Source: a virus. From it: DNA of 36,432 nucleotides. The stretch spans positions 1 through 36,432 of the IMG/VR virus record IMGVR_UViG_3300005939_000021. One strand, given 5' to 3'. The notes under the pieces are model-generated. The model ran no database searches, was not told the origin of the DNA, and worked only from the letters and a program-made list of their open reading frames with translations. The position numbers were made by a program, and so were the translations under genes. Of this stretch, positions 1 through 36,432 are shown one piece after another. How positions within the stretch are numbered: the stretch's first letter is position 1; every line of letters starts with the position of its first letter.

Positions 1-64
1 TTTGTGATTTTATTTGCGTTTTTTCGCAGGTGTTTCTGGTTACCGGTTTTCTAAAATATATAAC

Positions 65-217
65 ATGAAAAGAAGAATTATCATTGCAACGTCATCAGAC
101 GGCAAGCGTCACGCATTCACTTCACTGAAGCGGCTGTTTGAATATTCAAAGGAATTCAATATGCTCCAGAATGGAATCCGAAACCATATCATACTTGAAA
201 CAAATACAGCAAAATGA
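65..217 (+). CDS. Small basic hypothetical protein
   Basis: Open frame of 50 residues read from the ATG at 65; an upstream in-frame start at 14 would add 17 residues, but 65 has the A-rich context seen before other starts here. The product is basic at the N-terminus (MKRRIII) and has no recognised catalytic motif. It sits 21 bases before the HNH gene, in the same direction, so the two are probably co-transcribed. The role is unknown; a small DNA-binding or regulatory phage protein is only a guess from its charge. Confidence 0.5.
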   Translation: MKRRIIIATSSDGKRHAFTSLKRLFEYSKEFNMLQNGIRNHIILETNTAK

Positions 218-238
218 AGAACGTCAAAATAGAGCATA

Positions 239-550
239 ATGAAAAAACACGTTTCGATTTATATTAATTTCTTTGGCTATGCTGAAGATGAATACCGGCC
301 CTGCGAGATTTGCGGAAGGCGTGCTGTTGACGTTCATCATATTTTCGCACGAAAGTCAGGCGGATCTTCACAAAACGACTTCATTGAAAATCTAATCGGT
401 GTATGTAGAAAATGCCATATCGCATACGGTGACAAAAAACAATACCTTGAAAAGCTGACTGATGCACACTTTGCTTTCATTCGGTGGTTTAATTCTAGCT
501 ATGAGATACAAGAAGATAAGATAAAACTATTTAGACAGAATATAAACTAA
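239..550 (+). CDS. HNH endonuclease
   Basis: 103 residues with the HNH/treble-clef layout: Cys22-x2-Cys25, the DVHH motif at residues 31-34 (His33/His34 as metal and general-base candidates), Asn51 in the NLIGVC segment, and Cys56-x2-Cys59-His60. The two CxxC pairs should bind a structural zinc and the His/Asn residues a catalytic metal. Free-standing HNH proteins of this size are common in tailed phages, often near terminase, where some assist cohesive-end packaging; others are homing or accessory nucleases. Here terminase starts 3.4 kb downstream, so a packaging role is possible but unproven. Confidence 0.85.
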   Translation: MKKHVSIYINFFGYAEDEYRPCEICGRRAVDVHHIFARKSGGSSQNDFIENLIGVCRKCHIAYGDKKQYLEKLTDAHFAFIRWFNSSYEIQEDKIKLFRQNIN

Positions 551-581
551 CATTTAAAGTAAAGATAATTGATAAAAGGTA

Positions 582-612
582 TTGACAAATGTGTTTAGAT
601 CTTGTATATTTG
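582..612 (+). promoter_or_regulatory. Bacteroidota-type promoter
   Basis: TTG (582-584, within ATTGAC), a 20-base spacer, then TATATTTG (605-612), matching the Bacteroidota -33/-7 consensus TTG...TAnnTTTG. The promoter at 26980-27010 shares ATTGAC, the 20-base spacing and TTGTATATTTG, which makes chance unlikely. Transcription should start near 619 and run through the tRNA-like element into the VRR-NUC gene at 753. Confidence 0.8.
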
Positions 613-674
613 ATGAACGTACGAGGGTATGGCAAGAAATTTTACGGATTAAAAAAACTAAATATTAAACACAA

Positions 675-737
675 GGCGGTCAAGCTTGATGCGATGCTGA
701 AATAATAGGCATATCGGTTCGATTCCGAATTCCGCCA
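675..737 (+). tRNA. tRNA-like element, truncated or degenerate
   Basis: The 3' half has a near-canonical T arm (stem 713-717/725-729 with one A-A mismatch, loop TTCGATT), followed by a 3' acceptor strand TTCCGCC and discriminator A737. GGCGG at 675-679 pairs with CCGCC at 732-736. A stem ATGCT/GGCAT (694-698/708-712) could act as an anticodon arm, but its loop is 9 bases with no standard U33. No D arm or variable loop fits in the 63 bases. It is therefore not a normal tRNA. It may be a decayed tRNA, a tRNA-mimic leader, or the tRNA 3' end kept as an attachment-site core. CCA is not encoded. Confidence 0.4.
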
Positions 738-752
738 CTAAAATCAAAGCAA

Positions 753-1130
753 ATGAAACAGAACGAACATAAATTACAAGTCGCTTGTGTAAATTGGTTC
801 AGGATGCAATACAATCAATATTCTGGCTTGATGTGGGCGACACCCAACGGAGGCATGCGAAATGTAAAGGTAGCCACTAAATTGAAGCGTGAGGGCGTTC
901 TATCTGGGGTTGCTGATTTATTTCTGGCAGTGCCGCGATATGCAGATGACGGAGAAATATTAATGGATACTCCGGGACTGTTTATAGAATTAAAAATCAA
1001 AGGCAATTACCAAAACGAAAACCAAAAACGATTTCAAAAAGATGTTGAAAAGCAGTCTTACAGATATGAAGTTTGTTATTCATTGGATGAATTTATGAAG
1101 GTAGTGAATGGCTATTTAGAAACTAATTAA
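753..1130 (+). CDS. VRR-NUC domain nuclease
   Basis: 125 residues spanning a compact VRR-NUC fold, a PD-(D/E)xK family common as stand-alone phage proteins. Visible are PNGGMRN (residues 31-37), KLKREGVLSGVADLF with Asp55 as the first acidic metal ligand, and LFIELKIKG with the Glu79-x-Lys81 pair, then a conserved Gln-rich stretch near 87-95. These are the expected catalytic residues, so it should be an active nuclease for branched or nicked DNA. It is the first gene after the promoter at 582-612 and the tRNA-like leader. Start at 753 follows AAAGCAA, the usual local context. Confidence 0.85.
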   Translation: MKQNEHKLQVACVNWFRMQYNQYSGLMWATPNGGMRNVKVATKLKREGVLSGVADLFLAVPRYADDGEILMDTPGLFIELKIKGNYQNENQKRFQKDVEKQSYRYEVCYSLDEFMKVVNGYLETN

Positions 1131-1140
1131 AATCAAAATA

Positions 1141-1473
1141 ATGTACGCAACAATCATATTCAAAGGCGAAACGCTGACAGTAACAGGAACCTACCAACGC
1201 AGCGAAGAAGAAACAAATTCAGCATCAGAATTCGACATCGCGCAAATTCATTATGAAGGTGACCGGATTTCTAATCTTATGTTCCTGGCTACGTGCGATA
1301 AGAAAAAGAAGTACGAAAGTAAGGATCTGAATGTAATCTTTGAGGCTGTCAGTGACGCAGAAGAATGGCGAGACACATACGGATATGAAGTTAAGAAACT
1401 TCTTCAGCTTGTGACCGGCCTTGATGAAATTGAAGAACTTGTTTGTGATCATATGGAGGAAATTTTATCATGA
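1141..1473 (+). CDS. Acidic hypothetical protein
   Basis: 110 residues, rich in Glu and Asp (several EE pairs near residues 22-24 and in the C-terminal third), predicted to be a small soluble cytoplasmic protein. No catalytic motif or transmembrane segment is visible. It starts ten bases after the VRR-NUC gene and its stop overlaps the next ATG (ATGA), so it is part of one translationally coupled operon. Function unknown. Confidence 0.65.
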   Translation: MYATIIFKGETLTVTGTYQRSEEETNSASEFDIAQIHYEGDRISNLMFLATCDKKKKYESKDLNVIFEAVSDAEEWRDTYGYEVKKLLQLVTGLDEIEELVCDHMEEILS

Positions 1474-1622
1474 TATGCAGCAAATGTGCAAACTATGTCG
1501 AAGGCTACTGCATTGCACTATTAAAGCTTGAAGTCACGCCAGAATACGCAAATCAAAGAATGAACGGCAATGAAGACAAGTGTTGTGCGTTCAGAAAAAT
1601 AAACATTAAAACAACAACATGA
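1470..1622 (+). CDS. Small Cys-rich protein
   Basis: 50 residues with a Cys3-x2-Cys6 pair, Cys14, and a Cys38-Cys39 pair near the C-terminus, a spacing that suits a small zinc-binding or redox module. It overlaps the previous gene by ATGA and its own TGA overlaps the next ATG at 1619, so both ends are fixed by translational coupling. This double overlap is the main evidence that so short a frame is real. Function unknown. Confidence 0.6.
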   Translation: MICSKCANYVEGYCIALLKLEVTPEYANQRMNGNEDKCCAFRKINIKTTT

Positions 1623-2050
1623 AAAAATCAATTATCTTTATCGTAATAATACTTATTTCAGTGCTGTCATTCGCACAAGATACAGCAACGCTTATCGTGA
1701 AGCCGTCATCAATTCGATTAGGAATCATAGTTGACATCGACACAATAGCATCATCGGAACTTGGCGACATCGCGCTGAACAACGACAGTATTGTATATCA
1801 ATACACAGGTGCTGAATGGATACCTTTCGGTTATCGCACAACAGCGATCTGTCAATGCTGTTCGAATATAAGATCATACAGCTTCACCGGCAATCCGTCG
1901 CAGCGGATTTTTGAAACAGTATTCGGTCATCAGAATTTCAATTATGAAGGTGTTTTGTACAACACTGCATCCGAAAAGACTTATCCGTTTGCTTATCTGT
2001 ATTTTCTGTCTGATCATAATTGGAAATACGGCAAATACTTACACGAATAA
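1619..2050 (+). CDS. Secreted hypothetical protein
   Basis: 143 residues beginning with a clear Sec signal peptide (MKKS followed by an Ile/Val-rich core, ending LSFAQ around residues 16-20). The FAQ end, with Gln after the cleavage site, is typical of Bacteroidota exported proteins. The mature part is beta-rich with a Cys-x-Cys-Cys cluster (ICQCC, near residue 80) and contains YQYTGAEWIPFG. No lipobox Cys follows the signal. It would act in the periplasm or at the surface, for example in superinfection exclusion, but that role is inferred only from location. Confidence 0.6.
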   Translation: MKKSIIFIVIILISVLSFAQDTATLIVKPSSIRLGIIVDIDTIASSELGDIALNNDSIVYQYTGAEWIPFGYRTTAICQCCSNIRSYSFTGNPSQRIFETVFGHQNFNYEGVLYNTASEKTYPFAYLYFLSDHNWKYGKYLHE

Positions 2051-2060
2051 AATAGCAATC

Positions 2061-2345
2061 ATGAAAGAATATTTCACAGAAAAGACAGCTCAAGAAGACT
2101 TCAGAACGCTGAAGCAAAGTATCAGTAAATTATTGAACGGAATCATGACCGGTGTCATCAACTTTTTTCAATGTGTGATTTTATTGTTTCTTTTCATTCT
2201 GTTTCTTATCGTGACAATATTCGATGGAATTGGAACAGCCGTTAGTATGTTTATAAAATCAGACAAATACATAAAGATCAGCGTGTTGATTATTATTGCA
2301 GGGATCATTGCAGTTTATTACCTCGCCAGACATTTATATTACTAA
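2061..2345 (+). CDS. Two-TM membrane protein
   Basis: 94 residues from the ATG at 2061. A longer in-frame extension from 1911 would overlap the previous gene by 140 bases and is rejected. The N-terminal third is charged and soluble; two strongly hydrophobic segments follow at about residues 34-55 and 70-88, the second ending in basic residues. Together with the preceding secreted protein it may form an envelope-acting accessory pair. No family recognised. Confidence 0.6.
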   Translation: MKEYFTEKTAQEDFRTLKQSISKLLNGIMTGVINFFQCVILLFLFILFLIVTIFDGIGTAVSMFIKSDKYIKISVLIIIAGIIAVYYLARHLYY

Positions 2346-2367
2346 CCATATATGAAACTAAATTGAT

Positions 2368-2958
2368 ATGAAAGACAAAGCAAAAATTATCAAATTACTT
2401 GAAAACGCTTATGTTAATGGATACCTATGCGAATCTCCACCAAGCGAGGAAATGATTAATAATTACATCGAATCAAAGGAGAGTAAAATACTTGCCTTAT
2501 CCCTCCCCCGCGAGGCGTTGAAGGAAGATATTCTTTGCCCTTATTGTGGGTGCAATAAGTACGTACAAGATGCCGACCTGCCTAATAAGTGTGTGAATTG
2601 CGATAAGTATTTTACTGAATTAGATAAACAGCCCCTCACAAAGCCATGCAAGACTTGTATTTGGTATAATTCAGATGATATATCAGCTCCATGTCAGGCT
2701 TGCTTTGGTAGGAATAGGCACGTGTTAATTAAACAATCCCTCGCAGAGCCACAAGCTCCCAATGATTTATGGGAAGAAGCCTGTATTGCTGATGCTGAGA
2801 ATAAAGATAAGCCACAAGAGCTGAGTGATGAGGAGATAGCAAAAAAAGTCCATGAGCATTTATATGATACAGAATATACAAAACAATTTGCACATATGTA
2901 TGGAACAGCAAAGGCTTGGATGAAGGCTATTAAATGGTACAGAGATAACAAACACTAA
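2368..2958 (+). CDS. Zinc-ribbon hypothetical protein
   Basis: 196 residues. A helical N-terminus is followed by one zinc ribbon (CPYCGC near residue 57 paired with CVNC near residue 76) and a second Cys set (CKTC near residue 95 with CQAC near residue 111). The C-terminal 60 residues are charged and helical, with acidic spacers. Paired ribbons like these usually bind DNA, RNA or protein, but no catalytic domain is visible. The gene lies between the membrane gene and a run of very small genes. Confidence 0.6.
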   Translation: MKDKAKIIKLLENAYVNGYLCESPPSEEMINNYIESKESKILALSLPREALKEDILCPYCGCNKYVQDADLPNKCVNCDKYFTELDKQPLTKPCKTCIWYNSDDISAPCQACFGRNRHVLIKQSLAEPQAPNDLWEEACIADAENKDKPQELSDEEIAKKVHEHLYDTEYTKQFAHMYGTAKAWMKAIKWYRDNKH

Positions 2959-2966
2959 CAAATAAC

Positions 2967-3051
2967 ATTGGAGAGGAAGGTTTGATGAAAAGCCTAATGA
3001 AGCACAGCGAGGTAGAGTAATGGACTGCCCGTTGTGTCCTCTCTCACCTCA
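2967..3051 (+). other. Possible structured RNA region
   Basis: GAGAGGA near 2972 can pair with TCCTCTC near 3038-3044, enclosing AGGTTT/AAAGCCT and a CACA/TGTG pairing, so a multi-branch fold about 80 bases long is possible. It fills the gap between two genes and overlaps the non-ATG start proposed for the next frame. The pairing was judged by eye only. Confidence 0.2.
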
Positions 3052-3219
3052 ATTAGCTTGAAGACCGACAAGGGGAGGGAAATAAAAGGTATTTCGCCTA
3101 ACGTTCGGGCTGTATGGCGTGAGTGCGAAGCATGGAGAGCCATTCAACCTGAGCATTCGATATACAGTCAGTTGGTGAGAGTGACGCAAGAAAACAATAC
3201 TAAAATAACAAATATATGA
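3034..3219 (+). CDS. Small hypothetical protein, non-ATG start
   Basis: 61 residues from GTG at 3034; TTG at 3058 is an alternative start and there is no ATG. Evidence for coding is mainly that its stop codon overlaps the next ATG at 3216 (ATGA), as elsewhere in this operon. The composition is mixed with two Trp residues (VWRECEAWRAI). No family is recognised, and the start region overlaps potential RNA structure, so the call is weak. Confidence 0.35.
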   Translation: MSSLTSISLKTDKGREIKGISPNVRAVWRECEAWRAIQPEHSIYSQLVRVTQENNTKITNI

Positions 3220-3395
3220 AAGACCAGGAATTAATTGATTTATTAAAAGATGTGTCAGAAGTTGATATTGGTTGGAATTTCGGATTGCTTCGTGAAAGGG
3301 CAGCTACGATCCTACAATCAATAAATTCTGATGCTCAGGCTGAAAGCCCGAACGTTGGAGATAATGAGGACAAGAAGGACGAAGTGAACAGTTAA
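3216..3395 (+). CDS. Small acidic hypothetical protein
   Basis: 59 residues, starting by an ATGA overlap with the frame before it. An N-terminal amphipathic helix (DLLKDVSEVDIGW) leads to a strongly charged tail rich in Glu, Asp and Lys. Composition and helical pattern look coding, but no motif is recognised. It belongs to the cluster of tiny genes between the zinc-ribbon gene and terminase. Confidence 0.5.
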   Translation: MKDQELIDLLKDVSEVDIGWNFGLLRERAATILQSINSDAQAESPNVGDNEDKKDEVNS

Positions 3396-3414
3396 ATTTT
3401 TTAAGATTATAAAT

Positions 3415-3576
3415 ATGGACAAAACAACCGAAAAACAATTAGACGAGTTAGTACAAACTGTCTCTAAAACCTTAATTGCAACAATGAATGTACTTGACTT
3501 AAAGACACATATTGAAATGACAAGCGTTAGTGATGGTTATAGGTATAAATTAAGGTTTGACAAGGAGAAAATTTAA
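3415..3576 (+). CDS. Small hypothetical protein
   Basis: 53 residues starting at ATG 3415, 19 bases after the previous stop. It is predicted to have a helical N-terminus (KQLDELVQTVSKTL) followed by a short beta-like segment ending DGYRYKLRFDKEK. No Cys, membrane segment or catalytic motif is seen. Coding status rests on composition and same-strand position only. Confidence 0.45.
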   Translation: MDKTTEKQLDELVQTVSKTLIATMNVLDLKTHIEMTSVSDGYRYKLRFDKEKI

Positions 3577-3653
3577 TTGCATACAACTACTTGATAGTGG
3601 TAACTTTATTCCACTTATTTTTATAACAATTTAAAACACAAGACAATGAAATC

Positions 3654-3821
3654 ATGAGTAAAGAAACAAAAGCGTCAACCGTTCCTAATAGAAATAAGCT
3701 TACAGATTTAGCCTTACAGGAATGCAGAGCATGGTGGAAGAGTGAAGGGATTACCATAGGACTATCCACTGACGAAGTGGGGGAGCTAGACGGGCTTATT
3801 AAGATATACGAAAGCATATAA
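3654..3821 (+). CDS. Small protein, paralogue of the 4474-4677 gene
   Basis: 55 residues. Its central part (LTDLALQECRAWWKSEG, then ITIGLS) matches the product of 4474-4677 almost residue for residue, and the DNA is about 88% identical over 91 bases. It is preceded by AAGACAATG at 3641-3648, which opens a three-codon frame (MKS) whose TGA overlaps this ATG, suggesting a tiny coupled leader. Retention of the Trp-Trp and EGITIGLS segments in both copies shows this is a real family. Function unknown; proximity to terminase suggests packaging or control. Confidence 0.6.
   Translation: MSKETKASTVPNRNKLTDLALQECRAWWKSEGITIGLSTDEVGELDGLIKIYESI
3677..3767 (+). repeat. 91-bp direct repeat, copy 1
   Basis: Aligns without gaps to 4497-4587 at an offset of 820 bases with 11 mismatches. 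It is the coding core of the two paralogous small genes flanking the small terminase gene. Recombination between copies would delete that gene. Confidence 0.8.
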
Positions 3822-3902
3822 ACAAGAGGGAGGTTATCATGTGACAAGCCCGTATGAAAGTATGGGATTTCTCTCATTCCTATCAGGAAGTTATTAACAA
3901 AC

Positions 3903-3933
3903 TTGTTATTTATTTAGAATCAGTCTATCTTTA
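3903..3933 (+). promoter_or_regulatory. Promoter for the terminase/head operon
   Basis: TTG (3903-3905), 20-base spacer, TATCTTTA (3926-3933). It matches the Bacteroidota promoter layout except for the last base of the -7 box, and the same -7 octamer occurs at 32800-32807. It stands 44 bases before the small terminase start in a 155-base gene-free gap and is the likely start of the late transcript. Confidence 0.65.
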
Positions 3934-3976
3934 CAGTTTAATTTCGTTTATTAACGTGATTTGATAAGTAAAGACA

Positions 3977-4471
3977 ATGCCAGCGCATAAAGGTAATTCA
4001 TACGCAAAGGGTAACAAGGGCGGCGGTAGAGATACCGATTATAAGGATGAATATACAAAGCTAGTATATAACTATTGCTTGCTAGGCGCAACAGATGAAC
4101 AATTAGCAACATACTTTGATGTTTGTGTAAAGACTATTGATAATTGGAAGAAGAAGCATAAAGAGTTTTATGCTGCCCTTAAAAAAGGTAAAGACGAGGC
4201 AGACGCCACAATCGCACACAGCCTATTCCATAGAGCGAAAGGGTACGAACACCCAGAAGACAAGATATTCAACGATAGTGGAGTTCCGTTAATTGTTTCA
4301 ACTGTCAAACATTACCCTCCTGACACAACAGCATGTATATTCTGGATGAAGAACAGACAACCTGCCTTATGGCGTGACAGACGCGAAAACGAAATAATAC
4401 TTCCGAAAGATATTATAGAAGGATTCATATATGAAACAGATGAAGCCGATGCTAAATCTAACGCAGAATAA
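3977..4471 (+). CDS. terS: Terminase small subunit
   Basis: 164 residues. The N-terminus is Gly/Lys-rich, followed by a helix-turn-helix (LGATDEQLATYFDVCVKTI, about residues 38-56) that would recognise the packaging site. Then come GYEHPED (near residue 88) and the family signature YPPDTTACIFWMKNRQ with PALWRDR (about residues 113-136), seen in many small terminases. It would oligomerise, bind phage DNA and hand it to the large subunit. It is the first gene after the promoter at 3903-3933, and the large subunit follows after one small gene. Confidence 0.85.
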   Translation: MPAHKGNSYAKGNKGGGRDTDYKDEYTKLVYNYCLLGATDEQLATYFDVCVKTIDNWKKKHKEFYAALKKGKDEADATIAHSLFHRAKGYEHPEDKIFNDSGVPLIVSTVKHYPPDTTACIFWMKNRQPALWRDRRENEIILPKDIIEGFIYETDEADAKSNAE

Positions 4472-4473
4472 CC

Positions 4474-4677
4474 ATGACAGGCAAAGCAAAAACATTAACC
4501 GTTCCTGATAAAAATAGACTCACAGATTTAGTCTTACAGGAATGCAAATTATGGTGGGAGAGTGAAGGAATTACCATAGGACTATCCGATAATGAAGCGA
4601 AAGAATTGGACGCATTGATTGAACTATACGAAAAATCCAATGAAGCCGAGAATAAAACCAACAAAGAAACAGCATGA
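4474..4677 (+). CDS. Small protein, paralogue of the 3654-3821 gene
   Basis: 67 residues, starting two bases after the small terminase stop. Residues 16-39 match the product of 3654-3821; this copy has an extra charged tail (NEAENKTNKETA) whose codons overlap the start of the large terminase gene by 38 bases. Two copies flanking the small terminase suggest tandem duplication or gene insertion between copies. No domain recognised; it could be a packaging accessory. Confidence 0.6.
   Translation: MTGKAKTLTVPDKNRLTDLVLQECKLWWESEGITIGLSDNEAKELDALIELYEKSNEAENKTNKETA
4497..4587 (+). repeat. 91-bp direct repeat, copy 2
   Basis: Partner of 3677-3767, 80 of 91 positions identical. The last 24 bases (from AGTGAAGG on) differ at only one position. 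Confidence 0.8.
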
Positions 4678-5947
4678 AGCGTATGGACTACTTCAAGACG
4701 ACCATACAAAGTTCATACTATTCGGCGGTGGTGCAGGCGGTGGTAAGTCCTGGTTGATCTGTGAATGGATAGTGGTCTGGATGTACATGTATCCTGGAAC
4801 ACGCTACTTCATCGGAAGAAAAGAATTAAAAAGATTAAGACAATCAACATTAATAACGTTCTTTAAAGTACTGAAACATCATAACATTCCTGCCGGTGAC
4901 TGGAAATACAACGGACAAGATAACTTCATTGAACTGACAAATGGCTCAAGGGTTGACTTGTTGGATCTGCAATACTATCCATCTGATCCATTGTATGAAC
5001 GATTCGGTTCGATTGAATATACAAGTGGTGCGATTGACGAGGGAGGTGAAACAGAATTCAAAGCGTTCGACATTCTAAAGACTAGAATTGGAAGGTGTGA
5101 GAATAAAAAATACAATCTGTTTCCGAAAATGCTCATCACGGCGAATCCAAAAAAGAATTGGCTATACAGCACTTTCTTCAAGCCGTTCAAGAAGGGCATC
5201 CTTCCAAAAGGATATGCGTTCATTCAATCGCTCGCTCTTGATAATAAGTATCTCGATAAAGTATATCATGATGCGCTTGATTCGATCACCGACAAGGTCA
5301 CTAAGCAACGCCTGAAGTATGGCAACTGGGACTACGACGATGACGATGACGCACTGATGCGATTTGAGCAGATTAGCGATCTGTTCACTAACACGTTCGT
5401 CAATGGTTCGATAACTCCATACATAACGGCGGATGTTGCCAGGTTTGGAAGCGATAAGGCTGTCATCATGCTCTGGGAAGGTCTTCGAGTGATTAAGATT
5501 CGGACGTTCAATATCAGCAAGACAACGGACATCGAAGAAGCGATCAAGAATCTTGCACATAAACACCACGTGCCACGAAGCAGAATCATAGTTGATGAAG
5601 ACGGTGCCGGCGGGGGAATAGTAGACCATCTGTCATGTGTTGGATTCAAAAATGGAAGTAAGGCTAAGAATAAGATGTATGAGAATCTAAAGACTGAATG
5701 TTATTATAAGCTTGCTGACTACGTGAATGGAGGAAAGATATATATCAAGACCACAACACACAACGAAGCGATTACAGAAGAGTTGGCTGTGATACTTCGT
5801 GACAAGATTGACGATGAGAACAGATTACGAGTGATCAAGAAAGAAAAGCAGAAGGATTTATTAGGCCGGTCACCGGATTACGCAGATACTTTGATGATGA
5901 GAATGTATCCTGAATTAGTAAAGAAACGATCACTGACACACGCATAA
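4640..5947 (+). CDS. terL: Terminase large subunit
   Basis: 435 residues from ATG 4640; a TTG start at 4619 would add seven residues and is less likely. N-terminal ATPase: Walker A GGGAGGGKS (residues 29-37) and Walker B GAIDEGGE with Asp133-Glu134. C-terminal RuvC/RNase H-like nuclease: Asp265 (ADVARFG), Asp319 (IIVDEDGAGGG) and Asp416 (DYADTLMM), which would hold the two metals. It is the motor and headful or cos nuclease that translocates DNA through the portal. Length is normal and all key residues are present. It overlaps the preceding small gene by 38 bases. Confidence 0.95.
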   Translation: MKPRIKPTKKQHEAYGLLQDDHTKFILFGGGAGGGKSWLICEWIVVWMYMYPGTRYFIGRKELKRLRQSTLITFFKVLKHHNIPAGDWKYNGQDNFIELTNGSRVDLLDLQYYPSDPLYERFGSIEYTSGAIDEGGETEFKAFDILKTRIGRCENKKYNLFPKMLITANPKKNWLYSTFFKPFKKGILPKGYAFIQSLALDNKYLDKVYHDALDSITDKVTKQRLKYGNWDYDDDDDALMRFEQISDLFTNTFVNGSITPYITADVARFGSDKAVIMLWEGLRVIKIRTFNISKTTDIEEAIKNLAHKHHVPRSRIIVDEDGAGGGIVDHLSCVGFKNGSKAKNKMYENLKTECYYKLADYVNGGKIYIKTTTHNEAITEELAVILRDKIDDENRLRVIKKEKQKDLLGRSPDYADTLMMRMYPELVKKRSLTHA

Positions 5948-5948
5948 C

Positions 5949-6074
5949 ATGAACACAGGATATGACATACGCGAAAGAGGTTTAGGCAAAACGCTTGCCG
6001 TGCTGAAGTATTTTTCAATCGGCCTGGCAATTGCAGCGGCGTTGATTATCGCATCTGCTTTTATATTTTTGTAA
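5949..6074 (+). CDS. Single-TM micropeptide
   Basis: 41 residues between the large terminase and portal genes. A charged N-terminus (YDIRERGLGKT) precedes one hydrophobic segment, about residues 21-41, rich in Ala, Ile and Leu, reaching the stop codon. It starts one base after the terminase stop. A membrane-anchored small protein in the packaging block is unusual, but composition and spacing favour a real gene. Function unknown. Confidence 0.5.
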   Translation: MNTGYDIRERGLGKTLAVLKYFSIGLAIAAALIIASAFIFL

Positions 6075-6085
6075 ACAAATAGACA

Positions 6086-7696
6086 ATGATACTTGACATT
6101 GACAAAATCGAAGAACTGATTAAGAAGCCTAAATACGGAGACTTGATTGATCTTGCTGTTGAAAAGAATTCGCGGCTTGCAATGCATATCAACGGCGTGA
6201 ACGCTGAAGAGGCAATCGAAGAGCTGTCAGGTATAGAATCAGAACCAGAACGTGAGCTTCGCAAAAGACTTGTCAGGAGTAATCGTGCAATCTTTGGTAC
6301 ATTGTTGCGTCCGTTTGATAAAACGTTCAGTGCAAAAGGTGGATCAGTCTTCTATGATGTCGCAGATGTAAACGAGTTTACTAACTATCTATCACGTGTC
6401 AACGGTATAGGCCTTCGTCAGTGGCTTAAAAAGCGATGGAAGAATAAGATGTTCACTGATCCAAATGGTGTGATCCTGATTGAAATAAACAGCAACGGCG
6501 AACCGAATCCGAAATACAAAGCAATCACAACCATTCATGATTATTGCCCTAGTGGAATCTTGCTTGAATACATCATATTCAAACCGTTCAAAGGCGATGC
6601 ACGACAATACACTGAAGTAGAACTTGACAAAGATGCTGAATATTACAGAGTAATTGATGACGAGAAGGATGTCATTGTTAGATATAAAGACGAAAAGGCA
6701 ACTATTGTCGAAGAACTGTTGATTAAAAATGAGATTGGTAAGATCCCGGCTGTGTTATGCTCTGACCTCCTGGACCCTGAATCAACGTTAAAGATGTCAC
6801 CTGTCGAAGATGTGATTGACTTAGCAGATGAATACCTTCGTGATACCTCTATACATACGATATACAAAGCACTGCATTCATATCCTATCTTCTGGGCCTA
6901 TCTGCCTGACTGTATATTTTGCGACGGTACAGGCAAGATTGATAACAACGAGTGCAGTCACTGTCATGGTTACGGTAAAGATATTAGAAAGGATGTTTCG
7001 AAGATATTCGGTCTTGACATCCCGAACGCTGATGAAACAAACATCGCACCTCCGGCCGGATATGTGCAGCCAGATGTCGCGTCATGGACACAGCAAAGAA
7101 CTGAACTTGACTGGCTGCAAAGATTAATGCACTTCACACTGTGGGGGACATTCACACGTGAGCAGGCAACAAACGAAACAGCAACAGGCCGGTTCCTTGA
7201 TGCACAACCAGTGCATGATCGTATCGACGAGTTTAGCGAAACTGCTGAAACTATAGAACAGCACTTGACAGACTTCATCGGTGCTATAATGTATGGCGCA
7301 GCTTACAAGGGTAGCTCGGTGGGTCTTGGTCGTAGATATGCAATTGAATCAGCTGATGCGATATGGATCAGATATCAGTCTGCACGCGAAAAAGGATCGC
7401 CGGTTGCAACGCTTGACTATATGCTTGAACAGTTCTATGAATCAGAATTTAGGTCACAGCCGTCAAGATTTGATCAGTTCGTTCGACTGATGTTCGTTGA
7501 ACCGTTTATTCATATGACAGCAGAACAGGTCGAAGGGCTTTCAGTTGAGGCTATTGATAAGCTTAAAAAGTATTATTTCACTGAATGGTTGGGAAGTAAA
7601 GAATCAGGATATGTGATCATGACCGACATTAATAAGATGCGTGATGATCTTAAATTATATGTAACACCTAAACAAACTAAAACAACTGAATTATGA
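6086..7696 (+). CDS. Portal protein
   Basis: 536 residues immediately after the large terminase, the standard portal position. Visible features fit an SPP1/HK97-type portal: an extended N-terminus, mixed alpha/beta wing (SPVEDVIDLADEYL near residues 235-255), and a long helical stem/crown (ERTELDW-type segment, TFTREQATNETATGRFLDA and following). It forms the dodecameric ring through which DNA enters. An unusual insertion at residues 276-298 carries two CxxCxGxG motifs (CIFCDGTG and CSHCHGYG), as in the DnaJ zinc-binding region. Start follows ATAGACAATG. Stop overlaps the next ATG. Confidence 0.85.
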   Translation: MILDIDKIEELIKKPKYGDLIDLAVEKNSRLAMHINGVNAEEAIEELSGIESEPERELRKRLVRSNRAIFGTLLRPFDKTFSAKGGSVFYDVADVNEFTNYLSRVNGIGLRQWLKKRWKNKMFTDPNGVILIEINSNGEPNPKYKAITTIHDYCPSGILLEYIIFKPFKGDARQYTEVELDKDAEYYRVIDDEKDVIVRYKDEKATIVEELLIKNEIGKIPAVLCSDLLDPESTLKMSPVEDVIDLADEYLRDTSIHTIYKALHSYPIFWAYLPDCIFCDGTGKIDNNECSHCHGYGKDIRKDVSKIFGLDIPNADETNIAPPAGYVQPDVASWTQQRTELDWLQRLMHFTLWGTFTREQATNETATGRFLDAQPVHDRIDEFSETAETIEQHLTDFIGAIMYGAAYKGSSVGLGRRYAIESADAIWIRYQSAREKGSPVATLDYMLEQFYESEFRSQPSRFDQFVRLMFVEPFIHMTAEQVEGLSVEAIDKLKKYYFTEWLGSKESGYVIMTDINKMRDDLKLYVTPKQTKTTEL

Positions 7697-8037
7697 AGTA
7701 TTTGAAGTACAAACAATTGAATGATGCTGAAGGAACTGAAATCGAAGTCGGCATTGTAGAAATCAGTGAAGATAACGCTGAAGTGTTGAATGAATCACAT
7801 AACAACACTTACGGAGATTACAAAGTATTATTCCGTAAAGCATCGAAAGACAACCTGGCGAAATTCAAAGTCAAAGGTGAAAAGTCTGAAGTGAAGTTTT
7901 TGGAAAAAACAGAAGACGAATTTACTGTAAAGGAATTGAAAGCGGCAGCCGAATCATTTGAATTTGAACTGACAAAGAAAAACAAACATGACATCTTTGT
8001 GGAATTGTACGAGCAGTTTCCGGATGATGTTGAATAA
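7693..8037 (+). CDS. Small head-region protein
   Basis: 114 residues, ATGA overlap with the portal gene. It has a beta-rich N-terminus (MKYLKYKQLNDAEGTEIEVGIVEI) cut here as MKYLKYKQLN then DAEGTEIEVGI, and a helical, Lys/Glu-rich C-terminus with VKELKAAAESFEFELTKK, a pattern like the short SAP/HeH-type helical motif often attached to phage head proteins. Its place between portal and scaffold suggests a head-assembly or decoration role; not recognised by family. Confidence 0.6.
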   Translation: MKYLKYKQLNDAEGTEIEVGIVEISEDNAEVLNESHNNTYGDYKVLFRKASKDNLAKFKVKGEKSEVKFLEKTEDEFTVKELKAAAESFEFELTKKNKHDIFVELYEQFPDDVE

Positions 8038-8068
8038 ACAAACAAGTATAAACTAAACAATCAAGACA

Positions 8069-8953
8069 ATGATTAAAGAAGAGCAAGCTAAGAATCTAGC
8101 TGAAATATTGAAACTTGATGCTGAAAAAACAACAGCATTTGTAACAGCATTGACATCAGAAGAAGAAGCTGATGTGACAATCCCGGAACTGAAAATCTTT
8201 ACACCGGATGAATTGTCAACACGTGAAACGAATTTGCAGACAGAATTTAAAGCAGCCGGATACAGCGAAGGGAAAGTTGCCGGGATTGAAATGGATGTCA
8301 AACAGCATCGTGAGGCGTTAGGACTTGAATTTGAAGGTAAGACAGTTGGTAACCTATTGGAAGCGCACAAAGCAAGTGTGCTAAAAGAGGCAAACAAAGA
8401 ACCTGACAAACTTGTCGAAGAACTGAAAAAAGAAAAGACAACACTTCAGCAAACGATTGACACGTTGAAGCAGTCGCATCAGACAGACCTTAATGCGCTG
8501 AATGGCAAATTAACAAGTCAATCTATTGATGTGTTGATTGAATCCGAAATACAAAATATTGGCACATATCCGGAAGGAATGACGGCATCTGACGTAAAGA
8601 CATTAATCAGAAGCGGACATGAATTTTCATCTGAAGACGGAAAGATATCAATAAAGAAAAACGGTGAAGTGATGAAAGACGACAAACTTGAACCGTTAAA
8701 AATAAATGCAGTGATCGCAGACTTCTTCGCTGAGCGCAAATGGACTGACAAGAAACGACAGTCTGGGCGTGACGAAGGTGACGATTTTGGCGAACATTCA
8801 TCGACTGTTGTATCATTTAAAAAAATACAATCAGCAGATGAACTTGAAGCATATTGTAAATCGCACAATCTTCAAGTGCAATCAGATACAGTTGTTGCGT
8901 TGATGGAGAAGCATATGTCACCGGAACAGCAAAAAAGAATCATGCAGACATAG
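8069..8953 (+). CDS. Probable capsid scaffolding protein
   Basis: 294 residues, highly charged and almost entirely helical. A coiled-coil segment (VEELKKEKTTLQQTIDTLKQ, about residues 112-131) sits in the middle, and the C-terminus is basic and Gln-rich (EKHMSPEQQKRIMQT). This composition and its position directly before the major capsid gene are those of an internal scaffold. No protease motif is evident in it. Start context is CAAGACAATG. Assignment is by position and composition, not by a unique signature. Confidence 0.65.
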   Translation: MIKEEQAKNLAEILKLDAEKTTAFVTALTSEEEADVTIPELKIFTPDELSTRETNLQTEFKAAGYSEGKVAGIEMDVKQHREALGLEFEGKTVGNLLEAHKASVLKEANKEPDKLVEELKKEKTTLQQTIDTLKQSHQTDLNALNGKLTSQSIDVLIESEIQNIGTYPEGMTASDVKTLIRSGHEFSSEDGKISIKKNGEVMKDDKLEPLKINAVIADFFAERKWTDKKRQSGRDEGDDFGEHSSTVVSFKKIQSADELEAYCKSHNLQVQSDTVVALMEKHMSPEQQKRIMQT

Positions 8954-9028
8954 TATGATGCTTGAGATACAAGGCGAGTGATCGACAAGATAATGTCATC
9001 TTATTTGTAAACAATAAAAATAATAATC

Positions 9029-10048
9029 ATGGCTAATTACACAGCAACACAATTACTTGCCGCACGGTTTCGCTTCAACGAGATGTTCAAGCGTCCGGAA
9101 ATGCGTCAAAAGCCGAATCCTGTTCTGATGCTTTTGCAACAGAATAACAGTATGTTGATTCCTGGACTTGATTCAATCAAGAATTCAGATCAGCGTACGA
9201 AATCAATAAGTATTTTAAATCGTGCAACAACAACAGGTGCATCAGCACGTTCACACAATCACACCGGTTCCGTCGGTGATTCGACACTTGCCAATATGTC
9301 TTGGGCGACGAAATCACGCGCCTTCAAGATGTCTTTGAAGATGGGTGACAGGAACGAAGAATCATACCAAGAAATGTTTGCTAACAGACTTCTGTCTGCA
9401 ATCATGGATCTTCACGCTGACATTGAAACATATTCACTTGCATGGCTTGCATCTTCAAAATCACAGGTTGTCAAATCAGCGACACCAAAAAATGTTGAAT
9501 GGGATGCATCGAACTATCTTGCAAAAGTAGCGGCAGCAGATGCCGACTACCTTGCTCAGTATTCAAAATCATTCATGCGCCAACAGTGGTATGACTGGGG
9601 ACTTGATGCGATTGCGGACCCTCGTATGTATGCACTGCTTCAACAGCAGTCAGCACAGGGTGCCTACAATGCGACGAATCTCGGATTTCAGTTTGCCGGT
9701 ATCGACTATGTCGAATCAACTGACGACTTGACAAATCCAACGGGTGTAGAGGCTTCAGGTTATCTGATCCCGAAAGCAACAGTAGGACTTGTATCATGGA
9801 TTCCTGCCGCAAACAGAGCGAATGCGAAGAAAGGCATTTATGAATACAGCAACATTATTGATCCACTCGGAAGCGGATTAACTTTTGCTGTTCACCAATA
9901 TACTGCCGGTGCAGACAACAACGCCACGTTCGGCGAAACACAGGATGTCAACGAATTCTTTGAAGTTTCGATTGACATCTCATGCGTAGCTGCTGACATA
10001 TCAACAGCAAGTGAATCACCTATCTTCAAGATTGGCTTGAAGTCATAA
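9029..10048 (+). CDS. Major capsid protein (probable)
   Basis: 339 residues, the abundant-protein slot after scaffold. The N-terminal part is helical (ATQLLAARFRFNEMFKR), followed by a Ser/Thr- and Asn-rich region and a mixed alpha/beta core with aromatic motifs (QQWYDWGLDAIADPRMYAL, about residues 188-206) and a C-terminal beta region ending IFKIGLKS. Length fits an HK97-fold capsid subunit without a large delta domain. No processing protease gene is seen nearby, so it probably assembles on the separate scaffold. Preceded by a 75-base gap with ATAATAATC before ATG. Confidence 0.75.
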   Translation: MANYTATQLLAARFRFNEMFKRPEMRQKPNPVLMLLQQNNSMLIPGLDSIKNSDQRTKSISILNRATTTGASARSHNHTGSVGDSTLANMSWATKSRAFKMSLKMGDRNEESYQEMFANRLLSAIMDLHADIETYSLAWLASSKSQVVKSATPKNVEWDASNYLAKVAAADADYLAQYSKSFMRQQWYDWGLDAIADPRMYALLQQQSAQGAYNATNLGFQFAGIDYVESTDDLTNPTGVEASGYLIPKATVGLVSWIPAANRANAKKGIYEYSNIIDPLGSGLTFAVHQYTAGADNNATFGETQDVNEFFEVSIDISCVAADISTASESPIFKIGLKS

Positions 10049-10073
10049 ATTATAAACATAAAGAGGAAACAAA

Positions 10074-10511
10074 ATGAAAAATCTCATTCTTTTAATTTTT
10101 ACATTTCTCATGTTTGTTTGTGTTTCAGCTACCGTTGAAGCACAACCAGGACATGTGTACACGGCAGAATCGGCATATGCTGTATCTGCAACACCAATCT
10201 ATACAGGTGATGTTGTGATATCGAGAGCATGTGACATGCTGACGATTCAAGGTCTTTGTACAGAAATCAAAGACACTGACGGATATCTTATTCTTCAGGG
10301 ATCAGTTGACGGCACATCATATAAGAACCTATCACCGGTCGCCAACCTATTTGTATATTACCCGAACAATGATACACTGACAATGGTTGCAGGAGCAATT
10401 CAGCAGGTAATAATCTTCGACAATCCATTCAACTTTTATAGATGGAAAGTCACAGGGACCGCGAACGATTCAACACTTGTTTCAACGACCTATGTTTACA
10501 AGCTGAAGTGA
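10074..10511 (+). CDS. Signal-peptide protein in head module
   Basis: 145 residues starting with a clear Sec signal peptide (MKNLILLIFTFLMFVCV, with a probable end at VEAQ near residue 24). The mature part is beta-rich, with a GSVDGTSYKNLSP segment (near residues 82-94) like the discoidin/Ig-type sheets of capsid-surface decoration proteins. AAAGAGGAAACAAA before the start includes AGAGGA, one of few Shine-Dalgarno-like motifs here. A signal peptide on a gene inside the head operon is odd; it may be a decoration protein, a host-envelope protein, or use the hydrophobic start differently. Confidence 0.6.
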   Translation: MKNLILLIFTFLMFVCVSATVEAQPGHVYTAESAYAVSATPIYTGDVVISRACDMLTIQGLCTEIKDTDGYLILQGSVDGTSYKNLSPVANLFVYYPNNDTLTMVAGAIQQVIIFDNPFNFYRWKVTGTANDSTLVSTTYVYKLK

Positions 10512-10555
10512 CACATCGATCTTCAGCTATAAAAACAAACATTAAATAAATCAAG

Positions 10556-11626
10556 ATGTACAATCACAGTTCTATTCGCACAGGTTTATACGGTCTTTTG
10601 GGCTTCAAAACAGGGCTTCGCTCTGAATTCGATATCATTGACACAGCGAACAAAGCTACTTCATCAGGCATGTATTATCAAGACTATCATAGTCTGATAA
10701 CTGTCGAGGTGTTGAAAGCGATTTCGCCGTCAGAACTGTCGGATGCAGACTTTAATACCTGGCTGACTGATCTTGTCAAAGCATCGTTCGTGAAAACGAT
10801 TAACACTTTGATGCAGAAGTTCAGACCAGAAAGCAAGGCACTGTATGAAAATCTAAGGCTATTCAATTATGCGAATGTGATTGACACAAAATTGACGTAC
10901 ACTGGCAATGCTTTTGTCGGATATGAAATCGAGTTATGTCATTCGGATAACATCATGCTTGTTCTTAATGCGATAGGGTTGACCTTTGATGCAGCGGATA
11001 CATTCAATTTGTATGTGTTTCATTCGTCAAAACAAGACCCTATTTATACTATTGAGGTAACACCGGAGCAGGATATTGAAGCATGGGAATCACAAACAGC
11101 GAAGTATCTTGAGCATATCACTGACACTTATGTCGGTGGTAAATTTTATATCGGATACCTTCAGCAAGATGTGACAGCCAATGCTATTAATCGCGAATGG
11201 GATATGGCCAATGTAGAAGCAATGAAGCATTTGTTCACTATTCAGTCGATGAAAGTCGCTGATCATACAACAGCAACATTGTTTGATCTTGATTCGATTG
11301 ATTATACTTCAGAAACATACGGACTTAATTTTGCGTTCACCGTCCAGACTAATATTACAAAACAGCTTCTTACACAGAAGTCGGCACTTGTCAATGTTAT
11401 CGGATATGGTGTCGCTGTTGATATTCTTGAACGTGTCGTAAACTCAATTAGAGCAAACGACATCAAGAAAGAAACACGGGATCTTGCATTCAATGAATTA
11501 AACATTGAGTCAGGATTGAAAGCAAAGTATGAACGTGAGCTGAAAATTGTACATCTTGATTTTGCAGGTCTTGACAAACTGACTATGAAGAAACGAAGTA
11601 GAATTTCAAATTTAACTGCACGATGA
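10556..11626 (+). CDS. Head-tail region structural protein
   Basis: 356 residues, mostly alpha/beta, without signal peptide or membrane segment. The C-terminal third is helical and charged (KKETRDLAFNELNIES, KAKYERELKIV). It is coupled by ATGA to the next gene. Position between the capsid region and the connector-size genes argues for a virion or assembly protein, but no family signature is recognised. Members at this place in Bacteroidota phages are usually unnamed. Confidence 0.55.
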   Translation: MYNHSSIRTGLYGLLGFKTGLRSEFDIIDTANKATSSGMYYQDYHSLITVEVLKAISPSELSDADFNTWLTDLVKASFVKTINTLMQKFRPESKALYENLRLFNYANVIDTKLTYTGNAFVGYEIELCHSDNIMLVLNAIGLTFDAADTFNLYVFHSSKQDPIYTIEVTPEQDIEAWESQTAKYLEHITDTYVGGKFYIGYLQQDVTANAINREWDMANVEAMKHLFTIQSMKVADHTTATLFDLDSIDYTSETYGLNFAFTVQTNITKQLLTQKSALVNVIGYGVAVDILERVVNSIRANDIKKETRDLAFNELNIESGLKAKYERELKIVHLDFAGLDKLTMKKRSRISNLTAR

Positions 11627-12204
11627 CATATAGCACTCCATCAGAATTTCAAGTGTCGGATCCAAAACTGATTGACGCAAAGATCGCAGACATACAATCT
11701 GCACTGATGCTGCTATCGTGGAATGAGGTTTCATTTGCACGTGCTTATAAATTTGCAAGGCGAAATGTAGAAACTAATACGAAAGTGTACTATCCGGCGG
11801 TTTATCAATTAAGCACTAAGGACTACCAAAGTGCTTTTCCGAATGATATGCTTACCTCGCAGTCGTTTGTGTACGTGAAGCAACCGCAGACGCTTGACAG
11901 CGAGAACAACGGCTTCCACGAATACACAACAGCGATAAGTATTATCTTTTCATTTCGCATGAGAGCAATCGGAACAGCTTACAAATACAGATATACAGAA
12001 AGGTTGAAATACGATGTCGTAGAGGCATTGAAGAATGTTTCCGACCTGGACATTGAATCTGTATATGATGAGATTGAAGATTGTTTTTCTGACTTCAGTG
12101 TTTCTGAAATAGAATCAGAATTCATCACAGAGCAGTTCGGGGCTTTACGCTTTGACTGTTTAATACATTATTCAAACGATTGTAAAATAACAAATACATA
12201 TTAA
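11623..12204 (+). CDS. Probable connector/tail-completion protein
   Basis: 193 residues, coupled to the preceding gene by ATGA. Mixed fold with an N-terminal helix (PKLIDAKIADIQSALML), a central alpha/beta part and an acidic C-terminal helix (DLDIESVYDEIEDCFSDF). Size and position between capsid and tail-tube genes match head-tail connector or tail terminator proteins, which is the only basis for the name. Ends two bases before the next ATG. Confidence 0.45.
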   Translation: MTYSTPSEFQVSDPKLIDAKIADIQSALMLLSWNEVSFARAYKFARRNVETNTKVYYPAVYQLSTKDYQSAFPNDMLTSQSFVYVKQPQTLDSENNGFHEYTTAISIIFSFRMRAIGTAYKYRYTERLKYDVVEALKNVSDLDIESVYDEIEDCFSDFSVSEIESEFITEQFGALRFDCLIHYSNDCKITNTY

Positions 12205-12205
12205 A

Positions 12206-13114
12206 ATGGGATATAAATCAACATGCAACAGCGGAGGTGCGAATACCGGACTTCCAAAATGTCGTGGCAATTATGGCAGGGGTCAAAGCTTTATTCTAGT
12301 TCCACCAACAGCGGAAATAGATACTGAAGCAAACTCACTGCTTGAGGCCACGTGGACAGCAAAGATCAAAGCTGACGAATCAATCAGGTGGTATCCGCTG
12401 CCAAAATTCTTTAGATATGCACCTTCGCGCGAAGACCACATATATACGTCGGGCGACTTCAATGACAAATATAGCGTGAAAGATGGTGACGCTGACGGAA
12501 TTGCCGCATATCTGAATGCACCTGTATGCTTCATGAAGAAACTTCGTGAGTTCAACAACCAGGAATGGAAAGCATACGAAATCACTGACGAGGGTTATAT
12601 TAAAGCCTGGTCAACAGACGGCATTAAGATGCTTCCTTTTGACGTGTTTTTCAACGTAGAGGCAGACATGGACGCAACGGCAGAAGAAGGCCGCTTGTCC
12701 CAAATCCGCATCTATAAGAAAGAAGCATACCAGTGGAATGATCACGGCATTGTAATTAATCCAAAAGATGATGCGATTGTCTCTTGGGAAGCAAGGTCAT
12801 TATCCGGTCTTCTTGACGCTGATGTGACTGTCGTTACTTCAATAGCGACCTCGGTTGTCATTGATGTAAAAACGGACTGCGATCTAACGCCTGTCACAGG
12901 GCTTGTGAAAGATGATTTCATTCTTGAGGATGACACGCCCTCGACTGAGTCAATTACGACTTCAACTGAGTCAACAACGATTGCTGGGCGCTACACCTTA
13001 GCAATGTCGGAGCTTGGCCCAGACAATTACACTATTAATCTGAAAGAACCTGCCGCGATGACAACTGCCGGATACCAGGCAGGAGATGACGGTACTTTCG
13101 TAATATCCGAATAG
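12206..13114 (+). CDS. Probable major tail (tube) protein with C-terminal beta domain
   Basis: 302 residues. The first 200 are Gly/Asn/Asp-rich beta sheet (WTAKIKADESIRWYPLPK, GFFNVEAD-type strands) as in tail tube subunits. From about residue 205 a separate domain begins (VTVVTSIATSVVIDVKTDC, VKDDFILEDD), with alternating Thr/Ser/Val strands typical of an Ig-like or bacterial invasin-like C-terminal decoration. Position before the chaperone-size genes and tape measure fits the tube gene. The name is by context; a fold prediction would test it. Confidence 0.6.
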   Translation: MGYKSTCNSGGANTGLPKCRGNYGRGQSFILVPPTAEIDTEANSLLEATWTAKIKADESIRWYPLPKFFRYAPSREDHIYTSGDFNDKYSVKDGDADGIAAYLNAPVCFMKKLREFNNQEWKAYEITDEGYIKAWSTDGIKMLPFDVFFNVEADMDATAEEGRLSQIRIYKKEAYQWNDHGIVINPKDDAIVSWEARSLSGLLDADVTVVTSIATSVVIDVKTDCDLTPVTGLVKDDFILEDDTPSTESITTSTESTTIAGRYTLAMSELGPDNYTINLKEPAAMTTAGYQAGDDGTFVISE

Positions 13115-13115
13115 T

Positions 13116-13313
13116 ATGAAAATTGGTAAAACAGATTTCGACAAAAGGGTCAAGCACTGGTCTTTCAAACATTTCAAAGAATTCTTTGAAGGTAATAATG
13201 TTGTCCTATGTGATCTTGCACGTAACAATCACACTATTGAATCAGCGTTCACGCTATTAACAGGCAAGAAAGCAGAAATGCAAAAGAAGCCGGCGAAGAA
13301 AAAGAATGTTTGA
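13116..13313 (+). CDS. Small tail-region protein
   Basis: 65 residues, basic, with an N-terminal helical part (KRVKHWSFKHFKEFFEG) and a Lys-rich end (KKPAKKKNV). It overlaps the start of the next gene by eight bases. Such small basic proteins between the tube and tape-measure genes often belong to tail assembly, but no motif identifies it. Confidence 0.5.
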   Translation: MKIGKTDFDKRVKHWSFKHFKEFFEGNNVVLCDLARNNHTIESAFTLLTGKKAEMQKKPAKKKNV

Positions 13314-13752
13314 AAAGATCATTGATAAGCTAAGGTCTGTCAAGCAGAATGATATTATGCAGACGGCTGTCGCTGAATTGCAAGACGACATCGAGGTCAT
13401 GAATCGTGATCAGATGTGGAAAGGTAAAGATTCAGACGGCAATCAGTTACAGCCGTTTCCATATTCATCCGGTACTATCAGAATGAAAAAGAAGAAAGGT
13501 CAGCCGGTAGACAGAATCACGCTGAAGGATTCAGGGCAGTTTCATGACAGCATCAAAGCGAAAGCATTAAAGAAAGCTGTTGTGATAGGTTCAAATCGTA
13601 AAGCAAAAGGTTTTGATCTTGCAAATCATCTTGATAATAGGTATGGCGAAATGGCATCAATATACGGCCTGACAGATGAAAACATGCAAAAGTTCTTTGA
13701 GAAACTAAGACCGATTTATTTGATGCAATTTAAGAAAGCAACAGGAATATGA
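13306..13752 (+). CDS. Virion morphogenesis/tail completion candidate
   Basis: 148 residues. Contains TLKDSGQFHDSIKAKA (about residues 73-88), resembling the conserved L-x-DTG-x-F-x-x-S segment of HK97 gp10-like and phage-virion-morphogenesis proteins, then an alpha-helical C-terminus (YGLTDENMQKFFEKLRP). Overlaps both neighbours by a few bases, so it is tightly embedded in the late operon. It would help complete or cap the tail; this rests on one motif and context. Confidence 0.55.
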   Translation: MFEKIIDKLRSVKQNDIMQTAVAELQDDIEVMNRDQMWKGKDSDGNQLQPFPYSSGTIRMKKKKGQPVDRITLKDSGQFHDSIKAKALKKAVVIGSNRKAKGFDLANHLDNRYGEMASIYGLTDENMQKFFEKLRPIYLMQFKKATGI

Positions 13753-13943
13753 ACAAGAGCCAAGCAATCAGGCTTGCTGAACGTAGGGCAAATGAAAGCG
13801 GTGAAACGCACGTGGTGATCAAGGTTTGCTTGCCACAGGGATATGATATAATGACAGAAAAAGACTTCAATGACAGCGACAAAAAGGCAATCTATACGGC
13901 TGTATCAAGATTTGACAGAAATCCCGATATGGAACTGGGATAA
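13749..13943 (+). CDS. Possible tail assembly chaperone, short product
   Basis: 64 residues from an ATG overlapping the previous stop (ATGA). It contains AIRLAERRANESGETHVVI, a helix then strand. Its last 74 bases overlap the next gene in another frame. Two overlapping genes just upstream of the tape measure match the usual tail-chaperone locus (G and G-T in lambda), but the frame step is +1 or -2, not -1, and no classical slippery heptamer is visible. Confidence 0.5.
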   Translation: MNKSQAIRLAERRANESGETHVVIKVCLPQGYDIMTEKDFNDSDKKAIYTAVSRFDRNPDMELG

Positions 13944-14409
13944 AATCAAACATACGCTTGATCTTAGATATCTGATCAGGCACGAAGATTTCAGTCAGTT
14001 GATTGACGAAGCTGAAGTTGACCAGGAGCTTCTTTCTGAGTTGTATTTCAACATGCAGGACGAAGTTCATAAGATCCAAGATTCGCAAACATATGGCGGT
14101 CATTATTTAGACCAGCATATCGAATTGCTTGAACTGAAGAAGCAGAAATTAATAATGTCATGTGATGATTACAATGCAAATCTATCAATGATAAAGACAA
14201 AGATCGCTCAACTTGAAAACGAAATCAACGCGAACAGCGAGCATAAGAGCGAACAGACACTTGAAGATCAGGCTGTAATTTTAATAGTCTTCTTTAAGTT
14301 TGAAATTGATACAAAGAAAATGAGTGCTTATAAATGGTACAAATTAATGCAAAGCTATGACAGACAAACAGAAGAACTCAACAGACAAAGAAGCAGAAGC
14401 AAGGCGTGA
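13870..14409 (+). CDS. Possible tail assembly chaperone, long product
   Basis: 179 residues from ATG 13870, inside the previous gene. Predominantly helical: an acidic core (DEAEVDQELLSELYFNMQDE), a charged coiled-coil stretch (residues 105-125, IKTKIAQLENEI) and a C-terminal helix with AYKWYKLMQSYD. All of these fit a chaperone that coats the tape measure. The start could also be supplied by a frameshift from the previous gene. It overlaps the next gene by 53 bases. Confidence 0.55.
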   Translation: MTATKRQSIRLYQDLTEIPIWNWDKIKHTLDLRYLIRHEDFSQLIDEAEVDQELLSELYFNMQDEVHKIQDSQTYGGHYLDQHIELLELKKQKLIMSCDDYNANLSMIKTKIAQLENEINANSEHKSEQTLEDQAVILIVFFKFEIDTKKMSAYKWYKLMQSYDRQTEELNRQRSRSKA

Positions 14410-14617
14410 GCAGATTATTGACGATTTTTCAAAGAGTGAAAAAGGTCTTCGTAAGATCGAGCGTAAAATGGCAATCGCTGTATTTAAGAAATCAGCCGAA
14501 CAATTTATAAAAGGGTGGGCATATCTGATTATTCTACTTCCGCTGATTTCATTGATTGCCGGATTGCTGGTGAGGACTTGTGTATATTTATTCAACTTCA
14601 CTTATAACCTATTCTAA
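14357..14617 (+). CDS. Single-TM tail-region protein
   Basis: 86 residues. The first 45 are charged and helical (SKSEKGLRKIERKMAI), followed by one or two close hydrophobic stretches (about 52-72, AYLIILLPLISLIAGLL, and a Phe-rich tail). The stop is directly followed by the tape measure ATG at 14618. A membrane protein between chaperone and tape measure is uncommon and its role is not known; it may be for membrane-associated assembly or an infection-time inner-membrane protein. Confidence 0.55.
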   Translation: MTDKQKNSTDKEAEARREQIIDDFSKSEKGLRKIERKMAIAVFKKSAEQFIKGWAYLIILLPLISLIAGLLVRTCVYLFNFTYNLF

Positions 14618-17600
14618 ATGCCAGGACAGAGCCGCATAGAATATGATGACATCTTTGACCCGAATATACTGAAAAAGTTTATTCAGGGTTTTAAGGATGC
14701 TGAAAAGCAGATCAAGGCATCGCTGAAGCGTGTTCAGAAAGCCGCAAAGCTGTTGAAGTTTGATACGACAGCAACAAAGGATCTGACAAAAGCAATGGAA
14801 GCGTTGACGAAATTAACAGCAAAGCAAGAAGCTGAAAGCAAGAAGCTGGCGTCAACACAGAAGCAGCTTGACACAGCAACTAAGCGATTGACACAAGTAA
14901 CATCAAAAAGCGGCAAAGAGCTTGCACAGGTCACCGATTTAAAAAGACGTGCGAATGCTCAATCAAAACTAGAAGCAAAGCTTCAGAATTCAGCAGCTGG
15001 TTCTTATGATCATATCAGTGCATCAATGGGAATTGCAAAGAAGCGATACAAAGAATTAACAGAGGCACAACGAAAGTCAACTGCCGAAGGTAAACGACTG
15101 GACGCACAAATTAAGCGACAGACGAAATCGTTATCGCGCATGGATAAGAATTTCGGTGTATTTGGACGTAATGTAGGAAACTACAAATCAGCGTTAAGTG
15201 GCTTCACGAAAGTATTAGGCACATTCGGTGTTATGCTTGGAGGTCGCGCTATCATACAAGGTCTTGGAAATCTTATTGGTTTAGGCTCTGAGTTTGAAAA
15301 GCAGATGTCTAAGGTGAAGGCAGTCACGGGAGCCGCAGGTTCTCAAATGGCAGCGTTATCACAAAATGCAAAAACATTAGGCGCAAATACTGAAAAGACT
15401 GCTTCACAGGTTGCAGGGCTACAAGTGGAGTTAGGTAAGCTAGGACTGACTGCTCCGGAAATATTAAAGGTCACTGACGCTATTATAGATATGAGCACAG
15501 CGGCTGATGCCGATTTATCACAAGCCGCCAGCACTGCCGCTAAAACGATGAAAGGGTTCGGCTTAGAGGCCAAAGACATGGGCAGAATAGTGGATGTTAT
15601 GGCTCTATCATTTTCTAGCTCAGCCCTTGATATTACCAAGTTTGAAACAGCGATGAGTGATGTCTCACCGACTGCTAGGGCGTTTGGTGACAGCATAGAG
15701 GAATCAGTAGCTAAGTTGTCAATACTTGTGGATAGCGGATTAGATGCTTCTAAGTCTGGAACATCATTAAGGAATATGTATCTTGAGCTATCAAAGACGG
15801 GACTGACATGGAATGAGGCAATGGAGAAGATTGAAAATTCAACAAACAAAAACTCGACTGCCCTTGAAATGTTCGGTAAACGTGGAGCGGTTGCTGGCTT
15901 GATTTTATCAGAAAACGAGGACGCAGTTGATGCGCTAGCAATCAGTTATGAAAATTCGGCAGGAGCAGCGAAACGTATGGCTGACATTATGCGTGACAAC
16001 CTTGCAGGTGATTCTGATAAGGCGAAAAGCGCTATGGCTGGTTTGGGTTTGACAATCATGGACGGTCTGAATAGACCAATCAGGGAATCGGTTCGCGGCT
16101 TTACATCATTTATTACTGCCATTAATGATTCGATGACAGTTGTGAAAACGCAGACCGATTTAATGATGGATGAGCAGGCCGAAGTCGTTAATTTAATTAG
16201 TTCGATTACATCACTAAATGAGGATAATGAAATTAGGGCATCATTACTCAGTGAACTGATTGCTAATTATCCAGACTTGGTTGGTAATATTGATGCCGAG
16301 TCAGTATCAAACAATCAGTTGGTTGGCATATTGCAGGATGTAAATAAAGAATATGAAAAGCGAATTGCTATTTCGGTTGTACAAGAAGAGTTGGCTGAAA
16401 AGACAAAAGAAAATACAGAGCTATTTACAAGGCAAAGAGACATTACAAGGTCAGTTAACTCCGCTTATTCAAAATATATCGAAGTGCAAGTTGAGGGTCT
16501 TACAGTGCAGGAGAAAGCAAAAGCGCTGCAAGATGAATCAAAGATATCATTATACAAATTAACTGAGGCACATCGTGATAATAATGATGCCACTGGTAGC
16601 GTAGATAATCAAGTATTATTGAATGGAGTTACTAGAACTGGCAGATTACTTATTGATGAATATTCAGATGCAGCGGTAAGAAGAACAGAATTAACAAAAG
16701 AAGCGAATGAATTAATAGCTGAAAGTGCTTTACTGACTGGTGCTGTTGGGAAAAAAACAGTTGTCACAACTCCGATAATAATTGCACAAACTAAATCGAT
16801 AGAAGAGCAAACCAAAGCGATAGAGGCCCAGGCGAAGGCATTAAGGCTGTCAAAAGGGCAGGATGAGGCGATGACGCTTGACATTGATGCAGGTTCCGAC
16901 GAGTCACCCGAAATCGTTCAAGTCAGAACAGACACGCAGTATTATGCGGAGCAGTGGATGCAGACGTATGAAGGTAGGCAGGCGCAGCTTGATATCATGT
17001 ATGAAAATAATGAGATTCAGGAAGGTGAATATACTGCCCGATCACTTGAGCTAGAACGAGACAAGTTTGCACAAAAAATGCAGATGTATATTCAGTATGC
17101 TTCTGCTGTAAGTGAAATTGCAGATGCGGTATTTGAAGCCGGACAAATCAAGCGCGACAAAGAACGGGATGACAATTCAGCACTTCGCGAATATGAACTA
17201 AGTCTTGTCGGTGACAACCAGGCAAAGATTGACGCAATCAATAAGAAGTACGATAAGAAAGAAGCAGAAGCGAAAACAAAACAAGCAAAGGCAGACAAAA
17301 AGAAAGCAATCTTTGATTCATTGAATAGAACCGGAATAGCTGTCATGCAGGCTGCAACGCTCGGCCCTCCGGCAATGTTTCCATTCATCATACTTGCTGC
17401 CGCTTTAGGTGCGGTTAACACGGCCTTGATAGCTGCACGCCCAGTGCCTCAATTTGAAAAAGGCGTGAAGTCAAAACCCGAATCAGGATATGCGGTTGTA
17501 GGTGAAGGTGGGAAAACAGAAATGTTGATCAGCCCATCAGGCGAAGTTTCATTCACCGGTGATCAGGCTGAAATGCGGTATCTTGAAAAAGGGACTGAAG

Positions 17601-17821
17601 TCGTACCAAATAAAGGATTACAAGAAAGGCTTGCAACAATGTCTATGTCTGATAGAAGATTACGCATGTATAACGATAGATTTGAGACAGGCAAACTCGA
17701 AGACTTGCAGCGTCAGCAGATCGGTGTGTCGAGACAAACAAATGACCTGCTCGGACGATTCAGATTCAACGAAGGAAAATCAACATATAATTTGAAAGGC
17801 GACAAAATAACGCATGTATAA
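14618..17821 (+). CDS. Tape measure protein
   Basis: 1067 residues, the longest gene in the window. N-terminal coiled coils (residues 20-180, Lys/Ala/Thr-rich) lead to a TP901-type tape measure domain (about residues 220-460) with FEKQMSKVKAVTGA, ALDITKFETAMSDVSPTA and MYLELSKTGLTWNEAMEKI. Further coiled coil lies at 800-900, a hydrophobic Ala/Gly/Pro segment at about 905-940, and the C-terminus has SGYAVVGEGGKTEML and EKGTEVVPN, typical of the family's end. It sets tail length (about 150 nm by the usual ratio of 0.15 nm per residue, an inference) and later may reach the host membrane. Confidence 0.95.
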   Translation: MPGQSRIEYDDIFDPNILKKFIQGFKDAEKQIKASLKRVQKAAKLLKFDTTATKDLTKAMEALTKLTAKQEAESKKLASTQKQLDTATKRLTQVTSKSGKELAQVTDLKRRANAQSKLEAKLQNSAAGSYDHISASMGIAKKRYKELTEAQRKSTAEGKRLDAQIKRQTKSLSRMDKNFGVFGRNVGNYKSALSGFTKVLGTFGVMLGGRAIIQGLGNLIGLGSEFEKQMSKVKAVTGAAGSQMAALSQNAKTLGANTEKTASQVAGLQVELGKLGLTAPEILKVTDAIIDMSTAADADLSQAASTAAKTMKGFGLEAKDMGRIVDVMALSFSSSALDITKFETAMSDVSPTARAFGDSIEESVAKLSILVDSGLDASKSGTSLRNMYLELSKTGLTWNEAMEKIENSTNKNSTALEMFGKRGAVAGLILSENEDAVDALAISYENSAGAAKRMADIMRDNLAGDSDKAKSAMAGLGLTIMDGLNRPIRESVRGFTSFITAINDSMTVVKTQTDLMMDEQAEVVNLISSITSLNEDNEIRASLLSELIANYPDLVGNIDAESVSNNQLVGILQDVNKEYEKRIAISVVQEELAEKTKENTELFTRQRDITRSVNSAYSKYIEVQVEGLTVQEKAKALQDESKISLYKLTEAHRDNNDATGSVDNQVLLNGVTRTGRLLIDEYSDAAVRRTELTKEANELIAESALLTGAVGKKTVVTTPIIIAQTKSIEEQTKAIEAQAKALRLSKGQDEAMTLDIDAGSDESPEIVQVRTDTQYYAEQWMQTYEGRQAQLDIMYENNEIQEGEYTARSLELERDKFAQKMQMYIQYASAVSEIADAVFEAGQIKRDKERDDNSALREYELSLVGDNQAKIDAINKKYDKKEAEAKTKQAKADKKKAIFDSLNRTGIAVMQAATLGPPAMFPFIILAAALGAVNTALIAARPVPQFEKGVKSKPESGYAVVGEGGKTEMLISPSGEVSFTGDQAEMRYLEKGTEVVPNKGLQERLATMSMSDRRLRMYNDRFETGKLEDLQRQQIGVSRQTNDLLGRFRFNEGKSTYNLKGDKITHV

Positions 17822-19919
17822 AGTTGAACTAAATATCACAAGTCTAACGTCACCCGTTGTGAACGGAGACTACCTTGAAGTTGACTGCTCAAAGGATAGT
17901 GCAGGCCTCAGCAAGGATCTTGAGGGTGATCAAATTTTTGCACGGCTGAAGATGACTGGTTCGATTGAATTTCTTGGCAAGGTGTTCACGGCATTAAATA
18001 TCCTTCGACTATTAACAGCGAAGATTAAAATAAGAATTACACATACGGATAACAGCGGAAACGAATCGATTCAATATATTGGTGATCTGAATCTTTGGGG
18101 TGAATATAAAGAAAATGCCTGCATACTGAAAGCTGAAACAGATGACGAGTACATGATATTGATGACCGACAAGACAAAAAAGGTCAATATCCTGAATACA
18201 CTTGGAGGGGTTAAATGTGATGTCGAGCCGACACAAAGCAGGTTGACCTTTTCAACTGATACATTCACGCAAGGTGCTTCATGGTATTACTGGGCTACGT
18301 CATCGCCAATACTTCAAGTCTATGCACGTGAGGAAAAAATATATCCTGACCATATCGCTGATCTGTTTGACGGTACAGACGGATGGATTATAATAGAATC
18401 GCATTCAAATGGCACAAAGACAATTGCCAGGTCATGGGTTGATGGTGGTTTTGATTCTGTGATAATAACAGATTTACTTGAACATGCAGTGAATGCAGGA
18501 GTGACAAATCATGTAAATGAAATTATATCTATTGACGGCGTTGAATATACGATCACAGCGATTGACGAAAACAGTGACATTGGATTACTTTTGAAGAACG
18601 GTGTGTATTATGGGAGTTCACCGATCAACTTCGATAGATTCAGGCATCTAAACGAGGTTATAAAGTTTCTTGTCAACGAGATAGATTCGTCTATTCAATT
18701 TGATACTGATTCATTCACATATCTTGACGGCAATGAAGACCTTCAATTTTTGTTGATGATCAACATCGCTGACATGATGACATTAGGCGGCGTTCAAACA
18801 CCGACAATCGCTGAATTTGGAAACATCACTTTCGAGAAACTTATGAAGATGCTTCGTGATAAGTTCAAGATATATTGGCGGTTAGAAAAGATCAGCACGA
18901 TATACTACTTCAGATTAAAGCATAGATCAGAAGTCAACTATGCAGTCGGCACACTTGACCTGACAGATGTTAATGGCAGAAATTATGCAGTCAGAGACGT
19001 ATGGAAATATAACACAGTAAAGAAGTTCAATAGATTAGAACGTGAAGCCGCCGAGGCTGGAAACTTTGATTTTATAGGCGAACCGATATTGATTCCAACA
19101 CTTGACAATGTTGTCGAGGAAGAGAAAATCACAGATGATTCATTCTTTTATGACGTATGGCATATCCTGGACTTACAAGGTGAATCATATCCTGAATCAT
19201 CAGACAATGAGTTTGCATTGATATCAGCAGAACCATTAAGGACGGACGATATTGATTTGCTAACAGGTATGACAAATGTAGGCTTTGAATCATTCAGCTT
19301 TGCTGCTGGAACGTTGACGGCTCAGAATACTTCTTCATGGGCATTGGCCAATTCAATTGCCTTTTCCACTATCGCGGGATATGTTTATAAGGTTACTTTG
19401 AATCTGACAGCGTTAACCGGGAATGCCCCAATGGTTACTTTTTCTAATTCTGTTAACATTAGTGGAATACCTCTTGAGTCAGGGATAAATACGTTCTATT
19501 CAATTTCTGAAGATAATTATAATAGTATTGCCGCTATAACCATAATCGCAGATGGGATTTCTTCATTCACGATCGAAGATATGTCAATCAAGCGCGAAGT
19601 GTTTAATTGCCGTATTCGTGAGGGTGCGCTGACAAGTGATCAGATTGCCAACGCAGAACTGTCAATCGCAAATCTTGACGCGGGCCACGCGCAGTATGAG
19701 ATGCCTGACAGTGTGATCGAGGTCAATGGTGAAGAGGTCGTGTTGACAAGTCTTCAGCGATTAAAGGATAAAAGTCAAGAAGTTGGCGTACCTTTATACG
19801 ATGTTACGGCAATTGACGAAGAAAAGTTAATTATCAGTAACAAGGGAAATATTGAATTTAGAAGCCTGTCGATAAAGCTTGACGGCTCAATGCCTGAACT
19901 GAAAGGGGATTTCATATGA
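17814..19919 (+). CDS. Tail protein (distal/tail-tip) with inserted beta domain
   Basis: 701 residues, overlapping the tape measure end by eight bases. The N-terminal 480 and C-terminal 100 residues have a beta-rich plan with acidic motifs, consistent with a distal tail/hub protein following the tape measure. Residues about 484-592 form an extra beta domain, flanked by short linkers, that looks like a carbohydrate-binding sandwich and differs in codon style from the rest. The final coupling to the next gene is ATGA (19916). Baseplate or hub role is inferred from gene order. Confidence 0.65.
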   Translation: MYKVELNITSLTSPVVNGDYLEVDCSKDSAGLSKDLEGDQIFARLKMTGSIEFLGKVFTALNILRLLTAKIKIRITHTDNSGNESIQYIGDLNLWGEYKENACILKAETDDEYMILMTDKTKKVNILNTLGGVKCDVEPTQSRLTFSTDTFTQGASWYYWATSSPILQVYAREEKIYPDHIADLFDGTDGWIIIESHSNGTKTIARSWVDGGFDSVIITDLLEHAVNAGVTNHVNEIISIDGVEYTITAIDENSDIGLLLKNGVYYGSSPINFDRFRHLNEVIKFLVNEIDSSIQFDTDSFTYLDGNEDLQFLLMINIADMMTLGGVQTPTIAEFGNITFEKLMKMLRDKFKIYWRLEKISTIYYFRLKHRSEVNYAVGTLDLTDVNGRNYAVRDVWKYNTVKKFNRLEREAAEAGNFDFIGEPILIPTLDNVVEEEKITDDSFFYDVWHILDLQGESYPESSDNEFALISAEPLRTDDIDLLTGMTNVGFESFSFAAGTLTAQNTSSWALANSIAFSTIAGYVYKVTLNLTALTGNAPMVTFSNSVNISGIPLESGINTFYSISEDNYNSIAAITIIADGISSFTIEDMSIKREVFNCRIREGALTSDQIANAELSIANLDAGHAQYEMPDSVIEVNGEEVVLTSLQRLKDKSQEVGVPLYDVTAIDEEKLIISNKGNIEFRSLSIKLDGSMPELKGDFI

Positions 19920-20398
19920 GCGGATTTTTAAAAATAATGCCGATCAGTCATCAGCAAAGTTTTTTGCTTGCACGAAACTTCTATAATGCTGCATGGTCGA
20001 CCCAGCGCAACCCTTACCTGACCCTTCCCTCGTTCACTTACGACGGCCTTGTAAAATCTATTTCAGCAATCACGGTGTCTGAATTCAAAGTCAGGCCAAT
20101 CACAGTGAGGGGAGCTTTTAAGACTATTGACACAGCCAACATCGAAACACTATCGACATCGTTGATTGACCTTGTTGTTGGTGATGCTAAGAATACGATG
20201 TATTATCGTGCTGAACGATTCCCGGCCACAACTTTGCCCTCGCAGCTTTGCGAGTATTATATCAAACTTTCTGATAATTCAGAATATATCAGTGAACCTT
20301 TCTTATTTATTGGAGACTGCTCGCAGGTGGTGACAATAGCCGGTGACTTTGCGAATGTGTCACCGAATAACGATTTTAACGAAGATTTCTACAAATGA
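19916..20398 (+). CDS. Tail-tip protein
   Basis: 160 residues, ATGA overlap with the previous gene and again with the following one, so it is locked into the tail operon. Beta-rich with aromatic strands (NPYLTLPSFTYDGLVKSI, YYIKLSDNSEYISEPFLF); the latter resembles a phage tail YSEPF-type strand found in Bacteroidota tail proteins. Likely a baseplate or hub component. No enzyme motif seen. Confidence 0.55.
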   Translation: MSGFLKIMPISHQQSFLLARNFYNAAWSTQRNPYLTLPSFTYDGLVKSISAITVSEFKVRPITVRGAFKTIDTANIETLSTSLIDLVVGDAKNTMYYRAERFPATTLPSQLCEYYIKLSDNSEYISEPFLFIGDCSQVVTIAGDFANVSPNNDFNEDFYK

Positions 20399-21270
20399 CA
20401 AATATAGCTGTAAAAATAGCGATTAGTGGTCTTCCGACAATATATCCGGATCACGCGTACATTGATAAGATGTACACTATTTTGCGCGTCATTCGCATCG
20501 GCTATCACAGTGAAATATTTGTTACTGATGATCAATGGCAGACGATCGTTGACCAGAATTTTCGTGAACGTACAGTACAGACAATAGCTTATGACAAATA
20601 TAAGATCAGGATTCAAGCAAACGAATATGTGAATGCTGAACTGATCAAATTTGCAAAGCGTGTGTTTATCACAACTCAGGACGATATTGTTCATCAGGCA
20701 CACGTTTTGAACGTCACCTATAATATTGAGGACACTACCGAGTTAGGGACATACGAAATTGAGTACTTCGACATTAACCAGGACAACTATCAGGATTTGA
20801 AGTTTCCAGTGAATGAATTTTTAGAAAGCGACCAAATACAAACAGAATACGAGCAGGCACAACTTGTTCAACTGACATTATCGCACGCAACAGCAGCGGG
20901 CACAATTTCTATTGATGCAGAGTGGGATGACAATGGGTATAATGGTATGACGCTGTATTCTGAACTGTTGCCAAAATATGAAGTGACAGAAGTCGAAGAG
21001 CAGAAATCAGAAGTCGGAGCTGTTGAGGTTGTCAGTCGGTCATTTTCATTTAGAACATTGAATGCAAGGTTTTTCTTGAAGACATCAGACAAGAATATCG
21101 TTCAAAAATACATCAGTCGGTGTAATCAGGTTTCGATTAAAACTCCTGCTGGCACATTCCTGGCACTTGAACGAATCACACCAGAAGTTAAAGAAGTTGC
21201 GAATGATCTATTTCAGATTGACGTCGCATTAAAATATGAAGAATTGGACTTTTACCCGCAAAATTTTTAA
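20395..21270 (+). CDS. Tail-tip/baseplate protein
   Basis: 291 residues. Mixed alpha/beta N-terminus and an acidic middle (IEYFDINQDNYQDLKF, near residues 122-137), then beta strands with VVSRSFSFRTLNARFFLK (near residues 203-220), and a C-terminal strand ending EELDFYPQNF. Same operon and strand as its neighbours. Its place after the hub genes and before the fibres suggests a baseplate or fibre-anchoring protein; no family was recognised. Confidence 0.55.
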   Translation: MTNIAVKIAISGLPTIYPDHAYIDKMYTILRVIRIGYHSEIFVTDDQWQTIVDQNFRERTVQTIAYDKYKIRIQANEYVNAELIKFAKRVFITTQDDIVHQAHVLNVTYNIEDTTELGTYEIEYFDINQDNYQDLKFPVNEFLESDQIQTEYEQAQLVQLTLSHATAAGTISIDAEWDDNGYNGMTLYSELLPKYEVTEVEEQKSEVGAVEVVSRSFSFRTLNARFFLKTSDKNIVQKYISRCNQVSIKTPAGTFLALERITPEVKEVANDLFQIDVALKYEELDFYPQNF

Positions 21271-21273
21271 ACT

Positions 21274-21768
21274 ATGTCATACACAACGCTGAAAACATAT
21301 CTTGACGCCTACATCAACACTAACAATGCGAATACTATAACAGGATCGCAGATGAATGTCATCTTGACAGATTTATTAAAGTCTGTTGGCGGTATTCTAT
21401 TCGATGCGACAAGGCCTTATCTTGACGGTAATTTGATCGTAAAAGGAGATAAGACATATGGATATGAAATATGGTGTGCTGAAGCAGATGTCGCGGCAGC
21501 GGCTTGGAACGCGAGCAGTTTCACCCGACTAACAAAGCGAACGGAGCTTGTCACGGTGTCAACAACACCATACACAGGAATCGAATTAGGGACAAAGGCA
21601 TACGCCCATGGTTTCGGCCACGTGGACTTCACAATACAGGCGTTTAGCAGTGTAGGTGCTTTGATTCCTTTATTCGTCACAGCGAAGTCAACAACTACCT
21701 TCACGCTGACTTCTAATGCTGCTTATGCGAATGCAAAAATTTATATCTCAGAAATTATAATATCATAA
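21274..21768 (+). CDS. Fibre-region protein
   Basis: 164 residues, starting three bases after the preceding stop. The N-terminus has a helix (TTLKTYLDAYINTNNAN), followed by ITGSQMNVILTDLLKSVGG, a segment common in tail fibre shaft/attachment proteins of this phage group. The remaining part is beta-rich with Thr/Ala repeats. Probably a short fibre or fibre-anchor; it directly precedes the fibre genes. Confidence 0.5.
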   Translation: MSYTTLKTYLDAYINTNNANTITGSQMNVILTDLLKSVGGILFDATRPYLDGNLIVKGDKTYGYEIWCAEADVAAAAWNASSFTRLTKRTELVTVSTTPYTGIELGTKAYAHGFGHVDFTIQAFSSVGALIPLFVTAKSTTTFTLTSNAAYANAKIYISEIIIS

Positions 21769-21772
21769 CGTT

Positions 21773-23113
21773 ATGAAAAAAATATTAATATTATTTATTC
21801 TTCTTATATCTTCATCAGTAATGTTCGGTCAGGCTGTTTATCCTTTCGATATGCAAATCAAAGGTGACCTGACTGTTGGCGGTGCATTGCTGCCTGATGT
21901 TAATTGCAGTTACGATATTGGGTCGGCTACAAAATATTGGAACAATGCGTATATATGTGGAAAGTTATATACTATCGGAAAGCTGACCATCGGAGAAGAT
22001 GCGAATGATACGGTCACTATTCTAGGTAGCTTTGGATTATCCAATTCTGACGATGTGGCTGCGGATACTATCGAAACTGCATTGACGGATAGTGATACTA
22101 GGCTACCTACCTCAGGGGCTGTCTATGGTGCTATTTCGGTATCAGTATCCCAGCTTGAAAAGATAACCGAGGGTGGTAATACAGGATGGCGAATGCTTGG
22201 CAGGATTGCTGCCAATTATGGAGATATAGGAGATCAAGCTAAAGATTTGAGTTATTCAAATACAGCAAGTTCTGTATATGGAGCGACAGGTGATTATTCA
22301 TTTGCAACAGGTTCTAATACAACTGCTAGTGGTGTAAATTCATACGCGGAAGGTGTTAGTACAATAGCTGGTGGTAGTAATTCTCATGCAGAAGGGGGGG
22401 CAACAAGGGCATCTGGATTAACTTCACATGCGGAAGGTTCATATACTATTGCTTCTGGACTAGCTTCACACTCACAAGGGGAATATACTGAAGCAAGTGG
22501 AGAGTATTCTCATGCCGGAGGGGGTGGTTACGAATGTGATACCGTAGTCGCATCAGGACAAGTTTCATTTGCACACCAACAAGTAACAGGTGGACAAGGA
22601 AACAAAGACGCAGCAGGAGCAAACTCTGGCATATTCGCAGGCAAGAACAATGAAATAAGTGTAGCAGGAATTGGAACAGTAATATTAGGAGGGAATGGAA
22701 TATCTGCTACATTACCATGGACAACATATACAGAAGATATAATCGCAAATGGTTCATTTAAAGCTACAACACAAATCAATACAGTACAAAGTGGAAGCAA
22801 GGCAGCTTCATTCACACACGATGCTGCTAGTGGCGACATAGGTGCTTATGCGTTAAATACAGCTAATGCTGTTACGATAAGCATACACAACTTATCTGAT
22901 GGCTTGCAGGGTACTATATTCCTAAACATAAATGCGTTACCTTCTTCAGTAACAATTAATACTTATTCTGATGCAGGCACAACTGGATTAACCGAAGTAA
23001 TATTAGGGAGCACACCTGTTATGACAGCAAGTATGTCAAGTAGTATAACCTATACTTGTGCTAATGATGGAACAAATACAAAGGTTTATTTAATTTATGG
23101 ACAAGAGTATTAA
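21773..23113 (+). CDS. Tail fibre with YadA-like head repeats and signal peptide
   Basis: 446 residues. Signal peptide at 1-20 (ILFILLISSSVMFGQ end). Residues 30-60 have the DIGSATKYWNNAY motif of fibre shafts. Residues about 160-255 hold 14-residue-type repeats with Ser-x-Ala-x-Gly and SHAEG (SYAEG, SHAEG, SHAEG, SHSQG, SHAGG), the trimeric YadA/Hia head repeat pattern. The C-terminus is a beta-rich cap ending YLIYGQEY. It should form a trimeric, Gly-rich fibre for receptor contact. The signal peptide is unexpected for a virion protein. Confidence 0.75.
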   Translation: MKKILILFILLISSSVMFGQAVYPFDMQIKGDLTVGGALLPDVNCSYDIGSATKYWNNAYICGKLYTIGKLTIGEDANDTVTILGSFGLSNSDDVAADTIETALTDSDTRLPTSGAVYGAISVSVSQLEKITEGGNTGWRMLGRIAANYGDIGDQAKDLSYSNTASSVYGATGDYSFATGSNTTASGVNSYAEGVSTIAGGSNSHAEGGATRASGLTSHAEGSYTIASGLASHSQGEYTEASGEYSHAGGGGYECDTVVASGQVSFAHQQVTGGQGNKDAAGANSGIFAGKNNEISVAGIGTVILGGNGISATLPWTTYTEDIIANGSFKATTQINTVQSGSKAASFTHDAASGDIGAYALNTANAVTISIHNLSDGLQGTIFLNINALPSSVTINTYSDAGTTGLTEVILGSTPVMTASMSSSITYTCANDGTNTKVYLIYGQEY

Positions 23114-23116
23114 GAT

Positions 23117-24733
23117 ATGAAAAAACTACTAACTATATTATTGGCTTTATTATCTATTGTTGGGTTTTCTCAACAACAGATGATGCAGATGTTAGCACCT
23201 TTAGACACTATTTCTATAAACTATAAGGCTAGAGTCTTAGCTGATGATGGGACACTTATAGATATATCTAATGTAGATAATAATATTGCAATAACAAGAG
23301 CAGCGGGTGTGCTTGATAATGCAGTTTTGATGATGACACCTTCTGCTTATAAAACAAGTAAGTTGTATTCAGTATTGCCAACTAGTGGTACTGGAGATTT
23401 CACCGTAGTAAGAAACACAGCCAAAACGATAGTAAACGAGAACGGATTACTTGAAAGCGTGGCAGCGAATATAGCAGGGATAGATTATTCAAGTGGCAAG
23501 CCTGTTACTTTACTTGAGCCAGCAGATACGAATCTTATCACCTATCCGAGAAGTTTTGGAAACGCCTATTGGACAAAATCAGGTGCTACAATTGAGGGCG
23601 ACCCTTCTACGGCAGGGGTAGATATATTAAGTGGATGGGATTTTACAAGTGGCTGGACAGCAACAACTGACGTAACTATTGATGATGCTAATAGCTTCAC
23701 AACCACAGCAGCCTTTGTTGGAGTTTATAAAGCGGTTATGACAATAGGGGGGTTTTATAAGATAAGGATTGCAGGTAGCACAACATCAACAATTATTCAA
23801 TTACAGAATGTAAGTCATTCTCCATCAATGTCTGGAACTTTCGATGAAATCTTCTATTGTGAAGCAACCGCAACTAATTTTTATCTAAGAGTTAATTCGA
23901 TAGGTGTTACAGATATTACAACTCTTGAATTACAAGAAGTAACAGGCTTCCCCTCCCCCTCATCCGATTATTTGCTTGAAAGTTACAAACTAGTGGCAAG
24001 TGCTAATGATGGATATATTAAATTAGCAACACCATTAGGCTCGGCAGCACGAACAAACTCAATCTATGTGAAGAGGGCAACAGGGACTGGTGTAGTATCA
24101 TTGATTGACCCTTCAGAAACAGATATACCGATTACAGTTACAGGTAGTTGGCAACGATTCGAGGCAAGTGCTACCGGCACACAGATAGGATTAAAACTAG
24201 CAACAAGTGGCGATGCTGTTTATATCGCAATGGCACAGACAGAGGCTTTTTATGCAACAAGTTTAATGCAAGGAACAGAGGGAAGCACGACAACAAGGGG
24301 TGCGGATGCGATTGATTTGGCAACACTACAATCAAGTGTAATATTAGGCTCGACTACGGGAATGATTTATTTCGAGGTTTCGGGTGATGTGGGTACTGGT
24401 AAAGATTTGTGGTTGTTTGAAGACACAGGCGGGGGCGATGAATTAGGACTGCGATTTAATGCTGATGAAACGTGGCAATGGTACGACCACCATTCGACTG
24501 AATTAATAGGAACGGCAAGCACGTCAAGCACGACCAGAATAGCAATTACATGGAGCGGAACGGCTGCGATAATATCCAAAGATGGTGCAAGCGAAGTGAT
24601 TACCCTGGATGCTGCCTTTGATGCCATTACCGATATCAGCTTAGGGGCAAGTTTTGAACTCGGAAAAACAAGCAATATTATAATGGATAAAGATTATTGG
24701 ACTGCTGCCAACTTAAACACCTTAACAGAATGA
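23117..24733 (+). CDS. Lectin-like receptor-binding/tail protein with signal peptide
   Basis: 538 residues, starting three bases after the fibre. A signal peptide (KKLLTILLALLSIVGFSQ) begins it. Residues 170-278 look like a carbohydrate-binding beta sandwich (GWDFTSGWTATTDV, with VGVYKAVMTIGGFYKIRI), and the C-terminal 130 (from about 408) resemble a concanavalin A-like/LamG fold (TGMIYFEVSGDVGTG, LGLRFNADETWQWY). Such modules bind sugars, so this is the best candidate for receptor recognition or a tail spike. No glycosidase motif was noticed. Ends with ATGA overlap to the next gene. Confidence 0.7.
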   Translation: MKKLLTILLALLSIVGFSQQQMMQMLAPLDTISINYKARVLADDGTLIDISNVDNNIAITRAAGVLDNAVLMMTPSAYKTSKLYSVLPTSGTGDFTVVRNTAKTIVNENGLLESVAANIAGIDYSSGKPVTLLEPADTNLITYPRSFGNAYWTKSGATIEGDPSTAGVDILSGWDFTSGWTATTDVTIDDANSFTTTAAFVGVYKAVMTIGGFYKIRIAGSTTSTIIQLQNVSHSPSMSGTFDEIFYCEATATNFYLRVNSIGVTDITTLELQEVTGFPSPSSDYLLESYKLVASANDGYIKLATPLGSAARTNSIYVKRATGTGVVSLIDPSETDIPITVTGSWQRFEASATGTQIGLKLATSGDAVYIAMAQTEAFYATSLMQGTEGSTTTRGADAIDLATLQSSVILGSTTGMIYFEVSGDVGTGKDLWLFEDTGGGDELGLRFNADETWQWYDHHSTELIGTASTSSTTRIAITWSGTAAIISKDGASEVITLDAAFDAITDISLGASFELGKTSNIIMDKDYWTAANLNTLTE

Positions 24734-25146
24734 TATACTTACTAATCATATTAACAGCTTACTGGAATGGCTTAATAATAGCTTGGAAACATGGTGCAGA
24801 CACTGGCAAGCTATGGCACTCAGTCGGCTGGTGGATTAGGCTTGGACTGGTGGCCATAGGAGGGCTTGTATTCTTCAATTGGGGGCTAGCGGTTATATAC
24901 CCTCCATACTTGATGGAATTGTGGCATGGATTACTGTTAGGCTTACCCTTGTCTTTGGTGGTCGGAAAATATATGTACGATACTACGATAAATTTAACCA
25001 GAAACAAATACGAAGGAACGAATTTCAGATGGTCCTATTGCGGGGGCAAAGATCAAAGGTTTTGGAAGGCGGAATTTTATGTATTTATGGCCGTATCGGT
25101 AGCTTGGTCAATATGGGGACAACACTTTATAACTTGGATAAATTAA
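24730..25146 (+). CDS. Polytopic membrane protein
   Basis: 138 residues from the ATG overlapping the previous stop; the frame also opens upstream at 24697, but coupling favours 24730. About four hydrophobic segments (near residues 1-18, 36-52, 58-80 and 112-130) are separated by short polar loops, with many Trp residues (LWHSVGWWIR). It follows the tail operon and precedes the holin-like gene. It may take part in lysis or membrane docking; no recognised family. Confidence 0.6.
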   Translation: MIYLLIILTAYWNGLIIAWKHGADTGKLWHSVGWWIRLGLVAIGGLVFFNWGLAVIYPPYLMELWHGLLLGLPLSLVVGKYMYDTTINLTRNKYEGTNFRWSYCGGKDQRFWKAEFYVFMAVSVAWSIWGQHFITWIN

Positions 25147-25214
25147 TAATATGACCTTCAAATTTTAAATTATTAATACAGATGAATGACCGACATCGAA
25201 CAATAACATAATTA

Positions 25215-25454
25215 ATGATAACAACTATGATCAGTAAGTTTATTGACAACCTTTTTCCTGTGGCCGGTGGATTTGGCGGTAGTATGTATGTTTTAGAGCG
25301 AACCGTCAATAATCCCAACTTACTATGGATGACCTTTTACCAATGGTGTGAAGCGATTATCATGATAGCCATTGGTGGTATCATTGGAGGTGCCATTGGT
25401 TGGCTGGTCAAGAGATGGCTCGATAACATATTTCCCCAAAAGAAAAAACCTTAA
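25215..25454 (+). CDS. Small membrane protein, holin-region
   Basis: 79 residues, or 75 from the second in-frame ATG at 25227. It has a hydrophobic Gly-rich segment near residues 14-25 and a stronger one at about 44-64 (AIIMIAIGGIIGGAIGWLV), then a basic end with WLDNIFPQKKKP. Size and layout are those of a holin or antiholin, and the next genes are another small membrane protein and the endolysin. Which of the two membrane genes is the holin cannot be told. Confidence 0.5.
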   Translation: MITTMISKFIDNLFPVAGGFGGSMYVLERTVNNPNLLWMTFYQWCEAIIMIAIGGIIGGAIGWLVKRWLDNIFPQKKKP

Positions 25455-25466
25455 AACAATATAAAA

Positions 25467-25724
25467 ATGAAAAATACAAGAAAAGAAATCTATATGTACG
25501 TGCTGGGCGCAATAGTCGTGTGCCTATTTATTGGACTTATAGGCGTGATGCTATTCGCTGAGATGCCAGCGGCAAATGAGAAGGTGGTATATATGATGAC
25601 TGGCATCGTCGGCTCGGGATTTTTACTCGTGCTTCAATATTTTTATGGCTCATCAAAAAGCTCCTCCGATAAAACTCAGATTATGACAGATGAGAATAGG
25701 CAAAGAAATGAGGATAAAAAATAA
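25467..25724 (+). CDS. Putative holin
   Basis: 85 residues with hydrophobic segments at about 10-30 (MYVLGAIVVCLFIGLIGVM) and 40-60 (VVYMMTGIVGSGFLLVLQYF) and a polar tail with YGSSKSSSDKTQ, the pattern of small phage holins. Its C-terminus overlaps the start of the endolysin gene, the usual holin-endolysin arrangement. It would form the inner-membrane holes that let the endolysin out. Start follows AAAAATG. Confidence 0.65.
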   Translation: MKNTRKEIYMYVLGAIVVCLFIGLIGVMLFAEMPAANEKVVYMMTGIVGSGFLLVLQYFYGSSKSSSDKTQIMTDENRQRNEDKK

Positions 25725-26007
25725 TACCATAAAGACAGCCGGAATGAGGCCTGAAATTTTGTTGGCTATGATGGTAGCTAACGAGGTCTATAAGCAGTAT
25801 GGTTATGATTTTGTGATAACCTCTGTAACAGACGGAAAACATCATTTAACCTCAAACCATTATACGGGCAATGCTTTTGATTGCAGGATATATCATAAGA
25901 AGGATAAGGAAATACAGGCGGAAATTAAGAACAGATTGAATATTGATTACGATGTGCTTTTAGAAAATAACCACATTCACATCCAATATAAGCCACGGTA
26001 TAGATGA
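25708..26007 (+). CDS. Endolysin, M15-type peptidase
   Basis: 99 residues from ATG 25708, overlapping the holin end (an in-frame ATG at 25690 would add six). Motif LTSNHYTGNAFDCRIY (residues 47-62) gives the first zinc His (51) and Asp (58); NNHIHIQY (88-95) gives the HxH pair, probably His89 and His91. These are the M15 carboxypeptidase/L-Ala-D-Glu peptidase ligands. It would cut the peptide part of the cell wall. At 99 residues it is at the short end of this family, and there is no wall-binding domain or signal peptide, so it depends on the holin. Confidence 0.85.
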   Translation: MRIKNNTIKTAGMRPEILLAMMVANEVYKQYGYDFVITSVTDGKHHLTSNHYTGNAFDCRIYHKKDKEIQAEIKNRLNIDYDVLLENNHIHIQYKPRYR

Positions 26008-26030
26008 TTGCCAAATAAAACTATTCGATT

Positions 26031-26723
26031 ATGAAAATAACAGGGAGCCATATATTTATCGCAATATTGATTATCATTCTTGCTTTTACTATTTTCGGTA
26101 GAAGCCAGCTTAGTAAGATAATGGGCGATACACAGGATGTAATCGAAGTGCTTGTAGAGAAGGAGAAAGAACTAAGCCAGGGCATCAAAGATTCACTAGC
26201 ACTTATCCCTATTTATAAGGCAAAGATTGACAGCCTTGACATTGAACTTGAAGATAGCAAAATTCGTATAGCCATGATCCAGGTGGAACATGAACAGGAA
26301 ATTATTGTGATTACAAATAATACTATCACAGAAGATGTTGAATATTTTGCCGAATATATCGAGGCCGACACCTTGCCCCGGATCATCCCTGTTGATAATC
26401 GTATCTATGTTGCATTGATACCGGGACACCTGAAGCGAACAAATCAAATCTTTGCTGGCCATAGTGCCTTGACAGCTGAAAGGATCGAGCTGGTAAGTCA
26501 AATCAATATTCATGAATTAAAGATTAACGAGCAACGCAAAGAGATTCATACGCTCGTGGCTATTCATACCTCTCAGGATGAACGATATCTTATTAATATG
26601 GAAACTATTGAGAATAAAGATATATTGATAAGTCTGCAGAAGAAAAAGAAACGTAGAAGGACATGGGGGATGATCGGGGCTGGATTAATAGGTTTTGGCA
26701 TCGGGGCTTTGTTATCTGAATAA
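26031..26723 (+). CDS. Spanin-like coiled-coil membrane protein
   Basis: 230 residues. An N-terminal membrane anchor (FIAILIIILAFTIFG, residues 9-23), then about 180 charged residues of predicted coiled coil (EVLVEKEKELSQGIKDS, LNELKINEQRKEIH-type), and a second hydrophobic end (GMIGAGLIGFGIGALL) after a Lys/Arg patch (KKKKRRR). This is the architecture of an i-spanin or other lysis-stage protein bridging the envelope. Position immediately after the endolysin supports that. Its 3' end overlaps a low-confidence frame and sits just before the terminator-like hairpin. Confidence 0.6.
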   Translation: MKITGSHIFIAILIIILAFTIFGRSQLSKIMGDTQDVIEVLVEKEKELSQGIKDSLALIPIYKAKIDSLDIELEDSKIRIAMIQVEHEQEIIVITNNTITEDVEYFAEYIEADTLPRIIPVDNRIYVALIPGHLKRTNQIFAGHSALTAERIELVSQINIHELKINEQRKEIHTLVAIHTSQDERYLINMETIENKDILISLQKKKKRRRTWGMIGAGLIGFGIGALLSE

Positions 26724-26883
26724 CATTCATACAAAAAATAACCCCGATGCTATTAGGCGCCGGGGATTATTAACCGCCAAAGCCGCTGATGGATGTGTTG
26801 CAAATTGGGGGCTTTCAATAGGATACCAGCGAACGTTCACAGAAAACTTCATTACTGTCGGTTTCGATTTCAAACTTCTGTAA
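26695..26883 (+). pseudogene. Low-confidence frame after the spanin gene
   Basis: The frame opens at TTG 26695 inside the spanin gene and reads 62 residues; there is no ATG start. Its first half runs across a terminator-like hairpin and does not look coding, but the last 24 residues (WGLSIGYQRTF, then FITVGFDFKLL) resemble the final strand of an outer-membrane or membrane-associated Bacteroidota protein. It could be the tail of a frameshifted neighbour, a decayed fragment, or chance. Confidence 0.25.
26739..26773 (+). terminator. Terminator-like hairpin after lysis genes
   Basis: CCCCG (26742-26746) pairs with CGGGG (26761-26765), extended by AA/TT outside, with ATTATTAA after it. The T run is poor. 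ATCGGGG at 26700-26706 is complementary to CCCCGAT at 26742-26748, so an alternative pairing exists, which may make this conditional. Confidence 0.5.
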
Positions 26884-26905
26884 ATCTATAATCATTCTAA
26901 ATAAG

Positions 26906-26930
26906 CACTGTATGCCTACAGTGTTAGTGT
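26906..26930 (+). terminator. Hairpin with T-rich tail
   Basis: CACTGTA (26906-26912) and TACAGTG (26917-26923) are a perfect 7-bp stem around TGCC, followed by TTAGTGTTTT. Probably a second late-operon stop or regulatory hairpin. The T tract is interrupted. Confidence 0.45.
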
Positions 26931-26948
26931 TTTCAAGCCATTCAATCT

Positions 26949-26967
26949 ATTTAGAATCATTCTAAAT
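26949..26967 (+). promoter_or_regulatory. Palindromic operator
   Basis: ATTTAGAATCATTCTAAAT is a perfect 9-1-9 palindrome 12 bases upstream of the early promoter. A partial copy (TCATTCTAAAT) lies at 26892-26902. The TTAGAAT-C-ATTCTAA core has the 7-1-7 form of Fur/PerR-family sites; the actual binder is unknown. Confidence 0.6.
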
Positions 26968-26979
26968 GTCCTCGCTCTA

Positions 26980-27010
26980 TTGACTTGCGTGCTCAAATAT
27001 TGTATATTTG
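26980..27010 (+). promoter_or_regulatory. Early operon promoter
   Basis: TTG (26980-26982, within ATTGAC), 20-base spacer, TATATTTG (27003-27010). Same layout and sequence as the promoter at 582-612, and the only obvious promoter for the recombination operon. The transcript would start near 27017, 19 bases before the first ATG at 27036. Confidence 0.85.
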
Positions 27011-27035
27011 TCTTATCAAACAAACGCAAAACACC

Positions 27036-27320
27036 ATGAAAACTTACACAGCCAAAACTTGGAAAAACTTCAGAATCTACATCAACGATGAGAATGGTAA
27101 TCCAGTCGGATACTTTCAGCATAAAGAATCAAGGAGTTCACGTTATAATTATGAAGGTTCTACTACATATGTAGGCAGCGGAAACCCTGACGAAATCTTG
27201 GACGCGATTAATAAAGTGAACGGCAGTATTTTTGGAATATGGAATGGGGTGAAATTCAACGACCGCAACTTCAATATGTATGAGTTTACGACTAATCCTT
27301 ATATCAGATTTGAAATATAA
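27036..27320 (+). CDS. Early hypothetical protein
   Basis: 94 residues from ATG 27036; the frame is open further upstream but would overlap the promoter. Start context is AAACGCAAAACACC. The sequence is beta-rich with aromatic residues (TWKNFRIYINDENGNPVGYF, cut short here as WKNFRIYINDENG) and no enzyme motif. As the first gene behind a strong early promoter, it may be a host-takeover or counter-defence protein; that is an inference from position only. Confidence 0.65.
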   Translation: MKTYTAKTWKNFRIYINDENGNPVGYFQHKESRSSRYNYEGSTTYVGSGNPDEILDAINKVNGSIFGIWNGVKFNDRNFNMYEFTTNPYIRFEI

Positions 27321-27349
27321 TATTAATAAATTCATAAAAACGCAAAACG

Positions 27350-27637
27350 ATGAAAACAAAAACTAAAAAACTGATCCTAACGGCAAAAGGCGAAATCAAC
27401 AAAAGTGTTATTAATATGATCAAGAACTGCTCATTCAGAGATGGTAAGATATATGTTGGCTACTACACCGGAAGCGGAAGATTCATAAGCGCGCACTCAG
27501 CGGAATCAACAATAACATCTATCTTGAAAGCGCAAAACTATAAATTCACCCTCGGAAACGACGCTCCAAAAGGCGGTATCAAAGGTGATTTTGTAAAATG
27601 CTCAAAGGTTGCCATCACATTTATTCAGAATTTATAA
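27350..27637 (+). CDS. Early hypothetical protein
   Basis: 95 residues, basic, with an N-terminal Lys-rich stretch (MKTKTKKLILTAKG) and a central part with VGYYTGSGRFISAHS. It has no recognised motif. Its start has the same AAACGCAAAACG-ATG context as the gene before. The next gene begins 12 bases after it. Unknown function in the early operon. Confidence 0.6.
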   Translation: MKTKTKKLILTAKGEINKSVINMIKNCSFRDGKIYVGYYTGSGRFISAHSAESTITSILKAQNYKFTLGNDAPKGGIKGDFVKCSKVAITFIQNL

Positions 27638-27648
27638 AACGCAAAGCA

Positions 27649-27945
27649 ATGAGAATCACAACAGCCCAAACCGTAGCAAAGAAGATCAAAGACTCATTCG
27701 AAAACTTGACGCTTGTCGATGACTATGAAATCAGAGTGCGGGACTTTCACAAAGAAGTTCCGGTCATGTTCAGCAAGACATCGGTGAATCGTGCTTGCGT
27801 CGAAGTAATTGACACAGACTGCAAGATGCAAATGGTGTCGTCAGTAGTTATCAGGGCATGCATTGAAAGTGGTGAATCTTCCGGATGTACATCATTCTAC
27901 ATTGACTTGACAGATGCAAACGAATTGAAAATAAATATATTTTAA
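27649..27945 (+). CDS. Early hypothetical protein
   Basis: 98 residues from ATG 27649, chosen over an upstream in-frame start at 27598 that would overlap the previous gene; the context AAACGCAAAGCA-ATG again supports it. It contains a helix (AQTVAKKIKDSFENLTL) and beta strands with three Cys residues, and ends LKINIF. No family recognised. It precedes the ERF gene by one base. Confidence 0.6.
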   Translation: MRITTAQTVAKKIKDSFENLTLVDDYEIRVRDFHKEVPVMFSKTSVNRACVEVIDTDCKMQMVSSVVIRACIESGESSGCTSFYIDLTDANELKINIF

Positions 27946-27946
27946 A

Positions 27947-28567
27947 ATGGAAACAAAATTAAACCTTTACCAGAAAATTCAGGCGGTATCCAACGAAGTA
28001 ATGAACATCGAGAAGGATATGACCGTCGGTTCTGGTTCATACAGCTATAAGGCTGTATCTGACAATGCAGTCACGCTGCAAGTAAAGAAAGCAGAAACAA
28101 AGTATAATCTTCTGTCAATTCCGATCAAGCAGGAATGTGTACATTCTGAAGTATTGAAAGTCGTAAAGAACGGCAAGGAATCAATCGTACATATCAATGA
28201 CATTAAGATGACATTGCGTATCATTGATTTGGACAAGGTAGAAGACTTCGTTGATATTGAATCTTATGGCAAAGGTCTTGACAATGGCGATAAGGGATTC
28301 GGCAAAGCATCAACGTATGCAAGAAAATACGCACTCCTAAATGCTTACAAGATAGCAACCGGAGAAGATCCTGACGCAGAAAAAAGCGAAGACGTCAAAA
28401 CGGTAACAATCGACAAAAAGAAAGTCGCTGTTTTAGATGCCTGCCTAAGAGATGAAATATTGCAGCATAATGTTTTATCACATTTCGGTGTCACATCAAC
28501 AACTGACCTAACAGATGAAAACATCGGTATAGTTTACAATCAGTGGAAAGCTAAAAACATTATATAA
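27947..28567 (+). CDS. ERF-family single-strand annealing protein
   Basis: 206 residues. LNLYQKIQAVSNEVMNIEKD (residues 4-23) and SYSYKAVSDNAV (31-42) open the ERF domain, and the diagnostic GLDNGDKGFGKASTYARKYA segment lies near residues 110-130, followed by LLNAYKIATGEDPDAE. ERF proteins, like P22 Erf, anneal complementary strands in phage recombination. The gene overlaps by one base the exonuclease gene, its expected partner. The C-terminal part is helical. High confidence. Confidence 0.9.
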   Translation: METKLNLYQKIQAVSNEVMNIEKDMTVGSGSYSYKAVSDNAVTLQVKKAETKYNLLSIPIKQECVHSEVLKVVKNGKESIVHINDIKMTLRIIDLDKVEDFVDIESYGKGLDNGDKGFGKASTYARKYALLNAYKIATGEDPDAEKSEDVKTVTIDKKKVAVLDACLRDEILQHNVLSHFGVTSTTDLTDENIGIVYNQWKAKNII

Positions 28568-29184
28568 TGAAAACCATGTACATTGGAAGCGGTGACGTCT
28601 CCAGCCTTATGGCCGGACTACAAACCAAAGCCCACGCAAGACTTCTTCAGAAATTCGTTAGCGATGAAAAACCACACTGGAATTCAAAAGCAAGCCCGAT
28701 AGATGCGTTAAGAACGGGCGCTATACTTGAAGAACGATACTTTCTGACATTGCCAGATGATTATTATGAGCAAGTAAGAAGCACATCAAAGGAAATGGAC
28801 GTTTTCAAGTGTTCAATCGACTTTGCAAAACTAAGCAATTCGGAGGTCGTTGATTTTGAAGAGCTGAAAACGTGTGCATTCAATGACTTTCTGAATTTAG
28901 AACCATTTAGAAATGACAATACTGGTGGTGTTGCCTTCATAGAAAAGAGGTATAAAAAATATTACAACCAAGTGCAGGAGCAATTATATTGCACTGAATT
29001 AGATTCTGCAACAATGGCGTTTCTGGTCGTTTATTCCTACGATGATGAGGTCAATTATGCAAGAAACGTAAAGCCGTCAGAAGTGATTAAGTTTAGAATC
29101 AAAAGGGACGAGGCTGTTATATCAAGAATCAAACAACGTGGCGTTATATTTCAAACCATCAAAGATTATTTCACATCAAAATAA
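28567..29184 (+). CDS. YqaJ/RecE-like exonuclease, recombination partner
   Basis: 205 residues, overlapping the ERF stop by one base. Visible: SPIDALRTGAILEERYFL (residues 39-56) with the conserved Gly/Glu, VVDFEELKTC (near residues 95-104) giving the acidic pair Asp-x2-Glu-x-Lys, and YYNQVQEQLYCTELDSATM (about 137-155) with the YqaJ-type Gln. This is the PD-(D/E)xK core of a 5'-3' exonuclease such as YqaJ. It would resect double-strand ends for the annealing protein. Confidence 0.8.
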   Translation: MKTMYIGSGDVSSLMAGLQTKAHARLLQKFVSDEKPHWNSKASPIDALRTGAILEERYFLTLPDDYYEQVRSTSKEMDVFKCSIDFAKLSNSEVVDFEELKTCAFNDFLNLEPFRNDNTGGVAFIEKRYKKYYNQVQEQLYCTELDSATMAFLVVYSYDDEVNYARNVKPSEVIKFRIKRDEAVISRIKQRGVIFQTIKDYFTSK

Positions 29185-29189
29185 AAACA

Positions 29190-29375
29190 ATGAACATTGA
29201 AGAAATTGACAACATCGAATTTGAAGGGATCAGCTATAAAGATCATCCCGACTATACAGACGCATTCATATCATCTGCTGAAATCAACGGCAGAAAACTG
29301 ACTGATTCGGAACTTGATGAATTGAATGAAGATTCAGAATTCGTTTATCGTAAACTTGAAAGTTACCTTTACTAA
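29190..29375 (+). CDS. Small very acidic protein
   Basis: 61 residues, dominated by Glu and Asp (IEEIDNIEFEG, DSELDELNEDSEF). It starts after AAAAACA in the early operon between the exonuclease and the YopX-like gene. Very acidic small phage proteins sometimes mimic DNA to block nucleases or host enzymes, but there is no direct evidence here. Function unknown. Confidence 0.6.
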   Translation: MNIEEIDNIEFEGISYKDHPDYTDAFISSAEINGRKLTDSELDELNEDSEFVYRKLESYLY

Positions 29376-29386
29376 AATAAGCAATT

Positions 29387-29746
29387 ATGAGAGAGATAAA
29401 ATTTAGAGCGTGGGATAAAGAAAACAATAGCATGGAGTATTCAGAAAACCCACCATCGTTTGGATTTTGGAAATGGTATGCTTATGACAATACTACCCCA
29501 CTCATGCAGTATACCGGCCTCAAGGACAAGAACGGGACAGAGATATACGAGGGGGATGTAATTTCATTTGAAACTGACCCAGCTCATGAGGTTAAATGGA
29601 ATAATGATTTTTGTTGCTGGACTTGTTGGGAAGATGGTAAACTAGGCAATGAAGGAGAGATTTTTGATTGGTGTCAAATGAAAAAGCTGGGCAGTAAATA
29701 TTATATTATTCATGGTAACATCCATCAAAACCCAGAACTGATATGA
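29387..29746 (+). CDS. YopX family protein
   Basis: 119 residues with the family layout: MREIKFRAWDKENNSM at the start, MQYTGLKDKNGTEIYEGDV (near residues 45-63), and IIHGNIHQNPEL at the end. The family is widespread in phages of Firmicutes and Bacteroidota; its function is not established. It overlaps the next gene by ATGA. Boundaries are well supported by the family's start and end motifs. Confidence 0.9.
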   Translation: MREIKFRAWDKENNSMEYSENPPSFGFWKWYAYDNTTPLMQYTGLKDKNGTEIYEGDVISFETDPAHEVKWNNDFCCWTCWEDGKLGNEGEIFDWCQMKKLGSKYYIIHGNIHQNPELI

Positions 29747-30336
29747 ACAGGCAAGCATTATTCAATTACTTTCACGAAAATCATAACTTGATTCTTATTG
29801 ATAATGAGATTGACGAAATCATCTACGAAGTCATGAATGTTTCAGCAAAGCAGAAAACACTTTCAGAAGCAAAGTTTGAACTTAATTCCGGCCTCCAGAA
29901 CGGCATCACTTGCCCTTGCTGTGGCAGATTCGCAAAACGATACAGACGCAACCTGACAGCCTCTATGACCTATGCGCTGATCTTGATGTGCAAATCAGGC
30001 AATCGTGACTTCTTTCATGTCAATGATTATTTCGAGGCAAACAATATTCCATCAAAAAGCGTAACTGAATTTTCAAAGCTTCGTTTCTTTGGATTAATCG
30101 AAAGCAAGATTGAACTTCGTGAAGACTGGTCTGATCGTAATGGACACTATCGCATCACGCCGAAAGGAATCGACTTTGTTATGAACAGAATTACTGTCAT
30201 GCAATATGTGACAATCTACAATAATAAGGTGAAGACTGTTTCAAACGAGCAGGTAACAATCGCTGATTCGCTGAAGCAGAAATTCAACTATGCTGAATTA
30301 ATGAACACACAAATCAGATTTAATTTCCAATCATAA
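29743..30336 (+). CDS. Zinc-finger/winged-helix-like hypothetical
   Basis: 197 residues, ATGA-coupled to the YopX gene. CPCCGRFAKRY (near residues 57-67) supplies a short Cys cluster that may hold zinc. The middle part (YALILMCKSGNRDFFHVND, about residues 77-95, then VTEFSKLRFFGLIES) looks like a winged helix with recognition helix, and GHYRITPKGIDFVMNR resembles the wing of phage wHTH proteins. Probably a DNA-binding regulator or replication/recombination accessory. Confidence 0.6.
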   Translation: MNRQALFNYFHENHNLILIDNEIDEIIYEVMNVSAKQKTLSEAKFELNSGLQNGITCPCCGRFAKRYRRNLTASMTYALILMCKSGNRDFFHVNDYFEANNIPSKSVTEFSKLRFFGLIESKIELREDWSDRNGHYRITPKGIDFVMNRITVMQYVTIYNNKVKTVSNEQVTIADSLKQKFNYAELMNTQIRFNFQS

Positions 30337-30396
30337 AGATATGCCTATATAAATACATAAACTAACGTTGATTGTCTTTTTTGCAAATGGGCTGAT

Positions 30397-30428
30397 ACGG
30401 ATGCTCTGAGACGGGTATCCGTTTATTA
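30397..30428 (+). terminator. Hairpin upstream of ssb
   Basis: ACGGAT (30397-30402) and ATCCGT (30417-30422) form a 6-bp stem with a 14-base loop, followed by TTTATT. It lies in the 126-base gap before ssb. Could be a weak terminator or a leader hairpin. Confidence 0.35.
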
Positions 30429-30462
30429 AGAATCAAATTAATCACACATAAAACTAAAAACA

Positions 30463-30873
30463 ATGGTAAACAAAGTAACACTACTGGGAAATGTTGGCAA
30501 AACACCCGAAACGAAAACACTCGAAAACGGAACGAAGGTAACTAACTTCACTTTAGCGACATCGGAATCATACAAAAACAAAGAAGGCGAAAAGGTCACC
30601 AAAACAGAATGGCATAACATCGTAGCCTGGAAAGGTCTTGCCGGAGTGATCGAAACCTATGTCAAAAAAGGGCATCAACTTTACATTGAAGGCAAGATCA
30701 CAACTCGTTCGTGGGATGACAAAGACGGCAACAAGAAGTATATGACAGAAATCGTATGCAGTGATATGAAGATGCTCACTTCTAAGCACGAAACAACGTC
30801 AAACGATGCACAACCCACAGATCAGGTGAACGCATCAGACAGCGCACCTGAAGATCAATCATTGCCTTTTTAA
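30463..30873 (+). CDS. ssb: Single-stranded DNA-binding protein
   Basis: 136 residues. Classic SSB start NKVTLLGNVGKTPETKTL, OB-fold strand motifs with TEWHNIVAWKGLA (near residues 46-58) and QLYIEGKITTRSWDDKDGNK (about 69-88), then a polar linker and the acidic tip DQSLPF that binds partner proteins. It would coat single strands in replication and recombination. Start context AAAAACA-ATG. Complete and normal in length for a phage SSB. Confidence 0.97.
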   Translation: MVNKVTLLGNVGKTPETKTLENGTKVTNFTLATSESYKNKEGEKVTKTEWHNIVAWKGLAGVIETYVKKGHQLYIEGKITTRSWDDKDGNKKYMTEIVCSDMKMLTSKHETTSNDAQPTDQVNASDSAPEDQSLPF

Positions 30874-30882
30874 TAAACAACT

Positions 30883-31146
30883 ATGAAACAATCAGCAAAG
30901 CAAGCAATCCGAAAGCTAATTATCAGATATTTCAAAGCAATACGTCCGGGCCAAAAAATCAATGGCGATATGCTTTGCGAGTACTGCCTTGAAGAATCGG
31001 ACAAAGATTTCAAGATTTGCGATGACCCTGGTATAAATCGAAAAAAGTACAAACTTGTGCTTCGATATATGCGAGAATTGAAGCAAGAAAAAGTCATTGA
31101 TTACGAATGTATAGATGTAATTAATTCTGTCTATAAGAAAAAATAA
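30883..31146 (+). CDS. Small helical hypothetical protein
   Basis: 87 residues, strongly basic at the N-terminus (KQSAKQAIRKLIIRYFK) with a CEYCLEES motif (residues 32-39) and a C-terminal helix (YKLVLRYMRELKQEKV). The pattern suits a small winged-helix or zinc-linked DNA-binding protein. It closes the operon behind ssb, nine bases after its stop. Not recognised by family. Confidence 0.55.
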   Translation: MKQSAKQAIRKLIIRYFKAIRPGQKINGDMLCEYCLEESDKDFKICDDPGINRKKYKLVLRYMRELKQEKVIDYECIDVINSVYKKK

Positions 31147-31158
31147 TCATGAAAACAT

Positions 31159-31189
31159 TTGCAATCAGCTTTCTGAATCGTTATATTTG
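31159..31189 (+). promoter_or_regulatory. Promoter before short RNA / HTH gene
   Basis: TTG (31159-31161), 20-base spacer, TATATTTG (31182-31189); same -7 octamer and spacing as the promoters at 582 and 26980. The 11-mer ATTTGCAATCA occurs twice, at 31157-31167 and 31186-31196, overlapping both promoter elements, so it may be an operator. Confidence 0.75.
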
Positions 31190-31195
31190 CAATCA

Positions 31196-31263
31196 AGTCT
31201 TCATCAAAATTCATTGATTTGCTTTACCTAATTGACAGCATTCGTGCCGTCGATTAGGTTTTT
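31196..31263 (+). ncRNA. Predicted short RNA or attenuated leader
   Basis: From the promoter's expected start (about 31196) to a strong terminator is under 70 bases with no open frame of note. The product would be a stable stem-loop RNA, or a leader whose read-through expresses the HTH gene at 31293. Confidence 0.5.
31226..31263 (+). terminator. Intrinsic terminator
   Basis: ACCTAATTGAC (31226-31236) pairs with GTCGATTAGGT (31249-31259) through 11 positions, including one T-G pair. An A/C mismatch follows, then GCA-TTCG-TGC with a UUCG tetraloop. TTTTT follows at 31259-31263. It ends transcripts 34 bases before the HTH gene ATG. Confidence 0.85.
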
Positions 31264-31292
31264 GCGACACTAAAAATGTAAAACAGATTAAC

Positions 31293-31448
31293 ATGCACAC
31301 CCTAATAAGAAAAAAACAAAAGTATTATTCCGTTGCTGATTATGCCGGAATGAACCAGGTCACACCGAAAACAATTTACGAATGGCTGAAATCCGGCAAG
31401 CTAGATTCAACGTATGTCGGCAAGATGTTATTTGTTAGATTAAAGTGA
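31293..31448 (+). CDS. Excisionase-like helix-turn-helix protein
   Basis: 51 residues: YYSVADYAGMNQVTPKTIYE (11-30), then WLKSGKLDSTYVGK and FVRLK. This is the MerR/excisionase winged-HTH fold with the recognition helix at about residues 24-33. Such proteins act as recombination directionality factors or small transcription regulators. Its stop codon lies within a few bases of the right end of the TnpB insertion, and the empty-site sequence would also stop here, so it is probably nearly intact. Expression sits behind a promoter plus terminator. Confidence 0.75.
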   Translation: MHTLIRKKQKYYSVADYAGMNQVTPKTIYEWLKSGKLDSTYVGKMLFVRLK

Positions 31449-31560
31449 ACTACCCACCCACGCCAGAGGCGATGGGATGGGCTTCAGAAGTCAACACTCC
31501 TCGTAACCGAGGCAGTTCGTTCTGATTTTTAAGAGTGTGTTCCCCACTCAAATGATTTTT
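31449..31560 (-). ncRNA. Predicted omega RNA (reRNA)
   Basis: In IS200/IS605 elements the omega RNA overlaps the 3' end of tnpB and ends at the right end. Here the minus-strand transcript would fold CCTCG-GTTA-CGAGG (31499-31512) and a long hairpin (31453-31481). The guide would be read from the flanking DNA, that is, the end of the HTH gene. The 5' limit is arbitrary. Confidence 0.5.
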
Positions 31561-32625
31561 AAAAGCAAATGATTTAATATTTATGGCAGCATTAACATCT
31601 CTATCAAGAACAGAATTACATTTAGGACAAGTCCATTCTCTGTCTTTAAGTGTAAGTTCTTTGTTGATGTATCCACAGACACTACAACACTTTGATGATG
31701 GGGCAAAACGACCTATTCTTAGGATGTTTTTACCATACCAGTCAGCCTTGTATTCTAACATAGTTACAAAAGTTGACCAGCTTACGTCTGAAATTGCTTG
31801 TGCTAAATTGTGGTTTTTAACCATGCCCGCCACATTCAAATCCTCTAAGCAAATTGTTTGGTTCTCACGAATTAGCTTAATAGATGTTTTGTGTAGAAAA
31901 TCTTTGCGTTTGTTGACTACTTTTTCATGTAGTAAGGCAAGACGTTGTTTTGTTCTCTTGCCTTTGTTCTTTGAATATTTACGCTGTACATATTTTAATT
32001 TACTTTGTGCTTTACGAAGGTTTTTAGGATTTTCAATTACTTCTCCATCAGATGTAATAGCAAAATCTTTAATGCCTAAATCAATACCAATAGTAGTGCT
32101 TTTATTGATTGTTGCTTTTTGTGGAATAACTTCATTTGTGTCAACCAATATTGAAGCAAAATACTTTCCTGTTGGAGTAACGCTAATAGTAGCACTTTTT
32201 ATAGTTCCTTTAATTGGTCGATGCAAAACAATATCAATACCCTCCTTAAACTTAGGAATTACTAACAAGTTATTTTCAACTATCACATTTTGTGGTACTG
32301 AAAATGATTGTCTGCCTTTGTGTTTTGATTTGAATTTAGGAAAACCAGAGCCTTTAAAAAACTTCTTAAAAGCAATATCCATATTCTGTATAGATTGCTG
32401 TAAGGATTGGCTGTTTACTTCCTTCAACCACTCACATTCCTTTTTAAGTTCAGGAAGTTGTTTGATTAAATCGAAAGGTGAAAAGTTGTGTTTAGAGCCT
32501 AAATATGCACTGTTTTTTGTTTCGAGAGCTAAATTATATACGAATCTACTACTGCCAATATGTTTGACAATTAACTCTTTTTGTGAGTTATTAGGATATA
32601 TTCGATATTTTAATCCTTTAAGCAT
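31450..32625 (-). CDS. tnpB: TnpB, RNA-guided nuclease of IS200/IS605 element
   Basis: 391 residues from the ATG at 32625 (MLKGLKYRIYPN is the usual start; ATG at 32634 adds three). Split RuvC domain: Asp182 (IGIDLGIKDFA), Glu261 (ICLEDLNV) and Asp343 (LDRDVNAAIN), with a zinc finger at Cys314, Cys317, Cys333 and Cys336. All catalytic residues are present, so cleavage activity is expected. TnpB uses the RNA from its own 3' end to cut sites next to a motif and helps keep the transposon in place. Stop at 31450-31452 is next to the element end. Confidence 0.95.
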   Translation of the reverse strand: MLKGLKYRIYPNNSQKELIVKHIGSSRFVYNLALETKNSAYLGSKHNFSPFDLIKQLPELKKECEWLKEVNSQSLQQSIQNMDIAFKKFFKGSGFPKFKSKHKGRQSFSVPQNVIVENNLLVIPKFKEGIDIVLHRPIKGTIKSATISVTPTGKYFASILVDTNEVIPQKATINKSTTIGIDLGIKDFAITSDGEVIENPKNLRKAQSKLKYVQRKYSKNKGKRTKQRLALLHEKVVNKRKDFLHKTSIKLIRENQTICLEDLNVAGMVKNHNLAQAISDVSWSTFVTMLEYKADWYGKNILRIGRFAPSSKCCSVCGYINKELTLKDREWTCPKCNSVLDRDVNAAINIKSFAFKNHLSGEHTLKNQNELPRLRGVLTSEAHPIASGVGG

Positions 32626-32717
32626 ACCTAACATAATACAAAAATCATACCAATTTATACAAAACAGATATATTGTCAAAAATATTAAAAATGTAAGTGT
32701 AAAGGAGTCGCTTACAT

Positions 32718-32743
32718 CCCATCAAGCCTTCGGCATCAATGGG
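32718..32743 (-). repeat. Left-end hairpin of TnpB element
   Basis: Subterminal hairpin, outer stem CCCAT/ATGGG and inner stem GCC/GGC with a TTC (plus strand) loop. GGAG at 32704 and CTCC at 32751 can extend it. Typical recognition structure for a Y1 transposase. Confidence 0.7.
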
Positions 32744-32774
32744 TTTTACGCTCCATTTATAAATTAATCCGGTT

Positions 32775-32807
32775 TTGTAATTCGTATCGTTTTTATTCTT
32801 ATCTTTA
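32775..32807 (+). promoter_or_regulatory. Promoter for replication operon
   Basis: TTG (32775-32777), 22-base spacer, TATCTTTA (32800-32807). The same -7 octamer occurs at 3926. It lies just outside the TnpB insertion and 117 bases before the initiator gene, with a leader peptide and a hairpin between. Confidence 0.5.
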
Positions 32808-32838
32808 CCTCGATAGTAAAACCTTAAACGAGAGATTC

Positions 32839-32931
32839 ATGAAAATATTAGCCTTAGTAACTAGCAAGCCCACCTCTCGGGGGACTATCCTTATTAGTGA
32901 ACAGGCTTTTTTATTTTCACATTATGAGTAA
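32839..32931 (+). CDS. Possible 30-residue leader peptide
   Basis: ATG at 32839 reads MKILALVTSKPTSRGTILIS and on to TAA at 32929-32931, overlapping the initiator start by eight bases. AAGCC at 32866-32870 can pair with GGCTT at 32904-32908, just before six Ts, so it spans a possible attenuator. No codon run (such as repeated amino acids) is seen. Confidence 0.35.
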   Translation: MKILALVTSKPTSRGTILISEQAFLFSHYE

Positions 32932-33700
32932 TACATTTATTTTATTATCCAGGTCTTTAATTGAAAGCGAAGTTTTTGCTTCACAGAAACTTTTAAAAAT
33001 ATGGATATGGTGCTTATTAAAAGCAAATTTCAAAACTAAATTTGTACCTGTAAAAATTGGTAAGGGTGAAAAATCAGTTAAGATCAAAAGAGGGGAGTTT
33101 TTATTTGGTAGGTTCAAAGCAGAAGATGAGTTGTTTATTGACGGCTCAACCATATACAAATTGATAAAAAAACTTGAAGAAATGGGTAATATATCAATAC
33201 AAAGTAGCAACCATTATTCTATTATAACTATTTGTAATTATGACACTTACCAAGATGGGAACAACTACAAAGTAGCAGCCGATGAGCAGCCAAGTAGCAG
33301 CCAAGTAGCAGCCGATGAGCAGCCAAGTAGCACAACTAAGAAGGAGAATAAAGAGAATAAAGATAAAAAATACAAGGCGTTTATTTCTTTATTTAACGAA
33401 ATAACAAATAGAAAATTCAAAGGTTCTGATAAAGTTGAGGGGCAATTTAATGCAAGGCTTTTAGAAGGTAATCACTATTCTGATTTCAAAACAGCAATTA
33501 CAAACGCAAGAAATTCTAAACACCTAAAGGAAAACCCGGAATATTTAACACCTGAATATATTACCAGACCTAATAAGCTTGACCAATGGATTAATGCAAA
33601 ACCTGAAAAGAAAGTGATTAAAAAACAAGAGGGCAACCCTAATTCTATATTTCCAACCTTAGAGGAATTTGCAGCCAAAGGGATAACATTTGATGACTAA
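32924..33700 (+). CDS. Phage replication initiator (replisome organiser)
   Basis: 258 residues from ATG 32924; a GTG at 32897 is also in frame but would overlap the leader hairpin. N-terminal winged helix (SLIESEVFASQKLLKIWIWC, then RGEFLFGRFKAEDELFIDGS and TIYKLIKKLEEMGNISIQ) is the phage replisome-organiser type. A repetitive linker (residues 116-138, with VAADEQPSS twice) is coded by an 11-bp iteron array. The C-terminus (SDKVEGQFNARLLEGNHYSD and TPEYITRPNKLDQWIN) is the conserved phage C-terminal domain seen in such proteins. It would bind the array and recruit the helicase encoded downstream. Confidence 0.8.
   Translation: MSNTFILLSRSLIESEVFASQKLLKIWIWCLLKANFKTKFVPVKIGKGEKSVKIKRGEFLFGRFKAEDELFIDGSTIYKLIKKLEEMGNISIQSSNHYSIITICNYDTYQDGNNYKVAADEQPSSSQVAADEQPSSTTKKENKENKDKKYKAFISLFNEITNRKFKGSDKVEGQFNARLLEGNHYSDFKTAITNARNSKHLKENPEYLTPEYITRPNKLDQWINAKPEKKVIKKQEGNPNSIFPTLEEFAAKGITFDD
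33270..33335 (+). repeat. Six tandem 11-bp iterons, candidate replication origin
   Basis: Six adjacent 11-mers: AAGTAGCAGCC, GATGAGCAGCC, AAGTAGCAGCC, AAGTAGCAGCC, GATGAGCAGCC and AAGTAGCACAA. The period is exactly 11 bases (one helical turn), within the linker of the initiator gene. The next 100 bases are AT-rich (AAAGAGAATAAAGATAAAAA), as expected of a DNA-unwinding element. This matches the lambda origin layout within gene O. Confidence 0.75.
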
Positions 33701-33711
33701 AAAATAAAGAT

Positions 33712-33942
33712 ATGAAATACATGAAAGAAGCTAAAGAATATGGATGGGTTGTTATAAATCAAAATAATCCAAACTTGCCAGATACTGACATTGTATATGA
33801 TAAAACGTTTTCAAGAATAAAGAGGGACGCTATACATGAGTTTACTAAAAATAACGATTTTAATTGGCGGTACTGGTATAGTAAATGTAATTTCAGATGT
33901 GTAAGGGCAACGAGAACAATAAATATGAATATAGATGCTTGA
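33712..33942 (+). CDS. Small hypothetical protein
   Basis: 76 residues with an aromatic and basic central part (NDFNWRYWYSKCNFRCVRA, about residues 48-66). Its N-terminal segment (AKEYGWVVINQNNPN) and the W-x-YWYSK-x-x-x-CV form recall a small family of phage hypothetical proteins that read as a GWVV-like start plus an RCVRV-like end. It sits between initiator and helicase genes and its stop overlaps the next start (ATG 33935). Function unknown. Confidence 0.6.
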   Translation: MKYMKEAKEYGWVVINQNNPNLPDTDIVYDKTFSRIKRDAIHEFTKNNDFNWRYWYSKCNFRCVRATRTINMNIDA

Positions 33943-34222
33943 CAAACTAACAACCCGACTAAGCCACGCCTTCAGGGGCCTGAATGAAGTCAAAACAGAC
34001 GAGCAAGGTAAGAAGCTGATACTAGATGCAAAGAAGTCTATGCGGGAGGTATGGACACACAGGGAGGCATATATCGATAAATTAGAATACGATAATATGC
34101 AGATGGGATTTGCATTACACAAGCAGGATCAGAGGGAATTTGAATTTGATTTACTAAAAAGAGCATTAAAAAATACGGTTGCGATAGATGAACTAGAAAC
34201 TAAAATCAATGGATCAAGTTAA
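33935..34222 (+). CDS. Helical hypothetical protein, replication cluster
   Basis: 95 residues, almost entirely helical and charged, with Arg/Asp/Lys heptad-like spacing (GKKLILDAKKSMREVW, YIDKLEYDNMQMG, FEFDLLKRALKNTV). It overlaps the gene before by eight bases and the helicase gene by 14. Located where lambda-like genomes have helicase-loading or accessory factors, it may be a loader or adaptor, but no motif proves it. Confidence 0.55.
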   Translation: MLDKLTTRLSHAFRGLNEVKTDEQGKKLILDAKKSMREVWTHREAYIDKLEYDNMQMGFALHKQDQREFEFDLLKRALKNTVAIDELETKINGSS

Positions 34223-35141
34223 AGACGTAATTTATTTGGATGATTGCCGGGCCTCTATGCTGGAGGGTTTCCGCAATGGCTATCAGCCAGGAGAAACAAC
34301 ACACTTCAAAGATATTAACGGACATTATTCACTATTAAGAGGCGATGTTACGTTATTCGGTGGTATCGGAAATCATGGAAAATCTACATTTTACGTGCAA
34401 CTGGCAGCCCTTAGGGCGCTAAACAATAAAGAAAAATTTGCAGTATTTTCACCAGAAATGCACCCGCCTGACTACTTTTATAACGATGTTATTCACATGA
34501 TAACGGGGACGTATCCAGCAAAAGGTGCAACGGATGAGGGCGAATATGTCCGACAAATGAACTGGGTAAAGGAAAGGTTCTTTTATATTTTTCCTGAAGA
34601 TGAAAGCCCAACGCCAGACTATATTAATTCACGCTTTGAACAGGTTATAAAAGTGCATGGTGTGGACGGTGTTTGTGTTGATCCGTTCAATCAATTAGTG
34701 AATGATTGGCATACCTCAGGCAGGGATGACAGATATATCAGTACATTTCTTCAGACAGCCAAGCGATTTGCACAGAAGCAGAATGTTTATTATCATATTC
34801 TGGTACATCCAAAAGGGAATATCAGTACCGATGATGCTGGGGATCTTAAATGTCCTAATGTGTTTAATCTTGCTGGAGGTGCTATGTGGAGTAATCATGC
34901 GGATAATATAATCTTCATTCACAGGCCGCATAAATTGACTGATCAGCATAATATGGATTCGCTGATCAGTATTGCTAAGATTAAGAAGCAGAAAATTGTA
35001 GGTATCCCGGATGATATTCCATTGACATTCAATCGCAGCACAAACCGATATTCAGATAAATATGGAAGCCCATTTACAAAAGATTACGGATTGACATCCC
35101 CGGCAAAGGAATTATTTGAGGTGGATAAAGACCCGTTTTAG
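34209..35141 (+). CDS. DnaB-like replicative helicase (RecA fold)
   Basis: 310 residues, lacking the N-terminal primase-binding domain of full DnaB. Walker A GGIGNHGKST (51-60), Walker B-like segment VDGVCVDPFNQL with Asp158, a FSPEMHP motif (near residue 80) and HILVHPKG followed by SNHADNIIFIHRP in the sensor region, as in SF4 helicases. It would unwind the fork at the in-gene origin. The 310-residue length is short, so it may act as a hexamer without its own loader domain. Start overlaps the previous gene by 14 bases. Confidence 0.85.
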   Translation: MDQVKDVIYLDDCRASMLEGFRNGYQPGETTHFKDINGHYSLLRGDVTLFGGIGNHGKSTFYVQLAALRALNNKEKFAVFSPEMHPPDYFYNDVIHMITGTYPAKGATDEGEYVRQMNWVKERFFYIFPEDESPTPDYINSRFEQVIKVHGVDGVCVDPFNQLVNDWHTSGRDDRYISTFLQTAKRFAQKQNVYYHILVHPKGNISTDDAGDLKCPNVFNLAGGAMWSNHADNIIFIHRPHKLTDQHNMDSLISIAKIKKQKIVGIPDDIPLTFNRSTNRYSDKYGSPFTKDYGLTSPAKELFEVDKDPF

Positions 35142-35172
35142 ATAGCGGTGGTTATAAGATTAAGCGATAGCG

Positions 35173-35195
35173 ACCCCTTTTCCGGGGTTAATTTT
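35173..35195 (+). terminator. Intrinsic terminator after helicase gene
   Basis: ACCCC (35173-35177) and GGGGT (35184-35188) form a 5-bp stem with a TTTTCC loop, followed by TAATTTTAT. It is 32 bases after the helicase stop. Short but GC-rich and T-rich after; moderate confidence. Confidence 0.6.
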
Positions 35196-35244
35196 ATAAC
35201 GTGTTGTGTGCCTGGTGCGAAATTAACCTACAAAATTTGATTAA

Positions 35245-35895
35245 ATGAACGAATGTAAAAAAGAAAAAAGGGGAGGGGTTTGTTTTTATAATTGTGATAA
35301 TATAGAGTTTATGAAAACTAAACCTGATAATTATTATGACCTTGCGATAGCTGACCCGCCTTATGGAATTGGAGCGGCTAAAAGAAAAAGCTATTTCTCA
35401 GGTAACGCAAAAGAATACATTGTAAAAGATTGGGATAGTGCAATCCCAACTCTTGAATATTTCGAGCAGCTTTTTAGGGTTAGTAAAAATCAAATTATTT
35501 GGGGTGGTAATTATTTTATAGAATATTTACATAGCTCGAAGTGTTGGGTTGTATGGGATAAAATTAACGGTAATAATGATATGCCGGATTGTGAATTAGC
35601 TTGGACTAGTTTTGAAAAAAAGATGTTATTATTTAAAATGCACCATTTTAGTAAAGACATTAAGATAAAAAGAATACACCAAACTCAAAAGCCAGTAAAG
35701 TTGTATAGGTGGTTATTGCAACAGTTTGCGGAAACGGACATGCAAATATTAGACACGCACGGAGGAAGCCTCACGAATGCAATTGCTTGTGATATAGAGG
35801 GCTTTAGCCTTGATATAATAGAAATAGATACGGAATACTTTACCGACGGCTTAAACGCCTTTGATGAGTACAAACGCCAACTCAAACTATTTTGA
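35245..35895 (+). CDS. DNA methyltransferase (N4/N6, class beta type)
   Basis: 216 residues. DPPY at residues 37-40 (motif IV), then IIWGGNYFIEYL and, near the C-terminus, HQTQKPVKLYRWLLQQFAE followed by motif I-type D170-THGGS and ITEYF-like ends (EIDTEYF). The order motif IV then motif I fits the beta class. D-T-H-G-G-S replaces the common F-G-G-S-G-T in motif I, a variant seen in phage methylases. No restriction gene accompanies it, so it is an orphan that may shield phage DNA from host restriction. Target base and site cannot be read from sequence. Confidence 0.85.
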   Translation: MNECKKEKRGGVCFYNCDNIEFMKTKPDNYYDLAIADPPYGIGAAKRKSYFSGNAKEYIVKDWDSAIPTLEYFEQLFRVSKNQIIWGGNYFIEYLHSSKCWVVWDKINGNNDMPDCELAWTSFEKKMLLFKMHHFSKDIKIKRIHQTQKPVKLYRWLLQQFAETDMQILDTHGGSLTNAIACDIEGFSLDIIEIDTEYFTDGLNAFDEYKRQLKLF

Positions 35896-35986
35896 AAAAA
35901 TAGAAGTGCGGTGGCTTTTCTTTTTGGTCAAATTAGTACAAACTTGATTAAAAGAACTGAACTAAGCACTTGCATACAACTCACAA

Positions 35987-36016
35987 GCTATGGCACGTTT
36001 TAATATGCCATGTAGC
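35987..36016 (+). promoter_or_regulatory. Inverted repeat in intergenic region
   Basis: GCTA-TGGCA pairs with TGCCA-TG-TAGC (ATGGCA/TGCCAT core, two-base bulge) within the 169-base gap after the methyltransferase. No T run follows. Could be an operator or weak hairpin; the rest of the gap shows no gene and no clear promoter. Confidence 0.35.
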
Positions 36017-36064
36017 AACAGTTATCGAATGATTTTAATTACTTTTCGTTGATTATAATTTTAA

Positions 36065-36253
36065 ATGAAACTAATAACAACACTTCAGGAGCTAAAGCAA
36101 TGCGATTCCATTCTAATGGGATATGGTAAGAAGCGAAGATTTAATATCAAAGAACAATTTGAGTATTATAAATCCAGAACAGAAGAAGAAAAACAGGAGT
36201 ATAAAAGATTCTGGGAGTACTGTATAGAAGAGCAAATAATATACGTAGACTAA
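36065..36253 (+). CDS. Small hypothetical protein
   Basis: 62 residues, highly charged and helical (KKRRFNIKEQFEYYKSRTEE, then EEQIIYVD). It follows TTTTAA-ATG. No motif recognised; acidic end with RFWEYCIEEQ. Coding is supported by composition and same-strand placement. Confidence 0.5.
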   Translation: MKLITTLQELKQCDSILMGYGKKRRFNIKEQFEYYKSRTEEEKQEYKRFWEYCIEEQIIYVD

Positions 36254-36265
36254 ATATTTAGAATT

Positions 36266-36432
36266 ATGCTAGAAGATAAATTTGTATCAGCACATCAATG
36301 CATTGAATGGCTAAAGAACCAGGAGCAAACAATAGAATGCATCAGAACAGTTGATATGCTCGAAACAATTATTGAACACTATGATCGAGCTGGAAACAAA
36401 AGGCAAAAAGGATTCTTCGTTCTTGTTGCGAT
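36266..36432 (+). CDS. Hypothetical protein, runs off the window
   Basis: The frame from ATG 36266 is open to the last base: 55 residues (MLEDKFVSAHQCIEWLKNQE at the start). It is mostly helical and charged. If the window ends were joined, the next codons at the window's beginning (ATT, TTG, TGA) would close it after 57 residues. Partial on present evidence. Confidence 0.5.
   Translation, partial: MLEDKFVSAHQCIEWLKNQEQTIECIRTVDMLETIIEHYDRAGNKRQKGFFVLVA

Follow-up and report, generated by a model that had tools for sequence, protein, structure and literature searches.

Tandem 11-bp iterons inside a phage initiator gene form a probable replication origin, with counterparts across a family of winged-helix initiators

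Replication origins made of repeats that lie inside the gene of their own initiator are already known, among others from phages lambda and SPP1 and from plasmid pSK41. In lambda the iterons occupy the middle of gene O and are followed by an AT-rich stretch; in the O protein, a flexible linker joins the N-terminus, which binds DNA, to the C-terminus, which binds the helicase loader (PMC6022878, PMC7466680). Certain in-frame deletions within O have been reported to fail in cis yet to yield a protein that still functions in trans (PMC6022878). The gp38 protein of SPP1 is an origin-binding protein that acts with a helicase loader and a DnaB-type helicase, and the direct repeats and AT-rich unwinding element of oriL are found inside its own gene (PMC6316719). 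In pSK41, the winged-helix N-terminal domain of Rep, which forms tetramers, binds repeats (four Rep boxes) located centrally in the rep gene; the repeat stretch encodes a dispensable linker, and the C-terminal domain contacts primase (PMC5703833). The 11-bp form of such an array has also been described. Gene 18 of Salmonella phage L includes six imprecise 11-bp repeats, TGTCCAACGGA, called the likely origin of that phage (PMC8022706), and the record of Shigella phage Sf6 carries a deposited putative rep_origin in gene 43.

We analyzed a 36,432-nt stretch of viral DNA (IMG/VR record IMGVR_UViG_3300005939_000021, positions 1 to 36,432; hereafter the window). The record is a single viral contig without a host genome. 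An ORF at 32924-33700 on the plus strand encodes a protein of 258 amino acids with a winged helix (residues 1-110), a disordered linker (about 117-144) and a C-terminal domain. Its PHROG matches identify it as a predicted replication initiator, the best being to 'DnaD-like helicase loader' (4.7e-24), 'replication initiation protein' (1.6e-13) and 'O-like' (4.1e-8), with a second 'O-like' family at 1.8e-5; the match to PHROG 2514, 'DnaD-like helicase loader', covers residues 4-149. A Pfam scan up to E 0.1 returned Phg_2220_C only. This C-terminal Phg_2220_C-like domain (33383-33595, plus strand) is the presumed contact with the helicase or its loader; the C-terminus matches PF09524 at E 2e-5 and 25 bits, just under the 27-bit cut-off. 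The DnaB_2 domain of the DnaD C-terminus was missing from the Pfam matches, and we did not assign the protein to the DnaD/DnaB_2 class of primosomal proteins.

An AlphaFold2 model, built from an alignment of 35 family members, places the winged helix at pLDDT 93-97 over residues 11-100 and the linker below 50 over residues 121-144. In the model, helix 74-86 is likely to be the recognition helix, and the wing consists of strands 90-94 and 99-103. A Foldseek search of viral structures gave replisome organizers as the best neighbours; an O protein, from phage ECP1, also matches, with a TMt of 0.90 across 85 columns. The same kind of search against the PDB gave no match at E <= 0.001 and only generic winged helices.

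The array occupies 33270-33335 on the plus strand and reads AAGTAGCAGCC GATGAGCAGCC AAGTAGCAGCC AAGTAGCAGCC GATGAGCAGCC AAGTAGCACAA, six abutting 11-bp iterons of types A, B, A, A, B and A', at the location and in the order reported in the initial annotation of this DNA. That annotation described all six as perfect. They are indeed six and abutting, but B differs from A at 3 of 11 positions, and the last, truncated unit, A', matches A at 8 of 11. It is the 33-bp unit ABA that repeats perfectly, and two such units form the array: at period 33, TRF finds 1.9 copies at 100% match spanning 63 bp, with a score of 126 that is the highest in the window, and at period 11 it finds 5.7 copies at 76% match. 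Because 33 bp correspond both to three 11-bp units and to eleven codons, tandem duplication of three units preserves the DNA phase together with the reading frame. The array is read as residues 116-137 or thereabouts, within the linker that the model predicts to be disordered, and the earlier proposal that it encodes the initiator's linker is borne out. In a close relative (L116, positions 3331-3400), the array appears to be made of 22-bp duplications, that is, of two units, which shift the reading frame; arrays may also grow by numbers of units other than three.

The linker is of low complexity as well as predicted disordered, and the 33-bp unit doubles as an 11-residue protein repeat, VAADEQPSSSQ, so that repetitive amino acids combined with codon bias might be thought to produce the DNA pattern by themselves. 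We find this scarcely tenable. When the array is stacked as 6 x 11 positions, column agreement is 58/66, whereas 5000 synonymous-codon shuffles of the same protein gave a mean of 41.8 and never exceeded 51; the next-best 6 x 11 stretch anywhere in the window scores 47. The suggestion that the array goes beyond protein repeats alone thus holds for the window, and the homologues described below lead to the same outcome. We therefore rejected the protein repeat as a complete explanation.

Homologues of the initiator were gathered from viral contigs by protein similarity and by the conserved core DNA described below, and from named phages. For each, the DNA autocorrelation of the 110 nt following the CNYDTY motif was compared with synonymous-codon shuffles. 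Over 60 genes the mean z was 2.07 at period 11 and 1.77 at period 22, and all other periods remained below 0.65. Period 11 was significant in 32 of 47 non-redundant homologues (thinned to less than 60% identity, with related contigs not fully independent) and fell below significance in the remaining 15; each other period from 7 to 19 was significant in 0-5. The search leaned on the CNYDTY motif, and these frequencies describe that sampling. In the subset found through core DNA, period 11 was significant in 9/17 genes, the next-best period in 2. Most of the named phages that tblastn recovered with a homologous N-terminus agree on the 11-bp period. In Riemerella phage PT03 and Flavobacterium phage FCL-2, whose matches to the window initiator are confined to the C-terminal domain, an 11-bp array did not reach significance (z -1.1 and 1.4). 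The lambda O gene served as a control; it lacks an 11-bp period, its peak being at 23-24.

The unit itself varies from phage to phage: AAGTAGCAGCC in the window, TTGAACAGCAA in L037, AAGTAACAACC in L002, AGCGGGACAGC in a Sulfitobacter phage, ACAACAAATCA in Staphylococcus phage SAP33 and CAATCAAGTGT in phiAT3. Across the homologues, the 11-bp period runs through all three reading frames and encodes different residues. The initial annotation had named, as an outcome that would speak against an origin, homologues that keep the amino acids and lose the 11-bp DNA pattern; the homologues show the reverse, retaining the period while unit sequence and encoded amino acids change. Since the period exceeds synonymous shuffles and is kept while the residues change, selection on it acts at the level of DNA, not of protein.

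Among described systems, phages L and Sf6 provide a better comparison for this array than lambda does. In gene 43 of Sf6 the array has period 11 (z 3.4), as it does in ST160 (z 3.8), and the winged helix of the window initiator matches Sf6 gp43 at E 8e-14 in pairwise BLAST; the N-terminal domain matches those of ENT47670, ST160 and Sf6 at E 1e-15 to 8e-14. Sf6 thus shares with the window a homologous winged helix, 11-bp repeats just after it in the gene, and a helicase gene downstream, and phage L, from its published description, shares the in-gene 11-bp repeats. Judged on the 11-bp unit and on N-terminal homology to Sf6, ST160 and ENT47670, the window locus is of the Sf6/phage L type. E. coli K-12 phages HK75 and mEp234 also have initiators closely related to that of Sf6 and ENT47670. 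It differs from both phages in unit sequence, in a far lower overall identity and in its C-terminal domain, which is Phg_2220_C-like in the window. The Sf6 array (L296, 1186-1281) consists of TTGTCCAACGG units in two groups of three with a spacer of roughly 30 bp, for a total of six as in the window; the two groups abut in the window and are spaced in Sf6.

The resemblance to lambda gene O noted in the initial annotation holds for the layout: in both, the iterons sit centrally in the initiator gene, ahead of an AT-rich stretch. It does not extend to the repeats. In lambda an O dimer binds each of four 18-bp iterons, which are spaced at intervals of about 20-24 bp, whereas those of the window are 11 bp long and abut, probably with one monomer per unit. 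With no lambda-O match in the Pfam scan up to E 0.1 and no 11-bp period in lambda, we do not place the initiator in the lambda O family. SPP1 gp38 is similar in having repeats and an AT-rich element inside the initiator's own gene, and pSK41 Rep in having a winged-helix N-terminus and repeats within the linker-coding stretch. Rep is, however, a plasmid initiator of the RepA_N class, while the window protein comes from a phage and has no RepA_N match in the Pfam scan up to E 0.1; that class was rejected for it. Like the known intragenic iteron origins, the window locus has direct repeats between N- and C-terminal domains, and these repeats are conserved as DNA.

A seventh, separate iteron copy, AAGTAGCAACC, which is absent from the six listed in the initial annotation, is located at 33202-33212 (plus strand), 68 bp upstream of the array and within the codons for the wing of the winged helix. 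It has 1 mismatch to A and is the sole other near-copy of A (<=1 mismatch) in the window. For each homologous gene we located the position in the 700 nt upstream that best matches the unit of that phage. In 17 of 44 unique arrays this position fell in the same 15-nt zone, 20-34 nt before the CNYDTY motif, where about 1 would be expected; the window's member of this set is the copy at 33202. When wing copies were ranked against the units of other phages, the phage's own unit came first of 71 in 13 genes and among the top four in 28. The ranking is suggestive evidence for an extra copy, though not clean, and we rely on the position test instead.

Between the wing iteron and the array lies a conserved DNA core of 28 bp, TAACTATTTGTAATTATGACACTTACCA (33225-33252, plus strand), over the codons T-I-C-N-Y-D-T-Y-Q. 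Synonymous-site conservation, measured in 43 non-redundant homologues, is strong here. The ACT codons of the core are kept in 25/32 and 27/32 cases, against 7.4 and 8.1 expected (z 7.5 and 7.8), and ATA is used at the preceding isoleucine in 21/25 (8.8 expected). A search for TAACTNTNTGTAANTANGANACTTANCA gave at least 119 stretches, and all 65 of the 65 distinct ones that were read belong to the initiator gene in the same frame. The core is not retained in the more distant named phages.

The N-terminal domains of four close relatives, L002, L116, L118 and L037, are 53-75% identical to that of the window. Their C-terminal domains and that of the window show no significant match to each other, the best being a marginal E of 0.004 between the window and L002. 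The binding domain and the array thus travel together, with the C-terminal domain exchanged next to the array. Such a swap is expected if the winged helix has to fit its sites while the C-terminal domain has to fit a helicase or loader. Unit similarity also correlates with similarity of the DNA-binding domain. Partial correlations with unit similarity were 0.22 for the recognition helix, 0.21 for helix 63-70, 0.20 for helix 10-19 and 0.26 for the wing, the last value being confounded because the wing encodes an iteron. The value for the recognition helix is modest and does not clearly exceed those of other parts of the domain, and covariation of this helix was rejected as a specific signal.

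Directly 3' of the array is an AT-rich, purine-biased stretch at 33336-33420 (plus strand), a candidate unwinding element. Such a stretch had been reported in the initial annotation, and it is real, with an AT content of 72-85% over 33341-33420 and low stability (z about +2.3, unstable, over 33336-33420). The minimum of stability within the gene, however, falls upstream of the array, at about 33186-33246, where the DNA is slightly less stable still; the core region coincides with a second low-stability peak. Across the family, the array has a higher GC content than the DNA around it, and an A-rich stretch of lower stability comes after it. The least stable 40 bp start 60-150 nt past the CNYDTY motif in 28 of 46 homologues, compared with 6.4 expected. 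An AT-rich element adjoining the repeats therefore appears to be a family feature, with unwinding as its candidate role. GC skew, a check that had been proposed in cumulative form for the complete genome, was run here on the window; it shows no origin signature and is positive almost throughout. As an origin signal it is uninformative, since nearly all the genes share one strand and the sole broad negative stretch is at the location of an antisense tnpB gene.

The initiator gene is surrounded by replication genes. As previously noted, a helicase gene is nearby: it lies downstream at 34209-35141 (plus strand) and encodes a DnaB-like replicative helicase of 310 amino acids (Pfam DnaB_C, 1.2e-9; PHROG DNA primase/helicase, 7.7e-22). 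Between initiator and helicase, a 95-amino-acid protein (33935-34222, plus strand) has a weak DUF7018 match (E 0.003, below cut-off), and from its position we would guess that it might be a loader. Further upstream, the replication and recombination module includes a single-strand DNA-binding protein (30463-30873, plus strand; Pfam SSB, 2.7e-36) and an Erf-like single-strand annealing protein (27947-28567, plus strand; Pfam ERF, 7.4e-11; PHROG, 7.8e-24). A DNA methyltransferase gene (35245-35895; N6_N4_Mtase, PHROG 2e-36) directly follows the helicase gene. A lone TnpB gene (IS605 OrfB; Pfam 3e-23) sits on the minus strand at 31450-32637, just upstream of the initiator gene and antisense to its neighbours inside the replication module; the ORF list showed no evident TnpA. 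Immediately ahead of the start of the initiator, at 32868-32895, a GC-rich stretch, CCCACCTCTCGGGGGACTATCC, resembles a small hairpin and might be either the end of a tnpB-associated RNA or a regulatory element; Rfam gave no match in 31000-34300.

These surroundings bear on two other functions that a repeat array bound by a winged-helix protein might have. Winged-helix proteins are often regulators, CodY and ArsR/SmtB-type folds are among the weak PDB neighbours of the initiator, and the array sits in a transcribed region, all of which would suit an operator through which the initiator represses its own operon or times early transcription while replication starts elsewhere. However, the array is about 350 bp inside the gene and not at a promoter, with an unstable A-rich stretch after it and helicase, SSB and Erf genes beside it, and such arrays are called origins in the deposited annotation of Sf6 and in the published view of phage L (PMC8022706). 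We consider it unlikely that the array is an operator in place of an origin; the two roles could also exist side by side. Plasmid parC and tubC arrays have units of about 11-12 bp, and TubR is one of the folds in the PDB that weakly resemble the initiator (TMt 0.55-0.57), as might be anticipated for a centromere-like or packaging-like site serving partition or DNA packaging. Such a site is very improbable here. The window proteins scanned, a part of its ORFs, gave no ParM- or TubZ-like match; the terminase genes (3977-5947) are about 28 kb away; and the array is tied to a replication initiator in every homologue examined.

We conclude that the array is very probably the theta-type replication origin of this phage, where the phage's own initiator would bind, open AT-rich DNA and recruit the helicase. 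This reading is supported by the nearby DnaB-like helicase, SSB and Erf genes and by the family-wide 11-bp DNA period; it is weakened by a GC skew that lacks an origin signature, by the lower stability of another region of the window's initiator gene than the AT-rich stretch 3' of the array, by the modest correlation of iterons with the recognition helix and by the 15 of 47 homologues below significance at period 11. We infer that the winged-helix domain binds each 11-bp unit and that, with one unit per helical turn, successive monomers line up head to tail on one face of the DNA. Six or seven monomers would then form a bent nucleoprotein filament, whose strain would open the adjacent stretch at 33336-33420 and possibly also 33186-33250. 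Tethered through the array-encoded flexible linker, the C-terminal domain would recruit the phage's DnaB-like helicase or its loader. With the site inside the initiator's own gene, the binding domain and its site would move and evolve as a pair, with exchange of the C-terminal domain.

Named members of this initiator family infect Staphylococcus, Lactobacillus, Vibrio, Sulfitobacter and enterobacteria, among others. A search through genome contigs from 84,980 species of bacteria and archaea gave no confirmed relative, and a plasmid search recovered only Staphylococcus records. The 11-bp rule as a family-wide feature, the iteron within the wing and the conserved core appear to be new; in the open-access literature, outside which most subscription journals lie, we found no paper on any of the three. 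On balance, we favour the view that this broad family of winged-helix phage initiators has one origin code. It would consist of 11-bp, one-turn, head-to-tail iterons in the linker codons followed by an A-rich unwinding stretch, with an extra iteron in the wing codons of many members and, in those bearing CNYDTY, the 28-bp core in between. The iteron sequence would diversify with the winged helix and C-terminal domains would be swapped, so that, for many phages, sequence alone might suffice to read origins and their specificities.

If this is right, the origin of an uncultured phage could be located to the base from its sequence, and the path from winged-helix initiator to 11-bp linker array would locate origins in a large family of phages whose initiators are annotated only as 'DnaD-like' or 'replisome organizer'. 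The many natural pairs of winged helix and iteron would provide material for learning recognition rules, and the locus would show clearly how selection can act on a single stretch of DNA both as an origin and as the code for a protein linker. Both the iteron in the wing and the core would add specific, testable elements to the textbook picture drawn from lambda.
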